A stretch of DNA of 64,000 nucleotides, taken from Peribacillus kribbensis DSM 17871 (lineage in GTDB: Bacteria > Bacillota > Bacilli > Bacillales > DSM-1321). Within the stretch, counting starts at the first letter, position 1; the number at the start of each line of letters is the position of its first letter. The position numbers and the translations under genes were made by a program. The DNA lies in the NCBI RefSeq assembly GCF_000430765.1, contig NZ_KE387245.1, forward strand, positions 1 to 64,000, in the 5' to 3' direction. The notes beneath the pieces were generated by a model. It was given only the letters and a program-made list of their open reading frames with translations. It did not search any database and was not told where the DNA came from. Of this stretch, positions 1-64,000 are shown in pieces.

Positions 1-8
1 ATCCTCCT
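1..8 (-). promoter_or_regulatory. Ribosome binding site of a gene lying left of the window
   Basis: Read on the minus strand the first eight bases are AGGAGGAT, a near-perfect Shine-Dalgarno sequence at the window edge. This suggests that a minus-strand gene starts just outside the window. Confidence 0.45.
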
Positions 9-43
9 GTGAATGTTTCTCGTGGTTGAAAACATTGTAACAT

Positions 44-72
44 GGAGGGCTGATGTGGCCCTTTTTCTTTTT
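44..72 (+). terminator. Possible rho-independent terminator
   Basis: AGGGC and GCCCT form a short stem around a 7-base loop, followed by a T-rich run (TTTTTCTTTTT) on the plus strand. No plus-strand gene is visible upstream inside the window, so what it would terminate is unknown. Confidence 0.4.
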
Positions 73-119
73 ACACAATTATATAGACTTAATCCAAATC
101 AAGGCATCAATATAAAAGA

Positions 120-735
120 TTCGTCCATGATAAGCAATCTAATGGACAAAACAGGATTAAGGCAGCAAAGATCTGTCCGTGAATCGCCTTCTAAAGGACA
201 AAACAGGATGAAGGCAGCAAAGATCTGTCCTTGATAGGCCTTCTAAAGGACAAATCACAGTCACGGTATCGACGATTCGTCCATGACCAGCGATTTAAAG
301 GACAAAACAGGACCGAGGCGGCAAAGATAGGTCCATGATAGGCATCCTAAAGGACAAAATCCCAGTCGTGGTACCGACGATCTGTCCGTGACCAGCGATC
401 TAAAGGACAAAACAGAACCAAGGCGGTAAGGATTTGTCCGTGAAACGCCTTCTAAAGGACAAAACAGGATGAAGGCAGCAAAGATCTGTCCTTGATAGGC
501 CTTCTAAAGGACAAATCACAGTCACGGTATCGACGATTCGTCCATGACCAGCGATTTAAAGGACAAAACAGGACCGAGGCGGCAAAGATAGGTCCATGAT
601 AGGCATCCTAAAGGACAAAATCCCAGTCGTGGTACCGACGATTTGTCCGTGACAAGTGATCTAAAGGACAAAACAGAATCGAGGCGGTGAAGATATGTCC
701 ATGACAAAACCCCCTAAAGTACAAATCCTCTTTGT
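120..735. repeat. Tandem 52-bp repeat array, about 11 units
   Basis: The heptamer GGACAAA recurs at 144, 196, 248, 300, 352, 405, 457, 509, 561, 613 and 666, a 52-53 bp period. Most units also carry a GTCC at unit positions 32-35, so GGAC and GTCC form an inverted pair. Five units make a higher-order repeat of 261 bp: 191-451 is nearly identical to 452-712. The last unit near 719 is degenerate. Short open frames inside the array are by-products of the repeat. A second array with the same geometry lies at 20074-20215. Function is unknown. Confidence 0.9.
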
Positions 736-789
736 CTGCAAAAAAACAGATCCTGTCCTTCGACAAAATCTGTTTAAACTATAAAAAAT

Positions 790-2193
790 TCACTTTCCTG
801 CCGGCAGCCGAACTGTAAAGGTGCTTCCAGCGCCTGGAGTGCTTTCTACTTCTATACTGCCTTTATGCATTTCCACAATCCATTTTGCTATGGCCAGACC
901 GAGTCCGTGGCTTCCCATTTCTCTTGATCTGGCTTTGTCTGCCCTGTAGAAACGGCTGAAGATCTGCTTTTGGTCCTCTGGGCTTATCCCGATTCCATTG
1001 TCCTGTACTTTGATCATCAGCTCGTTTGGAGTTTTCTCAAGCTTTAAGGCTGCTTCTCCGTGATGGTCTGTGTATTTAATGGCGTTATCAAGCAAGATAT
1101 AAATCAGCTGCGTAATCCTGTCACGGTCGCCGTTTATTAGTATGGAAGGCGGAGATTCAAGCTTCAGGTTTATGTCTTTATCAGCAGCCAGCGAGGCCAG
1201 GGAATCGATGGCTTTCTCTGAAATCTCCCTTAGCTCCAGTGATTCATTCCTTAGCTGAAGGCCAACAGAATCAGACCGGGCAAGAGTAAGCAGGTCGCCA
1301 ACCAGGCAGGTCATCCTTTTTACTTCATCTTTCATGCTGAATAAAAGTTTATAGGAAAAATCGTCCCTTTGAGTATCCATCGTCATTTCCATGGCATCCA
1401 GAGAGGACTGCATAACACTCAGGGGTGTCCGCAATTCATGGGAAGCATCCGCGACAAATTCCCGCTGTCTGCTGAAAGCCTTTGATATGGGGACCATCGC
1501 CTTTTTGGACATGATGTAGCTGATATAGTAAGCAACTCCTGAGAAAAGTACCGCCAGTGCTCCGAGAATAATCAGGATCCATGTTAAAAGCTGGTGGACA
1601 ACCGTAATATCCCTTCCTACAAATAAAGTGCCGATATTCTGTCCTTCATATTGAATCGGTCTTGAGGCGATCATGAGATGGACCTTTTGTTTTTCGTGAG
1701 GCACTTTCAAGTCAGGACCGTCCATATTATAGTCATCCTGTACATTCCAATCATTTTCGTCTACCTGGATCGATTTCTTTTCAATATCTTTTTTTGCATC
1801 CCAATTATCCAGGAGCCGTAGAAATTTTGACCGAAGGCCAGGGAAGCTTTCGGCTCCCATTACTACCTCCCCGCTGGCATCAACCACATAGTAGAAGAAC
1901 TGGTCCCGGCCTGTAAGCCCGGCATTTTCATGTCCTCCCCGTCCCATGCCGCCTACCCGTGTTTTATGCAGATAGGATTCAATCACCTTCCCTTCCTGCT
2001 CACGCAATTCACGTTCTTGATCTTCGTTGATGACAACATATAGAATGCCGTACACGATGAACACAAAAAGAAGCAAAAAAACCATCAGCATGCCGCTGTA
2101 TGCCAAGGTCAATCTTCCCTGAGTACGGTTAAATAGGTCTGGCTTGCCCTTCTGCTTCCCCTTTTCTAAGAAGGGAAAAATTGTTTTACCCAA
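790..2193 (-). CDS. Sensor histidine kinase of a two-component system
   Basis: This is a 467-residue membrane histidine kinase. A first membrane segment lies at about residues 29-55, an extracytoplasmic domain at 56-200 and a second membrane segment at about 202-229. The H-box HELRTP follows with His252 as phospho-acceptor, then the N-box (LLDNAIKYT), G1 (DNGIGI) and G2 (GLGLAIAKW) ATP-binding motifs. No clear HAMP domain is seen. The start is a TTG that overlaps the stop of the upstream response regulator and sits behind GGGGAG, so the pair looks translationally coupled. The external domain is charged and tryptophan-containing. The stimulus cannot be inferred. Confidence 0.9.
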   Translation of the reverse strand: MGKTIFPFLEKGKQKGKPDLFNRTQGRLTLAYSGMLMVFLLLFVFIVYGILYVVINEDQERELREQEGKVIESYLHKTRVGGMGRGGHENAGLTGRDQFFYYVVDASGEVVMGAESFPGLRSKFLRLLDNWDAKKDIEKKSIQVDENDWNVQDDYNMDGPDLKVPHEKQKVHLMIASRPIQYEGQNIGTLFVGRDITVVHQLLTWILIILGALAVLFSGVAYYISYIMSKKAMVPISKAFSRQREFVADASHELRTPLSVMQSSLDAMEMTMDTQRDDFSYKLLFSMKDEVKRMTCLVGDLLTLARSDSVGLQLRNESLELREISEKAIDSLASLAADKDINLKLESPPSILINGDRDRITQLIYILLDNAIKYTDHHGEAALKLEKTPNELMIKVQDNGIGISPEDQKQIFSRFYRADKARSREMGSHGLGLAIAKWIVEMHKGSIEVESTPGAGSTFTVRLPAGK

Positions 2194-2857
2194 TTTTATA
2201 ACCTACTCCCCTAATGCTCTGCAGAATTTCGTGTTTGCCAAGACTGTCTAATTTTTTCCGCAGCAGCTTAACGGTTGCATCGATGGTCTTCATGGATACA
2301 TCCGCGTCATATCCCCAAATGCGATCCATGATGAGATCCCGAGGCAAAACCTGTCCTTTATTCTGCATCAAAAGATCAATCAATTGGAATTCCCTCGGAC
2401 TCAGGCTGATTTCCGTTCCACCTGAGCTGATCGTCTGGCTGGAGCGATTCAATACCAGATCATGCAAGTTCACTTCTTCCTCGACAATCGGTGCATAATT
2501 CCTTCGGGAAAGAGCTCTGATTCTTGCGAGAAGCTCATCGATTTCAAATGGCTTAACCAAATAATCATCTGCTCCTGAATCGAGGCCTGTGATACGGTCC
2601 TCTACCGAATCCCTCGCAGTGAGCATTAAAATGGCCCCGGAATATCTCTCCCTGCGCAATCTCTTGCAGACATCGACACCGCTTCCGTTCGGCATCATCC
2701 AATCCAGGATCAGCACATCATAATGAGAGGAAATGCTGTAATAGTACGCTTCCTCTCCCTCCTTCACCCATTCCACTTTATATCCGGATTTCTTTTTTAA
2801 CATAAATTCAATCAATTCACCGAGCTTTATATCGTCCTCTGCCAATAAGATATTCAT
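2186..2857 (-). CDS. OmpR/PhoB-family response regulator
   Basis: The 223-residue protein has an N-terminal receiver domain with an acidic pocket (EDD at residues 7-9), phospho-acceptor Asp52 (LILDWMMP) and the conserved Lys in LVKPF. A C-terminal winged-helix DNA-binding domain follows (SPREFQLIDLL, RGVGYKIG). It is the first gene of a two-gene operon with the histidine kinase, whose start overlaps its stop. The ATG at 2857 is preceded by AAGGAG at good spacing. Targets are unknown; autoregulation is common in this family but not shown here. Confidence 0.93.
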   Translation of the reverse strand: MNILLAEDDIKLGELIEFMLKKKSGYKVEWVKEGEEAYYYSISSHYDVLILDWMMPNGSGVDVCKRLRRERYSGAILMLTARDSVEDRITGLDSGADDYLVKPFEIDELLARIRALSRRNYAPIVEEEVNLHDLVLNRSSQTISSGGTEISLSPREFQLIDLLMQNKGQVLPRDLIMDRIWGYDADVSMKTIDATVKLLRKKLDSLGKHEILQSIRGVGYKIG

Positions 2858-3100
2858 CGTTTATTGCTCCTTTTGGTATTGCTCTAATGAGATCTTGGAT
2901 CGTTTAAGGTATTCGTACTGCGGAAAATAAATATCGTCATTCAGCTATTCTGAAATTATGGCTGCTACAATCGTTAAAATCTTTTTCATTATATCAATAA
3001 TAAAACATGAAAGTGAAAAGTTGGTGAAGTATATCAGAGCAGGTCTGAAAGCTTTGCAGGTTGGAAAAAATGATGAAAAAAAGTAAAAAGGAATGATGGT

Positions 3101-4102
3101 ATGATTTCGCAGAATGTAATACAAATTGCCTTGATGCAGATTCCTATTCCAGGCAGCGAAAGCCGTCCCATCTGGGACCTGGTGAAAAAATTGTCGATAT
3201 CCGGACTGGATGCGGAACTTCAACTGATTCCCCCTTCCTCCGATCCAATGGTCCGCTCTGTTCTTCATGATTTGGTGACTAAGGCTCTCAAAGCAGAAGG
3301 CGCCGGGAATGTCAGGGTTATCTTTCATAATCCAAATGAGGGAGTCCCAGAGTTGTTAAGAGAACATTCAGGTACCACTTTTATTGCCATAACCAGCGGG
3401 AAAGGCGGCGTTGGAAAATCCACCGTAACCATTAATCTGGCTGCCGCACTTGCTAGGACTGGAAAAAAAGTAGGAGTCCTCGATGCAGATATCTATGGCT
3501 TCAGCGTACCTTCCATGATGGATATTGAAGAAAAGCCATTTATTACAGACCAGATGGCCTTTCCTGTTGAGCGGGATGGTGTAAAGATCATGTCCATGGG
3601 TCTTTTTGTCAAAGACAACAGTCCCGTAGTCTGGAGGGGGCCTATGCTCCAAAAGAGGATTGTCCAGTTTTTAGCGAATACAAATTGGGGTGAGTTGGAT
3701 TATCTCCTGATTGATATGCCTCCAGGAACTGGAGATGCTGCTATGGATATTGCCGCAATACTGCCTCAGGCAAAGGAAATCATTGTCACGACTCCCCACA
3801 GTGTGGCATCCGCGGTTGCCTCCAGAGCCGGTTACATGGCGAGGCATACAGAGCATGAAATACTGGGTGTGATCGAAAACATGGCATATTTTGAGGAAAA
3901 GGACGGCACCAGAAGCTATCTGTTTGGCAGAGGGGGCGGAGAGCTCCTGGCATCAAAGCTTCAAACCAACGTGATTGCCCGGCTGCCTTTAACTAGTTTT
4001 GAAACCTATAATGGATCCTCTCTGTATGATGAGGATTCAGTGGTCGGTGAATTATTCAGTACCTTAGCTGAGGATCTTTTATTTTTGGATGCTTCCTCTT
4101 AA
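3101..4102 (+). CDS. salA: Mrp/NBP35-family P-loop ATPase, SalA type
   Basis: This 333-residue protein has the deviant Walker A motif GKGGVGKS at residues 100-107, a second conserved motif (DADIYGFSVPSMM) and DMPPGTGD, all typical of Mrp/ApbC/NBP35 ATPases. An N-terminal region of about 90 residues resembles the MIP18/DUF59-like domain. The C-terminal CPxC iron-sulfur motif of Fe-S scaffold members is absent: the matching place reads MAYFEEKDGT. That fits SalA, the Bacillus member that acts as a regulator of the protease repressor ScoC. It is transcribed divergently from the two-component operon and is followed by two strong hairpins. Confidence 0.85.
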   Translation: MISQNVIQIALMQIPIPGSESRPIWDLVKKLSISGLDAELQLIPPSSDPMVRSVLHDLVTKALKAEGAGNVRVIFHNPNEGVPELLREHSGTTFIAITSGKGGVGKSTVTINLAAALARTGKKVGVLDADIYGFSVPSMMDIEEKPFITDQMAFPVERDGVKIMSMGLFVKDNSPVVWRGPMLQKRIVQFLANTNWGELDYLLIDMPPGTGDAAMDIAAILPQAKEIIVTTPHSVASAVASRAGYMARHTEHEILGVIENMAYFEEKDGTRSYLFGRGGGELLASKLQTNVIARLPLTSFETYNGSSLYDEDSVVGELFSTLAEDLLFLDASS

Positions 4103-4110
4103 AAAAGATG

Positions 4111-4139
4111 AAAGGCTGCAGATCATGTCTGCAGCCTTT
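4111..4139 (+). terminator. Hairpin terminator after salA
   Basis: AAAGGCTGCA and TGCAGCCTTT form a 10-bp stem directly after the salA stop, followed by a T-rich stretch. Confidence 0.75.
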
Positions 4140-4154
4140 GTTTCTTCCTATACC

Positions 4155-4192
4155 AAAAAGGTGCCTCCTTTTTTCCGGGAGGCACCTTTTTT
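4155..4192. terminator. Bidirectional rho-independent terminator
   Basis: AAAAAGGTGCCTCC pairs with GGAGGCACCTTTTTT. The stem has an A-tract on one side and a T-tract on the other, so it can end both salA and the converging minus-strand formate dehydrogenase cluster. Confidence 0.85.
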
Positions 4193-4197
4193 ATATT

Positions 4198-4323
4198 CTA
4201 CAACTCAAAATAGTTAACACTCTGATCCTGCTGGCAGGTTTCACAAACGTGAAGCATGCGGGACTGGATTCGATCCTCGGATTCAGTTTCTTCTTCTTTT
4301 CCGCAAAGCTCGCAGACAAGCAT
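4198..4323 (-). CDS. Small CxxC...CxxC zinc-ribbon-like protein (41 aa)
   Basis: A 41-residue frame begins MLVCELCGKEEE and contains CELC near the N-terminus and CETC near residue 32, a four-cysteine pattern typical of a small zinc ribbon. A canonical AGGAGG lies 8 bases before the ATG. It is the last gene of the minus-strand run that begins with formate dehydrogenase, so it may be co-transcribed with it. Family and function are not recognised. Confidence 0.7.
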   Translation of the reverse strand: MLVCELCGKEEETESEDRIQSRMLHVCETCQQDQSVNYFEL

Positions 4324-4337
4324 TTAGTCATCCTCCT

Positions 4338-4571
4338 TCATTTTGGCAGGTCATTGTTTGAGGTGGCGATATCATAGCCTGCATCTCGGATGGCCTGTTG
4401 AAAATCATGGCAGGAAGCGGCGTTTTTATCGTAGCCGATCCTGGCTTCACTGCTTAGGATATTAACATCTGCCCGTAAGACTCCCCACACATCGTTCAGG
4501 GCCAGGACAATTTTATTTTTGTCTTCATTGGTCAGTGTGCTGTTGATTTTAATGACACTCTGTTCTTCCAT
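4338..4571 (-). CDS. Small HMA-like (ferredoxin-fold) protein without CxxC
   Basis: The 77-residue protein has the length and beta-alpha-beta pattern of a heavy-metal-associated domain (INSTLTNEDKNKIVLALNDVWGV..., ARIGYD, FQQAIRDAGYDI). It lacks the metal-binding CxxC in the first loop. The end (AIRDAGYDI) is typical of the copper-chaperone fold. It sits 21 bp after the DUF1641 gene in the formate dehydrogenase cluster. A role in metal or cofactor handling is possible but not shown. Confidence 0.7.
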   Translation of the reverse strand: MEEQSVIKINSTLTNEDKNKIVLALNDVWGVLRADVNILSSEARIGYDKNAASCHDFQQAIRDAGYDIATSNNDLPK

Positions 4572-4592
4572 GCTTTCTCGATCCTCCTAAAT

Positions 4593-5093
4593 TTAATGGA
4601 GTTCCTGTTCAGGATGCTGGGAAAAGGATTCCCCCATTCCATGAAGGAATCCCATCATGGTGGTCATAGCGGCACGGATTTCCGGGTCTCTGATGCTTTT
4701 GCCCAGCTGCCAGAGGCTGTGCTGCTCATGATTTTTAATGCTTTCGCCCATCCGCTCAAGGCCCTTTGTCACTCCCCCGAGCATTGATTGAAGCTGCTCG
4801 GGTTTCATGGTCCCCATAAAATTGAACAGGTAAATGGCGTTTCGTATAGTATTATGCATCCCTGGCTGGTTGACCTGCTGCATGGCGATCACTCCTACAT
4901 CTGTCCTTTTTTCAAGGATTGCGTGCAGGGCATCTAATATGCCAATCTCCTGCAGATTCTTTAGGATGGCCATAAAGGACAGGATGCCTTCACGGTTATC
5001 GGCGAGCGTTTTTATAATATCTGCCAGCGCCTGACTCTGTTCCTCCAGCGGATTGGGTGCAGTCTTATTAATTTGCCGGATTGCTTTGGCCAT
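4593..5093 (-). CDS. DUF1641 protein, formate dehydrogenase partner (YrhD/YjgD type)
   Basis: This 166-residue helical protein matches the DUF1641 family, which is encoded next to YrhE/YjgC-type formate dehydrogenases in Bacillus. Typical segments are AIYLFNFMGTMKPEQL and GLERMGES. The ATG at 5093 is preferred over an in-frame TTG at 5114 because GGAGG lies 8 bases before it. The gene overlaps the 3' end of fdhA by 26 bp, which indicates translational coupling. It probably acts as an accessory or electron-transfer partner subunit, but its biochemistry is not established from the sequence. Confidence 0.85.
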   Translation of the reverse strand: MAKAIRQINKTAPNPLEEQSQALADIIKTLADNREGILSFMAILKNLQEIGILDALHAILEKRTDVGVIAMQQVNQPGMHNTIRNAIYLFNFMGTMKPEQLQSMLGGVTKGLERMGESIKNHEQHSLWQLGKSIRDPEIRAAMTTMMGFLHGMGESFSQHPEQELH

Positions 5094-8049
5094 ATTCTTC
5101 TCCTCCACTTCCAAACAATTCTTGGATGGCAGTGAAATCTGGGCGCTGCCACTTGTCTTCTACTCTTACACTAATCTGTGGAACACGGTTTCCAAATCGG
5201 TGATTATGCTTCGGAAGCGGTGGTTCTCCATCGGTTTCGAGTACTTCCATTTTGACACTCATTTCCTTATAGGCAGGAGTATGTGTGACGGCATCATGGT
5301 AGCTGCTGGTAAGGTAGTTGACACCGCCGTCATCCTCCCTTGAGTTCATGGACAGATAAATTTCCTTTCCTTTTACCCTGTCGGTAACAATCGTCCGCAC
5401 TTTAACCATGCCGTATGGAGAAGTCAGACGAACAAGCGACCCATCCTTAAGATTTCTTTCCTCGGCAAGCTCAAGGGAGACCTCCAACCAATGCTTAGGA
5501 ACCTTATGCGTAAGTCCTTCTGACTTGTATGTCATATTGCCTTCATGAAAATGCTCCAGCAATCTTCCATTATTTAAATGCAGATCATATTCCTCGCTCG
5601 GTACATATGGCGGTGTCCAGTCAACCGGGAACAGTCTCGCCTTACCCTCTGGCAGGGCAAATTTATCCATATAAAGAAGTGGTGTATCAGTTCCGTCTTT
5701 ATGAACAGGCCATACCAGACTGTTAAAGCCTTCCAGACGTTCATAGCTGACGCCTGCGAATAAAACTGCCAGGCTTGCTGCTTCATCCATAATTTCTCCT
5801 GGGTGCTTATAATCCCATTCTGCTCCCATCCGATTGGCAAGATCCACGAATATTTCCCAATCCGGCTTTGAATCACCCAGCGGATCGAACACTTTATAAA
5901 AGCGCTGAATTCTTCTTTCTGTGTTTACAAAAGTTCCATCCTTTTCAAGGCTTGGAGAAGCTGGAAGGACTACATCTGCAAATTGCGCGGTTTTAGAGAA
6001 AAAGATATCCTGGACCACGAAGAAATCCAAATCATCAAACGCATGCTGGACATAATTTGAATTGGCATCCACCAAGGCCATTTCCTCACCGAACAGGTAC
6101 AAAGCCTTCAGTTTTCCCTTTTCGATTGCCTCTACCATATGGTGATTATCCATTCCAGGATCTGTGGGAAGAGATACTCCCCAAGCTTTTTCGTATCTTT
6201 CACGGACTTCCAAGTTTGCAACCGGTTCGTATCCCGGGAAGAAGGATGGCATGGTTCCGAAATCACAGGCTCCCTGTACATTATTATGTCCCCTGAGAGG
6301 ATAGGCGCCTGTACCAGGGCGGCCGTAATTTCCAGTAATGAGCAGCAGATTGGATATCGCCGTACTTGAATCGGTTGCCCCTTTATGCTGAGTGATTCCC
6401 ATAGCCCAGAGGATACATACCGAATTTGCCTCATGAATCATGGTCGCAGTCTTGATTAAGTCTTCCTGGGAAATCCCGGTCATCTCTTCGGCATAGCTTA
6501 ATGTGAACTTATCCAAAGTTTTAATATAATCGTCGACTCCAGCCACTCTCTTATCGAGGAACTCCTGGTCGTGCCAGCCCTGGTCTATGATATATTTCGT
6601 GACCGCTGAGATCCAGATCAAGTCTGTGCTCGGTACTGGATGAAGGCGGAAATCTGCGCGCTGTGCCAGCTCGTGCTCACGGATATCGGCAACAATCAGT
6701 TTTTGTCCATGAAGCTTATGTGCCCTTTTAACCCGTGTAGCAAGGACAGGATGCGATTCGGCAGGGTTTGCGCCGATGACAAACACCAGGTCTGATATCT
6801 GGATATCCGCCATCGTTCCAGAGTCTCCCCCGAGCCCCACAGTCCTAAGCAGTCCGGCTGTGGCGGGTGATTGGCAGTAACGGGAACAGTTATCCACGTT
6901 ATTTGTGCCGATTACAGCGCGGGCGAATTTTTGGGCGAGATAATTCTCTTCATTCGAGCATTTAGAGGAGGCAATCACGCCGATTGAATCTGCACCATGC
7001 TCTTCTTTTATGGAAGTCAGCTTGGTTGCAATCAGGTTCAATGCCTCATCCCAGGTCGCTTCTTCAAACACGCCGTTTCTCCTGATCAATGGTTTGGTCA
7101 GGCGCTCTTCACTGTTCACATAGTCCCAGCCCCATTTCCCCTTCACGCAGGTAGAGACACCGTTGACAGGTGCATCAGCTGTAGGCTGGATTTTTAATAT
7201 CTGCCTGTCCTTAGTCCAGACCTCGAAGCTGCAGCCCACGCCGCAATAGGTGCATACTGTTTTCGTGCGTTCGATCCTTGCCGTTCTCATGGCAGCCTCT
7301 ACTTCTGAAATCGCGAAGATTTCTTTATAGCCTGGCTCCACTTCTTTAATGAGGTCAATCATCGGCTCTAATATTGGAGCGGGAAGCTTGGTCAGGAATC
7401 CAGCTTCCCCAAGCATTGATTTTTCCATCAAGGCGTTACATGGACAAACATTAACACAGTGTCCGCAGGAAACACAGGAAGATTCATCGATCGGGACATC
7501 GTTATCCCAGATGACCCTCGGCCTCTCCCTGCTCCAGTCGATTGTCAAAGTTTCATTCACCTGAAGATCCTGGCAGGCTTCCACACAGCGGCCGCACAGA
7601 ATACATTGATCAGGTTCATACCGGTAGAATGGATGGGAATGATCAGGAGGATAAGGCTTTGCCCTGAATTGATATTTCTGATGTTCAATCTCCAAATACT
7701 CTGCGGTATTATGTACGGTACAGTTCCCATTGTTGTTATCACAAACCGTACAGTAGAGCTCATGATTTTCAAGAATTCTGGACATAGCCTCGTATTGTGC
7801 ATCCTTAACAGTCCCTGACAGGGTGTCGACTTCCATTCCTGGAGCAGCCTTTGTCGCACAGGCCCGGACTAATTCCCCGTTGCTTTGCACAAAACAGGTA
7901 TCACAGGTTTGGATGGTTCCAAGATTAGGATGGTAACAGACACTTGGAATGTACAAATCATGGGACAGTGCAACCTGCAAGATGGTCTGGCCCGGCAGTG
8001 CTGTTAATTCTTTTTCATTGATTTTTATTGAAAAAGAAGATTCTGACAT
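5068..8049 (-). CDS. fdhA: Formate dehydrogenase alpha subunit, molybdopterin enzyme (cysteine form)
   Basis: The 993-residue protein oxidises formate using a bis-molybdopterin guanine dinucleotide cofactor. An N-terminal 2Fe-2S domain has cysteines at 38, 49, 52 and 64. A His-Cys cluster region follows (CTVCDNNNGNC, 100-110), then two 4Fe-4S motifs (CILCGRCVEAC near 149-159; CVSCGHCVNVC near 192-202) and the 4Fe-4S motif of the catalytic domain (CTYCGVGC, 266-273). Cys392 in RYCQSP takes the place of the selenocysteine of E. coli FdhF, so this enzyme does not need selenium. It closely resembles B. subtilis YrhE/YjgC. No signal peptide is seen, so it is cytoplasmic. It is the first gene of a cluster with the DUF1641 and HMA-like genes. 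Confidence 0.95.
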   Translation of the reverse strand: MSESSFSIKINEKELTALPGQTILQVALSHDLYIPSVCYHPNLGTIQTCDTCFVQSNGELVRACATKAAPGMEVDTLSGTVKDAQYEAMSRILENHELYCTVCDNNNGNCTVHNTAEYLEIEHQKYQFRAKPYPPDHSHPFYRYEPDQCILCGRCVEACQDLQVNETLTIDWSRERPRVIWDNDVPIDESSCVSCGHCVNVCPCNALMEKSMLGEAGFLTKLPAPILEPMIDLIKEVEPGYKEIFAISEVEAAMRTARIERTKTVCTYCGVGCSFEVWTKDRQILKIQPTADAPVNGVSTCVKGKWGWDYVNSEERLTKPLIRRNGVFEEATWDEALNLIATKLTSIKEEHGADSIGVIASSKCSNEENYLAQKFARAVIGTNNVDNCSRYCQSPATAGLLRTVGLGGDSGTMADIQISDLVFVIGANPAESHPVLATRVKRAHKLHGQKLIVADIREHELAQRADFRLHPVPSTDLIWISAVTKYIIDQGWHDQEFLDKRVAGVDDYIKTLDKFTLSYAEEMTGISQEDLIKTATMIHEANSVCILWAMGITQHKGATDSSTAISNLLLITGNYGRPGTGAYPLRGHNNVQGACDFGTMPSFFPGYEPVANLEVRERYEKAWGVSLPTDPGMDNHHMVEAIEKGKLKALYLFGEEMALVDANSNYVQHAFDDLDFFVVQDIFFSKTAQFADVVLPASPSLEKDGTFVNTERRIQRFYKVFDPLGDSKPDWEIFVDLANRMGAEWDYKHPGEIMDEAASLAVLFAGVSYERLEGFNSLVWPVHKDGTDTPLLYMDKFALPEGKARLFPVDWTPPYVPSEEYDLHLNNGRLLEHFHEGNMTYKSEGLTHKVPKHWLEVSLELAEERNLKDGSLVRLTSPYGMVKVRTIVTDRVKGKEIYLSMNSREDDGGVNYLTSSYHDAVTHTPAYKEMSVKMEVLETDGEPPLPKHNHRFGNRVPQISVRVEDKWQRPDFTAIQELFGSGGEEYGQSNPAN

Positions 8050-8260
8050 CGCATTCCCTCCATTTGAATTTCATTGGGTTTAAATTTCAAAGAATATTCC
8101 AGCCCAACTCATAGAATAAAATTTACCTACTAAGATTATTTACCAATTTTTATGTATCAATTCTTTTTTTTTCGGCAAAGTAATTATAAATGGCTATGAA
8201 TGCGGCCGAGACAGCGGCTGCAGCCTTAAAATTAAGTAGATAAGAGGAGTGCAGCTTCCC

Positions 8261-8479
8261 ATGGAAAAGGAATTACTCTATCAGCTCGTTCAATCAATGA
8301 TTATGTCCTCATCAAAAAAACCAAAATACATGGCTATCTCAACTGTAAAAGTGGCGGATATCTTGGAATTGCCTGTAAGGGATATTGAGAAGTATCTCGA
8401 GGAGATTGTGGAGGAAGGACGACTTCAAAGATCCGTCCTTGAAGATCCGCCGCACAGCAATATTTATTTACTCCCATAA
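8261..8479 (+). CDS. Small winged-helix-like protein of unknown function
   Basis: The protein has 72 residues from the ATG at 8261; GAGGAG lies 11 bases upstream. A GTG at 8249 is in frame but too close to that ribosome site. The sequence reads like a small winged helix, with a recognition-helix-like stretch (VADILELPVRDIEKYLEEIVEEGRL) and a C-terminal wing (HSNIYLLP). It is divergent from the formate dehydrogenase cluster, so a regulatory role there is possible. That is inference from position only. Confidence 0.75.
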   Translation: MEKELLYQLVQSMIMSSSKKPKYMAISTVKVADILELPVRDIEKYLEEIVEEGRLQRSVLEDPPHSNIYLLP

Positions 8480-8491
8480 TGGCTTGCAGAT

Positions 8492-8571
8492 AAAAACACT
8501 GCCTCATAGGAATCTGACCACCCACTGAAGCAATTCGGAAAGTGGTATGACTCTTTGGAGGCAGTGTTTTT
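8492..8571. terminator. Bidirectional terminator between converging genes
   Basis: AAAAACACTGCCTC pairs with GAGGCAGTGTTTTT around a long loop that may hold a further small stem. The 3' arm overlaps the stop codon of the converging DHFR gene. Confidence 0.75.
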
Positions 8572-9070
8572 ATTTATCTTGATTTAGGGATTTTCGTTCG
8601 TATACGCAAAAATAATAATCATAGGGATTTTTTTCATCCTTGGGGCCTTTTTCTCTGGAAACAAGGGTCCACCCCTTCTCATCCATTTCCGGAAAATAGG
8701 TATCCCCTCGGAATTCGTCCTCTATTTCTGTGATATACAGCCGGTCTGCTTCTGGAAACAGAAGTGAAAAAATTTCTGCCCCGCCAATCACGAAATGCTC
8801 CTCGGGCACATTCCTTAACTTCTTTACATCTGCCGCATCGTGAATGATTCTACATCCCTCTGCCTGATAATCTCTCTGTCTGGTAAGGACGATATTCTCT
8901 CTCCCCGGCAGAGGCTTCCCGATCGAATCATGAGTTTTTCTTCCCATAATAATGGCATGTCCCATCGTCACTTCCTTAAAGTACTTCAAATCGGCTGGAA
9001 GATGCCACGGAAGCTGATTTTCTGCACCTATTACCCTGTTTTTATCCATTGCAACTAAAAATGAAATCAT
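8570..9070 (-). CDS. dfrA: Dihydrofolate reductase
   Basis: The enzyme reduces dihydrofolate to tetrahydrofolate with NADPH. From the ATG at 9070 it has 166 residues, normal for the family. Diagnostic parts are the N-terminal ISFLVAMDKNRVIG, the WHLPADLKYFK substrate region, GRKTHDSIG, the NADPH motif FVIGGAEIF and a C-terminal YYFCVYER strand. A second ATG six bases upstream (9076) is also possible but leaves little room after the AAAGGA site. No thymidylate synthase gene is adjacent, unlike many Bacillus genomes. Confidence 0.93.
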   Translation of the reverse strand: MISFLVAMDKNRVIGAENQLPWHLPADLKYFKEVTMGHAIIMGRKTHDSIGKPLPGRENIVLTRQRDYQAEGCRIIHDAADVKKLRNVPEEHFVIGGAEIFSLLFPEADRLYITEIEDEFRGDTYFPEMDEKGWTLVSREKGPKDEKNPYDYYFCVYERKSLNQDK

Positions 9071-9237
9071 TATCATCCAGTCCTTTCCAGGTTTACGAAA
9101 CTCATAATTACTACAATGATACACTGAGTTTCTTTTTATAGCTACCAGGGATAGGGACCAGCGCCAAATCCAAAACCAGGAATAACTGTCCTATGATTGG
9201 GTAAAGAATCCTATATACAGGAAGGGAGAGACACTGA

Positions 9238-9690
9238 GTGAAGAGACTGCCAATCCTTCTTTTGATCATTTTTGCGCTGGCGATCCCGGACATGGCCGGA
9301 GCGAAGAGCTTCAGTGGAGGAAAATCATCCAGCCGGAGCTATTCAGGGCACAGCCCGTCAGTAACGTATCCATCCAGAAGCCGTACTCCATATAACGGAA
9401 ATTACAACTCGGGTTATAAAAGTCCATCGAATCACATAACCCGAGGAAATACTTCCAGGTCTCAGACCCAGCAGTCATCTAGGACCGGAGGGTTATTTTC
9501 ACATGCTGCCGCTTTTGGAGCAGGAGCATTATTTGGACATATGCTGCATCCTTTCGGAGGAAGCTATTATGGAATGAATGGATTCGGATCCTATGGGTTT
9601 TCTTTCTGGGGACTCATAATTGATTTCGTACTTATTTTTGTGGTTATTCGATTAATCAGGGGAATTTTCTCAAGAAACAGAAGGTACTAA
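9238..9690 (+). CDS. Secreted or membrane Ser/Gly/Tyr-rich small protein
   Basis: A GTG start at 9238 follows GGAAGGGAG. Of 150 residues, the first 22 form a signal peptide (LPILLLIIFALAIP...AGA). A low-complexity stretch rich in Ser, Tyr, Gly, Asn and Arg runs to about residue 83, then a Gly/Phe-rich region, a membrane segment at about 122-141 and a basic tail (RGIFSRNRRY). This architecture resembles small membrane proteins with an RNA-like disordered segment. The family is not recognised. It is followed after 10 bp by the YxcD-like gene, so the two are probably co-transcribed. Confidence 0.75.
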   Translation: MKRLPILLLIIFALAIPDMAGAKSFSGGKSSSRSYSGHSPSVTYPSRSRTPYNGNYNSGYKSPSNHITRGNTSRSQTQQSSRTGGLFSHAAAFGAGALFGHMLHPFGGSYYGMNGFGSYGFSFWGLIIDFVLIFVVIRLIRGIFSRNRRY

Positions 9691-9700
9691 GGAGAATGGT

Positions 9701-9997
9701 ATGATACTGCTATTAAGTGAACAAGACATCGCAGACAGTATATGTGTATATGTTTCCATGCAGGAGGCAATTGGCCCGGAGAGCGTTCGGGTCAATCTGC
9801 AATATCAGGAGGGGTTTGGTTTTTCAGCGATGGTGACAACTCCTGGCGGGAGCCGTTCAATCTCCGAACAGGAAATGATTGATTCCATTGCTGTCTATCT
9901 CCAGGAATATCATAGTTTTATTCCGGAACGACTTTTCATCGATCTGTCCTTTACAGAAAAGGATGGAATCGGAGCATCCGTGCAGGTAACCGGATAG
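9701..9997 (+). CDS. YxcD-family protein (DUF2653)
   Basis: The 98-residue protein resembles B. subtilis YxcD, a DUF2653 member. It has two internally similar halves: LSEQDIADSICVYVSMQEAIGPESVRVNL at the N-terminus and ISEQEMIDSIAVYLQEYHSFIPERLFIDL near residues 52-80. The repeat suggests an ancient duplication of an alpha-beta unit. The start is supported by a GGAG just upstream. Function is unknown. Confidence 0.8.
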   Translation: MILLLSEQDIADSICVYVSMQEAIGPESVRVNLQYQEGFGFSAMVTTPGGSRSISEQEMIDSIAVYLQEYHSFIPERLFIDLSFTEKDGIGASVQVTG

Positions 9998-10008
9998 TAT
10001 GCTTAAGG

Positions 10009-10087
10009 GGCTGCCTATATGAAGGAACCAGTCAACCACTATACAGCGCGGTTAGCGGGGGCCCAATTTTAGAGGCAGCCTTTTCTT
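10009..10087 (+). terminator. Terminator with long loop after the YxcD-like gene
   Basis: GGCTGCCT at 10009-10016 pairs with AGGCAGCC at 10073-10080, followed by TTTTCTTCTTT. Confidence 0.65.
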
Positions 10088-10089
10088 CT

Positions 10090-10296
10090 TTATTCGCTTT
10101 CGGACCAGTCAGAAAATAGTCCTGTGCCGTTACAGCCGGGGCATTCGTACATATTTGCATAGTAAAACTCGTGGGCACCATACGGGTTAAAGCCTCTGCC
10201 CCTGCAGTCCGGGCAGGTACCGTTTTCTTCCATCGAAGAGAGAAATTTTGCCTGCCTTGCTGTTGTCCATGCGGATATCGCGCTGAATAGACCCAT
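10090..10296 (-). CDS. Small DnaJ-type zinc-finger protein (CxxCxGxG)
   Basis: From the ATG at 10296 (AGGTG about 7 bases upstream) the protein has 68 residues. It contains two CxxCxGxG-like motifs, CPDCRGRGF and CPGCNGTGLF, spaced as in one zinc-binding unit of the DnaJ cysteine-rich domain. There is no J-domain. It is probably a small zinc-binding protein; partners are unknown. Confidence 0.75.
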   Translation of the reverse strand: MGLFSAISAWTTARQAKFLSSMEENGTCPDCRGRGFNPYGAHEFYYANMYECPGCNGTGLFSDWSESE

Positions 10297-10422
10297 CGCA
10301 CTCACCTCTTTTTACTTATTATTGGTAAAAGAACGAGGATTTATTACTGACATTTTATTTCTCAGGCAGTATTTTAGTGCAAATCGATTTTCATCGATCA
10401 TGGAGACAGAGGAAAAGCGGTT

Positions 10423-10548
10423 TTATTTTTTCTTTTTTAGCTCTTTTCGATTAAAGGCAAAATAAATGAGAAATGGACTGCTTAGGATCAATAGGATTTC
10501 TATAGCAGTTAAAAGTTCTTCTAGAATGCCTTTGATTAATTCGTTCAT
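10423..10548 (-). CDS. Small single-pass membrane protein (41 aa)
   Basis: The frame begins MNELIKGILEELL and continues into a hydrophobic segment (EILLILSSPFLIYFAF) and a lysine-rich tail. AGGTGA lies six bases before the ATG. This is the usual form of a small membrane protein with its tail in the cytoplasm. No homologue is recognised. Confidence 0.55.
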   Translation of the reverse strand: MNELIKGILEELLTAIEILLILSSPFLIYFAFNRKELKKKK

Positions 10549-11179
10549 GGTTTTTCACCTGTGTGTTGTGACATTTTATAGGAAGTAAACTCTTTATATT
10601 TTTATACTTCTCTTTTTTAATGTGAAGCAAATAGGGCAGGATGTAAAGAATTTACTTGCTGGCAAAAACGGGAAGTGGGCTGTTCTTTCTGTGCGCCGCT
10701 CATTTAAAAGCCGCCTGGATACCAGACATGTTATGGAACATACTTTTTTTCACATTAGAGAGGTGCTTCCTATTTTAAACGATCCAGCCTTTTTGTAACT
10801 GCAGCTCCCTGCACATACTTCTTATCGCTTCTATTATATTCTGATTTTAAGGAAAGTAGGTAATTTTATTATCAGGGGAAGTATGTTTTATTTCTGAGTA
10901 GTCATTTAAGAAGAGAGAGACCCAATTCAGTGCCTTTCTCAAAAATGTTACGTTCTTTTGGCTGCCCGTCTTATTCTATAAATGACAAATCCACTTTCCG
11001 GTAGTGTCGGCATACGTTTCAGGCTGAAAGTTAAGTCCTGGTTCGGGGCAGGTGAGTACCCTCATACTCATTCACTCTCCCCCTCTTCGGCCAAATTCTC
11101 TTCTTATGCTATTTACCCAAACTTCGATACTCCTAGCACAAATTTAAAAGAATTCATAAGAGAGTATGAATACCTTTTT
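10549..11179. other. Intergenic region with no convincing gene
   Basis: The stretch is AT-rich and has stop codons in all frames at short intervals. No tRNA, terminator or repeat was found. Because it precedes a degraded oxidoreductase tail it may be the eroded body of that gene or neighbours. Confidence 0.5.
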
Positions 11180-11310
11180 TTACAAAGCCCCTTCTCTAAT
11201 ATCGGCTACTGTGACGGTTCCACCGGTTTCAACTGATTGTGCGGCCTCCTTTATGATTTGCATGGCCGCAATGCCATCGTTTAAACCGGCTCCCCCTTGG
11301 AGGAACCCGC
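11180..11310 (-). pseudogene. C-terminal remnant of a Gfo/Idh/MocA-type oxidoreductase
   Basis: On the minus strand the frame reads GAGLNDGIAAMQIIKEAAQS then VETGGTVTVADIREGAL and stops at 11180-11182. The pattern NDG..AM.II.EA..S.ETG.TV is the usual C-terminus of Gfo/Idh/MocA dehydrogenases. No matching NAD-binding N-terminal part lies upstream, so this is a leftover fragment. Confidence 0.7.
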
Positions 11311-11420
11311 TCTTCCTTTGAAGAATCGGTACGTTCCAAAAAAGGCATTATGTAATTTAAAATTGAAACTCCTGACTCCTTCATCAGGGCTTTCGAATAA
11401 TTTGTGAAATTTTTTAAATA

Positions 11421-11506
11421 AAAAAACTGTCTCATATAAAGGAATTCAGACCCTCCTGCAGATATATTCTGCAGGAAGAGTATGATTTCCTTGAGACAGC
11501 TTTTTT
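11421..11506. terminator. Terminator, long imperfect hairpin
   Basis: AAAAAACTGTCTCA pairs with TGAGACAGCTTTTTT. An inner stem is formed by CCTGCAGA/TCTGCAGG. It can serve transcription from either side. Confidence 0.7.
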
Positions 11507-11515
11507 ACCAATGTA

Positions 11516-11683
11516 TTATACGAACTCAAGAACTCGAGCCTGCTGGGAGTGCAGGTCTTTTAATTCCCGGTCATCGAGGTTATATAAATCTTCTTCCATA
11601 AACCTATTAGAACTTTCAAGGATTTCCCTTTCCATGTTGAAGCGCTCTATATCCGACAAGAAATAATATTTTAAAACTAGCAT
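11516..11683 (-). CDS. Small acidic hypothetical protein (55 aa)
   Basis: The ATG at 11683 follows AAGGGGATAAAGGA. The protein begins MLVLKYYFLSDIERFNM and is rich in Glu, Asp and Leu with predicted helices (REILESSNRFMEEDLYNLDDRELKDLHSQQARVLEFV). A longer in-frame start at 11728 is less likely because it lacks a ribosome site. No family is recognised. Confidence 0.55.
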   Translation of the reverse strand: MLVLKYYFLSDIERFNMEREILESSNRFMEEDLYNLDDRELKDLHSQQARVLEFV

Positions 11684-11942
11684 TCCTTTATCCCCTTTTA
11701 CATGTGATTCTATTATAATATCGTCCAATGGCCCGAAATATTTAGCATAAAAGCCAATTTTATATTAAAATACCTTTTGATGTCAAATCATTCAGGGGTA
11801 TTTTTTTGAGGAAAAGGTGTGTGGTTAGGTGTTTGCGATATTCCCTGACTGCTGGAAGGGCTTTTAGGAAGGAACCTGAATCGAATGGAGGAATCTGATG
11901 GAAAATGCTAAACCTTTAGGACAAAATATATCTAAAAAATGT

Positions 11943-11974
11943 AAAGGCGTACAGAAAAAAATCTGAACGCCTTT
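11943..11974 (-). terminator. Terminator of the methionine aminopeptidase gene
   Basis: AAAGGCGT pairs with ACGCCTTT around a T/A-rich loop, downstream of the minus-strand aminopeptidase stop. Confidence 0.65.
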
Positions 11975-11987
11975 CTTCCATAACGTA

Positions 11988-12737
<750 letters not shown>

Positions 12738-12796
12738 TCACCTGCATGCTGTAAATTTTCTTCTTTTAGAAGTATATACTAACTCTTGTAAAAACA

Positions 12797-12830
12797 CTCA
12801 TCTCCTGTCTGGATGCCAGCAGGAGATGAG
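12797..12830 (-). terminator. Terminator after the yeeI gene
   Basis: CTCATCTCCTG and CAGGAGATGAG form an 11-bp stem just downstream of the minus-strand yeeI stop; the strong T run (GTTTTATTTA) is on the plus strand. Confidence 0.6.
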
Positions 12831-12840
12831 GTTTTATTTA

Positions 12841-13560
12841 TTATTCACCTAAATCGACATTGTGATAAACCTGGCGGACATCCTCCAGATCTTCAATCGC
12901 ATCAATCATTTTTTCGAATTGTGCCTGTGCATCCTCTGGAAGTGTAATATCGTTCTGGGCAAGCATGGTTAATTCCGCAACTGTAAATTCAGTCACACCT
13001 GCATTTTTAAAAGCTTCCTGTACTGCGTGGAACTGATCAGGTTCAGCGTAGACGATCACTGAATCATCTTCATCTATAATATCTCTGACATCTACATCTG
13101 CTTCCATAAGAAGTTCTAATGCTTCTTCAGCATTTTTATCGGCCACACCGATAACAGCTGTAGCATCAAACATATAAGAAACAGAACCTGAGACACCCAT
13201 GTTCCCGCCATTTTTACCGAATGCCGCACGTACATCGGATGCTGTGCGGTTTACATTGTTGGTCAGGGCATCGACAATCACCATTGATCCATTTGGACCG
13301 AAGCCTTCATAGCGAAGTTCATCATAACTTTCCTCGGATCCGCCCTTTGCTTTTTCGATGGCACGGTCAATGATGGTTTTAGGCACACTGTACGTTTTAG
13401 CGCGTTCCAGCACGATCCTTAAAGCCTGATTTGATTCAGGATTTGGCTCGCCCTGCTTGGCAGCCACATAGATTTCCCGGCCAAACTTCGCATAAACCCT
13501 GCTTGTATTTGCATCTTTGGATGCTTTTTTTTCTTTGATATTATTCCATTTGCGGCCCAT
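12841..13560 (-). CDS. yeeI: YebC/PmpR-family protein, YeeI type
   Basis: From the ATG at 13560 the protein has 239 residues and begins [20 protein letters not shown], typical of the Bacillus YeeI subgroup. Conserved family blocks are [38 protein letters not shown] and [17 protein letters not shown]. YebC-family members bind DNA as regulators or act on ribosomes stalled at proline runs; which applies here is not clear from sequence. An upstream in-frame start at 13581 adds seven unsupported residues. Confidence 0.92.
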
Positions 13561-13707
13561 ATTTTTTCCACTCTCTTTCAATCTTTAAATAAACATAATG
13601 TATAAAAAGAATACACCGTTCTCTGGTCTGTCCCCATAAAAGCGACAGTTTTACAGATAATATTATACCTCAATTGAACGATTTGTTAAGTATTTATGCT
13701 GAATCAC

Positions 13708-13745
13708 AAAAAAACTTACAAAGTTCTCCTCTGTAAGTTTTTTTA
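13708..13745 (-). terminator. Rho-independent terminator
   Basis: AAAAAAACTTACA pairs with TGTAAGTTTTTTT, with A and T tracts on both sides. It ends the V4R-STAS gene, whose stop is two bases away. Confidence 0.85.
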
Positions 13746-13746
13746 T

Positions 13747-14766
13747 TTAAACGATACTTTTTCCCATTTGGCCTAGTGCATAGTAGATTCCATGCTGGAG
13801 GGTCTGGAAGCATTCGAATTTGGAGAGCTGTATATCGGTCTGTGAAATGATCATTCCCAGCTCTGCGGAGATGCCAACAAGGATGGTTTCCGTTCCAATC
13901 AATCTTGCGGCTGATCCCAGCTTTTCAATAAGGCTTGCGGTATGATGGGTGATATCTCTATCAAGACCTGTTAGATCCAGTACAAGGTATTTCGCTTGAT
14001 AAGGCGGGAGATTATTCAGTGTTTTAACAATCAGTTCCTCTGATCGCTCCTCATCATATTGTCCAAGAAGAGGTACGACTACAACTCCATCGAGTACAGG
14101 TATAATTGGAGAGGATAATTTTTTGACCAGATCATTCAGTTCCCTTGTCTTCTCATCCACAAGAATTTCGAGCTGTCTGATGTGTTCCGATTCTCTTTTT
14201 CTTGACAGTTCATGAATGTTTTGCGATACGGTAACTTCTGAAGGAAAATACTCTACAATTGTGCAGTCATGGCCCTCAATCTGATGCTGGATGACTTTAT
14301 ACCAAATGTTCGTGTCAAATAGTCCGGTAAAGATTCCGGCGTAATGGGCTGGGAGAAAGTTTCCCCCAAGTTTTTTATTTTGAGCCAGGTTAATTTTATG
14401 CTCCCAGCTGTCAGTCAGCTCAACAAGCAGTGTTTTAGCTTCCGTATTCAACTCTTTAACGATTGTTTTTCCCCATCCGGCAGAAGCATATGTGTTCGTG
14501 ATTAAATCGGCCGCTTGGGATATATTTACGTTTTTTATCCCTCTGAAGTATTCACCCACTACCAGTCCTTGACGGAAACCAGTTGCTTCAAAAACTAATG
14601 TCGAAGCTTCCTCGCCTGAAATTTCTTCAATCGTATCAAAAAAGGTTTTCATGGCCGTATCGATCCAAAAAAGCACGGCATCCTGCCCTTCAAATAAAAA
14701 CTGTCCCTTCTTGGTATTCCATTCAAATTGAAGTCCATCTACATTGATTTTTGGTTTTTGATCCAT
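13747..14766 (-). CDS. V4R-like sensor domain fused to a STAS domain
   Basis: Of 339 residues, about 1-185 look like a V4R/XylR-N small-molecule-binding domain, with a late motif (NFLPAHYAGIFTGLFDTN...CTIVEYFP) at the place of the V4R core. A short helical linker (HELSRKRESEHIRQLEILVDEKTRELNDL) leads to a C-terminal STAS domain (about 225-335: IPVLDGVVVVPLLGQYDEE, YLVLDLTGLDRDI, GISAEL). This is an RsbR-like plan with an unusual sensor. RsbR paralogues with other N-termini occur at 35592 and 54355, so it may be a stressosome input protein. A typical Thr/Ser phosphosite (DITGVPxVDT) is altered to DLTGLDRDITHHT. Confidence 0.8.
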   Translation of the reverse strand: MDQKPKINVDGLQFEWNTKKGQFLFEGQDAVLFWIDTAMKTFFDTIEEISGEEASTLVFEATGFRQGLVVGEYFRGIKNVNISQAADLITNTYASAGWGKTIVKELNTEAKTLLVELTDSWEHKINLAQNKKLGGNFLPAHYAGIFTGLFDTNIWYKVIQHQIEGHDCTIVEYFPSEVTVSQNIHELSRKRESEHIRQLEILVDEKTRELNDLVKKLSSPIIPVLDGVVVVPLLGQYDEERSEELIVKTLNNLPPYQAKYLVLDLTGLDRDITHHTASLIEKLGSAARLIGTETILVGISAELGMIISQTDIQLSKFECFQTLQHGIYYALGQMGKSIV

Positions 14767-14945
14767 GTAATTGTTCCTTTCGTTCTGTCCAATAATTTTC
14801 CCACCCCATTATATAAAAATTAAATAAGGGAAGTCCAATAAAGAACATTAGTACTACACTTACAGTCCGTGATATCATTCGGAAAATCCCTGATCAGTAC
14901 TGGAAGATCATACGCTTCTCCTGATCACTGAGCTAATTCAAAACC

Positions 14946-16340
14946 TCAGATGAAGGATTTCAAGGTTTGAACGGCCTGCTCGATATCCTGCTGGTCCATG
15001 GTTCTCACATCCATCAGCAGCTTATCCTGTTTTATCCTGGCAATAATAGGAGGATCGCTCAGCCTTAACTTTAAATGGAGTTCATCGGCAGAATGCGATG
15101 GGTGTCTTATCGCAGCTGCAAATGTCTCGATTTCAACTCCCGGCATTGTCCCTCCTCCAATAGCACTGGCTTCCTTGAGGATCACACAGCTATACCCGGC
15201 TTCTTGTAAACGGCTTGTCAGATTATCTGCTCTTTTCCTTAATTCTTCCCCTTCTGTCAATAAATCCGTCAGCAGAGGATTTTTTTTATCTGCGTTTCCC
15301 TTTAAGTAATCCACCAGGGTCGCTTCCAATGCGGCAAGAGTCATTTTATCCAGTCTCAATACCCGCGCCAGCTGATGCTTTTTTAACTGATCAATATACA
15401 TTTTTTTGCCTGCAATGATTCCTGCCTGCGGTCCTCCCAGAAGCTTATCTCCGCTGAAGGAAACCAGATCGGCTCCATCTTCCAGCACTTTTGTGACAAG
15501 AGGCTCATCCCCTATTCCCTGCTGTTCAAGATCAAAAAGGACTCCGCTTCCCAGATCTTCGTAGAAAATGATCTCTTTCTTTCTGGCAAGACCAGCCAGC
15601 TCTTTGGTGGACACAGACTCTGTGAATCCGATGATTTTAAAATTTGATGTATGTACCTTCATGATGAGAGCTGTTTGTTCGGAAACAGCATGTTCATAAT
15701 CGGACAGCCGGGTCTTATTTGTAGTCCCAACCTCGACAAGGTCCGCCCCGCTTTCCTCCATAATCGAAGATACCCGGAAGGACCCTCCTATTTCAACAAG
15801 CTGGCCCCTTGAGACAATAACCTCTTGTTCCCTCCCGAGTGCTCTCAGGATCAAAAATACGGCTGCAGCATTATTATTGACAGCCATCGCGGCCTCTGCC
15901 CCTGTAAGGTCACAGATCCACTTTTCAATATGTTCATGGCGCGAACCTCTCTTTCCGGTTTCCAGATTATACTCCAGATTCGAATAAGAGCCGGCGATTC
16001 TGATCATGTGGTCCAATGCAGCAGAGCTTAATCTGGCCCTTCCCAAATTGGTGTGCAGAAGGGTTCCTGTTGCATTTATCACACGTTTTAAACGGTAGTC
16101 ATATTGTTTTGTTATCCTTTGTTCTGTTCTCCTGAAAATTTCCTGAATAAAAGCCGGTGATTCAGGTGCATGCCCGGTCCAGCTTCCGCTTATAAGCTGT
16201 CCTCGGATTTCCTGCAGTACTTCTTTTATGTATGCTGTGAGAGTTGCGGTACTTAGTCCACTCTCACTCATCAGTCTTGTAAATTTCCCATGCTTCTGCA
16301 GTTCATGCACAGGCGGGATGGATCGTACGTGCGAATTCAC
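14946..16340 (-). CDS. selA: L-seryl-tRNA(Sec) selenium transferase SelA
   Basis: SelA converts seryl-tRNA(Sec) to selenocysteinyl-tRNA(Sec) with selenophosphate and pyridoxal phosphate. Family blocks present are RAIPPVHEL-like RSIPPVHEL, INATGTLLHTNLGRARL, NNNAAAVFLIL, and FSGDKLLGGPQAG, where the Lys (residue 299) holds PLP. A GTG at 16340 with GGAGG six bases upstream is preferred over the ATG at 16358, which lies on top of that ribosome site; this gives 464 residues. No selB or tRNA(Sec) gene follows, unlike the usual selAB arrangement. The nearby selD and SelW-like gene confirm selenium use. Confidence 0.94.
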   Translation of the reverse strand: MNSHVRSIPPVHELQKHGKFTRLMSESGLSTATLTAYIKEVLQEIRGQLISGSWTGHAPESPAFIQEIFRRTEQRITKQYDYRLKRVINATGTLLHTNLGRARLSSAALDHMIRIAGSYSNLEYNLETGKRGSRHEHIEKWICDLTGAEAAMAVNNNAAAVFLILRALGREQEVIVSRGQLVEIGGSFRVSSIMEESGADLVEVGTTNKTRLSDYEHAVSEQTALIMKVHTSNFKIIGFTESVSTKELAGLARKKEIIFYEDLGSGVLFDLEQQGIGDEPLVTKVLEDGADLVSFSGDKLLGGPQAGIIAGKKMYIDQLKKHQLARVLRLDKMTLAALEATLVDYLKGNADKKNPLLTDLLTEGEELRKRADNLTSRLQEAGYSCVILKEASAIGGGTMPGVEIETFAAAIRHPSHSADELHLKLRLSDPPIIARIKQDKLLMDVRTMDQQDIEQAVQTLKSFI

Positions 16341-16432
16341 GAGATGCCTCCGTTTCATAAAATTTTATTCATTATAGCATAGATGCTTTAAATGGAATAA
16401 CGTGTATAAATTCATGAAAAAGGAGTGATCGT

Positions 16433-16744
16433 ATGAAAGTTGACCGTTCCTTTGAATCCTGGCTTGAAATGAGAACTTTCGATCCCTTTACGAATTACCT
16501 GGATTTCTCGGCTTTCCGCATAGATCTTTACAAGACCACAGATGGATATTTAGTGGAAGCGGTACTGGAAGAAGCGGATATCAAAGAATATAAGCTGACG
16601 GTAAAAGATGCGGAACTTTCTATTCAGTTTCTTAGGGAGGATGAAATTCTCGAACGAAAAGTATACTTCCCTGAATCGATCTTATTCAAACCTATTCAGG
16701 CATCTTTAAAAAATAGTATTATTGAAGTGAGGATATTCACTTAG
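16433..16744 (+). CDS. Hsp20/alpha-crystallin-like protein
   Basis: The 103-residue protein has the beta-sandwich pattern of small heat-shock proteins: FRIDLYKTTDGYLVEAVLEEADIKEYKLTVKDAELSI resembles the family's start, with a weak C-terminal match (PIQASLKNSIIEVRI for A.l.nGvL.V.i). The N-terminal oligomerisation arm and the C-terminal IxI tail are short or missing. The similarity is modest. It may form an operon with the VOC gene 18 bp downstream. Confidence 0.65.
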   Translation: MKVDRSFESWLEMRTFDPFTNYLDFSAFRIDLYKTTDGYLVEAVLEEADIKEYKLTVKDAELSIQFLREDEILERKVYFPESILFKPIQASLKNSIIEVRIFT

Positions 16745-16762
16745 GAAGGGAAGTACTAAAGA

Positions 16763-17155
16763 ATGCTCCATCATATCGAATTGAATGTTTCCAGTTTATC
16801 AGCTTCCAAGCAGTTCTGGGGCTGGCTTTTGGAGGAGCTGGGGTATGAATGGTATCAGGAATGGGATGCAGGAGTAAGTTTACGATATGGGTCTACGTAT
16901 ATTGTATTTGTTCAAACGAGACAGGAACATCTTGATCCTTCTTTCCACAGAGCCAAAACCGGGCTGAATCATCTGGCATTCTCTGCAAAGTCCCGGGAAC
17001 AAATTGACTTCATAACCAATCAGCTTAAGCAAAAAGGATATACCATTTTGTACGAAGACAGACATCCACATGCCGGCGGTCCGGGTCACTATGCAGTCTT
17101 TTGTGAGGATCCCGACAGGATAAAAGTTGAGGTAGTCGCCCCTGTTGGATCTTGA
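16763..17155 (+). CDS. VOC-fold protein (glyoxalase/bleomycin resistance family)
   Basis: The 130-residue protein has one VOC domain pair: MLHHIELNVSSLSASKQFWGWLLEELGY at the N-terminus, GLNHLAFSAKSREQIDFI in the middle and a late YYAVFCEDPDRIKVEVV-like end (HYAVFCEDPDRIKVEVV). The possible metal ligands are His4, a His in NHLAF and the Glu of KVEVV. Substrate is unknown. Confidence 0.85.
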   Translation: MLHHIELNVSSLSASKQFWGWLLEELGYEWYQEWDAGVSLRYGSTYIVFVQTRQEHLDPSFHRAKTGLNHLAFSAKSREQIDFITNQLKQKGYTILYEDRHPHAGGPGHYAVFCEDPDRIKVEVVAPVGS

Positions 17156-17253
17156 AGGCTGCTTGTCTTGTATAGACTGCACGGTAAGACTTTTTCTATA
17201 ATGAAGGACAGGATGAAACGATCACCCGTCCTTTATTATCATGATTATCAAAA

Positions 17254-17496
17254 TCAGCTCTTTAGTTCTTCTAACACGCTGATCATTTCATCAGAGCTTG
17301 GAAAGCGGCCTGTTTCTTTTTTGGAATAAAGAAGCTGTCCGTTGACCGTGACTTCAAAGATTCCTCCTGAACTTGGCACTAACTCTAACTTTGTAATATT
17401 ACCCCTGAAATGGCTAAAAAGGTCTTCTGCGAGACTCGCAGCTTTTGGTGAGTAATTTCACATCATGCAGAATTCTACTTTTACCTCAAATGCCAT
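17254..17496 (-). CDS. SelW-like (Rdx family) selenoprotein with in-frame UGA
   Basis: Reading TGA at 17458-17460 as selenocysteine gives an 80-residue protein that begins MAFEVKVEFCMMU and continues NYSPKAASLAEDLFSHFRGN. The CxxU redox motif at residues 10-13 sits at the end of the first strand, exactly as CxxC/CxxU in SelT/SelW/SelH (Rdx) proteins. The later GGIFEVTVNGQLLYSKKETGRFPS matches the G.FEV..NG..iySK...GrFP block of the family. The ribosome site GGGGGTG precedes the ATG. Without recoding only a 12-residue peptide would be made. A hairpin lies 16 bases after the UGA. The neighbours selA and selD support selenocysteine use. The role is probably thiol/selenol redox, by family. Confidence 0.9.
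17427..17441 (-). promoter_or_regulatory. Candidate SECIS hairpin of the SelW-like gene
   Basis: On the minus strand CTGCG-AGTCT-CGCAG forms a 5-bp stem with a 5-base loop containing G and U. It starts 17 bases after the UGA, within the usual distance for bacterial SECIS elements recognised by SelB. It is part of the coding sequence (Ala-Ala-Ser-Leu-Ala). Confidence 0.7.
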
Positions 17497-17772
17497 CTGC
17501 TTGCACCCCCGTTTTTACTTCTGTATTTCACTATCATACCCAATTTCACGATAAGTTGACAATTAAAAAACAAGGCAGCACGATCGGTACGGTTTGCAGC
17601 TAGAATTTTTAAAAAGAAAGAAATAGATAACCAGGCGATTATAAAAATATGGCCTTCATTCTAAGTATGGAGGCCTATAATTTGAGATAGAAAGAAGACA
17701 TGCTATTTTTTTGGTATTTGTCTTCGTACATAGTATAATCTATAAGAAATGTTTGAATTGGAGGTGCAATGG

Positions 17773-18828
17773 ATGTCAGAGCATGAAAAAATCAGGCTTA
17801 CAGCCCTTTCTACAAAAGCTGGCTGAGGCTGCAAAATTGGTCCAGAGGACCTGGCGCAAGTTTTGCGCCGTTTACCAAAGCAGGAACGTATTCCGGAAGT
17901 GCTTGTCGGCCATGAGACATCAGATGATGCCGGCGTTTACAAGATAACAGATGAAATTGCGCTGATCCAGACGGTGGATTATTTTACACCGATCGTGGAT
18001 GACCCATACATGTTTGGCCAGATTGCCGCTGCCAATTCATTGAGTGATGTATACGCAATGGGCGGTGTGCCGAAGACGGTCATGAATATCGTCGGCTACC
18101 CGATCAAAAAGCTTGGCGGTGATATGCTGTCAGATATATTGCGCGGAGCTGCCGATAAAGTGAAAGAAGCGGGAGCTACCACGATTGGCGGGCATTCCAT
18201 TGATGACCAGGAGCCGAAATTCGGGCTTTCTGTGACAGGATTTGTCCATCCCGAAAAATTCTGGAAGAACGTTGGGGCGAAGGCTGGTGATGTTCTTGTA
18301 CTCACCAAGCCTATCGGTGTCGGGATCATGACCACTGGTATTAAGAGAAATGCCGTATCCCGGGAACAGGAAAAGACAGTCACAGAAATCATGGCTGAGC
18401 TGAATAAAACGGCTGCTGAACTCCTCATGAATTATGAGCCCCATGCAGTTACAGATGTAACAGGATTCGGGCTGATGGGACATGCCAGTGAAATTGCGAG
18501 AGGCAGCGGAGTCAGCTTTGAAATCAGCCTTAGCCAGGTGCCCGTGCTGCAAGGTACAGAAGAGCTTGCAGAGGCAGGGGTTGTTCCTGGAGGATCAAAA
18601 TCCAATCACAGCTGGCTTCAGAATGATGTCGAATACGGAAATGAACTTTCCGGCACGGATCAGCTGATCCTTTGTGATGCTGTCACTTCAGGAGGCCTTC
18701 TTATCAGTATGAGTGAAGATGAAGCTGTCAGGTATGTGGATGACATGCAAGAGGCAGGCAATTCTTTTGCCGCCATCATCGGAAAAGTCGTGGAACAGAA
18801 AGAAAAACTGATCTACGCTCGCAAATAA
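17773..18828 (+). CDS. selD: Selenide, water dikinase SelD, itself a selenoprotein
   Basis: SelD makes selenophosphate from selenide and ATP. The gene begins at ATG 17773 (GGAGG upstream) and has an in-frame TGA at 17824-17826. The context Lys-Ala-Gly-Sec-Gly-Cys-Lys-Ile-Gly-Pro matches the catalytic Gly-Cys-Gly-Cys-Lys motif of E. coli SelD, so residue 18 is selenocysteine. The rest is a normal SelD: DDAGVYKI, QTVDYFTPIVDDPYMFG, AANSLSDVYAMGG, GGHSIDDQEPKFGLSVTG and DVTGFGLMGH. Total length is 351 residues. A frame starting at a later TTG (17863) would miss the active site. It ends at a strong terminator. Confidence 0.95.
17839..17869 (+). promoter_or_regulatory. Candidate SECIS hairpins of selD
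   Basis: Two stems follow the UGA. GGTCC-AGA-GGACC (17839-17851) begins 13 bases after it. GGCGCAA-GTT-TTGCGCC (17853-17869) is a perfect 7-bp stem directly after. Either alone or stacked they could be the SelB-binding element. Which one is used cannot be decided from sequence. Confidence 0.6.
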
Positions 18829-18856
18829 AAGGGGCTGTCCAATAAGCCCCTAAAAT

Positions 18857-18896
18857 AAGCAGGCGGAGAAAACAATATGTTTATCTCCGCCTGCTT
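18857..18896 (+). terminator. Terminator of selD
   Basis: AAGCAGGCGGAGA pairs with TCTCCGCCTGCTT, a 13-bp stem followed by TATTTT. A smaller GGGGCT/AGCCCC stem precedes it. Confidence 0.85.
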
Positions 18897-18974
18897 TATT
18901 TTGCCCTATTGCTCTGGTCAGTTTACAACCAGCGCCTTTTGAATTTTCGGGGTCTTGTCTTATTCAGGAACCAA

Positions 18975-19165
18975 AATAAGGGGAGATTTTCCCGTTATAT
19001 CAAAAATGGATCTCGTTTCGAGAAGAATAAAGGGAGTTTTTACCGTTAAGGGAATAAAATTAGCCTATTTTTGGATTTTTTAATTCACTAAAGGGAATTT
19101 CTCCCTCTATCTAAGCCCTTTTTCCCCATCTTGATGAATTAAGGGGAATTTTTCCCTCTATATCC
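18975..19165. repeat. Intergenic palindromic repeats with core GGGGAATTTTTCCC
   Basis: Four related copies (near 18978, 19028, 19090 and 19140) share AAGGGGAATTTTTCCC followed by TCTATAT or similar, spaced 51, 61 and 50 bp apart. Each core is an inverted repeat. No gene is present in the 550-bp gap between selD and the GNAT gene. Function is unknown. Confidence 0.7.
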
Positions 19166-19330
19166 GATCGGATGCATCCTGCATGAAAAAGTCAGCCGAA
19201 CCAGAACATGGAAGAATTTGTTTGCTTAACCGGAAAACTTCCCAAAAGACCTCGATTTATATCTGTCCGGAAAATCACCTCTTATTTTATTTTTGCTGAT
19301 TACTCCATTAAGGACCATTCTCTTATTTAA

Positions 19331-19378
19331 AAGGAGCTATACAGAAAGCCGGTTTCCTGTCTTTCTGTATAGTTCCCT
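19331..19378 (-). terminator. Terminator of the GNAT gene
   Basis: GGAGCTATACAGAAAG pairs with CTTTCTGTATAGTTCC, a 16-bp stem. The minus-strand side ends in TTTT. Confidence 0.8.
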
Positions 19379-19383
19379 TTTTA

Positions 19384-19818
19384 TTATTTCGTTTTTTGCA
19401 GCTGCATAAACCGGCTGCCAGAATCTAAATCAACAAACCCAAATCGCGAATACAAGGTCTGGGCATCTTTCGTTGCCAGCAGGATCCTTCTGACACTGCT
19501 GAAATCCTTATGAGTGACAATGGTTTTTACAAGAAATTTTGAAAGCCCATTACCGCGGTCTTCAGGGAGCACAAAAAGATCACAAAGATAGGCAAAAGTT
19601 GCAGAATCGGTGATGACCCTGGCGAATCCGGCCAATCTGTCTGTTCCCTTCTCATAGACTCCAAAGCATATAGAGTTCTCAATGGAGACTGCCACTCTTT
19701 CCCTTGTCACATCCGCGGCCCAATACGATTCATTCTTTAGGAATTTGTAGACCTTATCAAAATCAATAAGCTTTTTGTCTGTAGATATATAATAATGACT
19801 TACAGGTTTAGTAAACAT
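19384..19818 (-). CDS. GNAT-family N-acetyltransferase
   Basis: The 144-residue protein has the GNAT core: AGFARVITDSATFAYLCDLFVLPEDRGNGLSKFLVKTI contains the strand 4 region and the acetyl-CoA binding motif (Q/R-x-x-G-x-A/G as DRGNGLS). The end LYSRFGFVDLDSGSRFMQL is the usual YxxxGF block. A match to small GNATs that acetylate amino groups is likely, but the acceptor is unknown. AGGAGGA precedes the ATG. Confidence 0.88.
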   Translation of the reverse strand: MFTKPVSHYYISTDKKLIDFDKVYKFLKNESYWAADVTRERVAVSIENSICFGVYEKGTDRLAGFARVITDSATFAYLCDLFVLPEDRGNGLSKFLVKTIVTHKDFSSVRRILLATKDAQTLYSRFGFVDLDSGSRFMQLQKTK

Positions 19819-20073
19819 GAAGGATCCTCCTTTTCAGCCTGTCCCTTTCTTTCTATGTATGAATATAGATTTTTAACACATTTTCTTGATTGTCAGATAT
19901 AAATTATCAATATCTTATCATACTAGTTTTTTTGAAGCCTGCTTTTTATACTGAGCGGCTCAGGCATTCCCCCTTCTATCAAAGTGAGAAAACATCACGC
20001 AAAATGGGAATGCTCAAATGAACAATAGCAACAGCCTATATCCGGAAGAAATGTTGTTCTTTTCCGAGATGAA

Positions 20074-20215
20074 GGACAAAACAAAGCCGGGTTCCAGAAG
20101 AGAAGTCCTTCATCCCCTTCATGAAGGACAAAATAAAGCCTGGATCCAGAAGAAATGTCCTTCATCCCCTATATGAAGGACAAATCAAGGCATCGCTCCA
20201 GAAAAATTGTCGTTC
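20074..20215. repeat. Second 52-bp repeat array (three units)
   Basis: GGACAAA recurs at 20074, 20126 and 20178, a period of exactly 52 bp, with GTCC at unit positions 32-35 in the first two units (GTCG in the last). The geometry is the same as in the array at 120-735, but the sequence between the cores differs (CCAGAAG, CCTTCATCCCC). The 440-bp gap holds no gene. Confidence 0.85.
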
Positions 20216-20257
20216 ACCGAATCCCAGCCAGCCCATAGCAGCCTGCACCATCTACTA

Positions 20258-21172
20258 TTAAGAAAACCATTCTCCCCCGTTCACATGGATGGTCTGGCCT
20301 GTGATATAGCGCGAGTCATCGGAAGCTAAAAAAACGAATGCGGGCGCCAGCTCGAAAGGCTGTGCCTGCCTCTCCATAAGATTGTCTACTAGCGGGACGG
20401 TATCAGCTGAAAAGCTGGAAGGAATGAGAGGCGTCCACACCCTTCCAGGGGCAATGGCGTTGACCCGGATTCCTTTGTCAGCAAGATTTCTGGCAAGGGC
20501 TCTTGTGAAGCCTATATTGGCGCCTTTGGTTGCTGTATAGTCGATCAGTTCTTTGTTCCCTGCGAAGGTAACGACAGACGCTGTATTGATGATGGAACTG
20601 CCGGCCTTCAAGTGCGGCAGTGCGGCCCTTGTTGTATAAAAATGGGAATAGATATTTACTTTAAAGGTATTATCGAATTGTTCATCACTGATATCCAGTA
20701 AGCTTAGCTGCTGAAACTGAATGCCGACATGATTGCAAAGGACATCCAGGGCTCCAAAGGTTTCAATGGTTTTTTCGACAATGAGGATGCATTGTTGTTT
20801 TTCTCTTAAATCACCAGGCAATAACAAGCAGCGCCGGCCAAGTTCTTCAATCCTTTTTTTGGTCCGTTCTGCATCTTCATGTTCATCCAGATATGCGATC
20901 GCAGTATCCGCTCCCTCTTTAGCGAAGGCTATGGCTGCTGCGGCGCCCATTCCACTGTCCCCACCGGTGATTAAGACTGTTTTTCCTTTTAGCTTACCAG
21001 TCCCTTGGTAGTTTGGATTTTCGATGATTGGCTGGGGCACCATCAGCTTTTCTTGGCCTGGCTGACGGAACTGCCTCTGCTCGGGAACTGTAAGCGGCAC
21101 ATCCTTGAATTCTGTGATTTTTCCGTAATTTGGGTAGCGGGGATATCCCTGCTGATCATTATTCTGCACCAT
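20258..21172 (-). CDS. Short-chain dehydrogenase/reductase (general stress type)
   Basis: The 304-residue protein has an N-terminal extension of about 45 residues, common in YdaD/YhdF/YhxC-type stress SDRs, then the Rossmann motif [12 protein letters not shown]. The catalytic Ser (SIINTASV) and YxxxK (YTATKGAN) are present, and it ends [17 protein letters not shown]. It probably oxidises or reduces an alcohol or aldehyde with NAD(P); the substrate is unknown. Confidence 0.92.
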
Positions 21173-21311
21173 TTATGCATACCTCCTGAATAGATGTATA
21201 AGGTACCATATGAGAATTGGGCTTAGAGGTGCCTAGTTTAAGGATAAAGATTGGGCACATGCTCCTGAATGCAGGAATAAAATATATAAGTTTTAAGATT
21301 GGAGGCTGACT

Positions 21312-21485
21312 ATGAAGGAGCTTTATTTTTCACAGGATGTGAAATATCTGCTGTTAAACTCTTCCAGCGAAAAGGTGGATGTAATATACGATAAAAACCC
21401 GCAGCCATTCCGGCTTCCCCTAATCGGTACCCGGCCGCCTTTTTACAGCAATCCCCGTTACCAGGCGTATTATCCTCCCATTTAG
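21312..21485 (+). CDS. Small hypothetical protein (57 aa)
   Basis: GGAGG lies six bases before the ATG. The protein begins MKELYFSQDVKYLLLN and ends with a Pro/Tyr/Arg-rich part (TRPPFYSNPRYQAYYPPI). Such tails are seen in spore-coat or surface proteins, but that is only suggestive. A terminator follows 29 bp after the stop. Confidence 0.55.
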   Translation: MKELYFSQDVKYLLLNSSSEKVDVIYDKNPQPFRLPLIGTRPPFYSNPRYQAYYPPI

Positions 21486-21513
21486 AATGGTACTGGGGTA
21501 TAAGAATGAAGAG

Positions 21514-21540
21514 AAAGGCTGTCCGTTTTGGACAGCCTTT
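21514..21540 (+). terminator. Terminator of the small protein gene
   Basis: AAAGGCTGTCC pairs with GGACAGCCTTT around a 5-base loop. Confidence 0.8.
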
Positions 21541-21665
21541 CATATGGCCTCTTAGAACTGTTGAAGTCCTCCGTTTTAAAAGGTTTGCAGATATGTTAAT
21601 GGTACGGGAACTATTTGCTTAAAGCGGTACATACTTGTCTGAGAAGATATAACGGGGAACAAAAT

Positions 21666-21691
21666 AACCCTCCAAGTCAAAATGGAGGGTT
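21666..21691 (-). terminator. Terminator of the aminopeptidase P gene
   Basis: AACCCTCCA pairs with TGGAGGGTT; on the minus strand it is followed by ATTTTG. Confidence 0.65.
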
Positions 21692-21716
21692 ACTTGTGGG
21701 CCTATAAAAAAGGCTA

Positions 21717-22961
21717 TTATCTTTTCATAAAGGCTTCTATTTCCTCGATGGAGCGGAAGATATCCTTAGACAGGATCTCATGCCCGTTTTCAGTGACCAG
21801 AACATCATCTTCAATTCGAATGCCGATATTTTCTTCTTCAATGTATAGACCAGGCTCAACTGTGATGACCATCCCAGGCTCCAGGACTAAATCTGTATAA
21901 TCTCCCACATCGTGGGTGTCAAGTCCGAGGAAATGGCTGACGCTGTGATAATAATACCGGCTTATTTCACTTTCGTCCTCAATCAATCCTTCTCTTTTGC
22001 ATCCTTCAGCCAGTACTTTCTTCGTATGTTCATTGAGTCTGGCAAAAGGAACACCAGGTTTTATCAGCTCTGTGGTTTCCTTTAAAGCTTTCAGGACAAT
22101 ATTGTAAAAGGTTTTCTGTTTCTCTGAGAACGTTCCGCTGACCGGGAAAGTATAGCTGATGTCTCCGTTGTAATATTGATATTGTGCGCCAAGGTCTAAA
22201 AGGACCAGAGAGCCATCTTCGACTTCCGAGTTGTTTAGGTCATAATGCAGGATCGTCCCATTTTTTCCGCTTGCCGCAATGGTGCGGAAGGCGTGATGCC
22301 TGACTCCGGAGGATTTTAGGACAAAATCGAAGTGAGCTTCCAGCTGATATTCTTTCATGCCAGCCTTCGCATTCGTCATCACCTGCTGAATTCCTTCCCA
22401 GGTAATCCGGATTGCTTCTTTAATTTTTTCCACTTCTTCAGGCTTTTTATAAACCCTCAGCCTGCTGATCTCCGGATACACATTCTTAATAGCGATATGC
22501 GGATAATTCGATTGCATTTTTGCAGCAAAGCTTTGAGCCTTTGTTGTAATGGTATCCAATTCTCTTCTTTCCATGTCCAGATAGAAAGTTGAAATATTGG
22601 CGGCAAACAATGTCCGGGAAAGGAAGGCTTCAAATTGCTCCAGATATTGGACGCTTTCTACACCTGATACTTGTTCTGCTTCTTCTCTTGAAATGGTTTT
22701 GCCTACCCACTTCTCTAAAACAGGATCTGATTTTTCAATGAAAAGGGACTCTACTACTTTGTCTTTCGTTTTTCTGGCTGTAAAGATTATGCCCGGCTCA
22801 TCAATCCCGGTGAGATAATAGAAATGCCGGTTCGGTACAAATAAATAATCCTCATCCGCCGATTTCTGGGGAGCTTTGCCTGCAAATAGAATCAGTAAAG
22901 AATCTGCCTGCAGATTTTTGTATAGTTCCTGTCTATTATGTATGAAAAACTCTTTATGCAT
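21717..22961 (-). CDS. pepP: Xaa-Pro aminopeptidase (aminopeptidase P)
   Basis: The 414-residue enzyme cleaves N-terminal residues before proline. It has an aminopeptidase P N-terminal domain (NRHFYYLTGIDEPG) and a C-terminal pita-bread metalloprotease domain with ligands in LLDLGAQYQYYNGDISYTFP (two Asp), SHFLGLDTHDVG (His), VITVEPGLY (Glu) and GIRIEDDVLVTE (Glu). The start ATG lies at 22961 behind GGAGAG. It stands alone and is cytoplasmic. Confidence 0.93.
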   Translation of the reverse strand: MHKEFFIHNRQELYKNLQADSLLILFAGKAPQKSADEDYLFVPNRHFYYLTGIDEPGIIFTARKTKDKVVESLFIEKSDPVLEKWVGKTISREEAEQVSGVESVQYLEQFEAFLSRTLFAANISTFYLDMERRELDTITTKAQSFAAKMQSNYPHIAIKNVYPEISRLRVYKKPEEVEKIKEAIRITWEGIQQVMTNAKAGMKEYQLEAHFDFVLKSSGVRHHAFRTIAASGKNGTILHYDLNNSEVEDGSLVLLDLGAQYQYYNGDISYTFPVSGTFSEKQKTFYNIVLKALKETTELIKPGVPFARLNEHTKKVLAEGCKREGLIEDESEISRYYYHSVSHFLGLDTHDVGDYTDLVLEPGMVITVEPGLYIEEENIGIRIEDDVLVTENGHEILSKDIFRSIEEIEAFMKR

Positions 22962-23044
22962 CTAATCTCTCCTTCTTCCTTCATCTAATAAATTATACTA
23001 TATTCTTAATATGTTCGAAATATGAAGAAGGGAAATTCATAGGA

Positions 23045-23758
23045 TCATAGATGTTCAGGCTTCTTAAATAAAGCAGCCCAGAGGGAGGAAGAACCAAATT
23101 GGCCGGTTCCCTGGCAGTCTTTCATTTTTCTAATCTCTATACATTTGAAATCATGGAAGATTTCAAGAATCCTTTCAGAAGAAAATCCAAGGCCTCCTTG
23201 TAAGCTGCGGTTCCGGTATACGTCCCAATCAGACTGCGGCGATCCTCCCAGCTCTCCGCCTGTGACAAAGCAGGTTAAGGCAAAATATCCTCCAGGCTTC
23301 ACTGCCCTATTAACAAGCTGGAGATAATCCAATCTCCTGTGAGGCGGAATATGGTGAAAACAGCCTGAATCATAGACAAGATCAAATGAATGAGGGTCCA
23401 CTTCCACATGGAAAATATTCTGGTTAACAAAGTTGACCGCAAGTCCGCGCTCCTGCGCCCTTTCCCTTCCCCACTCCAGAGCTTTCACCGAAGTATCCGC
23501 CGCTGTAACCTGCCACCCTGCTTCAGCGAGGAACACAGCGTTTCTGCCTGGTCCGCAGCCAAGATCAAGCGCATGGCCAGGGCTGAGCTTAAAATCATTA
23601 CAATAAGATACCAGATTTTCATCAGGATGGTTCAGGAAAAAGGGGACATTCCTGTTCCGGTCAGAATAGAAATCCTCCCAGTTAAACTTTTTTTCTTCCA
23701 ATATCAGCTGATCCAGCATCAGCAAAATATCGTTCATATCAGCAATGGTTTCCTTCAT
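23045..23758 (-). CDS. Class I SAM-dependent methyltransferase
   Basis: The 237-residue protein has motif I DLGCGPGRNAVFLAEAGW (SAM binding), motif II-like VTAADTSVKALEW, the acidic loop FDLVYDSGCFHHIPPHRR and LVNRAVKPGGYFALTCF. This pattern resembles TehB- or thiopurine-type methyltransferases acting on small molecules. The substrate is unknown. Confidence 0.87.
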   Translation of the reverse strand: MKETIADMNDILLMLDQLILEEKKFNWEDFYSDRNRNVPFFLNHPDENLVSYCNDFKLSPGHALDLGCGPGRNAVFLAEAGWQVTAADTSVKALEWGRERAQERGLAVNFVNQNIFHVEVDPHSFDLVYDSGCFHHIPPHRRLDYLQLVNRAVKPGGYFALTCFVTGGELGGSPQSDWDVYRNRSLQGGLGFSSERILEIFHDFKCIEIRKMKDCQGTGQFGSSSLWAALFKKPEHL

Positions 23759-24118
23759 AATTACCCTCTTTCCACCGTGTTGATGTGATGTATTGCAACT
23801 ATAATTTTACCGGTTTCTTCCACTTCTGTTGTTACAATCCTTTTAAGAAAGCGTTAAATGTCCCTGATTGCAAACCCTCCGCACAGGGTTCTATTCATAT
23901 GTCCAGGGTGTAAGAAAGACTGACTCATGGCTGGAATTTCATTTTAAATAGTAAGATATGACAAGGACCCCGGCAAGCAGGAATAGCCTTCTGGAAGTGT
24001 TATACAATGTGGTCTGTAATCAGCAAACAACTCTTTTGTAATATTAGTAACCATTTTGTAATATAACTCTTCCTTTATCTCTCCTTATCTAAAAATAGAA
24101 AAAGCCCACGAGGTGGAC
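23759..24118. other. Intergenic region without a gene
   Basis: No open frame with a ribosome site, repeat or clear hairpin was found in this 360-bp gap between two minus-strand genes. Confidence 0.6.
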
Positions 24119-25561
24119 TTAATCATTCAATAATCTGAAGACAAGATCTTTAGCCTCCTGTCTTTCATATCCATTATAAATTCCGGTCGATATCCTGACA
24201 GGATCGCCGAAAAAGAATCGCTCATAGACGGTCTGTCTTCCGCCGAATGCACTTGTACTGATGTCCCAGGCTAAACGGAATAGCCCGATTTTTGTCTTGG
24301 CGTCACAGTCCGTTCCCTTCAGATAATGATTTAAATCTGGGCCTACTTCTGAATCGAAGTCCTCTTCAGCTGGAATGGTGATCAAACCGCTGGCTCCGAG
24401 AAGCTGAAGGATTTCCATCAGTCTTGCATGCAGCTTTGGATAAGTGGAAATCGCTGCATAAAGTGAATTGGAAGAAGGAATCATCCTTCCCCTTGAATCC
24501 GGTGCTGCTTCCATCTCTGATGCGAGAAGAAGAGATTTCATGATTTCATAGCCGACAATGATTTCGCTTACTTTTTCTTTAACATGCTGATAGGAGTCGA
24601 TTTGGATGGTATCAACGAGCAGCTGGGCAATTCCCAGAATAAATTCGGTTTTCACCGCCTGCCTTGCGACCGTTTGATGCAGGAGGAAGGAATAAAAACT
24701 TGAGTCATTATACATGTTAAAGAGCACTTCCATATCCTTATGCAAAAAGACTCGTTCCCATGGGACTTCCACTGAATCGAATACAACAATCGTATCCATT
24801 TCCTCAAATCGCGAGCCAAGCGGATGATTATAATGGGAGGAGCTGTAGCTGAAGGACTCCCTGCAGATAAATTTCAGATTTTTGGTGCTGCTGGGAATCG
24901 AAAAGGCATATACAGAGGAATCTTCAATGAAATTTCCCATAACAGGCAGTACAACCAATTCATCTGTCAGCCCTCCCTGTGTCGCCAAAAGCCTTGCTCC
25001 TTTAATAATGAGGCCATCACTGGTTGTTTTGATGACTTTAGCAGCCAAAGGTTCTTCCCCATTATTCTCAAAATAACCCAGTGAACGATTCACTTGAGGA
25101 GTAACAAAGGTATGGGAAAACGATAGATCATTCTCCCTTCCGCGCTCATAAAGAGATTTGATGGCAGAGCCCCAGCTTTCGTTGCCATCAAAGATATCCC
25201 ACGCAGTGCCAAGAGCCATGATCCCTGTATTCATATAATCCGGCGACCGGCCCATCAGCCCCCCTGAAGCTTTTGCCCACTCTTGTGCGGCCTTTCGCCT
25301 TTTTTCTAAATCCTCCTTAGATCTCGGCTCCAGATAAGAAGTCCCTACCCTTCGGCCTGAAAGCGGCGAGACATAAGTCATCAGCTCCCTGAATTCAGGA
25401 GCAAGCTGCAGATCATACAGAGCCGCTTTACTCGTTAAAATCCCTTTGAATGCTTGATGCTCACAGATGTTTCCTGTAATTCTCTGTCCATTTATCCATA
25501 TTTCCGGCTGGCGTTCTCTAAGCCTGCCAAGATAAGCAGAACCGTCTATTGCTCCCATCAA
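24119..25561 (-). CDS. 4-hydroxyphenylacetate 3-monooxygenase-type oxygenase (HpaB/YoaI)
   Basis: The 480-residue protein belongs to the FADH2-dependent HpaB/HpaH/PvcC family, with YLGRLRERQPEIWINGQRI, RSPDYMNTGIMALG, SFSHTFVTPQVNRS and an acyl-CoA-dehydrogenase-like C-terminal helical domain. Its size matches B. subtilis YoaI. A flavin reductase partner (HpaC) is not adjacent. The substrate is a phenol by family only. Confidence 0.9.
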   Translation of the reverse strand: MMGAIDGSAYLGRLRERQPEIWINGQRITGNICEHQAFKGILTSKAALYDLQLAPEFRELMTYVSPLSGRRVGTSYLEPRSKEDLEKRRKAAQEWAKASGGLMGRSPDYMNTGIMALGTAWDIFDGNESWGSAIKSLYERGRENDLSFSHTFVTPQVNRSLGYFENNGEEPLAAKVIKTTSDGLIIKGARLLATQGGLTDELVVLPVMGNFIEDSSVYAFSIPSSTKNLKFICRESFSYSSSHYNHPLGSRFEEMDTIVVFDSVEVPWERVFLHKDMEVLFNMYNDSSFYSFLLHQTVARQAVKTEFILGIAQLLVDTIQIDSYQHVKEKVSEIIVGYEIMKSLLLASEMEAAPDSRGRMIPSSNSLYAAISTYPKLHARLMEILQLLGASGLITIPAEEDFDSEVGPDLNHYLKGTDCDAKTKIGLFRLAWDISTSAFGGRQTVYERFFFGDPVRISTGIYNGYERQEAKDLVFRLLND

Positions 25562-25797
25562 AACCCCACCTTGTGACAGCTCCTTTTTAGAATGTTTTCC
25601 TAACGAGGGCTGATGTTACCACTACTATATTCACGGACGAGCATGACAGACACATACAGAAAAGGAAATGGGCCACTCTATAGAAAGCAGCCCGGACATG
25701 GGAAAAATTTAAATACCTGCATAGAACACGCTGATTAGCAAAAAATAGGAATATGATTTTTAAAGTGCGGGTTTGAGAGGAAGGCAGGACAAATTCC

Positions 25798-27288
25798 ATG
25801 TTTAACTGGTTTAAGGCAAGGAATACCGGAGCGGAAACGAATCAAAGAGATCAGATGTCCCTGATAGATCTGCATGAGCTTTGTAAAAAATCAGGAGACT
25901 TCGTCAGTTTTCAGCCGATTAATTCAGAGATATGTGTTTCGTATTATAATACGCTGGTTAATAAAAAGGTCATCAACAAGGATATCCTTGCCTATCTGGA
26001 TTTGCACAAAGGACTTACTCTTGAACAGCTGATAGAAAAGATACCGATTGAAAGACCTGTCCTTACAGAGGACGTCCAAAGCATGAAAGAAAAGCTGCTG
26101 ATCGGCTATGTTATGATTTTCTACCCGGAGCAGCCTTCTAAAGCAATTCTGCTGCCAGCCTCAGAAAAGAAACAGCGCCAGATTTCATTCCCGGAAGCTG
26201 AATACACGGTTGTCGGGCCTAAGGAAGGCTTTGTGGAATCTATTGAAACGAATATTAATTTAATTCGGAAGCGCCTGCCGATACCAGAGTTAATCATAGA
26301 GGAGACCACTGCCGGGACTTTCACCAAAACAAAAATAGCGGTTGTTTATATTGATGGAGTGGCGAATGAGGAAAATGTGAATACCGTTACCCAGCGTATT
26401 AAAGGAATCAGCTATGACCAGATCATAGATATTTCTTATATAGCGCAGATGATCGAGGATAATAATAATTCCGTTTTTCCGCAAATGATTGATACGGAAC
26501 GGCCTGACAGGGTGGCTGCCATTCTCTCGGAAGGGAAAATCGCTATCCTGTGTGACGGCTCCCCCTATGCGCTGACGGGACCCACCACTTTGATTGAGTT
26601 CTTTGCTTCCTTTGAGGATTACTTTCTCTCCTGGCATATCGCGTCTGTATTTCGACTAATCCGGTTATTCGCAGTTACGTTTTCCGTTTTTTCCACGCCC
26701 TTATACGTCGCTGTGCTTACCTTTCATTATGAGATGATACCTGAGAATCTGCTGTATACCTTGATTTCCTCAAGAAGCGGAATACCTTTTCCTCCCATTA
26801 TGGAAGCAATCATTTTGGAATTGACGATCGAGCTTCTGCGGGAAGCAGGATCCAGGCTTCCGTCAAAGGTTGGCCAGACGATCGGTATTGTTGGCGGTAT
26901 CGTAATCGGGACTGCGGCTGTTGATGCAGGGCTCACCAGCAATGTTCTCCTGATCATTGTTGCACTTGCAGCACTTTCTTCATTTACTACTCCCGTCTAT
27001 AAGATGAGTAATACCATCAGGCTGCTCCGTTTTCCTTTTTTGTTAATGGCACAGCTGCTTGGGATGCTGGGGATCGCTGTTTGCTTCTGCTTTATTTTGA
27101 TCCATCTTCTTAAGCTAACATCGCTTGGCAGGCCGTATATAGGGCCGATTTATCCCCTGAGGGTAAGGGATCTAAAGGATGCATTATTCAGGCTTCCCTT
27201 TGATACTCAAAATTTAAGGCCGTTCGAAGTAAGATCGCCCCATCCTTCACGGCCGCCTATTAAAAAAGAAAAAGATATCGACGAGTAA
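25798..27288 (+). CDS. Spore germination receptor A subunit (GerAA/GerKA family)
   Basis: The 496-residue protein is an A subunit of a germinant receptor in the spore inner membrane. The cytoplasmic N-terminal domain (about 1-270) contains the family motif AVVYIDGVANEENV and IAILCDGSPYALTGPTTLIEFF. Membrane segments follow from about residue 290, with HYEMIPENLLYTLISSRSGIPFPP and the strongly conserved IVGGIVIGTAAVDAGL. It is the first gene of a four-gene operon with B and C subunits. Expression in the forespore would be expected by family; no sigma-G promoter was confirmed. Confidence 0.94.
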   Translation: MFNWFKARNTGAETNQRDQMSLIDLHELCKKSGDFVSFQPINSEICVSYYNTLVNKKVINKDILAYLDLHKGLTLEQLIEKIPIERPVLTEDVQSMKEKLLIGYVMIFYPEQPSKAILLPASEKKQRQISFPEAEYTVVGPKEGFVESIETNINLIRKRLPIPELIIEETTAGTFTKTKIAVVYIDGVANEENVNTVTQRIKGISYDQIIDISYIAQMIEDNNNSVFPQMIDTERPDRVAAILSEGKIAILCDGSPYALTGPTTLIEFFASFEDYFLSWHIASVFRLIRLFAVTFSVFSTPLYVAVLTFHYEMIPENLLYTLISSRSGIPFPPIMEAIILELTIELLREAGSRLPSKVGQTIGIVGGIVIGTAAVDAGLTSNVLLIIVALAALSSFTTPVYKMSNTIRLLRFPFLLMAQLLGMLGIAVCFCFILIHLLKLTSLGRPYIGPIYPLRVRDLKDALFRLPFDTQNLRPFEVRSPHPSRPPIKKEKDIDE

Positions 27289-27300
27289 TACTAGGAAAGG

Positions 27301-28401
27301 ATGATGAACTTGTTAACCCAGCCAGATGAATCGAAACAGGTTTCCCCTTTCTTTGTTGCTTATATTGTGCACAGCATGCAGATTGGTATTGGGATATTGG
27401 GGTTTGAACGGTATATCGCCAAGGATGCAGGCTATGATGCCTGGATCGGTATTATTCTCTCTGGGTTCACGATTCACATTTTGATCTGGATGGTTTATAA
27501 AATTCTGGGGAATGGCCAGAATGACATCGTAGGCGTCCATAGCAGCTTGTTTGGAAAGTGGATCGGAGGATTATTCAGCATTTGTTTTATTGTCTATTTT
27601 TGTTTATTTTCCATTACGATTGTTCGAAGTTATACCGAAGTCATACAAGTGTGGATGTTTCCCGGTTTGAATACCTGGTACCTGAGCTTCATCCTCCTCC
27701 TCCTTGTTTATTTTGCGGTTACCGGCGGTTTCCGGGTCATAGTGGGTCTTTGTTTTTTAGGAATCGTCTATACCATCCCGCTCCTGCTTCTTAAGTGGTT
27801 TCCTTTAAAGGAAGCTGACTTTACCAATCTGCTTCCTATCATGAATCATCGGCTGATGGATCTATTCAAGTCATCAAAAATTATGACCTTGAACTACCTT
27901 GGATTTGAAGTTTTGCTTTTCTGCTATCCATTTATCAAACGCGGAAAGAGTTCTCAAAAGTGGGCACATGCCGGTTTAATTCTAAGTATTTTAGTCTATT
28001 TGTTCACGGCTGTAGTTTCATTTGCGTACTTTACTCAGCGGCATCTCAATCATATTATCTGGCCGACATTAAGCTTGTGGCAGACCGTGGACCTGCCCTT
28101 TATCCAGCGTTTTGAATATGTGGGCATTACCCTTTGGCTGTTCCAGATTCTTCCGAACATCTGTATGTTTGTATGGGCCGGCAGCCGTGGATTGAAACGA
28201 CTGTTCGGCGGTAAGCAGAAGCACATGCTGATGTTTATCCTCTTGTTGATATTTTTAGCGTCCATCCGGATGACAAACCGGGGGGAGATCGACTTTTTTA
28301 CAACGATTGTTGGACGTGTTGGCTTTTATACATTGTATTTTTATATTCCTTGTCTGTTTGCTGCCCAAATTGTCATGAAACGTGTGAGGAAAAAAGCATG
28401 A
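27301..28401 (+). CDS. Spore germination receptor B subunit (GerAB/GerKB family permease)
   Basis: The 366-residue protein has about ten membrane segments and belongs to the GerAB/AAP-permease family, which binds the amino-acid or nucleoside germinant. Typical parts are VAYIVHSMQIGIGILGFER, DAGYDAWIGIILSG and the late segments ending FYIPCLFAAQIVMKRVRKK. The first ATG touches the AGGAAAGG ribosome site, so the ATG at 27304 or TTG at 27310 may be the true start. It overlaps the C subunit gene by 4 bp (ATGA). Confidence 0.93.
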   Translation: MMNLLTQPDESKQVSPFFVAYIVHSMQIGIGILGFERYIAKDAGYDAWIGIILSGFTIHILIWMVYKILGNGQNDIVGVHSSLFGKWIGGLFSICFIVYFCLFSITIVRSYTEVIQVWMFPGLNTWYLSFILLLLVYFAVTGGFRVIVGLCFLGIVYTIPLLLLKWFPLKEADFTNLLPIMNHRLMDLFKSSKIMTLNYLGFEVLLFCYPFIKRGKSSQKWAHAGLILSILVYLFTAVVSFAYFTQRHLNHIIWPTLSLWQTVDLPFIQRFEYVGITLWLFQILPNICMFVWAGSRGLKRLFGGKQKHMLMFILLLIFLASIRMTNRGEIDFFTTIVGRVGFYTLYFYIPCLFAAQIVMKRVRKKA

Positions 28402-29468
28402 AAAAAATAATGATCTGGATTGTCATTCTCGGAATAGTGGTTGGAGGGGCTACGGTCAAGACGAAAGTTTTGGAGGATCTTCAGCTTGTCACGATTTATG
28501 GGTACGATTATGCAGGGAAAAATAAAATCCGGGGTATCGTCAGCACACCAGTTATTCCTACAACTGAAAATACCCCTCCAGGCAGCAAGATTTTGGGTGT
28601 TGATGCACACACAAGTAAAAATTCCCGCCAGCTGCTTCAGTCGGTATCTCCGAAACCCCTTGTCATCGGAAGGCTGAATACGGCTTTGTACAGTGATAAA
28701 ATAGCCAAAAAAGGGTTATTCCGGCTGCTTGACACCCTGATCAGGGACCCCTCCCTTGGCCGAAGCTTAATGCTTGCCGTAGTAAAAGGCAGTGTTGAAG
28801 ATTTACTATCAGAAAAGTATACGATGACAGAAACTTCTTCTATGTATGTTTCGGAGTTAATGAAAAATAATAATCAAAGCGTGATCCCTAAGACAAGCCT
28901 GCATTCTTTTTTAAACGATTATTTTGAGAAAGGGAGAGATCCCTTCCTCCCGCTGCTGGAAAAAGGGACGGATTTAATCCGGATGAAGGGCATCGCTTTT
29001 TTTAAGCAGGACAGGTATATCTGGGAGCTTCCATATGCCGAATGCTTTGTCTTTAAAATGCTTTACGAGAATTTTAAAAATGGTATGTACGAATATAAGG
29101 CGGATGGAGACTACGTAACCCTAGAAAATCTTCAGTCAAAGGTCCATTATCATATAAGTGCCGACAACAAACAAGTAACCATCCATGTAAGTCTGAAAGG
29201 AAAACTTCTGGATGCATCAGGCCACCAGCTGGCAAGCTCAAAAAGTATTCCAGACTTGGAAAAAACATTGAGCAGGGTACTTATCAAAAAAGCTGCCCGA
29301 TTGGAAAATAAATTCAAAAAACTGAATATAGATCCACTTGGGATAGGTGATAAAGCCAGAAGCAAAGAGAGGCACTTTAATTTTGAAGAATGGAACAAAC
29401 AATATAAGAACATAACTTTCAAAAATGATGTGAAAGTGGAAATTACTCAATCAGGTGCAGTGGACTGA
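28398..29468 (+). CDS. Spore germination receptor C subunit, lacking a lipobox
   Basis: The 356-residue protein has the Ger(x)C fold and gene position (ATGA overlap with the B subunit). It begins MKKIMIWIVILGIVVGGATV. The usual lipoprotein cysteine (LxGCWD) is missing and no Cys occurs near the end of the hydrophobic stretch. It would therefore be held by an uncleaved N-terminal helix rather than a lipid. Later parts (PLVIGRLNTALYSDKIAKKGLFRLLDTLIRDPSLGRSLMLAVVKGS) are typical of GerAC. A start 48 bp upstream inside the B gene is a by-product. Confidence 0.88.
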   Translation: MKKIMIWIVILGIVVGGATVKTKVLEDLQLVTIYGYDYAGKNKIRGIVSTPVIPTTENTPPGSKILGVDAHTSKNSRQLLQSVSPKPLVIGRLNTALYSDKIAKKGLFRLLDTLIRDPSLGRSLMLAVVKGSVEDLLSEKYTMTETSSMYVSELMKNNNQSVIPKTSLHSFLNDYFEKGRDPFLPLLEKGTDLIRMKGIAFFKQDRYIWELPYAECFVFKMLYENFKNGMYEYKADGDYVTLENLQSKVHYHISADNKQVTIHVSLKGKLLDASGHQLASSKSIPDLEKTLSRVLIKKAARLENKFKKLNIDPLGIGDKARSKERHFNFEEWNKQYKNITFKNDVKVEITQSGAVD

Positions 29469-29499
29469 AGGTACTAATCTGATTCCCAGGGTGAAAAGC

Positions 29500-30084
29500 A
29501 TGGATAATATAACTTACAATGATGTCAAAGAAGCAAGGGAAACCTATATGCATCTGAACAAAGAGTACTGGCAAACCCATGAAGTTTGGCATGGTCATTG
29601 GTGGTTCTTGGTTTTGTCATCCCTTGCCACCCTTGTTATCTGGTGGATTTTTGCGGATAAGGATAAAAGCCGGTTTCCCCATATATTCTGTTATGGGCTG
29701 TTATGCAGCCTGGCTTCTTTCTCTCTGGATACAACGGGAGTCCTTATGAACTTTTGGGCATATCCTCACAAGGTATTGTTTATGATTCCCTCATCCGTTC
29801 CGGCAGATCTGGTCGTCATTCCAGTCTCAGGAATGCTGATTTTTCAATACTTTCCCCGCTGGAAAGCCTTTATCCCAGCCGCAATAGCTCTTTCTGCGAT
29901 CTTTTCATTCATCATAGAACCTTCTTTCATTAAATTTGATTTATTCATGCTGATCAAGTGGCGCCATACATACTCCTTCATAGGATTTATCCTTCTATTC
30001 ACAGCATTAAAAGGGATCCTTCAGCTCATATGGCGCCAATTGCGAAATGGGGACAGTAAAAAAAGCGATGTGCCGAGATTATAA
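29500..30084 (+). CDS. CBO0543-family membrane protein in the ger operon
   Basis: From ATG 29500 (AGGGTG upstream) the protein has 194 residues and about five membrane segments, with an aromatic-rich N-terminal part (HEVWHGHWWFLVLSSLATLVIWWIFADK) typical of the CBO0543 family of Bacillales and Clostridia. It follows the C subunit after 31 bp and is probably part of the same transcript. A function in spores is inferred from this position only. Confidence 0.8.
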   Translation: MDNITYNDVKEARETYMHLNKEYWQTHEVWHGHWWFLVLSSLATLVIWWIFADKDKSRFPHIFCYGLLCSLASFSLDTTGVLMNFWAYPHKVLFMIPSSVPADLVVIPVSGMLIFQYFPRWKAFIPAAIALSAIFSFIIEPSFIKFDLFMLIKWRHTYSFIGFILLFTALKGILQLIWRQLRNGDSKKSDVPRL

Positions 30085-30109
30085 AACACGGTAAATGGGG
30101 ACTGTCCCT

Positions 30110-30271
30110 TTATTTCTTTTCCATGCATAGTTTTTTGTATTCTTCTTCCAGTTCTGTAAGGGTTCTGATAGTGGAGAGATATTCTCTGTCTGTGTAGTTT
30201 CCATTCTTTATTAAGTAGGAAATGAGATATTCTTTCCTTCTTTTTAGGGCTCTTCTCAGTAAATAACTCAT
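30110..30271 (-). CDS. FbpA-like small basic protein (53 aa)
   Basis: The frame begins MSYLLRRALKRRKEYLISYL and ends TLTELEEEYKKLCMEKK. The pattern LR.al..Rk..LI..Li..G.y...e.l...tl.eLE.EY.k matches the Fur-regulated basic protein A family. It starts 5 bp after the ssuD stop, so it may be the last gene of the ssu transcript. No good ribosome site is seen, which lowers confidence. Confidence 0.55.
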   Translation of the reverse strand: MSYLLRRALKRRKEYLISYLIKNGNYTDREYLSTIRTLTELEEEYKKLCMEKK

Positions 30272-30276
30272 AGGCT

Positions 30277-31401
30277 TCAAACTCGGCTTTCTATAGGACT
30301 GGATGCAGCGGTAAGCTCCCCTTTGGTATGGAATAGGTCTGTTGATGAAGTGTTCTTGAAGGGAAGAAGCGGAGAAAGCAGCTCCGCGGTCCGGTAGGCT
30401 TCCTCTAAATGCGGATAGCCTGATAGAATAAAGGTTTCAATCCCTATTTCAGCGTATTCCTTGATTCTTTCTGCAACCTGTTCAGGACTGCCAACAAGGG
30501 CTGTTCCTGCCCCCGTCCTCACTAACCCGATCCCTGCCCATAAATTCGGGCTGATTTCCAATGCCTCCCTGCCCTTCTGAAGCCCAGCCATTCTGGACTG
30601 CCCGATCGAATCCATCTGAGAAAATGCTTTTTTGGCTCTTTCTATGGTTTGATGATCAACATACTGGATGAGCTGGTCAGCCGCTGCCCAGGCTTCATTT
30701 TCGGTTTCCCTCACAATGATATGAAGGCGTATGCCGAATCGGACGCTTCTCCCTTCAAAGGCTGCCAGCCGTCTCACCTCTTCTATTTTTTTGGCCGCTT
30801 GAGGAAGGGGTTCTCCCCATGTTAAGTAAACATCGGAATGCTTTGCTGCCACTCTCTGACCAGCAGGTGAAGAACCGCCAAAATAGATTGGCGGATAGGG
30901 CTTCTGATAGGAAGGAAATAGGAGTTTGCCCCCTTTTATCTGGACATACTCCCCATGGAAGTCCACTTCTTTTCCTTCTAACAGAGATTTCCAAACGGAC
31001 AGAAACTCATCTGCTGCTCCATATCTATCGTCATGCTTTAAAAATAGGCCGTCTCCCGCTAATTCTGCTGGATTTCCTCCTGCCACAAGATTCACAAGAA
31101 GCCTGCCTTCAGATATCCGGTCTGCGGTCGCTGCCATTCTCGCCGCTACACTTGGACTCATCAACCCTGGACGGACTGCCACCAGAAACTTCAGCCTTTG
31201 GGTTAAAGGCATGAGAGCGGAGGCAAGCATCCAGGGATCCTCGCAAGTCCTCCCTGTCGGAATCAAGACACCGGTATATCCCAGTGTATCTGCAGCCTGT
31301 GCGATTTGCTTGAAATAAGAAAAGTCTGCCTTTCTTCCTCCGCGGTACGTACCCAGATATCTTCCGTCCCCATGTGACGGGATAAACCAAAAAAACTCCA
31401 T
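30277..31401 (-). CDS. ssuD: FMNH2-dependent alkanesulfonate monooxygenase
   Basis: The 374-residue protein is a bacterial luciferase-fold enzyme that releases sulfite from alkanesulfonates. Diagnostic parts are the N-terminal [34 protein letters not shown] (with the active-site Cys), [10 protein letters not shown]-like [34 protein letters not shown] and [13 protein letters not shown]. It ends the order A-B-C-D on the minus strand and follows ssuC directly. A flavin reductase (SsuE) is not in the cluster. Confidence 0.95.
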
Positions 31402-32268
31402 TTAGATCTCTCCTTTTTCTCCTTTAAAATGATCACGCCATTTTAACAGCTTTGCCTCTAACAGCCTGACAAGGGAATCGGTAATTTTTCCTGCGGCCGC
31501 AAAAATGATGATTCCTGCAAAAACGACTTCTGTATTGGAAAACTGTCTTGCATCCATGATCATGTACCCTATGCCTTCGCTCGATCCCATCATTTCCGCC
31601 ACGACTAAACCGAGCCAGGCTATGCCAAGCGACAGCCGGATTCCCAATAAAATATTTGGCATGGCAGCAGGCAGAATCAGTTTTGTGAATAATTTTCTTT
31701 TATTGAACTCCAATACCCGCGCTACATCAAAAAGCTTGGAATCTACTCCCCTGATTCCTAAGAAGGTGTTCACATAGACTGGGAAAAAGGCTCCTTTTGC
31801 TATCAAAAGGATTTTGGAAAGCTCACCAAACCCAAACCAAAGGATGAACAATGGTGCTACTGCGAGATGAGGAATGGTCCTCAGCATCTGGAAGGAGGGG
31901 TCCATCAGTTCTTCGCTTTTATTTGAAAATCCAACAACTCCCCCCAGCAGCAAGCCAAGCCCCGCTCCTAAGATAAAGCCAGCTCCTGCTCTTATTGAGC
32001 TGATTTGGAGGTTATTCCATAGTTCACCGGTTGATGCCAGTTCTTTAAAGGCTTGGAAAATGGATGTCGGTACCGGCAGTAGATTCTCTGAAATTATTCC
32101 AAGACTCCCTGCTGCCTGCCAAACAGCCAGTATAATAAGTGGAAGGATCAATCCTTTGAGGATCCTTGATAATCCTACATTTAAACGCTGGAAGGCCTCT
32201 TTTTCAGCTGAATGATGGATGCTGTCAGGCAAAATCCCGGCCGTTATTTCTGCTTTTGTTTTACTCAT
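31402..32268 (-). CDS. ssuC: Aliphatic sulfonate ABC transporter permease
   Basis: The 288-residue protein has about six membrane segments and the permease-ATPase contact loop (LGIRLSLGIAWLGLVVAEMMGSSEGIGYMI) of the nitrate/sulfonate/taurine class. The stop is next to the ssuD start and the gene begins 10 bp after ssuB, so the genes are co-transcribed. Confidence 0.94.
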   Translation of the reverse strand: MSKTKAEITAGILPDSIHHSAEKEAFQRLNVGLSRILKGLILPLIILAVWQAAGSLGIISENLLPVPTSIFQAFKELASTGELWNNLQISSIRAGAGFILGAGLGLLLGGVVGFSNKSEELMDPSFQMLRTIPHLAVAPLFILWFGFGELSKILLIAKGAFFPVYVNTFLGIRGVDSKLFDVARVLEFNKRKLFTKLILPAAMPNILLGIRLSLGIAWLGLVVAEMMGSSEGIGYMIMDARQFSNTEVVFAGIIIFAAAGKITDSLVRLLEAKLLKWRDHFKGEKGEI

Positions 32269-32278
32269 ATCTGCTGCC

Positions 32279-33046
32279 TCACCCCTTAACCATTTTTTCG
32301 GAAAATAGTCCTGCAGATTCTAGTTCAATCATTACCTTCTGCCGGATCTGCTGAAAAGGAAGCTCTGATTTCTTTCGCGGATAAGGCAGGTCCACAGGAA
32401 TACTGCGGCTGATCGTCCCCGGCCTCTGAGTCATGATTAAAATCCGGTTTCCTAAATAAATTGATTCATCAATATCATGGGTGACAAGGATCATGGTCGT
32501 CCGTTTCTTTTCCCAGATCGTTAACAATACATCCTGAAGATGGGTCCGTGTAAAAGCATCCAATGCACCGAATGGCTCATCGAGAAGAAGGACGTCCGGC
32601 TCTCTGAGGAGTGCCCTTGCTATGGCTGTACGCTGGGCCATGCCGCCTGAAAGCTCACTCGGATAAGCTTTTTCAAATCCCTTAAGCCTGACGGTTTCCA
32701 GCAGATCATCGACCTTCTTTCTGACTTCCCTATCACTAAGCGGGAGGTCGGCTGCTATATTTTTTTCGACATTCAGCCAGGGAAACAAACGGTGCTCCTG
32801 GAAGATGAACCCTTGTTTTATGCCCGGACCATGTAATGGCCGGCCCCCTATTTGAACAGAACCTTCATATTGCCGGTCCAGCCCGGCCAGTATTTTAAGG
32901 AGTGTGCTCTTCCCGCAGCCGCTGGGTCCGATGATGGTTACAAAATCTCCCTGTTTTATTTCTAGATTAATATTCTCAAGCGCTTTAACTTCTTCTTGCC
33001 TGCCCTTGATAAAAGTTTTGCTGACGGATCTAATTGAAACACTCAT
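32279..33046 (-). CDS. ssuB: Aliphatic sulfonate ABC transporter ATP-binding protein
   Basis: The 255-residue ATPase has Walker A (GPSGCGKST), Q-loop ([11 protein letters not shown]), signature [15 protein letters not shown], Walker B ([12 protein letters not shown]) and the switch His (VTHDIDES). The FGALD form is typical of nitrate/sulfonate/taurine importers. A 215-bp gap to ssuA contains a terminator-like hairpin and one copy of the repeated RNA motif. Confidence 0.95.
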
Positions 33047-33121
33047 CCTTTTTCCTCTTTTCTAAACAAATCATTTATATTTTCTTGCGGGTTCTTAGAA
33101 ATGAAAATTCCATGGATAATC

Positions 33122-33181
33122 AAAAAAGACTGCTATTCCTTAATAAAAGAGGAAAGCAGCCTTCAGTTGTCTGATAAGCCG
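33122..33181 (-). promoter_or_regulatory. ssu RNA motif copy 1 with attached terminator
   Basis: On the minus strand the motif GCTTA-TCAG-ACAA-CTGA-AGGC (33159-33179 region) is followed without a gap by GGCTGCTTTCC, which pairs with GGAATAGCAGTC and a TTTTTT tract at 33122-33127. The last three motif bases belong to the terminator stem. It lies between ssuA and ssuB and could set the ratio of binding protein to transporter. Confidence 0.7.
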
Positions 33182-33261
33182 GGTTTTGGTTGGTTTTTGT
33201 TTTTTCGTACAAAAATATAATTGTTTCGCTGCCCGCTTGTGAAGTGCATCAGCCCATTTCT

Positions 33262-34287
33262 TTAATTACCGGGCTTGTAGTCCTTTAATGCCTTCTCTAT
33301 GTATGAATTGTCGACTACTTTAGAAACGTCGATCTGGCTTTTTAAACCTTTTTGATCTACAAGAAGGTCGGCTGTTTTTTGCTGCCCGCTGATTAAATCC
33401 TTGGTGATCGGTTTGTTTTCTGGTGTCGAATTTTTTAGTACCGACTGGATAATGGCTTTATCTGTCTTCTTTAATTTTGAATACAGCTCGGCAGCCTCCT
33501 CTGGATGCTCATTCTGCCACCTTGTCGCTTTTTCCGTAACCTTTAAGTAAAGGACTACGAGTTCAGGATGTTCTTTAGCAAACTTTGTCCGCACAAGCTG
33601 AAAACCAGGGCTTGATGATTCTGTTGTCTTTCCATTAGCAATTACTCTGGCTCCATTTTTTATCACTTCTGTTGATTGAAACGGCTCCCAGATGGCCCAT
33701 GCATCCACCGATCCATTTTCAAATGCAGGCTGTGCGGCGTCAGGCTGTAATTGGATAATTTGGATGTCAGAGGGCTTTATATTTTCTTTTTTTAACGCAT
33801 TATACAATAGGCCGTATGAACTGCTTCCTTTCGCTACAGCTACCTTTTTCCCTTTTAAATCTTTTATGGAGTTTATGGAACTTCCTTTTTTAACTAAAAT
33901 GGCATCACCCATTTCTCCAGCACTTCCAGAGGCAATTTCCTTGAATGGAATATCGGCAGCCTGGCCGACAAGGACAGGAATGTTGCCTACCCGGCCAAAA
34001 TCAAGCCTGTCTGAAGCAATAGCCTCAAAATATTCCGGCCCGCTTTGAAATTCCACCCACTTGACTTTAGCTCCCTCTTTTTTGAATTCTTCCTCAAACC
34101 AGCCTTTCTCTTTTGCGGCCAGTATTGGCCATATGCTTTGCTGGATTCCTATACTCACAGGAACTGCCTGTTTATCTGTTTTTGCGGATGCAGAATCTTT
34201 AAGCTTAGAGTCTTCCTTTGAACAAGAGCATAATAATACAACTGCTGCGAAAAGCACGAAAACCCGCATCAAAGCCGTTCGTTTCAT
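33262..34287 (-). CDS. ssuA: Aliphatic sulfonate-binding lipoprotein
   Basis: The 341-residue protein has a lipoprotein signal peptide (MKRTALMRVFVLFAAVVLLCSC, lipid cysteine probably Cys22) and a periplasmic-binding fold of the SsuA/nitrate/taurine type: WPILAAKEKGWFEEEF, LDFGRVGNIPVLVGQAA, GKKVAVAKGSSSYGLLY and DAWAIWEPFQ. It delivers sulfonates to SsuBC. The ribosome site GGGGGG lies within a possible CCCC/GGGG stem next to RNA motif copy 2. Confidence 0.95.
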   Translation of the reverse strand: MKRTALMRVFVLFAAVVLLCSCSKEDSKLKDSASAKTDKQAVPVSIGIQQSIWPILAAKEKGWFEEEFKKEGAKVKWVEFQSGPEYFEAIASDRLDFGRVGNIPVLVGQAADIPFKEIASGSAGEMGDAILVKKGSSINSIKDLKGKKVAVAKGSSSYGLLYNALKKENIKPSDIQIIQLQPDAAQPAFENGSVDAWAIWEPFQSTEVIKNGARVIANGKTTESSSPGFQLVRTKFAKEHPELVVLYLKVTEKATRWQNEHPEEAAELYSKLKKTDKAIIQSVLKNSTPENKPITKDLISGQQKTADLLVDQKGLKSQIDVSKVVDNSYIEKALKDYKPGN

Positions 34288-34318
34288 TCGTTTCCCCCCA
34301 TTTTTTTAAATGCCAGGG

Positions 34319-34341
34319 GCCTTCAGTTGACTGATAAGCCA
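34319..34341 (-). promoter_or_regulatory. ssu RNA motif copy 2, upstream of the ssuA ribosome site
   Basis: The minus strand reads GCTTA-TCAG-TCAA-CTGA-AGGC followed by CCCC, which can pair with the GGGG of the ssuA ribosome site 16 bases on. It differs from copy 1 only in one loop base and outer flanks. Confidence 0.65.
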
Positions 34342-34345
34342 TCGT

Positions 34346-34504
34346 TTACTTACGGTTTGTATTTGCAAATCGTATCTTTTCTGTGTAATCAATTTGTGTG
34401 ATTGCACCGTTATGCACAGTAATGACAATAGATCCAAAGTTGATGGTTTTAATGATTTTTTCGATATAAAGCTGTTTTTCCAAATCCAAATCCGATTCTG
34501 CCAT
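34346..34504 (-). CDS. yezD: YezD-family protein (DUF2292)
   Basis: This 52-residue protein has the YezD pattern I.KII..I.FGSI.ITVH.G.ITQID.TEK.RF. DUF2292 genes are often found next to sulfur-assimilation genes, which fits its place as first gene of the ssu operon. AGGAGG lies nine bases before the ATG. Its molecular role is unknown. Confidence 0.85.
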   Translation of the reverse strand: MAESDLDLEKQLYIEKIIKTINFGSIVITVHNGAITQIDYTEKIRFANTNRK

Positions 34505-34540
34505 AATCCTAATCCTCCTTTTTTAAATTTTATTTAGTTT

Positions 34541-34563
34541 GCCTTTAGTTGCCTAATCAGCAG
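34541..34563 (-). promoter_or_regulatory. ssu RNA motif copy 3, upstream of yezD
   Basis: The minus strand reads GCTGA-TTAG-GCAA-CTAA-AGGC, with the stem changed from TCAG/CTGA to TTAG/CTAA so that pairing is kept. It lies about 35 bases upstream of the yezD AGGAGG. No competing stem is obvious here. Confidence 0.6.
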
Positions 34564-34629
34564 AACAAACAGCTGGAAACCTTAATTTGCCGATTATTCC
34601 AATTAATTTAGTGGGTTTTAGATAAAATA

Positions 34630-34684
34630 AAAAACCAAAGCCCCCAATTGTTTGAATCAGAGCCTTTGGTTATCCAATCAGCAG
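34630..34684 (-). promoter_or_regulatory. ssu leader: RNA motif copy 4 overlapping a terminator
   Basis: The motif GCTGA-TTGG-ATAA-CCAA-AGGC ends in AACCAAAGGC, which also pairs with GCTTTGGTT at 34633-34641 followed by TTTTATTTT on the minus strand. Motif hairpin and terminator share the same bases, so they exclude each other. With a promoter immediately upstream this has the form of an attenuation leader. Confidence 0.7.
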
Positions 34685-34696
34685 TATTTTTTTAAT

Positions 34697-34726
34697 ACTA
34701 TAAAACACTCTTTCTCTCATTGTCAA
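34697..34726 (-). promoter_or_regulatory. Sigma-A-type promoter of the yezD-ssu operon
   Basis: On the minus strand TTGACA (34721-34726) and TATAGT (34697-34702) are 18 bp apart. The transcript would begin near 34690, just before RNA motif copy 4. Confidence 0.75.
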
Positions 34727-34759
34727 TTCGTTTTTGTAAAATTCTAATAACTAAGTTAT

Positions 34760-34995
34760 TCATGCCTTCAAAGTCATATTCCTTATTTGGAGGGAGAGCT
34801 CCTCGAACTGGGAGATCACCAAGTCCGGCCTGTCAAGATGGATGGAGTGTCCGGCATTTTGGGCAAATACAAGCCTGCTTGAGGAGGTTAATTTGCTTTG
34901 CTCTTTAATCATTATCCATATTTTCTCATTTTTCATCTGAGAAGGGAAGAAAAAAAGATGCTGGCCATTGTGCCTTTCCCTGATTAAATCCAGTC
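34760..34995 (-). pseudogene. C-terminal remnant of an alpha/beta hydrolase
   Basis: An open stretch with no start reads ...SRLVFAQNAGHSIHLDRPDLVISQFEEL and stops at 34760-34762. AGHSIHLDRPDLV contains the catalytic His region of alpha/beta hydrolases. An in-frame stop lies upstream near 34995 and no nucleophile elbow is found, so only the last fifth of the gene remains. Confidence 0.65.
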
Positions 34996-35054
34996 AATGC
35001 AGCGAGGGCTATGGGTTGTCAGCATCCTTTTTCATACAATATGTATCAATATTC

Positions 35055-35381
35055 TTATCTGGTTCGTTTTAAAATGGTATGTATATCAACAGTTGCTGCA
35101 TGTTTGGCTTGAGTAAAGGTATAAACCTGATTTTTTGCCCAGTGATCATAAACTCTCGCCAGGTCGTTGCGATCATAAACTTTATTGGAAAACGTAGTAA
35201 AAAAGTATACCAATAAAACATTTACGACTGCCAAAGGCAGTTGTTTTCTCTGTGATAAAGATCGCATAGCCAATCTATCCAGACCTCTTATGTTCCCTCC
35301 TGTTAAATTCAGCATTAAATCTTCTGGATCTGCCTTTTCACAGTATTTGGAAAAATCCGGATCATTCAAATCATTCGTCAT
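35055..35381 (-). CDS. DnaB/DnaD C-terminal-domain-like small protein
   Basis: The 108-residue protein contains LPLAVVNVLLVYFFTTFSNKVYDRNDLARVYDHWAKNQVYTFTQAKHAA. This resembles the C-terminal DnaD-like domain of the Bacillus replication proteins DnaB and DnaD (LP..v.N.Ll.Y......l...y...ia..W....v.t...A). It lacks the N-terminal winged helix. AGGAG precedes the ATG, so it could be an intact small gene rather than a fragment. Confidence 0.6.
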   Translation of the reverse strand: MTNDLNDPDFSKYCEKADPEDLMLNLTGGNIRGLDRLAMRSLSQRKQLPLAVVNVLLVYFFTTFSNKVYDRNDLARVYDHWAKNQVYTFTQAKHAATVDIHTILKRTR

Positions 35382-35591
35382 TCGTCTTCTCCTAAACAGT
35401 TTCGTTATTATTCGGCTGCACGTTTATATATACACCATTTCCCCTTGCCTTTAAACCAGTTCAACAAAAATTTTGCTATAGGATGATACTATTTCAAAAA
35501 AGAGATCAAGCTTTTTTACAAAGAGAAGATTATAAAAAACCATCCGGGGTAAAAGATAAAAGTTAAATATATTTAGGATTCGGTGGTTTGT

Positions 35592-36407
35592 ATGGAAAAA
35601 ACTATTATCGACATACTGCAACGTAACCGTGAAAATTTATATGCTGCGTGGCAGCAGGAACTTGGAGAAGCACAGGAAAAAGAATCTCTGGTTCTTGAGA
35701 GTTCAGATAAGAAATATCCTGTCGCAAGAGAATTGTTCACCATTATCTTTGAGAGTCTAAAGAAAATGGATACAGAAGCGGAAGCAGATCTCAGGCAGAT
35801 TTATTCAAAAATCCTTCAATTCAATGAATCTATCAATCTTCTTACAAAAGGATTCCAAAGTTTTCGCAGAATCGCTCTAAAAATATTATTAGAGGAAGAA
35901 CTGACGAAAGATCAGATTCTGCAAATTTACAATCAGATAGACCGATGGTTTGATCCAGTCATCTCCCAGGTGGTCAGTCACTGTTCTGAAGAATGGGAGA
36001 GTACGTTTATGCAGCAGGAAGAAACATTAAGAGAGCTGTCAGCTCCTGTTATTCAGCTATTTGAAAATATCACGGTCATGCCCCTTATCGGAACCATCAG
36101 CGAAAGGCGTGCCATCACCATTATGGAAAATCTGCTTAATGGCATACAGCGGCAACAGGCAGCCATTGTATTCCTGGATATCCGCGGTGTTCCGGTAGTT
36201 GATACGTTTGTTGCCCAATCCATAATTCATTCTTCCAGGGCAGCCAATCTCCTTGGAGCGGAATGCATAATAGTCGGAATCAGGCCAGAAATAGCACAAA
36301 CGATTATCAATCTTGGAATTGATTTATCAGAGATCCGCACCTACAGTTCCCTGAATCAAGGATTACTATATGCAGTCCGCAGGCTTAATATTTCTGTATC
36401 TGTTTAA
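35592..36407 (+). CDS. RsbR-family stressosome co-antagonist
   Basis: From ATG 35592 (GGTGG upstream) the protein has 271 residues. The N-terminal 140 residues are helical and fit the globin-like RsbR_N domain. The C-terminal STAS domain (about 155-270) contains the core IQLFENITVMPLIGTISERRA, FLDIRGVPVVDTFVAQSI and IVGIRPEIAQTI. The conserved Thr in VVDT is the site phosphorylated by RsbT in RsbR. It would join the stressosome that controls sigma-B; no rsbS/rsbT is adjacent. Confidence 0.88.
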   Translation: MEKTIIDILQRNRENLYAAWQQELGEAQEKESLVLESSDKKYPVARELFTIIFESLKKMDTEAEADLRQIYSKILQFNESINLLTKGFQSFRRIALKILLEEELTKDQILQIYNQIDRWFDPVISQVVSHCSEEWESTFMQQEETLRELSAPVIQLFENITVMPLIGTISERRAITIMENLLNGIQRQQAAIVFLDIRGVPVVDTFVAQSIIHSSRAANLLGAECIIVGIRPEIAQTIINLGIDLSEIRTYSSLNQGLLYAVRRLNISVSV

Positions 36408-36426
36408 CCCTGCGGACTTATCATTT

Positions 36427-36846
36427 TCACTTAACAATCAGGACTGGGCATGCTGCACGTTTGGCAACTTTATGGCTCACACTTCCAAGGACAAATTCTT
36501 GAAATCTGTTCAAGCCGCGGCTCCCGATGACCACCAGGTCCACTTTATTTTTATGGGCAAAATCAACAAGGCATGGGCCTGGGCTGCCATGGAGAATGTT
36601 TATGGTTACCGGTACCCCGGCATCTGCGGCAAGCTGTTCAATCTCACTGATTCGTTCTTTTCGTGCATCTTGAATGTCTTTTGTATTCCAGTTATTAAGC
36701 ACATCCGTCCTAACCTGGTCAGGTTCAATCACATAGACGATTTCAATAGCAGAGCCGGCACTTCCATTTGCAAGGTGGATGGCATGCTCTGCTGCCCTTT
36801 TGGAATTTTTTGAGCCGTCGGCAGCAAGGAGAATCCTTTGATACAT
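36427..36846 (-). CDS. Universal stress protein (UspA family)
   Basis: The 139-residue protein has a typical Usp start (QRILLAADGSKNSKRAAEHAI) and the ATP-binding motif VIGSRGLNRFQEFVLGSVSHKVAKRAACPVLIV (G-2x-G-9x-G-S). GGGAGG precedes the ATG. It converges with the RsbR gene. Confidence 0.93.
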   Translation of the reverse strand: MYQRILLAADGSKNSKRAAEHAIHLANGSAGSAIEIVYVIEPDQVRTDVLNNWNTKDIQDARKERISEIEQLAADAGVPVTINILHGSPGPCLVDFAHKNKVDLVVIGSRGLNRFQEFVLGSVSHKVAKRAACPVLIVK

Positions 36847-37071
36847 GATATAACCCTCCCTATATTTACGTTTGTCTTGATACTTTTATCATAATCCTGT
36901 TGAAAGCGCTCTACAATACATAAATCTTGATTTTGGTCCGCAATCTCTAATTTATCAAGTTTGTAATCGAATTGTTAAAGAGCTGACATTCTAGATAAAA
37001 ACACTCGTGCTATCATATTGAGGTTGAGGGTTTTAGATTGAATGCTGCTTGCCAAGGGAGTTAAGTCCAAG

Positions 37072-37377
37072 ATGTCGAATGAAAAAGAGCTTATCCAGGA
37101 AATAGAATTATTGAAAACTGCTTTACAGATTGAGCGGACAAAAGTTTATTCGTTGAAAAAGATGCTGAAAGCTGAATATGAACTTAAGGATTCGAAGAAA
37201 CTTAATCTTCACGATCTTCTTGGGTTAAAGAGCCATGAAGATATTTCTTCACTTAAAAGGGAATTTAAGAAGCTATTAAAAGCCCTTCATCCTGATAAAG
37301 GCGGGGATGAACGTTTATTTAAGGTATTTAGTGACCACTATAGCACCCTTAAATACAGAGATAAGGACTTTAGTTAG
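37072..37377 (+). CDS. Small J-domain protein
   Basis: From ATG 37072 the protein has 101 residues. A coiled-coil N-terminus (ELIQEIELLKTALQIERTKVYSLKKML) leads to a J-domain with the HPD motif (LLKALHPDKGGDERLFKVF). The helix I region is short. It would stimulate an Hsp70 ATPase; the client is unknown. An upstream ATG at 37042 is in frame but has no ribosome site. Confidence 0.75.
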   Translation: MSNEKELIQEIELLKTALQIERTKVYSLKKMLKAEYELKDSKKLNLHDLLGLKSHEDISSLKREFKKLLKALHPDKGGDERLFKVFSDHYSTLKYRDKDFS

Positions 37378-37415
37378 CGGAATTCATCATTCCCCCCTCC
37401 TGACTATGAACACAG

Positions 37416-37451
37416 AAAAACCTTCCGATCCCTTAAGGGACGAAAGGTTTT
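37416..37451. terminator. Bidirectional terminator
   Basis: AAAAACCTTCCGATCCCTT pairs imperfectly with AAGGGACGAAAGGTTTTC between converging genes. Confidence 0.7.
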
Positions 37452-37531
37452 CTTCCACTGTTCCACACAAATTACCGATAAGACTCTAAGATTCACTGAT
37501 TACAGCAAGCAGATTTATCCAGTTCCTGCAT

Positions 37532-39943
37532 TCAAATGATTTCGCCTGAGAAGCTCTCTATTCTCCTCAGGAACCTCCCCATTAGCATCCAATTATATTC
37601 TGACTCGGGCGGTGTCCATATGCTGTGTTTCAAATTGGTCGACAGGGATCGGAGGAGAAAAATAATATCCCTGGACCTCATCACAACCGAAACCTTCAGG
37701 AGCTCAATCTGATCACTCGTCTCTACTCCTTCTGCAATAACCTTTAAATTCAGGCTTTTTGCCAAGAAGATAATCGCTGAAACAACTTCCTTCCGGTTAT
37801 GTAGATTGTTCACAAAAGTCCGGTCAATCTTCAGAATATCTACATGAAGCTTATCTAAATACCGCAGTGAACTGTACCCTGTGCCAAAATCATCGATGCT
37901 GACAGACAGCCCATATTCCCTTAACTTTTGCAATGTGGCATTGACTTCTTCCTCATTTTCCATAACAATCCGCTCTGTTATTTCTAATTCCAGCATGCTG
38001 CCGTTGAGCCCGAATTTTGATATGTTCTCAAGGATAAAATCAGCAAACCCTTCCTGTAAGATGGTTATGAGCGAAATATTAATGGAAACTCTTTGGATTT
38101 CCCGTTTCTCCTTTTTCCATTCATTAAGCTTAATACAAACCTCTGAGACTACGAAGCGCTCAAGCCTTACGATCAATCCGCTTTCCTCAGCAATAGGAAT
38201 AAAAACATCAGGAGGAATAAAGCCCTTTTCTTTATGCTTCCACCTGAGGAGTACTTCTGAACCTACAAGTGAATTCGAAATAATATTATATTTCGGCTGG
38301 AAATACAGCATCAATTTATTTTCTTCGATAGCTTTTATTAAGTCATTCTCAATTTTCAGCTTGTCGATTTCAATATCAGCCATTTTTTTATTGTAAACAG
38401 AATATCCATTTGCCCCATTTTCCTTGGACTGGTACATGGCAATGTCTGCGTATTTATATAAGTCATCCATATTCCTGGTATCATCCGGGAAAGAAGCAAT
38501 CCCCATGCTTGCTGTCATGATTACCTCATAGCCGTTGATCATCATGGGCTTGCGGAATTCCTCGATAATTTTCTCGGCAAGGGTGAAAGAGAAATTAGAG
38601 GTAATGATTAAAAACTCATCCCCGCCAAGCCTTGCGACCGTCCCATCTTGCTGCACAACAGCGGTAAGTCTTTTTCCGATCTCAATCAAAAGTTTATCCC
38701 CGAAGGAATGTCCAAAAGTATCATTGATTCTTTTAAAGCGGTCAAAATCCATCAGCATTATACGGAATGGATGATTTTCTTCTGCTGTCCTGCTCATTAC
38801 TTTCTTCATCATCCTGCGATTAGGCAGTGTGGTCAATTCATCATGATAGGCCATGAATTCAACCTGCTTTTCGGCCTTCCTTTTATCGGTGATATCCTCT
38901 GCGATTCCGAAAGCCCCAACGACCTTCTGATCAATGACAGTGCGGACGGCTGTTATACGGATGGATTTTTTCTTCCCGTTAAAGTCTGTGATTTCCGTTT
39001 CTATATTTGTCTGATTGCCGTGCTCCAGATAATCTTTTACCTCTTTGCTCATTCCATTGGCAAAAAAGCTGCTGATATACATCCCTGGCAGCTGCTCTTT
39101 CGGAACCCCTGTTATCTTGGCTCCTTCATCATTCACATTTAAGATTATACCGTTTAAACCCACAGAAAATACTGCACTGGGATTATGATTGAATAGAGAT
39201 TTATAAGACTCGACATTCTTTAGAAGAAGCTTATCGCCAAACAAATCAGGAACAAGATTCAGCACGACATTCGCCAGCATGACAAAGGCAAAGGGAATTA
39301 ATTCTTCTGAAAAGGAAGGATGAATGGGATCAAGATTGATCATGGATACAATGACAATATAAGGAATACCTGAAAGGGCCGCTCCCGCTGTTATACATCC
39401 GATATATTTCCACTTTTGGATGAATGGGTAATGCTCCTCATTCGTAAATTGATTCAAAAAACGAAAAATGGAAAAAGAAGTACCAAGTACAAGAATGACG
39501 GTAATCATAGAAAAAACGGGCTTCCATTCCAATGAATGCTTAAACAGTACAAGAAACCCCAGAGTATCCGCCCCAAGAATACTTACAGCCACAGCGATGC
39601 TGCCAAGGATAAAATACTTCTCATTGATGACCTTGAATTGGGCCATTTTGAGAGCAATGACGCAGCCCGTAAAGCTAAATAGAAAATTAAACAAAGAATA
39701 AAGTTTATAATTATTCGTTGAGAAGGAGATATCAAACGAATAGGATACAAAAAAGTGTGTCAGCCAAAAGGTCACCGCAAGGTAAAAGGCGCCTTTTAAC
39801 AAGAATCCTGACCCAACAGCCTGCAGTTTGACTCTACGGCTGATTTCAATTCCAATGATACAGCTGATGATGGATAAAACGATCGTCATTAATACATATC
39901 GGTAATCAAATAAATTAAAATTACTAAAAAAAGAAGAATTCAT
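37532..39943 (-). CDS. Membrane PAS-GGDEF-EAL protein, frameshifted near the 3' end
   Basis: As read the protein has 803 residues. About seven membrane segments (1-230) are followed by a PAS domain (about 245-360), GGDEF (RLGGDEF) and EAL (the signature reads SEVLLRW; catalytic LEITER, DDFGTGYSSL, KIDRTFV and EGVET are present). It would make or degrade cyclic di-GMP. The last 58 or so residues are out of register: after DQIELLK the other frame continues as GCDEVQGYYFSPPIPVDQFE and stops at 37593-37595. A one-base loss near 37689-37697 explains this. It is either a true mutation or a sequencing error. Confidence 0.88.
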   Translation of the reverse strand: MNSSFFSNFNLFDYRYVLMTIVLSIISCIIGIEISRRVKLQAVGSGFLLKGAFYLAVTFWLTHFFVSYSFDISFSTNNYKLYSLFNFLFSFTGCVIALKMAQFKVINEKYFILGSIAVAVSILGADTLGFLVLFKHSLEWKPVFSMITVILVLGTSFSIFRFLNQFTNEEHYPFIQKWKYIGCITAGAALSGIPYIVIVSMINLDPIHPSFSEELIPFAFVMLANVVLNLVPDLFGDKLLLKNVESYKSLFNHNPSAVFSVGLNGIILNVNDEGAKITGVPKEQLPGMYISSFFANGMSKEVKDYLEHGNQTNIETEITDFNGKKKSIRITAVRTVIDQKVVGAFGIAEDITDKRKAEKQVEFMAYHDELTTLPNRRMMKKVMSRTAEENHPFRIMLMDFDRFKRINDTFGHSFGDKLLIEIGKRLTAVVQQDGTVARLGGDEFLIITSNFSFTLAEKIIEEFRKPMMINGYEVIMTASMGIASFPDDTRNMDDLYKYADIAMYQSKENGANGYSVYNKKMADIEIDKLKIENDLIKAIEENKLMLYFQPKYNIISNSLVGSEVLLRWKHKEKGFIPPDVFIPIAEESGLIVRLERFVVSEVCIKLNEWKKEKREIQRVSINISLITILQEGFADFILENISKFGLNGSMLELEITERIVMENEEEVNATLQKLREYGLSVSIDDFGTGYSSLRYLDKLHVDILKIDRTFVNNLHNRKEVVSAIIFLAKSLNLKVIAEGVETSDQIELLKVSVVMRSRDIIFLLRSLSTNLKHSIWTPPESEYNWMLMGRFLRRIESFSGEII

Positions 39944-40428
39944 TCTTCCTCCTACTCTCTATTTCATTTACGTCCTTCATAAGCATAAAAATAGTTCTAT
40001 ATACTTATCGGTGTTTTTTTTCATTTCTTTAATTCGCGGGTAGAACATAGAAATCAGAAGAATGATGGGTCTTTATTCCTAAAAAGACTATATCAAGGAA
40101 AAACATGGTAAAGGAAGAAAAAATATTTAACTGGCATACTATTATATCAGGATTTGAGATAGGGATGAAGAGACGGGATGGGGCCGTAACAATGCGGATT
40201 TTTTCCTGTTCTATTGCTCCAGCAGAATAATAGAATTCGTTAATATAAACTATTGATCATATGAAATACAAGAGGCCATTCTAGGTATGAAGCCGGGACT
40301 TTCAGAAAAAAAATGAAACATTAAAAGGAGTCTGCCATTATCATAATTTGGCGGCAGACTCCCCTTAACCTTCCCTGGATTTATTCAATTGTTTGATTCG
40401 AATGACCTCTTTCTCTATTAAAATAGAA
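39944..40428. other. Intergenic region
   Basis: The gap holds the upstream region of the GGDEF/EAL gene and one hairpin at 40325-40364. A 41-residue frame on the plus strand (40105-40230) with an AAGGA site is possible but unsupported by any family. Confidence 0.5.
40325..40364. terminator. Hairpin, probable terminator
   Basis: GGAGTCTGCC pairs with GGCAGACTCC around a 16-base loop. A/T tracts flank it on one side. Confidence 0.55.
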
Positions 40429-40569
40429 TTATATGGTATTCATATCACGGTCGGGCTCATTTAAATAATCTGGTTCCACCTGATCAAACATATGTGATAG
40501 GTAAGTATTCAGTTCAAAACGCTCCTCTTTGATGTAATCGGATAGACGCATACGGTTTTTTTCTGTCAT
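40429..40569 (-). CDS. Small acidic hypothetical protein (46 aa)
   Basis: AGGAGG lies 8 bases before the ATG. The protein begins MTEKNRMRLSDYIKEERFEL and ends with an acidic part (DQVEPDYLNEPDRDMNTI). No family is recognised. The ribosome site and lack of overlap with other genes support it. Confidence 0.6.
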   Translation of the reverse strand: MTEKNRMRLSDYIKEERFELNTYLSHMFDQVEPDYLNEPDRDMNTI

Positions 40570-40708
40570 ATTCAATTCCTCCTTTATGATTTTCTTGTAC
40601 TCTTATTATTCCCCCCCTTCATAAAAATAATCCTCTATTAGACTATTAATCAGTCCAATTATTGGGAATTCATACATCGCTGTGAGAACTTTTTACATAT
40701 CCCTTTTA

Positions 40709-40743
40709 AAACAAGGTCTGGAACTGCTGTTCCAGACCTTGTT
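40709..40743 (-). terminator. Terminator of the murG-like gene
   Basis: AACAAGGTCTGGAAC pairs with GTTCCAGACCTTGTT, a 15-bp stem, with T and A tracts. Confidence 0.85.
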
Positions 40744-40760
40744 ATTGAATCAATATGGTT

Positions 40761-41843
40761 TTATCGCTGTAAACGGACGTTTTCGATCTCCTCAAGAAGG
40801 ATATCAAGGGCATGCCCCTCTTTAGAATGTTCCATCGCAGATGAGAACGTTTCTTTTTCATGAAGAAGTTTTTCGAGTCCTTCTGCAAGTGCATCCTTTG
40901 TAAGATCTTCTTCCTCAAGTGTGATAGAGAATCCTTTCTCTTCAAACGATTGAGCATTTAAGATTTGGTCACCCCGGCTCTGTGATTTGCTTAGAGGGAT
41001 GATAAGCATAGGAATCTTTAAAGCCAGAAATTCAAAAATCGCATTAGATCCTCCCCTAGTCAGAATAAGGTCGGTAGCTGCGAGAACGTCGGGAAGCTCA
41101 TCATGGAGATATTCATATTGTTGATATCCCTTTACCCCATTGAGATTTGGATCCAGATTTCCCTTCCCGCATAAATGAATGATCTGATATTGAGGCAATA
41201 ACTCATCAAGTGACTGCCGTATCACTTCATTGATTTTTCTTGCCCCAAGGCTTCCGCCCATTACAGTTAACACTGGAAGGGTGTTGCTGAATCCTGCAAA
41301 GTCCCTCCCTTTGCGGCTGGAACCGGAGAGTACTGCCTTTCTAATGGGGGAGCCAATCGCCATGGTTTTATGTGCCGGAAAATATTTAACGGTTTCATCA
41401 AAGGATGTGAAAATTTTGGCGGCAAACTTCTGCGAAATTTTATTGGCCAGTCCCGGAGTCATGTCGCTCTCATGGATATAGACGGGAATACGCAGAGTCT
41501 TGGCGGCGATGATAACAGGTACAGAGACAAATCCTCCTTTTGAAAAGATCAAATCGGGTTTAATTTTCTTAAGAACTCTTCTTGCCTCAAAACAGCCTCT
41601 GCAGACCCTGAAAAAATCGATGAAATTTTCTGCATCTATATATCTTCGTAATTTCCCGCTTGAAATCGCATGGTATGGTATATTGATTTTTTGGACCAGG
41701 TCCTTCTCGATCCCTTTTTTTGACCCGATATATTGGATATCCCATGTTTCTTCTGACAGCTCATGAATGATCGCCAAATTGGGCGTTACGTGTCCAGCAG
41801 AGCCTCCGCCCGTGAACACAATCTTTGATTTTGTAGCAGCCAT
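40761..41843 (-). CDS. murG: UDP-N-acetylglucosamine transferase, MurG family (probable second copy)
   Basis: MurG adds N-acetylglucosamine to lipid I to make lipid II at the inner face of the membrane. The 360-residue protein has the N-terminal glycine loop TGGGSAGHVTPNLA, the loop FSKGGFVSVPVIIAA, HESDMTPGLANK and the UDP-GlcNAc motif LILTRGGSNAIFEFLALKIPMLIIPL. It lies alone, outside the division and cell-wall cluster, and has the form of the shorter second MurG of the B. cereus group. Whether it is the only copy cannot be seen here. Confidence 0.92.
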   Translation of the reverse strand: MAATKSKIVFTGGGSAGHVTPNLAIIHELSEETWDIQYIGSKKGIEKDLVQKINIPYHAISSGKLRRYIDAENFIDFFRVCRGCFEARRVLKKIKPDLIFSKGGFVSVPVIIAAKTLRIPVYIHESDMTPGLANKISQKFAAKIFTSFDETVKYFPAHKTMAIGSPIRKAVLSGSSRKGRDFAGFSNTLPVLTVMGGSLGARKINEVIRQSLDELLPQYQIIHLCGKGNLDPNLNGVKGYQQYEYLHDELPDVLAATDLILTRGGSNAIFEFLALKIPMLIIPLSKSQSRGDQILNAQSFEEKGFSITLEEEDLTKDALAEGLEKLLHEKETFSSAMEHSKEGHALDILLEEIENVRLQR

Positions 41844-41945
41844 ATTGCCTCCTGTTGTTTTTATCCGTATTAGGATTCCTCTTTGTCATTTTATATGAAA
41901 CAGACTTAAGAAACAGCCCTTTTATTTATCGAAATATAAAAAAAC

Positions 41946-41981
41946 CGTTGATGATTCCTTTTATTAAAGGATGAATCAACG
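41946..41981 (-). terminator. Terminator of the permease gene
   Basis: CGTTGATGATTCCTT pairs with AAGGATGAATCAACG with a small bulge; on the minus strand it is followed by GTTTTTTTAT. Confidence 0.75.
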
Positions 41982-41996
41982 ATTTTAATAAAGATG

Positions 41997-42917
41997 CTAT
42001 TTTGCCACACGTATCCGCGGGTCAATCAGCCCATACATAATATCCACTATGAAAATGATAAAAATAAACAGGACACTGAAAAAGAGGGTAGTTCCCATAA
42101 TAACCGTATAATCATTCATATTTATAGACCGTACAAACTGTTCGCCGAGCCCCGGAATGGCAAATATGTTCTCGATGACAAGAGAGCCAGTCATAATGCC
42201 GACAGCAAGTGGTCCGAGAATGGTGATAACAGGAATTAGAGCATTTCGTACTCCATGCTTGAAAATGACACCCCATTGGCTGGTTCCTTTAGCTCGTGCC
42301 AGGAGAATATAATCTGAACTCAGAACCTCCAGCAGTTCGGTTCTCAAAAACCTGGAAACCTGTGCTGTGACTGATCCCGTTAAAGCAAGTGTAGGCAGGA
42401 TCGTATAACTGAAGCCTTCCCAAAGGGCTACCGGAAATAAATCAAGCTTCACACCAAGGATATACTGCAGAAAGCCTGCCAAAACAAATGCAGGGATTGA
42501 AATTCCAAGAACCGCGATGGCATTGGACAAATAATCAAAAATAGTATTATGCTTGACAGCCGCTAAGATCCCAAGAATCATTCCAAGAAATGTTCCCAGT
42601 ACCATAGCCTGGAAGCCCAGAAGAGCAGAAGCTCCTATTCTGTCGCCAATCAGCTGGGTGACAGGACGGTTATCATACTGGAAGGAAACGCCGAGATCCC
42701 CTTTCACTAAATTACCTAAATAATGAATATACTGGACTGGCAAAGGATCATTCAGCCCGTACTTTTCATTGATGATGGTCACCTGCTCGGCCGTTAATCT
42801 TTCCTGGTTTTTTAAAGGTGAGCCTGGCAGAAGCTTCATCATGAAAAAAGTGATCGTTGCGATGATAAATAAAGTGATGAGCATATAAGAAATCCGTGTT
42901 AAGGTATACCTGAGCAT
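41997..42917 (-). CDS. Oligopeptide/dipeptide ABC transporter permease (OppB/DppB type), orphan
   Basis: The 306-residue protein has six membrane segments and the OppB pattern: MLRYTLTRISYMLITLFIIATITFFMM, QYDNRPVTQLIGDRI, the permease loop ILLARAKGTSQWGVIFKHGVRNALIPVITILG and VIENIFAIPGLGEQFV. The usual OppC, ATPases and binding protein are missing on both sides. A terminator follows directly, so it is a single-gene unit. Confidence 0.93.
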   Translation of the reverse strand: MLRYTLTRISYMLITLFIIATITFFMMKLLPGSPLKNQERLTAEQVTIINEKYGLNDPLPVQYIHYLGNLVKGDLGVSFQYDNRPVTQLIGDRIGASALLGFQAMVLGTFLGMILGILAAVKHNTIFDYLSNAIAVLGISIPAFVLAGFLQYILGVKLDLFPVALWEGFSYTILPTLALTGSVTAQVSRFLRTELLEVLSSDYILLARAKGTSQWGVIFKHGVRNALIPVITILGPLAVGIMTGSLVIENIFAIPGLGEQFVRSINMNDYTVIMGTTLFFSVLFIFIIFIVDIMYGLIDPRIRVAK

Positions 42918-43123
42918 CTTATCCCCCTTAATTCTCTATTTTTCCCAATAATATCACATGAAGTTAAATTATGTAAATATTTAAAATATACACTCGAAAA
43001 AGGCAGTTTATCTCAACTGCCCTTCCAGGGAAACGTTTAAATGAAGGTATCGGTGCAGTTATTTTTCTTAATCAGATACAGGGGAAGAGAGGAATCTGAA
43101 ATAGGTCCGGTTTTCTTTTTCCT

Positions 43124-43246
43124 TTATCCGTTAACCGCCACACCCGCTATTTCGAACTCATCAAAAGAGGTTAAAATAATCTTCATCCCTTCCCTGATAA
43201 ATGAATTATCATCGGCAATCAATATGGTAATTTTCTTATTATTTCA
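43124..43246 (-). pseudogene. N-terminal remnant of a response regulator
   Basis: A minus-strand frame reads KKITILIADDNSFIREGMKI then ILTSFDEFEIAGVAVNG before a stop at 43124-43126. This is the start of a NarL/LuxR-type receiver domain (IADD, FIREGMK.IL). The phospho-acceptor part and the output domain are missing. The ATG at 43244-43246 is out of frame with it, so the fragment is dead. Confidence 0.7.
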
Positions 43247-43427
43247 TCTTGCATGTACAGCTCTCCTTTACTAAGGAAGTCCTGCTAAATGAATTCGATT
43301 TTTCATTGGAAAATTCCTTTTAGGATCTTTGGAATTATAGTATGCTGCGTCTTTTGTTTTTTTCAGCATGATAAAGTACTTTACCGCAGTAAACGAAAAA
43401 TGAAGATACAGCTCTAAAAAGCACAAA

Positions 43428-43454
43428 AGAGGCCCGGAACACTCCCGAGCCTCT
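43428..43454 (-). terminator. Terminator of the ribA-ribD operon
   Basis: On the minus strand AGAGGCTCGG pairs with CCGGGCCTCT, followed by TTTTGTGCTTTTT. Confidence 0.75.
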
Positions 43455-43488
43455 GCTGCCGACCTTCCGAGCCAGCTAGTATATAAAC

Positions 43489-44583
43489 TTAATCATGATA
43501 AACAGGATATCCTGTAAATTTATAATCTCTGCCAATTTGAATAATATCGGTCCTTGTTAATTCAATAGCATCTTTCATGAGTTCGATCCCATTTCCTCCA
43601 AGGAAGGAAGGCGCCATCTTTCCACCGACCAATTTGGGTGCAAAATAGATGACTGCTTTATCCACGAGACCTGCGTGTAAGAAAGAGGCATTCACTGTTC
43701 CACCGCCTTCAATCAGGACGGAGGAAATCAAGTTTTCACCAAGAGTAACTGCTACTTCTTCCGGATTTATCCTCCCAGCTGATTCAGACCTGAATATTTT
43801 GATCCCCATGGATTCCAACTGTTTCTGCTTTTCAGGGTCTGCATCACTTGAAGTGAAAATCCAGGTTTCAGCAAGCTTGTCTGTCACGACTTTGGAATCC
43901 TCTGGAGTCCTCAGGCTGGAATCCAGGATGATCCGGACCGGGCTGCGTCCATTGGGAATACGGGAGGTAAGTTCAGGATCATCCTCTATGACGGTATTCA
44001 CACCGACGAGGATTCCCATATGCTCGCTCCTGAGCTGGTGGACGTCCTTCCTTGCCTCCTCAGACGTAATCCATTTGCTGTCATAGGTGCGGGTGGCAAT
44101 TTTCCCATCAAGAGTGCTGCCGGCCTTCATCGTAAAAAACGGCTTTTTCTGGACGATGAACTTATTAAAAACCTCATTCATTTCCATTGATTCCTGCTCT
44201 CTTATCCCTGTAATGACTTCGATGCCTGCATCCTTCAGGATCTTCACTCCATTACCCGAAACAAGCGGATTTGGGTCCAGGGCAGCAATCACCACTTTCT
44301 TAATGCCTGCTTCCACAATGGCCACGGCACATGGACCGGTACGTCCATGATGAGAACAGGGTTCAAGCGTTACATATATCGTCCCGCCTCTGGCCTTGTC
44401 CCCTGCCATTCTGAGCGCATGGATTTCTGCATGAGGCTCTCCTGCCTTGAGATGAGTTCCCACTCCGACAATCCGATTGTCATTCACTATGACCGAACCC
44501 ACCAAAGGATTCGGGTCTGTCTGTCCTTTCATGGCGCGGGCATTATTCAATGCAAGGTCCATATAAAACTCATGATTCGTCAT
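43489..44583 (-). CDS. ribD: Riboflavin biosynthesis deaminase/reductase RibD
   Basis: From the ATG at 44583 (GAGGAT upstream) the protein has 364 residues. The N-terminal deaminase domain contains the zinc motif GEPHAEIHAL and YVTLEPCSHHGRTGPC. The C-terminal reductase domain contains MKAGSTLDGKIATRTYDSKWITSEEARKDVH and SVLIEGGGTVNASFL. It carries out the second and third steps of riboflavin synthesis. The gene overlaps the 3' end of ribA by 14 bp. The ribE and ribH partners are not present. Confidence 0.94.
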   Translation of the reverse strand: MTNHEFYMDLALNNARAMKGQTDPNPLVGSVIVNDNRIVGVGTHLKAGEPHAEIHALRMAGDKARGGTIYVTLEPCSHHGRTGPCAVAIVEAGIKKVVIAALDPNPLVSGNGVKILKDAGIEVITGIREQESMEMNEVFNKFIVQKKPFFTMKAGSTLDGKIATRTYDSKWITSEEARKDVHQLRSEHMGILVGVNTVIEDDPELTSRIPNGRSPVRIILDSSLRTPEDSKVVTDKLAETWIFTSSDADPEKQKQLESMGIKIFRSESAGRINPEEVAVTLGENLISSVLIEGGGTVNASFLHAGLVDKAVIYFAPKLVGGKMAPSFLGGNGIELMKDAIELTRTDIIQIGRDYKFTGYPVYHD

Positions 44584-45331
44584 GTAAATCATCCTCGATA
44601 TCATTAAGATGGCCGGAACGCTGTACTTTTGTCTGGAGGTACTTCTCATTGTATTCGGACTTGTCTCCCCATAGAGGCTGCCGGCCGGTTACTCCAAGCC
44701 CGGATGCCCTCAAGGCTTCAAGCTTCTTCGGATTATTGGTGATCAGAGTTACAGGTTTGCTTCTTAGTGCTTTCAATACAGCAATGGCATCGCTATAATC
44801 TCTTGAGTCATCTACAAATCCGAGGGCCTCATTGGCTTCTACCGTATCCAGGCCATTTTCCTGAAGGATATAAGCCATTGCCTTACTGAATAAGCCGATA
44901 CCCCTGCCTTCATGATTGGCCAGATAAAACAATGCTCCTGTTCCCTGTTCGACAATCATTTTCATGGATTGCTTTAACTGGAACCCGCAGTCACATCTCT
45001 TGCTTCCAAATATATCGCCAGTATGGCAGATCGAATGCATCCGGATCAGTGCTTCGTCAGAGCTTTCAAAATCTCCATATACCAAGACGCTGGATTGCTG
45101 CAGCTCGGCAAGATTATAAGCCGACAGCTTGTCGATAATTCTGCCGTAATCCTCTTCTGCTTCTTTTGTCTTCAGCCAGCAGTACCAATTAAAAGAGACT
45201 GTCTCACCGTATAAATTGACTGGAAGTTTTATGGGTCCAACCAAATATATAAATTCCTGCTTATTCTGTATGATTTGTATTTTATCAGCCAAAACTGAAA
45301 GAATTTTTGGATCCATCTGTGTTTGTATCAT
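44570..45331 (-). CDS. ribA: GTP cyclohydrolase II (stand-alone RibA)
   Basis: The 253-residue protein opens GTP in the first step of riboflavin synthesis. It has the zinc site SICHTGDIFGSKRCDCGFQL (Cys, Cys, Cys) and the catalytic region GTGALFYLANHEGRGIGL, with DTVEANEALGF and ITNNPKKLEAL further on. The N-terminal 65 residues are divergent. The DHBP synthase domain usually fused in Bacillus RibA (RibBA) is missing. No FMN riboswitch was found upstream. With RibD alone beside it, the pair may serve a special pterin or deazaflavin pathway, or simply be a spare copy. Confidence 0.9.
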   Translation of the reverse strand: MIQTQMDPKILSVLADKIQIIQNKQEFIYLVGPIKLPVNLYGETVSFNWYCWLKTKEAEEDYGRIIDKLSAYNLAELQQSSVLVYGDFESSDEALIRMHSICHTGDIFGSKRCDCGFQLKQSMKMIVEQGTGALFYLANHEGRGIGLFSKAMAYILQENGLDTVEANEALGFVDDSRDYSDAIAVLKALRSKPVTLITNNPKKLEALRASGLGVTGRQPLWGDKSEYNEKYLQTKVQRSGHLNDIEDDLHDES

Positions 45332-45387
45332 AGTAATTCCCCTTTAATCCCTGTTTAATGAGATATCTTTATTGCATGATCTAGTGC

Positions 45388-46245
45388 TTAATCATTGGAA
45401 ACGGATAATACAAGGGAGTTTCCTGATGGGTCATCGGTCTTAAGAAGTCCGTTTTCCTTCATATATTCATATCCGTTTTTTTGCAGCCGACTTTCAATGG
45501 CTTCCAATGTGTTCTGGTCAGGAATTGAGAGAACAAATGCTTCCATCCCGATACTCCGGCTTGATGGTTTTGGTGCCCCAACGCCATTCCAGGTATTCAG
45601 GCCAATATGATGGTGATACCCTTCTGTGGAAATGAACAGGGCATGGCCTCCGTATGTGCTGACAATTTTGAATCCAAGCATATCGCAATAAAATTTCCTG
45701 GCTTCCTCAAGATCCGCAACATGTAAATGAATATGTCCCATAATCGTATCCGGAGAAATACCGTTCCATTCAAGATCCTTTCCTGCCAAAAGGACGCCTT
45801 CTGCATCCATAGGCTCCGTAACCATCATAACTTCTCCACTGTCCCACTTCCACTCTTGAGACTTCCGGTCTGTATATATCTCAATCCCATTTCCGTCGGG
45901 ATCTGCCAGATAGACGGCTTCACTGACAGAATGATCAGAAGCACCCTGCAGCGGATAGCCGGTTTGAAGGAGATTCCTAAGCATTTTACCAAGCTCTGCC
46001 CTGCTTGGCACCAGTAAGGCAAAATGATAAAGTCCGGTGGTACGGGCCATTTTCGGCTCTGCATCCTTTACTTCAATTAACGAAAGAAGAGGTACCCGGC
46101 CATCCGCCGTCAATTCTGCTCTTCCTTTTTCTTCTCTTAAAACCCGCAAGCCAAGCTTCTCTTGATAAAATGTTAAAGAACGCGGTAATTCCTTTACTCT
46201 TAATTGGATATGCTTTACATATATATTTTTATCATGGAAACTCAT
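45388..46245 (-). CDS. catE: Catechol-2,3-dioxygenase-like VOC protein (CatE type)
   Basis: From the ATG at 46245 (GAGGAG upstream) the protein has 285 residues with two VOC domains (about 5-115 and 160-275). Metal ligands in the second domain fit extradiol dioxygenases: His in GHIHLHVADLE, His in HHIGLNTWNG and Glu in MEAFVLSI. B. subtilis CatE (YfiE) has this layout and protects against catechol. It is divergent from a CatR/YodB-type regulator gene, with a palindrome between the two. The substrate is inferred. Confidence 0.87.
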   Translation of the reverse strand: MSFHDKNIYVKHIQLRVKELPRSLTFYQEKLGLRVLREEKGRAELTADGRVPLLSLIEVKDAEPKMARTTGLYHFALLVPSRAELGKMLRNLLQTGYPLQGASDHSVSEAVYLADPDGNGIEIYTDRKSQEWKWDSGEVMMVTEPMDAEGVLLAGKDLEWNGISPDTIMGHIHLHVADLEEARKFYCDMLGFKIVSTYGGHALFISTEGYHHHIGLNTWNGVGAPKPSSRSIGMEAFVLSIPDQNTLEAIESRLQKNGYEYMKENGLLKTDDPSGNSLVLSVSND

Positions 46246-46278
46246 GTCTTTACTCCTCAATTAATTTTATTTTTATAG

Positions 46279-46299
46279 TTACTTACTTTATGTAAGTAA
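46279..46299. promoter_or_regulatory. Palindromic operator between catE and the HxlR-type regulator
   Basis: TTACTTAC and GTAAGTAA form a perfect 8-bp inverted repeat with a 5-base spacer. It lies 33 bp upstream of catE and 86 bp upstream of the regulator, the usual position for MarR/HxlR dimers. Confidence 0.75.
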
Positions 46300-46384
46300 T
46301 TATATTTTTGTTACTCACTTGCGTCAAGTATGCATTTTACAAAAAATAATTTAGTTATATAATAGAGAAAGGGAGTGATGAATC

Positions 46385-46696
46385 ATGGATACGCCGCAGT
46401 TATGTCCGAGATTTGAAAAAGCCATGAGCATAATGAGCCAGCGCTGGACAGGTTTAGTGATTTACCAGCTGCTAAACGGTCCACAGAGATTTTGCAATAT
46501 AGAATCAGCCATCGGGATCAGCGGCAGAGTTTTATCAGACCGTCTCAAGGATCTCGAAACTGAGGGGATCATTAAAAGGGATGTTTTTCCTGAAACCCCC
46601 GTCCGGATTGAATATTCGTTAACAGACAAAGGCCTTGCTCTTCAGCCTTTAATGAAAGAAATAGAGAAATGGTCGCAGGATTGGCTCCAAATATAA
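46385..46696 (+). CDS. catR: HxlR/DUF24-family redox-sensing regulator (CatR/YodB type)
   Basis: The 103-residue winged-helix protein begins MDTPQLCPRFEKAM; Cys7 is in the place of the sensing cysteine of YodB and CatR. Further family blocks are SQRWTGLVIYQLLNGPQRF, ISGRVLSDRLKDLETEGII and EYSLTDKGLALQPL. It most likely represses the divergent dioxygenase gene and itself, with release by quinones or diamide. The regulatory target is inferred from position and palindrome. Confidence 0.85.
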   Translation: MDTPQLCPRFEKAMSIMSQRWTGLVIYQLLNGPQRFCNIESAIGISGRVLSDRLKDLETEGIIKRDVFPETPVRIEYSLTDKGLALQPLMKEIEKWSQDWLQI

Positions 46697-46773
46697 GTTA
46701 AGCGAATATTAAGGTAAGATTGGCATAATCCTCTGTAGACCATTTATTTTATGTAAGATTGGAAGGAACTTCA

Positions 46774-46938
46774 GTGAGAACCTCTCGCATTTTCTTTTAT
46801 ATATTATGCTGTATACTAATAGCTCTTATTTCATTTTGGTTTGAATTTAATATCATCTTTTCCGTTTCATTTTTTATAGCCATTTTTCTGCTCGCCGTTC
46901 TATTGTATAAAATGTTTTTCTTTATTTTACGGCGCTGA
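46774..46938 (+). CDS. Small two-helix membrane protein (54 aa)
   Basis: A GTG start follows GGAAGGAA. The protein has two hydrophobic segments (FFYILCCILIALISFWF and FSVSFFIAIFLLAVLLYKMFFFIL) and ends RR. A terminator lies 18 bp after the stop. No family is recognised. Confidence 0.55.
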   Translation: MRTSRIFFYILCCILIALISFWFEFNIIFSVSFFIAIFLLAVLLYKMFFFILRR

Positions 46939-46955
46939 TTTTATTATGAAAAAGG

Positions 46956-46997
46956 AGGGTGCTTCAAAGGATTAAGACTTTGGGGTACCCTTTTTTT
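46956..46997 (+). terminator. Rho-independent terminator
   Basis: AGGGTGCTTCAAAG pairs with CTTTGGGGTACCCT, followed by TTTTTTT. Confidence 0.8.
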
Positions 46998-47070
46998 GTA
47001 ATAAAACTATTGCAGACACTGACATATAAAAGTATGATAGTAGAACAAATGTTCTTAACGGAGTGATCTA

Positions 47071-47604
47071 ATGAAGAAAAAAGCTTTGTTGATTATTGAT
47101 GTCCAAAAAGGAATGTTCCAGGCTGATGAGCCCGTATGTAATGGAAATGGACTTTTGCTCGTGCTCAAAAACTTAATTGAAAAAGCCCATGCGGCAGATG
47201 TACCCATCTTTTATATCCAGCACAATGCATCCAATGGGCTCGTACCTGGTACGGAATGTTGGGAAATACATAATGAAATTTTTCCTCAGGAATACGATTA
47301 TATCATTCAAAAACATTACCCGGATTCCTTCCTTAAAACGACTCTTCATGCCAAGCTCCAGGAACTGGGAATTGAACATCTGTTTTTAACAGGAATCCAG
47401 ACGGAAGTATGTGTGGACACGACCAGCAGAAGTGCGTTTAGTCTCGGTTATGATGTGACACTAGTCAGTGATGCCCACAGCACATGGAATTCTGGAAATC
47501 TTTCTGCTCAGCAGATCATAAGCCATCATAATTCTGTGTTACGCTGGTTCTGCGATATCAAACCGTCCGAAGAGATAAGCTTTAAATGGATGAAACTCTT
47601 ATGA
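47071..47604 (+). CDS. Isochorismatase-family cysteine hydrolase
   Basis: The 177-residue protein has the catalytic Asp (LIIDVQKGMF), Lys (IIQKHYPDSF) and Cys (GIQTEVCVDTTSRSAFSLGY) of cysteine hydrolases such as nicotinamidase or isochorismatase-like enzymes. GGAG precedes the ATG. The substrate is unknown; the gene stands alone. Confidence 0.9.
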   Translation: MKKKALLIIDVQKGMFQADEPVCNGNGLLLVLKNLIEKAHAADVPIFYIQHNASNGLVPGTECWEIHNEIFPQEYDYIIQKHYPDSFLKTTLHAKLQELGIEHLFLTGIQTEVCVDTTSRSAFSLGYDVTLVSDAHSTWNSGNLSAQQIISHHNSVLRWFCDIKPSEEISFKWMKLL

Positions 47605-47668
47605 AATATTGAATTATTTACTTCACACAAGCACATTCTAAAATCAGACTTTTAGGAAAGGAAAGGAC

Positions 47669-48019
47669 ATGGATATTTCTTCACTTGAGTTTACAGGTGT
47701 CCCGATACATCATATTTTCCCTCCCGAATATGAGAATTTGGGGCTGTATGAGTATACCTCTTATTTCGAACAACGCTTTATTGTCTGCATCAGGGTGGGT
47801 CAAAAGGAAATAAAAACAGACGGAATGATCCGTCTGCATATTCGTCCTGATTTATACAAAATAGAATTTCCTCAACCGGTTCAGGGAATTGGCCCTGTTA
47901 AGATGAAGAAGCTGAAAAACATGATTGAACAAAAGTTCTCCCGCAGCTTTTACGAAAATGTACAAAGAGCTGGTGTACACCCAGAGATTATTCATGGAAG
48001 ATTTCCACGGGACCGATGA
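47669..48019 (+). CDS. Hypothetical protein (116 aa)
   Basis: AGGAAAGGAAAGG precedes the ATG. The protein begins MDISSLEFTGVPIHHIFPPE and contains a beta-rich centre (EQRFIVCIRVGQKEIKTDGMIRLHIRPDLYKIEFP) and a basic C-terminal helix. No family is recognised. It converges with the SNF2 helicase gene. Confidence 0.65.
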   Translation: MDISSLEFTGVPIHHIFPPEYENLGLYEYTSYFEQRFIVCIRVGQKEIKTDGMIRLHIRPDLYKIEFPQPVQGIGPVKMKKLKNMIEQKFSRSFYENVQRAGVHPEIIHGRFPRDR

Positions 48020-48054
48020 GAAAAAAGAACATCTTAGCCATCCTTTTGGTAGTA

Positions 48055-51000
48055 TCATGTTAGAAGGTCATGCAGATCCTGCTCTGTAATCAGGAAATCA
48101 GACTTTTTGCCTGTGGAAATCACTTCATCAATCAATTCCCTTTTTTTATCCTGCAAATCATTAATTCTTTCTTCAATCGTTCCCTTTGCAATGAGCTTGA
48201 TGATTTCAACTGATTTTGTCTGCCCCATCCTGTGAGCGCGGTCTGCAGCCTGCTCCTCTACCGCAGGATTCCACCATGTATCGTAAAGAATCACTGTGTC
48301 GGCACCTGTCAGGTTTAATCCAGTTCCCCCTGCTTTTAGAGAGATAAGAAACACATCACCTTCTCCATCGTTAAACCGCTGGCATAGCTGTAGGCGTTCC
48401 TGAGAGGGTGTTGCTCCATGAAGATAAAACCAATTCATGCTGCCCTTCACGGCCAATTCCCTGCTGATAATTTCAAGCATTTTCGTAAACTGAGAAAATA
48501 CCAGCACCCGTCTCCCGGAAGACTTGGCTTCCGACAGGATCTGCATAAGCTGGCGGAGCTTGGAAGAGCCCTCCTTATAACCTTCCACAAATAAAGCTGG
48601 ATGGCAGCAGATCTGCCTGAGCCTGGTAATACCAGCCAGAATTTTAATCCGATTCTTCCTAAGCGTCTCTTTATCCAGATGCTTTAGTGTATCGTGACGA
48701 AGCTTTGCCAGGTATGCACTGTACAGCTTTTTCTGCGGAGGCGATAATCCTACAAAGCTCAGAGATTCTATCTTCTTGGGCAGCTCCGCCAAAACGTCCT
48801 CCTTCACTCTTCTCAGCATAAATGGCTGGATTCTTTCGGATATTGCCTTTTTTGTAAGATTTCCGTATTCGTCTATGCTGTTAAAAAGCTCGGGAAAAAT
48901 TACATGATAGATGGCCCAGAGCTCCTCAAGAGAGTTCTCGATAGGAGTCCCTGTCAGAGCGAACTTATGATCCCCCCTCAGCTTCTTCACTCCTCTGGCC
49001 GTCTGGGTAGATGGATTTTTAAAGGCCTGTGCCTCATCAAAGAAAATGGTATGGAAGGTTTGTTTTTCATACAAGTTTAAGTCTTTGATCAGCAGAGGAT
49101 AGGAGGTGATGAGTGCATCCCATTCATCTATATTTTTCAGCAGCTCTTCCCGTTCTTTTTTCACCCCATCGATCACCGCTGCCCTGATATCAGGGGAAAA
49201 ATGCAGCATTTCACTTACCCAGTTATAAGTTAAGGATGAAGGGCAGACAATTAAAACGGGCTGTTTTTTCTTGCGGATGGCCGGAAGCTCAGAAGATATA
49301 TAAGCAATGCTTTGGATGGTCTTCCCAAGACCCATATCATCAGCAAGAACTCCCCCGAACCCGAAATGGGCCAGGTTCTTAAGCCATTTAAATCCATTTG
49401 CCTGATAATTCCTTAGAACAGCAGAAAACTCATGAGGTATTTCCCACTGTGTTTCTGCAGGATTTTTTAGCAGTTTCATCCATTCTTTAAAGGATTGGTC
49501 CTGTACAATGGTTTCTGCGCCATGAACCATCTTCAATCCTTGAAGAGGTTCGACCCGAAGAGGGAATTCTTCATGACCTTTTGGAAGAGCATGTATAAAA
49601 CGGGCTGCTTCCTGGAATTCCTTGGTTTCCAAGGATAGGAGAGCTCCATTTCTTAAACGGTAATATTTCCGCTTTTCCTCCAGTGAAGCAAGGACCTCGC
49701 GGATTTCCTCATCTGAGATTCCTTTTAGCTCGAAGGTGAATTCCAGCCAGTTCATCCGCTCCTTGTAGGTTTTCACCCTGATTCGAGGCTTAGCTTTATC
49801 TTTGAAGATTCGGTTCCTTACTGCTGTTGTAGCATAGACCTGTCCCAGCTTTTCAAAGTGAGGAAGCATATGGTATAGAAATGTGTATTCCAGCTCCTCG
49901 TTCTGCATAAAAAAACCTTCATCTGTCTCAGTAAAGCCGCTCTCTTCCATCATTTGCAGAATTTCTTCTTCCACGGCCGTGTTTCGATATACAAGGGTTT
50001 TGATATCCATTCGATCCATTGGATTGATGATAATAGGCCCATAATGAAACTCAAGCCCTGCCAGGAGGCGATTCCCTACCCTGTCCAAGAATAGCTTTGC
50101 AGAAAGCCCCGGGACTTCGCCTGCAGCAGATAAGCCATTTGGCAGACGCACTTCACCAAGCTGTCTCAGTCCTGGAACCACTTGTTTAAGGAATACATCC
50201 ATCTGGTTTTTCGATACCGGTATTTTATCCTTTTCAGCATGCGACACTAACTCCGTCAGATTTTTAAGAACCTTATAGTTTTTTTCGTCTAATACTGATA
50301 TCCTTCCATTGGACAGTACCTGGCTGTATTCATCCAGCATCCTGATATTCTTGAGGCCGTGAATATCTAAATGGAATCCCCCGCTGGGATCCGTTGTTAC
50401 CTCAAATGTAAGAGGAAGGCTTTCCATGTTCTTGATAGATTGAAAAGTATGTCCTTCATACCTAAGCTCTGCTGAGCCGGAACATTCAAGAGCGATTGAA
50501 AGCTCCTTCCAATCGGAAGAAGGGGCAAAAATCAAATGAGATTTGTCTTCTCCTTGCCTGTTTTCCCCGTTTTTATAAAATCTTCTATTACTGGAGATAG
50601 AGATAAGCTGTCTGATGACTGTATCCGCTTCTTCAGGAAAAAAATGATGCTGCGGGTCATACTGGATGTCCGAACTCCAGGCATATGGCCTGCCTTCACT
50701 GACAGCGGCAAGAAAATCCTCTATCTTTTTCACTCTTGTTTGATTGATTTCTATGGAAATGCCAAAAACATTCCTTCCGTCTCCCAGGGAAACGAGTTCA
50801 CAAATGAAAACCGGCTCGAGTCTGACCCTGGATTCAAAGTGGACCATTGACCCGCTCGGAGGTGCGGATTCCTTTTTGAACAAAGAAATCAAATCCTCAA
50901 AGGGCTGAACTGCTTCAGCTTCTTTATTGAGAAGATATTCGGGAAACGTACTTTTACGCTGATGTTCCATAATGGAGAGCAGAACAGCGGCTGTATGCTG

Positions 51001-51234
51001 GCAGTCTTTCTGGAAGGAAGCAAGGGATGGACATGAACAGGATGTATGATAGTCTCCCCTCTTTAATACTACTGACACTTCAAAATCCTCTGTCCCTATT
51101 ACTTTTGCTTTCCAGCTGTCCTCACTAAAGGATTGGAAGATGACCTTTCCCGCCCGGAAAAAAGTCTCTCCCCTTTTATATGAAATTCTGCCGCAGCGTT
51201 CGATTATCCATTTTTGTGTAATTTTTTTATCCAA
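48055..51234 (-). CDS. SNF2-family ATP-dependent helicase with SWIM zinc finger
   Basis: A TTG at 51234 with AGGAGA seven bases upstream gives 1059 residues; the longer ATG start at 51327 has no ribosome site and adds an odd hydrophobic leader. The order is SWIM finger (CSCPSLASFQKDCQHTAAVL, about 65-90), a long variable part (SNF2-associated bacterial domain), then the SNF2 motor with motif I LADDMGLGKTIQ, the box FFDEAQAFKN, motif III ALTGTPIENS, motif V GGTGLNLTGADTVI and motif VI HRMGQTKSVEI. It resembles B. subtilis YqhH/YwqA. The role in DNA or RNA handling is unknown. Confidence 0.92.
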   Translation of the reverse strand: MDKKITQKWIIERCGRISYKRGETFFRAGKVIFQSFSEDSWKAKVIGTEDFEVSVVLKRGDYHTSCSCPSLASFQKDCQHTAAVLLSIMEHQRKSTFPEYLLNKEAEAVQPFEDLISLFKKESAPPSGSMVHFESRVRLEPVFICELVSLGDGRNVFGISIEINQTRVKKIEDFLAAVSEGRPYAWSSDIQYDPQHHFFPEEADTVIRQLISISSNRRFYKNGENRQGEDKSHLIFAPSSDWKELSIALECSGSAELRYEGHTFQSIKNMESLPLTFEVTTDPSGGFHLDIHGLKNIRMLDEYSQVLSNGRISVLDEKNYKVLKNLTELVSHAEKDKIPVSKNQMDVFLKQVVPGLRQLGEVRLPNGLSAAGEVPGLSAKLFLDRVGNRLLAGLEFHYGPIIINPMDRMDIKTLVYRNTAVEEEILQMMEESGFTETDEGFFMQNEELEYTFLYHMLPHFEKLGQVYATTAVRNRIFKDKAKPRIRVKTYKERMNWLEFTFELKGISDEEIREVLASLEEKRKYYRLRNGALLSLETKEFQEAARFIHALPKGHEEFPLRVEPLQGLKMVHGAETIVQDQSFKEWMKLLKNPAETQWEIPHEFSAVLRNYQANGFKWLKNLAHFGFGGVLADDMGLGKTIQSIAYISSELPAIRKKKQPVLIVCPSSLTYNWVSEMLHFSPDIRAAVIDGVKKEREELLKNIDEWDALITSYPLLIKDLNLYEKQTFHTIFFDEAQAFKNPSTQTARGVKKLRGDHKFALTGTPIENSLEELWAIYHVIFPELFNSIDEYGNLTKKAISERIQPFMLRRVKEDVLAELPKKIESLSFVGLSPPQKKLYSAYLAKLRHDTLKHLDKETLRKNRIKILAGITRLRQICCHPALFVEGYKEGSSKLRQLMQILSEAKSSGRRVLVFSQFTKMLEIISRELAVKGSMNWFYLHGATPSQERLQLCQRFNDGEGDVFLISLKAGGTGLNLTGADTVILYDTWWNPAVEEQAADRAHRMGQTKSVEIIKLIAKGTIEERINDLQDKKRELIDEVISTGKKSDFLITEQDLHDLLT

Positions 51235-51534
51235 TCTATTTCTCCTAGCCTTTATAAACATGATAAGTCCAAAACTAGATATTATTATAGCATTTATTCC
51301 AGCTCTCATCCCAAGCTGCCAATACATAAATTTGATCTTTTACTTGTTCAAATAAATATTCCATATGCAGGTTGTCCCTTCTTAACACTAACCTTATCAA
51401 GGATAAGGCAGAACATACGTTTTTTAACTACTCTAACACATCTTTATGGAATAAACTATTTGAACTTTTTTTATATTCTCTTTTCAAGTAAAACAGCGGA
51501 TTAACCACATACTGCCTTAAAAGGAGGCTGAAGA

Positions 51535-51720
51535 ATGAATAACGATAAACAGGGCCGCAGCGGATCAGGTTCTGCAGAGATTGCCGGAAGGATTTTTCAT
51601 TCATCCGATTATGATGAAACCACCCAGCTTGAGAAAGGCTTGGCAGAAACACATGAACAAATCGGAGATGATTACTTCGAGGGTACTGCTGATAAGCTAT
51701 TGGGTGCTGAAAAAGAATAG
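51535..51720 (+). CDS. YozQ-family protein (DUF4025)
   Basis: The 61-residue protein begins MNNDKQGRSGSGSAEIAGRI and contains ETTQLEKGLAETHEQIGDDYFEGT, the core of the YozQ/DUF4025 family. AGGAGG lies 7 bases before the ATG. It is small and acidic; many such proteins are made in the spore. Function unknown. Confidence 0.8.
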   Translation: MNNDKQGRSGSGSAEIAGRIFHSSDYDETTQLEKGLAETHEQIGDDYFEGTADKLLGAEKE

Positions 51721-51888
51721 TTTTATATGTGGTTTTGCAGTCAAACCCTGCTTCATCAACATACACTTTTCACTACATCGTACAGACTCAGGTGATTCTG
51801 CCTGGGTCTGTTTTTTGATTACGTTTTGTTTACACTTTCGGGTGGTAAAGCTATAAATCACAAATCATTTTAAAAGGAAGCTGGTTTT

Positions 51889-52719
51889 ATGGAAACAGGT
51901 CTTGCCCTTGCTGGCGGAGGTATTCCTGGCTGCGCCGCAGTTGGTGTGATCAAAGCATTTGAAGAAGAGGGAATTACGATTACCCATATTACCGGCACAA
52001 GTTCCGGCGCAATGGTGGCTGCCCTTTATGCCTACGGGTACCGGGGGGCTGAACTTGCCTCCATCATCCCGCAGCTGAGCAGAAGATATTTGGATATTGA
52101 TTGGAAGTCTCTTTTGCTGCGTGCCTTATTCCTTCAGCCTTCCTTCGAAGGATGGCTGAAAGGAAGCAGACTGCGCACTCTGATCGCCAGTCTTACAAAA
52201 AATGAAGACATCTCATCGATCCATCTTCCCTGCGGAATCGTAGCTTCTGACTTGAATACTGGCACTAAGGTGGTCTTTACCCAGTCAAAAGGGATCGAAA
52301 ATAGTATAACAGAAAACGTCACCATTGCTGATGCGGTACGGGCTAGTTTTGCCATTCCTGTCGTGTTTCAGCCCTTGCGCCTTTCAGATAAGATTTTGAT
52401 TGATGGCGGCGTACAGGAAAATTGCCCTGTATCTCTCTGCAAGCGTTTAGGAGCTAAGCATGTGGTGGCAGTAGACCCGATCAGCCCTATAGCAGATATT
52501 CCCCTTCCTGCCCTTGGTACATACAAGCTCCTTCATAAAATTGTTTATATGAATTTAAAGCAGCAGATGCAGACTGAATTGAATCGTGCAGATTACCTGC
52601 TGCAGCCGGAAACGGGGTTTATAGGGGCCTTTCAATTCAGAAAGGCTGCTCATTGTATGGAGGCGGGCTACCAGGCTGCAAAAGGGCAATTACCCAGGAT
52701 AAAAGAAATGCTTGCTTAA
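51889..52719 (+). CDS. Patatin-like phospholipase
   Basis: The 276-residue protein has the oxyanion hole GGG (LALAGGGIPG), the nucleophile motif GTSSG (Ser48) and the catalytic Asp in DGGVQENCP, the complete Ser-Asp dyad of bacterial patatins. It is cytoplasmic, with no signal peptide. It would hydrolyse acyl chains from phospholipids; the substrate is not known. Confidence 0.9.
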   Translation: METGLALAGGGIPGCAAVGVIKAFEEEGITITHITGTSSGAMVAALYAYGYRGAELASIIPQLSRRYLDIDWKSLLLRALFLQPSFEGWLKGSRLRTLIASLTKNEDISSIHLPCGIVASDLNTGTKVVFTQSKGIENSITENVTIADAVRASFAIPVVFQPLRLSDKILIDGGVQENCPVSLCKRLGAKHVVAVDPISPIADIPLPALGTYKLLHKIVYMNLKQQMQTELNRADYLLQPETGFIGAFQFRKAAHCMEAGYQAAKGQLPRIKEMLA

Positions 52720-52721
52720 AA

Positions 52722-52757
52722 AAACTAGAGCCCGCTGAGATGGGCTCTAGTTTGCTT
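52722..52757. terminator. Bidirectional terminator
   Basis: AAACTAGAGCCC pairs with GGGCTCTAGTTT, between two converging genes. Confidence 0.85.
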
Positions 52758-54209
52758 TTATTTTAAAGCCCAGACTGATACCGAACCAGCTTTGACCGGG
52801 AATACGGCGAAGCCTTCTTCATCGATTTTTATGGTACCTTCACAATTATAGGTAAGATCTGACCATTCTTCTCCGCTGCGGTGAGTACCTACATACATCT
52901 TCTTTTCTCCATCGTCACCGTTAGAGACGACAACCGCACAACCTGATTTTTCAATCTCCTCTGTTCCCCTTCTGACCCATCCGATTGTATTGGGATGGTC
53001 AAAATAATCATCCTGCTGTCCGTAGGCTTTGTGGTATCGAGCGGATAATAGCATTTCAATCTCTTCTTTTTTTCCAGGGATCGGCTCCTCTCCCCCAATT
53101 CCATAGTAATCCCCGTAGAAGACGCATGGATATCCTCCCTCACGGAGAAGGATCAAGGAATACGCGATGGGTTTAAACCAATCCTCCACCCAGGATTCCA
53201 GTGCTTCCCTGGGCTGGGTATCATGGTTGTCCACGAATGTAACAGCATTAAGAGGATGGGAATGGACGATCGTATCGTCGAAAATCGAGGCCATATTAAA
53301 GTCCCTTCCCGCTTTAGAAGCTTCATGAAGTTTATAATGAAGTGGAACATCAAATAAATCGATTTGGTAATCAATTTCATCGAGATACTTTCTGCATTCA
53401 TTTAAATCCGGATTCCAAAACTCCCCTACAAAGTAAAAGTCATCTCCTTTATGATTCCTGACTTCTTTTACAAATGTGCTGATAAACTTCTGGTTAATAT
53501 GCTTGATCGCATCAAGTCTGTACCCGTTACAGCCTACCTCTGTACTTAACCATCTGCCCCAATGAAACATTTCTTTGATAACATCGGGATGATCATAATC
53601 AATGTTTGCGAACATTAAATAGTCATAATTGCCAAATTCATTGTCAACATGTTCATTCCAGTCTTTATTTTCCCCTAAAATCTTGAATACCCCGGTTTTC
53701 CCTGTCTTTGCATCATAATCTGTCCCATTGAAATGAACGAAACTCCACTGAAACTCTGAATATCGTCCATTCCGTCCGGGAAAGGTGAATTTTGTCCAGC
53801 CCTCAATTTCAAAGGGCTCGGACAGATCTTCATTCCGATTCAGAGGATTGACTTCGACTACCTGGAATAGCTCTGTCTCATCAGCCCCTGCTTTATGATT
53901 CATGACGACATCCACATAGACATTGAGCCCCAAGTCCCTGCAAGTAAATACAGCATCAATCAGTTCATCCTTAGTCCCGTATTTCGTTCTGACAGTTCCT
54001 TTTTGGTCAAATTCCCCGAGGTCATAGCCGTCATAGATCCCATAGCCGTTATCATCTGCAGAAAGCCCCTTTGTAACGGGCGGCACCCATATAGAATCTA
54101 TGCCGATCTTTTTTAATTCGGGCACTTGTTCCTTGAGTCTTTTCCAGTGGTTTCCGTCGGCATTCACATGCCATTCAAAAAATTGCATTAGTGTTGAATT
54201 TCTTTTCAT
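52758..54209 (-). CDS. Intracellular alpha-amylase (GH13)
   Basis: The 483-residue enzyme has the four GH13 regions: DVVMNHKA (I), GYRLDAIKHI (II, nucleophile Asp), FVGEFWNP (III, acid Glu) and FVDNHDTQP (IV). It begins MKRNSTLMQFFEWHVNADG and has no signal peptide, so it acts in the cytoplasm, as in the GH13_5 subfamily of liquefying amylases. The usual length of 485-515 residues is met. It probably breaks down intracellular maltodextrins or glycogen. Confidence 0.94.
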   Translation of the reverse strand: MKRNSTLMQFFEWHVNADGNHWKRLKEQVPELKKIGIDSIWVPPVTKGLSADDNGYGIYDGYDLGEFDQKGTVRTKYGTKDELIDAVFTCRDLGLNVYVDVVMNHKAGADETELFQVVEVNPLNRNEDLSEPFEIEGWTKFTFPGRNGRYSEFQWSFVHFNGTDYDAKTGKTGVFKILGENKDWNEHVDNEFGNYDYLMFANIDYDHPDVIKEMFHWGRWLSTEVGCNGYRLDAIKHINQKFISTFVKEVRNHKGDDFYFVGEFWNPDLNECRKYLDEIDYQIDLFDVPLHYKLHEASKAGRDFNMASIFDDTIVHSHPLNAVTFVDNHDTQPREALESWVEDWFKPIAYSLILLREGGYPCVFYGDYYGIGGEEPIPGKKEEIEMLLSARYHKAYGQQDDYFDHPNTIGWVRRGTEEIEKSGCAVVVSNGDDGEKKMYVGTHRSGEEWSDLTYNCEGTIKIDEEGFAVFPVKAGSVSVWALK

Positions 54210-54310
54210 TCCTTTTCCCCCGACCCTTTAGCATTTTAAAATATAAAAATTAAAAAGAATAAATTCAAAATACCCGCCCTGAGAATGGAATAAACCCTTT
54301 AAACAAAATA

Positions 54311-54334
54311 AAAACCGCGTAGAACACGCGGCTT
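54311..54334 (-). terminator. Terminator of the RsbR-like gene
   Basis: CCGCGT pairs with ACGCGG and flanking AAA/TTT; on the minus strand it is followed by TTTTTATTTTG. Confidence 0.75.
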
Positions 54335-54354
54335 TGGATGAAGCTTCTCTGTAA

Positions 54355-55194
54355 TTATGTTAAATCGGCAGAACTGATCGCACTTGAAAGTGTCGATTTA
54401 ACGGAAATATGATCAAAAGACAGACCAAGCTGGACGGCAGTCTGGGCGATTTCCGGCCTCACTCCTGAGAGGGTCGTTTTGACTCCGAGAAGATTCAAGG
54501 CTTCAATGAGCTGGAACAGCTGGTGTGCCACCATTGTATCGATCATAACCACCCCGGAAAGATCCAGGAATAATTGATTGACGCCAAGCTTCGCACATTG
54601 CTTCAGAGTATTTTCAATCATGAATTTAGCACGGGCGGTATCGATATCCCCCACTAAAGGAAGCAGCGCAATTTCCCGGCTTAAAGAGATGACAGGCGAA
54701 CTCAGCTCAACAATCAGTTCCTGCTGTGCATTCAGTCTTTTTTGTGAATGATTGTTATGTTCTTCCGTAAACCAGATCATGATTCTGCCAAATGTCTTGA
54801 TGGTGATTCTATACCAGGACTCTATTTGGCTTTTTGAATACTTATTTACATTAAGACGGATAAATTCCGTAAGCAAGTCCAAATACTGATCCTGTGTCCT
54901 GAAGAATTCCCGTAAGATATCCTGGATGGGAGTTACAAGATGTTCTTTATCCTGTGCGACAGCAAGAACCCATTTTTCAAATTCCTTGAAGAAACTGGCT
55001 TCATCTTTTTGGAAAACCTCGATAAATCTCTTATGAAATTCATGGTTTTGCTGCTTGAGCCCCTCCACTACGGATGGATCTTGTGAAGCATAAACACCGG
55101 ATACACTGTTCCTATCAAGGTCTGCATACCAATTCTCCGTCAGCTCCCAGGTTTTTTTATGCAGGAACTCATATAGCTCTTTATTTATATGCAT
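54355..55194 (-). CDS. RsbR-family stressosome co-antagonist (second paralogue)
   Basis: The 279-residue protein has a helical N-terminal globin-like domain (1-155) and a C-terminal STAS domain (about 160-275) with SSPVISLSREIALLPLVGDIDTARA, LFLDLSGVVMIDTMVAHQLF and LSGVRPEIAQTAV. The Thr in MIDT is in the RsbT phosphosite. It is a single gene with its own terminator, like the scattered rsbR genes of B. subtilis. Confidence 0.88.
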   Translation of the reverse strand: MHINKELYEFLHKKTWELTENWYADLDRNSVSGVYASQDPSVVEGLKQQNHEFHKRFIEVFQKDEASFFKEFEKWVLAVAQDKEHLVTPIQDILREFFRTQDQYLDLLTEFIRLNVNKYSKSQIESWYRITIKTFGRIMIWFTEEHNNHSQKRLNAQQELIVELSSPVISLSREIALLPLVGDIDTARAKFMIENTLKQCAKLGVNQLFLDLSGVVMIDTMVAHQLFQLIEALNLLGVKTTLSGVRPEIAQTAVQLGLSFDHISVKSTLSSAISSADLT

Positions 55195-55508
55195 AAGTAA
55201 ATTCCACCTTAGTTTATGTAATTAAAAATCCCTAAAAATATAGGGATGATTCAAGTATTTCTTAATAATCACTTACATTCTAACGTATTTGGCTGGTCTG
55301 TGTCGATTCTGAGGCCCGTATTCTCGAGATTCAGTAAATAAGAAACGCCTGTGTAGTTTAGGAAGTGGTGATGACTTATATTTTATTGGTATAATGGCAG
55401 TGTGCCCGCGAATCATGTTGATGGGGCTGAAGAGTATTTCTTGTTTTCGTTGGGTGATCATTCATCCTTACATCGTATAAATCAATTTACGAACCTAGGA
55501 GCTTTCAA
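55195..55508. other. Divergent upstream region of rsbR-like and ktr genes
   Basis: The 314-bp region should hold the promoters of both neighbours. It has no open frame with a ribosome site and no ydaO-type c-di-AMP riboswitch core was seen, although such a switch controls ktrAB in B. subtilis. Confidence 0.5.
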
Positions 55509-56822
55509 ATGGCTGAAACCAGATCAAATATCAAAGCTTTTCGTCTAGTATTCATCTTTTATCTCACGACCATTCTATTATTTACCCTTATTTATCTGCT
55601 CCCGATTTCGCATCTCAGCCGGATTGGGGTGATTGATTCTGTTTTTGTGTCTACCAGTGCTTTAAGTGTAACCGGGCTTTCCACCATTGATATTTCACGA
55701 TCATTATCGGTTTTTGGGCAGATCATTCTGATGATAGAAATGCAGCTTGGCGGCATAGGCATACTAGTTGTCATGAGCTATCTATTTTTAATGCTTGGAA
55801 AAAGGCTGACCATGTCGAATCTGCTCTTACTTTCAAAGGACCAAAACCAAAGCAACCTAAGAAACATACGTTCATTGGCATTCTCTGTCTTATTGATCGC
55901 TTTATTATTTGAATTCGTTTGTTTTCTTGTTTCTTTGTTCGTTCTACTTCCACATTATACAAATGTATCTCATGCGGTTTTTCTTGCTTTGTTCCATAGT
56001 GTGGCGAGCTTTACGAATTCGGGTTTTGACCTATTTGGGAACGGGCTCCTTTCCTACCAGAAATCAAAATGGTTCGTTTTGACGACTGCCTTTACCATCT
56101 TTTTTGGAAGTCTGGGATATCCCACCATTATGGAGTATGTCTTTTCGTTTAAAAAAAAGAAAAGCTTATTCACAAGGATCAATATCAGGATGCACTTCGG
56201 CCTCTTGGCTGCAGGGGCTCTTTTGTTCTTCCTGCTTGAATATGGGCATGCACTGCAGAGGCTGAATCTGATGGATAAATTCACAAATTCCATATTCCTT
56301 TCTGCTACCGCACGGAATGGAGGCTTAAGTACCCTTCCCCTGTCATCTGTCACAATGACATCGCTTATGATCTTAATGTTTTTGATGTTTATTGGAGGAG
56401 CGTCTTCAAGTGCAGGCGGCGGTATCCGGCTTACAACCTTCCGCGTGCTTATCGCGAAGACAGCTTCCGTTGCAAAATCACAGGAACATACAGTGATCAA
56501 GAAAAAAAACATAGCGGAAGAAACAATAAACAAATCCTTTTTGATATTTTTTAGCTTTTCCATGCTGCTATTCATTGCGGCTGTGATATTATCTATGTTG
56601 GAAAAACAGCCAATGGAAGCCATTATTTTTGAAGTGTTATCCGCGTTGACCAACACAGGGCTGTCACTGGGAATCACCTCTGAACTATCATCGGTTTCAA
56701 AAATTGTCCTCATTTTATTAATGATCATCGGGAGAATCGGTATTTTCAGCATGATTTATTCAGTTTTAAAATTAAAGGCATCAAGAACAAGATATTTAAA
56801 AGAAGACCTTGCTGTAGGATAA
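55509..56822 (+). CDS. Ktr potassium uptake membrane subunit (TrkH/KtrB family)
   Basis: The 437-residue membrane protein has the fourfold M1-P-M2 repeat of the Trk/Ktr/HKT family, with selectivity-filter glycines in STSALSVTGLSTI, HSVASFTNSGFDLFG, SATARNGGLSTLPL and SALTNTGLSLGI. The conserved gate loop (GGASSSAGGGIRLTTF) is present. It is followed after 15 bp by the KtrA/C-type regulatory subunit, so together they form a complete K+ uptake system. Confidence 0.94.
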   Translation: MAETRSNIKAFRLVFIFYLTTILLFTLIYLLPISHLSRIGVIDSVFVSTSALSVTGLSTIDISRSLSVFGQIILMIEMQLGGIGILVVMSYLFLMLGKRLTMSNLLLLSKDQNQSNLRNIRSLAFSVLLIALLFEFVCFLVSLFVLLPHYTNVSHAVFLALFHSVASFTNSGFDLFGNGLLSYQKSKWFVLTTAFTIFFGSLGYPTIMEYVFSFKKKKSLFTRINIRMHFGLLAAGALLFFLLEYGHALQRLNLMDKFTNSIFLSATARNGGLSTLPLSSVTMTSLMILMFLMFIGGASSSAGGGIRLTTFRVLIAKTASVAKSQEHTVIKKKNIAEETINKSFLIFFSFSMLLFIAAVILSMLEKQPMEAIIFEVLSALTNTGLSLGITSELSSVSKIVLILLMIIGRIGIFSMIYSVLKLKASRTRYLKEDLAVG

Positions 56823-56837
56823 AGGAGGAAAGAAAGA

Positions 56838-57491
56838 ATGAAGCAATTTTTAGTTGTCGGTGCCGGCCGGTTTGGCGGAGGAATCATTAAGGAGTTATCC
56901 CGCCATGACTGCCAGATCGTCGTTTGTGATTTAAACGAAAAATATCTGGATGATTATGATGAATATACCAGCTACTCGCTTGTTGGGGATATGAAGGAAA
57001 ATGAAGTTCTGGATGAATTCAATATCCCTGACTTTGATACTGTATTTGTAGCCATTGGCAACGATGAATATTCAGCCATCTTAATAACGAAAAAGCTAAA
57101 AGAGCGCGGAGCCAAAAAGGTCATTGCGAAGGCTTCCGGCAAAGAAGCCGGTGAAATTCTTGAAGGAGTTGGAGCGGATTTCGTCATCTATCCAGAAGAA
57201 GAAGCCGGTGCAAAGGCTGCACGCCGTGAATTGATGGCAGGTGTGATTGAGTATTTCGAAATCACTAAGGAAGTATCGGCTATTGAAATGGAGGTCCCTG
57301 AGGCATTCTGGGGAAAAACACTTGCCGAATTAAATTTCTCAAATAACTACAACCTTACTGTCTCTTTATTACTGCGGGACGGTAAGCCCCTTCTGAGCCA
57401 GATTTCATCAGAGCGGATGCAGGAAGCCGATCAGTTTTTGTTGATCGGGCCGAATCAAAGTATAAGCAATTTTAGAAAGAAATTTTCATGA
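56838..57491 (+). CDS. Ktr potassium uptake regulatory subunit (TrkA-N/RCK)
   Basis: The 217-residue cytoplasmic protein has a Rossmann RCK_N domain (FLVVGAGRFGGGI; GDMKENEVLDEFNIPDFDTVFVAIG) and a C-terminal TrkA_C domain (about 135-217). It binds nucleotide and possibly c-di-AMP to gate the membrane subunit, as known for KtrA/KtrC. AGGAGG precedes the ATG. Confidence 0.94.
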   Translation: MKQFLVVGAGRFGGGIIKELSRHDCQIVVCDLNEKYLDDYDEYTSYSLVGDMKENEVLDEFNIPDFDTVFVAIGNDEYSAILITKKLKERGAKKVIAKASGKEAGEILEGVGADFVIYPEEEAGAKAARRELMAGVIEYFEITKEVSAIEMEVPEAFWGKTLAELNFSNNYNLTVSLLLRDGKPLLSQISSERMQEADQFLLIGPNQSISNFRKKFS

Positions 57492-57518
57492 AATCTTGAG
57501 ATACAGTTCCAAAAAAAA

Positions 57519-57551
57519 GCAGAGAGAAATCTCTGTTTTATTTTTTTTGGA
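57519..57551 (+). terminator. Terminator of the ktr operon
   Basis: CAGAGA-GAAA-TCTCTG has a GNRA-type tetraloop and is followed by TTTTATTTTTTTT. Confidence 0.85.
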
Positions 57552-57642
57552 AAAATCCTTTGATTCACGAAAAATTTCCCTCCAAAATACTCAGTTACTT
57601 GTTATAATGTTGAAGGTATGTAAGGAGGCATGATCATAACTC

Positions 57643-59025
57643 ATGGAACAAGTCAAAAACAAACATGAAAAAGAGCTTAAGCTATTCCACCTCACCTGGC
57701 CGATTTTCCTGGAAGTTACTTTATTTATGCTGATGGGAATCGCAGATACTTTCATGCTGAGCGCCATATCGGACGATGCCGTATCCGGCGTTGGAGCAGC
57801 CAACCAGTATTTGATCATTGCCATTTTAGTCCTCGAAGTAATCGGAAATGGTGCCTCCATTGTTGTGTCTCAATATCTGGGATCAAAAAAAATTAAAGAA
57901 GCTGCAAAAATATCAGCACTTGCAGTCACGATGAATCTCTTCATCGGCTTGATCATCAGCGGGTTCTTCCTTCTATTTTGCAGGAATTTGCTGCACACCC
58001 TCCATTTACAGGGTGAGATATATGAGTACGCGCAGAATTATTTGTCCATCGTCGGCGGAGCTATCTTCCTTCAGGCCATCATTAACTCACTGTCCGCCAT
58101 CATCCGTGTGCATGGATTTACCAAGCAGACCATGTTTGTGTCACTTGGAATGAACATTATCCATATTGCAGGCAACTACCTCTTGATCTTTGGACATTTC
58201 GGCTTTCCGGAGATGGGGGTCAGAGGTGCAGCCCTTTCAACAGTAATCAGCCGTTTCCTCGCCCTGCTTGTCTTTTTTTGGATGCTGTATAAGATCATGG
58301 AAGTCAGGATTGAATTCAAGTTTTACTTCTCTCTTGCGAAGGAATATATCGGAAAGATCCTGCAGGTTGGCATCCCTTCTGCTTTCGAACAGGTCATGTA
58401 TCAGTTCTGCCAGATGGTATTTTTATATTATGCCACCTATCTGGGAGCCGAATCCCTGGCTGCAAGACAGTATGCAAACAATATTTCTATGTTTATTTAC
58501 TTGTTTGCCATTTCTATAGGAGTCGGTACTTCCATTATTGTCGGGAGGCTGGTAGGTGCGAAAAAACAGGAAGAAGCTTATTTCAGGGTCTGGAAAAGCG
58601 TAAAATCCGCACTTACAGCAACCTTGGTTATGGTCCTTCTTGTGATTTTATTCCGCTGGAGGCTAATGGGTCTATTTACCGATAATGATGCCATCATTTC
58701 CATTGGTGCCAAGGTTCTGCTCTTAAGCATTGTTCTGGAGACAGGAAGGACGGTCAATATCGTATTGATCAATTCACTAAGAGCAGCCGGAGATGCAAAA
58801 TATCCCCTTTTCATCGGGGTATTCACTATGGTTATGATGAGCCTTTCACTCGGCTATTTATTTGTATTCAAATTAAATATGGGCCTTGCCGGGGTATGGC
58901 TTGCCATTGCCTCAGACGAGTGGGCACGAGCCATTATCATGTTTTTCCGCTGGAGAAGCAGAATCTGGGAAAAACATGCCCTTGTCAAGCACGATAAAAA
59001 AGAAGAAGCTATTCATGCTTCTTAA
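57643..59025 (+). CDS. MATE-family multidrug efflux transporter
   Basis: The 460-residue protein has twelve membrane segments in two similar halves and MATE landmarks such as LTWPIFLEVTLFMLMGIADTFMLS, GNGASIVVSQYLG and, in the second half, VGIPSAFEQVMYQFCQ and GVGTSIIVGRLVGA. It exports organic cations or drugs with Na+ or H+. AAGGAGG is upstream of the ATG. Confidence 0.93.
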   Translation: MEQVKNKHEKELKLFHLTWPIFLEVTLFMLMGIADTFMLSAISDDAVSGVGAANQYLIIAILVLEVIGNGASIVVSQYLGSKKIKEAAKISALAVTMNLFIGLIISGFFLLFCRNLLHTLHLQGEIYEYAQNYLSIVGGAIFLQAIINSLSAIIRVHGFTKQTMFVSLGMNIIHIAGNYLLIFGHFGFPEMGVRGAALSTVISRFLALLVFFWMLYKIMEVRIEFKFYFSLAKEYIGKILQVGIPSAFEQVMYQFCQMVFLYYATYLGAESLAARQYANNISMFIYLFAISIGVGTSIIVGRLVGAKKQEEAYFRVWKSVKSALTATLVMVLLVILFRWRLMGLFTDNDAIISIGAKVLLLSIVLETGRTVNIVLINSLRAAGDAKYPLFIGVFTMVMMSLSLGYLFVFKLNMGLAGVWLAIASDEWARAIIMFFRWRSRIWEKHALVKHDKKEEAIHAS

Positions 59026-59051
59026 CCATAATTATTGTATAAAAAAGTAAT

Positions 59052-59078
59052 ACTCACCAAGGCTGGTGAGTTTTTTTG
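59052..59078 (+). terminator. Terminator of the MATE gene
   Basis: ACTCACCA pairs with TGGTGAGT, followed by TTTTTTG. Confidence 0.85.
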
Positions 59079-59211
59079 TTAGGTTTACAAAAACCTTATA
59101 TATCGTTGTCCAGCAAGCTAAAATTCACTCTCTCATAATAAGAGGCTCATTTTTATGTTCAATAAGAAAGAAATTGAAAACCGCAATCCTTTAGTCCAAA
59201 AACTATGCTTT

Positions 59212-60090
59212 TCATTTGCTGCCATTGAATAATCCATTTAAATACTTTGTATTTTCCTCAAGAAACGCCCTATTCTTATGTATCCCTCTTCTAACACACC
59301 AGCCTATTGAATTAAAGGCATCTGTAAAACGGTAAAATGGCAGGATGACATGAAGATCTATAAGAGGACGGATGGTTTCATATCCTTTCTGATAAGCTTC
59401 CATCGTTCCGGGGTTTTTCACAAAAATATCCCGGTGAATCTTTATAAAATCCCCCTCAACTGCCCCGATCCGGGCACTTTCAAAATCAATCAGCCCCCTG
59501 ACCCTGTTATCCTGCACCAATAGATTCCCAGGCCGAAAATCCATATGAATAAAGCAAGTTCCATCTGGATCAGGCAGTGTCTCCACATGCTCCCTAAAAT
59601 AATTTGTGGACCACTGGAATAGTTCAGGGTCCATCACTTCTTTGGCATCTTCCGCGAAGGAAAAAAATTTCTCTTCAATAAACTCATGCCAGTTCGTAAA
59701 TTCATTGGAAACCGGACTGCTAAGATCCTTTTCCTCAAGGGAGGCTGCATGCAGCTTTGCATGAAGAACTCCGATATCGAAGGCTAAATCTGTATTTACC
59801 TTTCCAGAGATAGGTGACCCGGGAATGGCGGAGAGTAATAATGCACCAGTATCTTCTTCATTGCCTTCCCAATAATCCAGTACCTTGGGCAGCGGAAGCT
59901 GATCTTGCAGTCTCTCTAATACATAACGCTCCCTTTCAAGCTTTAGCTTGGAATAAGGAATTTTCACATAGACGGTACTCCGATCAGTCAGGTTCAGCTT
60001 AAACACTTGTGAACTGAAAGACTCCGGAACATCATGAATGGATGCGACTTTCAGGTTAAACCTGTCGATAAGGTTATGAATATCACTCAT
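59212..60090 (-). CDS. Aminoglycoside phosphotransferase-family kinase
   Basis: From the ATG at 60090 (AAAGGAGA upstream) the protein has 292 residues. It has the APH/choline-kinase fold with the catalytic loop HMDFRPGNLL (HxDxxxxN) and the metal-binding IDFESA. The ATP-binding Lys is in VYVKIPY. The substrate could be a small metabolite such as a sugar, homoserine or an antibiotic; no clear hint is seen. Confidence 0.88.
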   Translation of the reverse strand: MSDIHNLIDRFNLKVASIHDVPESFSSQVFKLNLTDRSTVYVKIPYSKLKLERERYVLERLQDQLPLPKVLDYWEGNEEDTGALLLSAIPGSPISGKVNTDLAFDIGVLHAKLHAASLEEKDLSSPVSNEFTNWHEFIEEKFFSFAEDAKEVMDPELFQWSTNYFREHVETLPDPDGTCFIHMDFRPGNLLVQDNRVRGLIDFESARIGAVEGDFIKIHRDIFVKNPGTMEAYQKGYETIRPLIDLHVILPFYRFTDAFNSIGWCVRRGIHKNRAFLEENTKYLNGLFNGSK

Positions 60091-60184
60091 AGGGGAGAAT
60101 CTCCTTTCCATTAGCCTATAAAGAATAAATTCTGGCATGTAAAGAAGCCATAGAATTTCTATGGCTTGGAAATGTAGTTGGCAC

Positions 60185-60349
60185 CTATCTATGATCCCTT
60201 GACTGGATTGGATAATCGATTGCTTCCCCTATCAGCTGGATATCCTGAAGTATTTCATTTCTAATATGTTTGTCCTTACATTTTTTATAATCATTAAATA
60301 AACGATTAAGTTCCTTAAGGAATAATGAGTATTCTTTATTATCCTTCAT
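60185..60349 (-). CDS. Small charged hypothetical protein (54 aa)
   Basis: GAGGG lies 6 bases before the ATG. The sequence begins MKDNKEYSLFLKELNRLFND and continues with helices rich in Lys, Asp and Ile. No family is recognised. Confidence 0.6.
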   Translation of the reverse strand: MKDNKEYSLFLKELNRLFNDYKKCKDKHIRNEILQDIQLIGEAIDYPIQSRDHR

Positions 60350-60516
60350 AAAAAACCCTCTTCTTCTACGACGTTATCCCTGTTACTTTATACCCATATT
60401 ATACATAAAGAATCAAAATCTGTTAAGAAATTTTATCGAAAGTTGCAGATTTGTCGTAGAAATGGAGTTTTACTCATATAACGATAAAGTGATATGAATA
60501 GATTACCTGATAAAGA

Positions 60517-60548
60517 TAATGGCCGTCAGCTAAGCCGACAGCCATTAT
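60517..60548. terminator. Terminator of the aldo/keto reductase gene
   Basis: ATAATGGC-CGTCAGC pairs with GCCGACA-GCCATTAT around a TAA loop. Confidence 0.75.
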
Positions 60549-60567
60549 CATCTCATCATTTTATCTT

Positions 60568-61530
60568 TCAGCCTTCTTTTTCTGCTGTTAAAATATTTTC
60601 AATTTGATCAAGCTCATCCTGAGATAAGGAAACATCGACTGCTTTTACATTTTCCTGGATCTGTTCTGGTTTGCTTGCTCCAATCAAGGCACTGGCTATG
60701 TTTTGCTGGCGCAGGATCCAGGCAATTGCCAGCTGTGAGATTGTGATTTCTTTTTCCTTAGCCAGCTTTTCCAGCTGTTCCACTTTAATCAGCACCTCTT
60801 CCTTCAGAAGGCGGTCCATAAACATATTTGATTTTTCATCGGCTGCACGGCTTCCAGCAGGTATTTGTGCTCCTCGCTTGTATTTTCCTGTCAAAACTCC
60901 CTGTGCTAAAGGAGAAAAGACGATCTGGCTGATGCCGTTTCTCTCGCTTAGCGGAATGATTTCCTTCTCGATATTCCGGTGCAGCATGCTGTAGTTCGGC
61001 TGATTCACAACAATTTTGTCTAATAAATATTGATCCGCTGTACCCAGTCCTTCCTGGATCTGCTGGGCTGTCCACTCACTCACGCCCACATACAGAACCT
61101 TACCCTGCCGAACCAGATCATCAAGAGCCCTCAGCGTTTCCTCAATCGGAGTTTCTGTATCAAATCGGTGACAATAATAAATATCGACATAGTCCAATCC
61201 CAGGCGGCTAAGGCTTGCATGCAGCTGCTCCATAATATGCTTGCGGGATAAGCCGCTGTCATTGGGACCATCCCCCATTTTTCCAAATACCTTCGTAGCA
61301 AGTACATACGATTCCCGCGGATACTTCCTTAAAGCTTCCCCCACAATCTTTTCTGCTTCTCCCCTGGCATAAACATTGGCTGTATCAAATGAATTAATCC
61401 CCAGATTATATGCAGTATCAATTGTAGAAACGGCCGTATCCCTTTCTGTTGAGTTTCCATATGTAAGCCAGCTGCCGAGACTGATTTCACTAACCTTTAA
61501 TCCTGTTCTTCCCACTCTCCGGTATTTCAT
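60568..61530 (-). CDS. Aldo/keto reductase (Kv-beta/YghZ-like)
   Basis: From the ATG at 61530 (GGAGGG upstream) the protein has 320 residues. It has the AKR barrel with catalytic Asp, Tyr, Lys and His in SFDTANVYARGEAE, VLATKVFG and DIYYCHRFD, and the NADPH site SALIGASKPEQIQENVKAV. It is closest in pattern to Kv-beta-type reductases that reduce small aldehydes. A cre-like site lies upstream. Confidence 0.92.
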   Translation of the reverse strand: MKYRRVGRTGLKVSEISLGSWLTYGNSTERDTAVSTIDTAYNLGINSFDTANVYARGEAEKIVGEALRKYPRESYVLATKVFGKMGDGPNDSGLSRKHIMEQLHASLSRLGLDYVDIYYCHRFDTETPIEETLRALDDLVRQGKVLYVGVSEWTAQQIQEGLGTADQYLLDKIVVNQPNYSMLHRNIEKEIIPLSERNGISQIVFSPLAQGVLTGKYKRGAQIPAGSRAADEKSNMFMDRLLKEEVLIKVEQLEKLAKEKEITISQLAIAWILRQQNIASALIGASKPEQIQENVKAVDVSLSQDELDQIENILTAEKEG

Positions 61531-61560
61531 CGTCCGTTTCCCTCCAACAAACAAATTGCG

Positions 61561-61574
61561 CTCAAGCGCTTACA
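61561..61574 (-). promoter_or_regulatory. Candidate cre (CcpA) site upstream of the aldo/keto reductase
   Basis: The minus strand reads TGTAAGCGCTTGAG, matching 12 of 14 positions of the cre consensus TGWAARCGYTWNCW. It lies about 30 bp before the ATG, a position that would give repression. Confidence 0.55.
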
Positions 61575-61640
61575 TAGAATTCTAGCGGGAAACTCATGAT
61601 TTTGTCTAATGATTGGACTTTTATTATGATTCTGATAGCT

Positions 61641-62102
61641 TGGTTTGCTTAGGGATATCCTGCTATTTTGCCGGGCAATCAGGTTTTTGCTCACGCTCTT
61701 TGTTTTTTTGCTCCATCCTTAGATTTTTGCTCAGGGACCCTATTATTTTGCTCAACGTACCCTTTTTTTGCTAGGGATTTGATAGTTTTTGCTCCTCTCT
61801 CCAGATAATTTGCTCAATCCTCAGATTTTGCTAAGAAACCCTATTATTTGCTCAACGTCCCCTCCTTTCTGCTCGGGTCATCAGGGTTTTTGCTCACGCT
61901 CCTTGGTTCTTTGCTCCGCTCTCCTGAGGTTTTGCTCCGTCCTCAGCTTTTGCTCAAAGACCCTACTATTTTGCTCGGACCATCCAGGTTTTTACTCCGC
62001 TCAGGCTTGGTTTTTTGCTCAATCCTCATATTTTGCTCAAAGACCCGATTATTTTGCTCAGCGTCCCCTCCTTTTTGCCCGGGGCATCAGGGTTTTTGCT
62101 CA
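61641..62102. repeat. Tandem 21-bp repeat array with core TTTTGCTC
   Basis: The octamer TTTTGCTC or close variants recurs about 22 times at intervals of mostly 21 bp (range 18-23), for example at 61689, 61710, 61729, 61750, 61770, 61791 and 61812. A higher-order period of about 205 bp (ten units) is also visible: 61689/61892/62098 share ATCAGGTTTTTGCTCA. Open frames through the array (such as a 140-residue one) are by-products. Function unknown. Confidence 0.9.
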
Positions 62103-62123
62103 TTGTCCTCCTGAATTCTCTAT

Positions 62124-62159
62124 AAAAAAAGAAGCCGCCCAATGGCAGCTTCTTTTTTT
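62124..62159 (-). terminator. Terminator of the gluconokinase gene
   Basis: AAAAAAAGAAGC pairs with GCTTCTTTTTTT around an inner GCC/GGC stem, two bases from the gene stop. Confidence 0.85.
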
Positions 62160-63696
62160 AAACCCACTTCTTTTGGAAATCGGCAATCCTCTTATATTCA
62201 CTCTCAAATAATCTAGAAAGGCGGATATAGATTGGGGTCAGGTCATTATAGATCGCTACATGCTCCTGGTTAGGAGTATGATGGTAGGTTGCCCCGATCA
62301 TTTCGGAAACTACGTTCAGGCTCTCCACTTCACCAAGGCCGTATAGTCCGAGGATAGCTGCCCCCAGGCAGGAGCTTTCAAAGCTTTCTGGGATGTATAC
62401 TTCATGATTGAAGATGTCAGTCATCATCTGCCTCCACAGCTCGGAGCGGGCGAAACCTCCTGTCGCATGGATTTTCACCGGTTCTCCGATTAATTCCTTA
62501 AGTGCAAGGAGGACGGTATACAGATTGAAGATAACGCCTTCTAGGACAGCACGAATCATGTGTTCTTTTTTATGATGCATGCCGAGTCCGAAGAAGGAGC
62601 CTCTTGCATTGGAATCCCATAATGGCGCCCTTTCTCCGGCCAGATAAGGATGGAACAGGAGTCCGTCTGCACCCGGTGTTACACGGTCGGCAATTTCGGT
62701 CAATACCTCATAAGGATCCTTGCCAAGTCTCTTTGCGGCAGATACCTCTGAATCACCCAGCTGGTCGCGTACCCATCTGAATATCATGCCTCCATTGTTA
62801 ACCGGCCCGCCGATAACCCAGTGATCCTCGGTAAGTGCATAACAGAAAATCCTTCCTTTTGGATCCGTAACCGGGCGGTCTGTTACAGCCCTGATTGCGC
62901 CGCTTGTGCCGATTGTGACAGCAACTACACCCTTATCGATGGCGTTTACTCCCAGATTGGAAAGAACCCCATCTCCTGCGCCGACTACAAAAGGAATGTC
63001 CTCTCTTAAATTCATTTCCTGTGCGAATACCTTATCAAGTCCAGTCAGACTGTAAGTGGTAGGAACCGGTCGAGACAGTCTCTCTGGAGTTATCCCGCTG
63101 ATCTGCAGGGCCTCTTCATCCCATTTAAGCGTATGGATGTTGAATAGACCTGTTGATGACGCAATAGAATAATCCACAACATACTCCTTAAATAATTTAA
63201 AGAATATATATTCTTTAATAGAGATGAATTTAAATGTATTAGCAAATATCTCTGCATAATCATTTTTAAGCCAAACCAATTTGGCAAGCGGCGACATTGG
63301 ATGGATCGGTGTCCCCGTACGGCGGTAAATTTCATGGCCGTTCATTTCAGCCTTTATTTTTTCCACCCATTCAGAGCTTCGGTTATCTGCCCAGGTAATA
63401 CATTCAGTCAATGGTCTTCCTACTGCATCTACAGCGATTAAACTGTGCATGGCTGAACTGAACGATACACAAACAATATCCTTACTCTGTACTGAGCTGG
63501 ACTGAATGGCCAGTTTTACGGATTCGACAACAGCGCGGAAAATTTCTTCAGGATCTTGCACCGCAGTTTCCGGTGTTGGTGAATATAATGGGTATTCAAC
63601 CCCATATTTTGAAATTACTGTACCATCTGTAGAAAATAAGACGGATTTTGTGCTGGTAGTTCCTATATCCACTCCGATTACATATTTTTTGTTCAT
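62158..63696 (-). CDS. gntK: Gluconokinase (FGGY family)
   Basis: From the ATG at 63696 (AGGAGG upstream) the protein has 512 residues, the length of B. subtilis GntK. It has the FGGY phosphate motif (GVDIGTTSTKSVLF), SSAMHSLIAVD, the metal and substrate Asp in ADNRSSEW, VGAGDGVLSNLGV and the adenosine motif IHATGGFARSELWRQMMTDI. It phosphorylates gluconate or a related sugar acid. The divergent RpiR-type gene is the likely regulator. Confidence 0.9.
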   Translation of the reverse strand: MNKKYVIGVDIGTTSTKSVLFSTDGTVISKYGVEYPLYSPTPETAVQDPEEIFRAVVESVKLAIQSSSVQSKDIVCVSFSSAMHSLIAVDAVGRPLTECITWADNRSSEWVEKIKAEMNGHEIYRRTGTPIHPMSPLAKLVWLKNDYAEIFANTFKFISIKEYIFFKLFKEYVVDYSIASSTGLFNIHTLKWDEEALQISGITPERLSRPVPTTYSLTGLDKVFAQEMNLREDIPFVVGAGDGVLSNLGVNAIDKGVVAVTIGTSGAIRAVTDRPVTDPKGRIFCYALTEDHWVIGGPVNNGGMIFRWVRDQLGDSEVSAAKRLGKDPYEVLTEIADRVTPGADGLLFHPYLAGERAPLWDSNARGSFFGLGMHHKKEHMIRAVLEGVIFNLYTVLLALKELIGEPVKIHATGGFARSELWRQMMTDIFNHEVYIPESFESSCLGAAILGLYGLGEVESLNVVSEMIGATYHHTPNQEHVAIYNDLTPIYIRLSRLFESEYKRIADFQKKWV

Positions 63697-63740
63697 AAAA
63701 AGGCCCTCCTGTTTAACAATCATTCACTTCTTTATATAGT

Positions 63741-63763
63741 ATGAGACTCTATTAAGGTCTCAT
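63741..63763. promoter_or_regulatory. Inverted repeat, candidate operator for the RpiR regulator
   Basis: ATGAGAC and GTCTCAT form a perfect 7-bp inverted repeat with a 9-base spacer, 45 bp upstream of the gntK start. A half-like ACGAGAC follows at about 63789. Confidence 0.65.
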
Positions 63764-63820
63764 TTTAAAAGGTGAAAATTTTTTTCATACGAGACTTATT
63801 ATACTCTATTATTTTAGTAT

Positions 63821-63834
63821 AGCAAACGATTGCA
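63821..63834. promoter_or_regulatory. Candidate cre (CcpA) site
   Basis: Read on the minus strand, TGCAATCGTTTGCT matches 12 of 14 cre positions. It lies between the divergent gntK and rpiR-like genes, where catabolite repression of gluconate use is expected. Confidence 0.5.
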
Positions 63835-63901
63835 AGAAATTTTTTTTCGCGAGATAAATATGCTATACTGAAGATATACCCATACGAAAGGGAAATAACA
63901 T

Positions 63902-64000
63902 ATGAATGAGAATTGCCTGGGGAGAATCCGCTCTTCGTATTCAAAATTCAGCGAGAAAGAAAAGAAAGTTGCCGATTATATTCTTAGCAATCCCGAAGTA
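63902..64000 (+). CDS. RpiR-family transcriptional regulator, 5' end only
   Basis: The first 33 codons begin MNENCLGRIRSSYSKFSEKE and continue KKVADYILSNPE. This is the N-terminal start of the RpiR helix-turn-helix domain (IR..y..fs..EkkVAdYIL.np). The SIS sugar-phosphate-binding domain would lie beyond the window. AAAGGGAA precedes the ATG. It most likely regulates the divergent gluconokinase gene. Confidence 0.85.
   Translation, partial: MNENCLGRIRSSYSKFSEKEKKVADYILSNPEV

Follow-up and report, generated by a model that had tools for sequence, protein, structure and literature searches.

Bacterial SelW-like selenoproteins

Bacterial selenoproteins of the SelW-like type, together with the gaps that they leave in genome annotation, are already in print. 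Those described by Zhang et al. (2005, 2006; PMC1088965 and PMC1794560, in the accessible parts of both papers) share with the gene considered here a CXXU motif, a SECIS element with a G in its apical loop and very few or no cysteine homologues among the organisms that use selenocysteine (Sec). In its family table the accessible text of PMC1794560 puts the SelW-like count at 10, and that of PMC5029168 has the family in 35 organisms and FdhA in 822; in both, formate dehydrogenase and SelD are the most widespread bacterial selenoproteins. The function of the SelW-like protein is termed unclear in the literature, as far as the accessible portions go. A further set, that of the Epsilonproteobacteria (Cravedi et al., 2015; PMC4607533, accessible part), belongs to another bacterial group, yet shares with ours both the omission of the SelW genes from genome annotations and a SECIS predicted past the UGA. 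As for solved structures, mouse SelW (2npb) and the bacterial proteins 2fa8, 2obk, 2p0g and 3dex have the same fold, and belong to the same family, as the product of the present gene, from which 2fa8 and 3dex differ by a cysteine at the Sec column of the sequence alignments.

Among open-licence papers, taken without their supplements, we found none on SelW-like proteins in Bacillaceae and no description of three traits reported below, namely breadth across a whole order, the divergent pairing of selW with selD and a gene of small heat-shock type that separates selW from selA. The selW gene of the present article has a wider distribution, and sits in a tidier locus, than we have found described: against the published counts of 10 and of 35 organisms, it turns up in 165 of the 397 genomes sampled from a single order, tied to a selD/selA/selB locus. 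Our starting point was a window of 64,000 nucleotides from Peribacillus kribbensis DSM 17871 (contig NZ_KE387245.1, positions 1 to 64,000), in which a first-pass annotation, made from the letters of the sequence, had proposed a hidden SelW-like gene. We hold, with a probability of about 0.96, that positions 17254-17496 of the minus strand are a genuine selW-like selenoprotein gene, where Sec would be inserted by SelB and where the product is likely to be a thiol/selenol oxidoreductase. Such a gene is easily overlooked because the selenocysteine codon looks like a stop, and this one is common in the selenium-using relatives of Bacillus.

A SelW-like frame read through UGA

When the TGA at 17458..17460 is read as Sec, the minus strand from 17257 to 17496 translates into 80 residues (MAFEVKVEFCMMUNYSPKAASLAEDLF...LEELKS), with CMMU at residues 10-13, Sec at residue 13 (U13) and a terminal TGA at 17254-17256, exactly the frame that had been proposed. 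It is preceded by a likely ribosome-binding site, read by eye as a purine-rich GGGGGTG (17504..17510, minus strand) that ends 7 nt 5′ of the ATG, and GGAGG-like sites are also visible by eye upstream of many of the orthologues printed. Further upstream lies a promoter-like TTGTCA-18-TATGAT (17533..17562, minus strand), a match to the consensus only, sites of this kind being found 6 times in the stretch against 1.7 expected. A six-frame scan of the 2,591 TGA codons of the window left 4 with a cysteine at -3, a start in the open stretch upstream and a downstream frame open for 40 codons or more, among which profile comparison covered the selW frame.

The conceptual protein passes the Pfam Rdx profile PF10262 with 82.6 bits (cut-off 22.6; 2.3e-23) and TIGR02174 with 71.1 bits (cut-off 34.2; 7.2e-20), a resemblance far beyond chance. 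It falls 1.4 bits short of the Campylobacter-named equivalog NF041051 (SelTWH_Campy), scoring 86.6 against a cut-off of 88 bits, a further difference from the Epsilonproteobacterial proteins. A search of PDB sequences retrieves SelW-related chains, and so does a fold search with the AF2 model (pLDDT 88.7), where SelW-related proteins lead the 22 PDB chains found at E <= 0.001; the model superposes on the crystal structures 2fa8 and 2p0g with TM 0.92 and 0.93, and on mouse SelW (2npb) with TM 0.68. In the predicted structure CMMU sits at the end of the strand formed by residues 3-10, which is the expected place of a CxxU after the first strand. The product is thus modelled as a thioredoxin-like protein of the SelW fold, and the SelW/Rdx pattern initially noticed in the letters is borne out by profiles, sequence and fold matches alike.

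That ordinary gene calling would miss this gene had also been put forward. In the annotated record of Cytobacillus spongiae, selD, Hsp20 and selA are called while no selW feature is listed (in a table described as incomplete), yet the DNA at the unlisted site contains the selW frame with its TGA and hairpin. Support for the claim thus comes from one annotated relative, together with the omissions reported in the accessible text of PMC4607533.

Selenocysteine machinery and its co-occurrence with selW

The source genome (5.05 Mb in 38 contigs) has the complete bacterial Sec set, selA, selD, selB and tRNA-Sec, all on contig C13, which is that of the window. SelB and tRNA-Sec, the lack of which the first-pass annotation had listed among its possible refutations, are both present outside the window: one full SelB scores 342 bits against a cut-off of 242, and one tRNA-Sec, at C13:79132-79224, scores 60.1 bits against an Rfam cut-off of 47 that is not a strict one, being passed by 5 of 14 control genomes, against 2 of 14 for SelB. 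Within the window, ARAGORN predicts no tRNA.

Across the order sample (397 genomes, 136 genera), SelB passes its cut-off in 179 genomes, and the presence of selW tracks it closely: 164 genomes have both, 1 has SelW only, 15 have SelB only and 217 have neither, so that selW is found in 164/179 genomes with SelB against 1/218 of the others. The single exception, G239, is an assembly of about 480 contigs. As the 15 genomes with SelB only display no Rdx match at E <= 0.001, selW must be dispensable. In the family sample (43 genomes) the 11 genomes with selW all belong to the 14 in which SelB passes, and tRNA-Sec is over cut-off in 15, namely these 14 and G023, where SelB is not.

A small selenoprotein absent from the gene table of at least one annotated relative is encoded in most of the sampled genomes of the order that have SelB. 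Those relatives of Bacillus in which few selenoproteins are known may provide simple models in which the removal of selW or selB could be read almost directly.

Conservation of the UGA and of what follows it

In the family sample, the 11 genomes with selW yield 11 matches, each with one inner TGA (one also has a TAA near its end). In the order sample the gene spans 62 of the 136 genera, and an in-frame TGA is present in all of the 150 matches listed of 165, some having a TAA too. A class sample of 398 genomes, partly overlapping the latter, has 60 matches in 56 genomes, with an inner TGA in 57 (two of these matches having two) and none in 3. In the 80 loci that we named, the best 80 of 501, the TGA is at residue 13 in every case, the closest among these 80 being from Peribacillus deserti (78-79% identity). 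The whole read-through protein is 46-77% identical to 21 relatives with which it was compared, the Cys and Sec positions being invariant, and the codons 3′ of the UGA give dN/dS values of 0.10-0.18 in five comparisons, while in a sixth dS is saturated. These codons are under purifying selection, and the comparison indicates that the UGA is decoded and is not a stop.

It had been proposed that CxxC homologues be sought in related Bacillaceae. None was found among the 150 order matches listed of 165; three further genomes were viewed via the neighbourhood of selD, two with TGA (G110 and G115) and one, G059, without selW within 9 kb, so that all but 13 of the 165 have been seen. Two verified homologues outside the order do have a cysteine at the Sec site, encoded by TGC in G687 and, in G424, by TGT in the second of its two copies. 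The expected cysteine forms thus exist, at a distance, and are absent from the order matches seen. The G424 genome, of the class sample, combines a TGA copy and the cysteine copy of SelW (G424:C1:1322424-1322654), and should be useful for comparing the two forms. The last of the three class matches without an inner TGA, in G540, was not recovered by tblastn in the stretch examined, and we do not count it as a cysteine form.

A hairpin of the bacterial SECIS type

Mouse SelW requires a eukaryotic SECIS. The candidate element of the present gene is a hairpin of the bacterial type (17427..17441, minus strand), with a stem of 6 bp that starts 16 nt past the UGA and a loop of 3 nt, GUC. Since Rfam, at its gathering thresholds, gave no match over the whole window, the case for a SECIS rests on comparative pairing, for which we aligned 60 of the 62 orthologues examined (the other two also fit), corresponding to 55 distinct sequences. 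Standard pairs fill 98.2% of the hairpin cells, against 83.5% in shuffled alignments; covariation scores 0.49, compared with 0.20 after shuffling, and none of 500 shuffles reaches either value. Double changes are seen in five of the six pairs, which 5 of 500 shuffles equal, and sliding the partner of the stem lowers pairing to 24-55%. The loop starts with GU in 54/55 sequences, while the pair next to it is broken in 6/55.

Two of the pairs join third codon positions: one is CG in 37 sequences and TA in 18, the other GC in 32, CG in 14 and AT in 9, and both are paired in 55/55, which none of 20,000 shuffles matches, although this cannot be taken as an exact probability as shuffles ignore relatedness. 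Among the 46 sequences that keep alanine at three Ala codons, the first of these wobble pairs (28 CG, 18 TA) swaps wholly by synonymous change. One of five covariation measures, the number of further pair types, is not above shuffles, which average 8.9 where the alignment has 8, and the folding energy of the window hairpin is unremarkable (z -1.24, with 22 of 200 shuffles folding as well). A SECIS-type hairpin downstream of the UGA, with a small loop containing a G, is therefore indicated by covariation, not by energy alone.

Mechanism and alternative readings

We propose that SelA and SelD would make Sec-tRNA(Sec), and that SelB would bind the hairpin and deliver Sec at residue 13, allowing translation to run on for 67 codons past the UGA. 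The product would stand alone as a thioredoxin-like (Rdx) protein whose redox motif is C-x-x-U, and would most likely serve in the cytosol as a thiol/selenol oxidoreductase, resolving oxidised protein thiols, or protein thiols bonded to a low-molecular-weight thiol. In this group of organisms bacillithiol is presumably the natural guess for the partner thiol.

That UGA normally terminates in most genes, and that the conceptual selW gene itself ends with a UGA, could suggest that the inner codon is a true stop, in a frame that has decayed or is open by chance; the identity of the read-through protein to its 21 relatives, purifying selection past the codon and matches in 62 genera, with the TGA in all 150 listed, run so strongly against this that we give it almost no credit. 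Rather than all stopping at this codon, as the first-pass annotation had considered they might, close relatives keep both the UGA and the protein beyond it, where the Rdx similarity, the lack of which it had also named as a refutation, is strong. As UGA readthrough can happen in the absence of Sec machinery, one could also imagine a near-cognate tRNA, for Trp or Cys, reading the codon, a very improbable view when SelB is present in 164 of the 165 genomes with selW, when wobble pairs covary in the hairpin and when homologues, solved CxxC relatives included, have cysteine in the same column.

The hairpin, in turn, could serve to terminate transcription or simply result from the choice of codons, and a scan does flag the palindrome as terminator-like on the other strand, pointing away from the direction of selW. 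On the strand of selW the same scan flags nothing terminator-like at that place, and pairs kept through double changes, third codon positions included, with a loop that nearly always starts with GU, make this reading of the hairpin negligible in comparison with a SECIS. We are less assured about the role of the protein. Mammalian SelW is reported, in the accessible text of PMC8508763, to work through 14-3-3, which it binds at the U of its CXXU, and the bacterial protein might likewise be a non-enzymatic regulator or bind a partner. The thioredoxin-like fold and the invariant Cys and Sec positions favour a redox role, without being decisive, and make a regulator unlikely, though worth keeping in mind. 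The oxidoreductase reading that we prefer infers both SelB-dependent insertion of Sec at U13 and a thiol/selenol reaction at the CxxU.

The selenium locus

As had been noted, the frame lies between selA (14946..16358, minus strand, identified by profile matches) and selD (17773..18828, plus strand). The latter has its own in-frame TGA (17824-17826, within KAGUGCKIG), after which 51 nt are predicted to fold into a hairpin of -19.2 kcal/mol (single fold), and a promoter-like TTGGTA-17-TATAAT (17711..17739, plus strand; consensus match only). A mechanical list of frames, blind to Sec, starts selD at 17863. The two selenoprotein genes would be transcribed divergently within a compact locus, an arrangement shared by 23 of the 27 genomes for which the coordinates of both genes were available, where they are neighbours at most 431 bp apart, and again in G110 and G115. 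Among the 80 best loci, which reach about 6 kb each way and are sometimes cut by contig ends, a SelD match is found in 62, always divergent from selW (62/62) and within 500 bp in 58, while the SelA of the window is matched in 76 and SelB in 35. In the control region between selW and selD, TATACT-like -10 motifs can be seen by eye on both sides in many of the sequences compared (the window and 58 loci).

Between selW and selA lies a gene for a 103-residue small heat-shock-protein-like product (16433..16744, plus strand). A relative is present in 38 of these 80 loci, in all 38 between selW and selA, on the opposite strand and adjoining selA; in three of them (L089, L090 and L165) over 500 bp separate it from selW, and in L167 its frame is shortened to 54 residues. 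The window copy has no Pfam match, and Hsp20 (PF00011) is passed by 7 of 8 relatives tested. In a fold search its AF2 model (pLDDT 82.3, with less confidence over residues 1-30) retrieves small heat-shock proteins of archaea (TM about 0.67, best E 3.9e-4), and as modelled the protein resembles an alpha-crystallin domain. The accessible main text of PMC5322559, a screen for new genes of selenium metabolism, does not mention Hsp20, SelW or Bacillales. A neighbouring glyoxalase gene was dropped as a member of the cluster, being present in 2 of the 80 loci, both from Peribacillus deserti. In Cytobacillus spongiae (NZ_CP089998.1 364650-376871) selA, selD and selW are carried by a 690 kb replicon termed a plasmid, near two reverse transcriptase/maturase genes.

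SelW, SelD and formate dehydrogenase in the order

The accessible text of PMC1794560 reports FdhA in 67 of 75 Sec users, and three selenoproteins for Bacillales. In 30 genomes picked for the presence of SelW, about one per genus, and compared for three families (SelW, SelD and FdhA), SelD with a TGA is present in 30/30 (in two pieces in G002), while a full-length FdhA with a TGA appears, among the matches listed, best first, in 5; shorter FdhA pieces with a TGA come from three of the same five. The rarity of TGA-containing FdhA beside selW and selD, set against the survey counts, suggests that the order differs from what has been published, subject to two caveats: these genomes were chosen for SelW, and SelD alone could keep the Sec trait, as the accessible text of PMC1794560 suggests for organisms without Sec-FdhA. 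It is tempting to go further, and to imagine that in the order Sec decoding usually serves, beside Sec-SelD, the SelW-like protein and not formate dehydrogenase, that selW and selD share their divergent control region, and that the small heat-shock-like protein is dedicated to the system, for example by acting as holdase on selenoproteins or on SelA; we offer this tentatively, as a possibility that we ourselves rather doubt. In the source genome three matches to the formate dehydrogenase alpha subunit are over the cut-off, none with an inner stop, and one such TGA-free gene is found in the window at 5251-7260 (minus strand), about 8 kb from selA.
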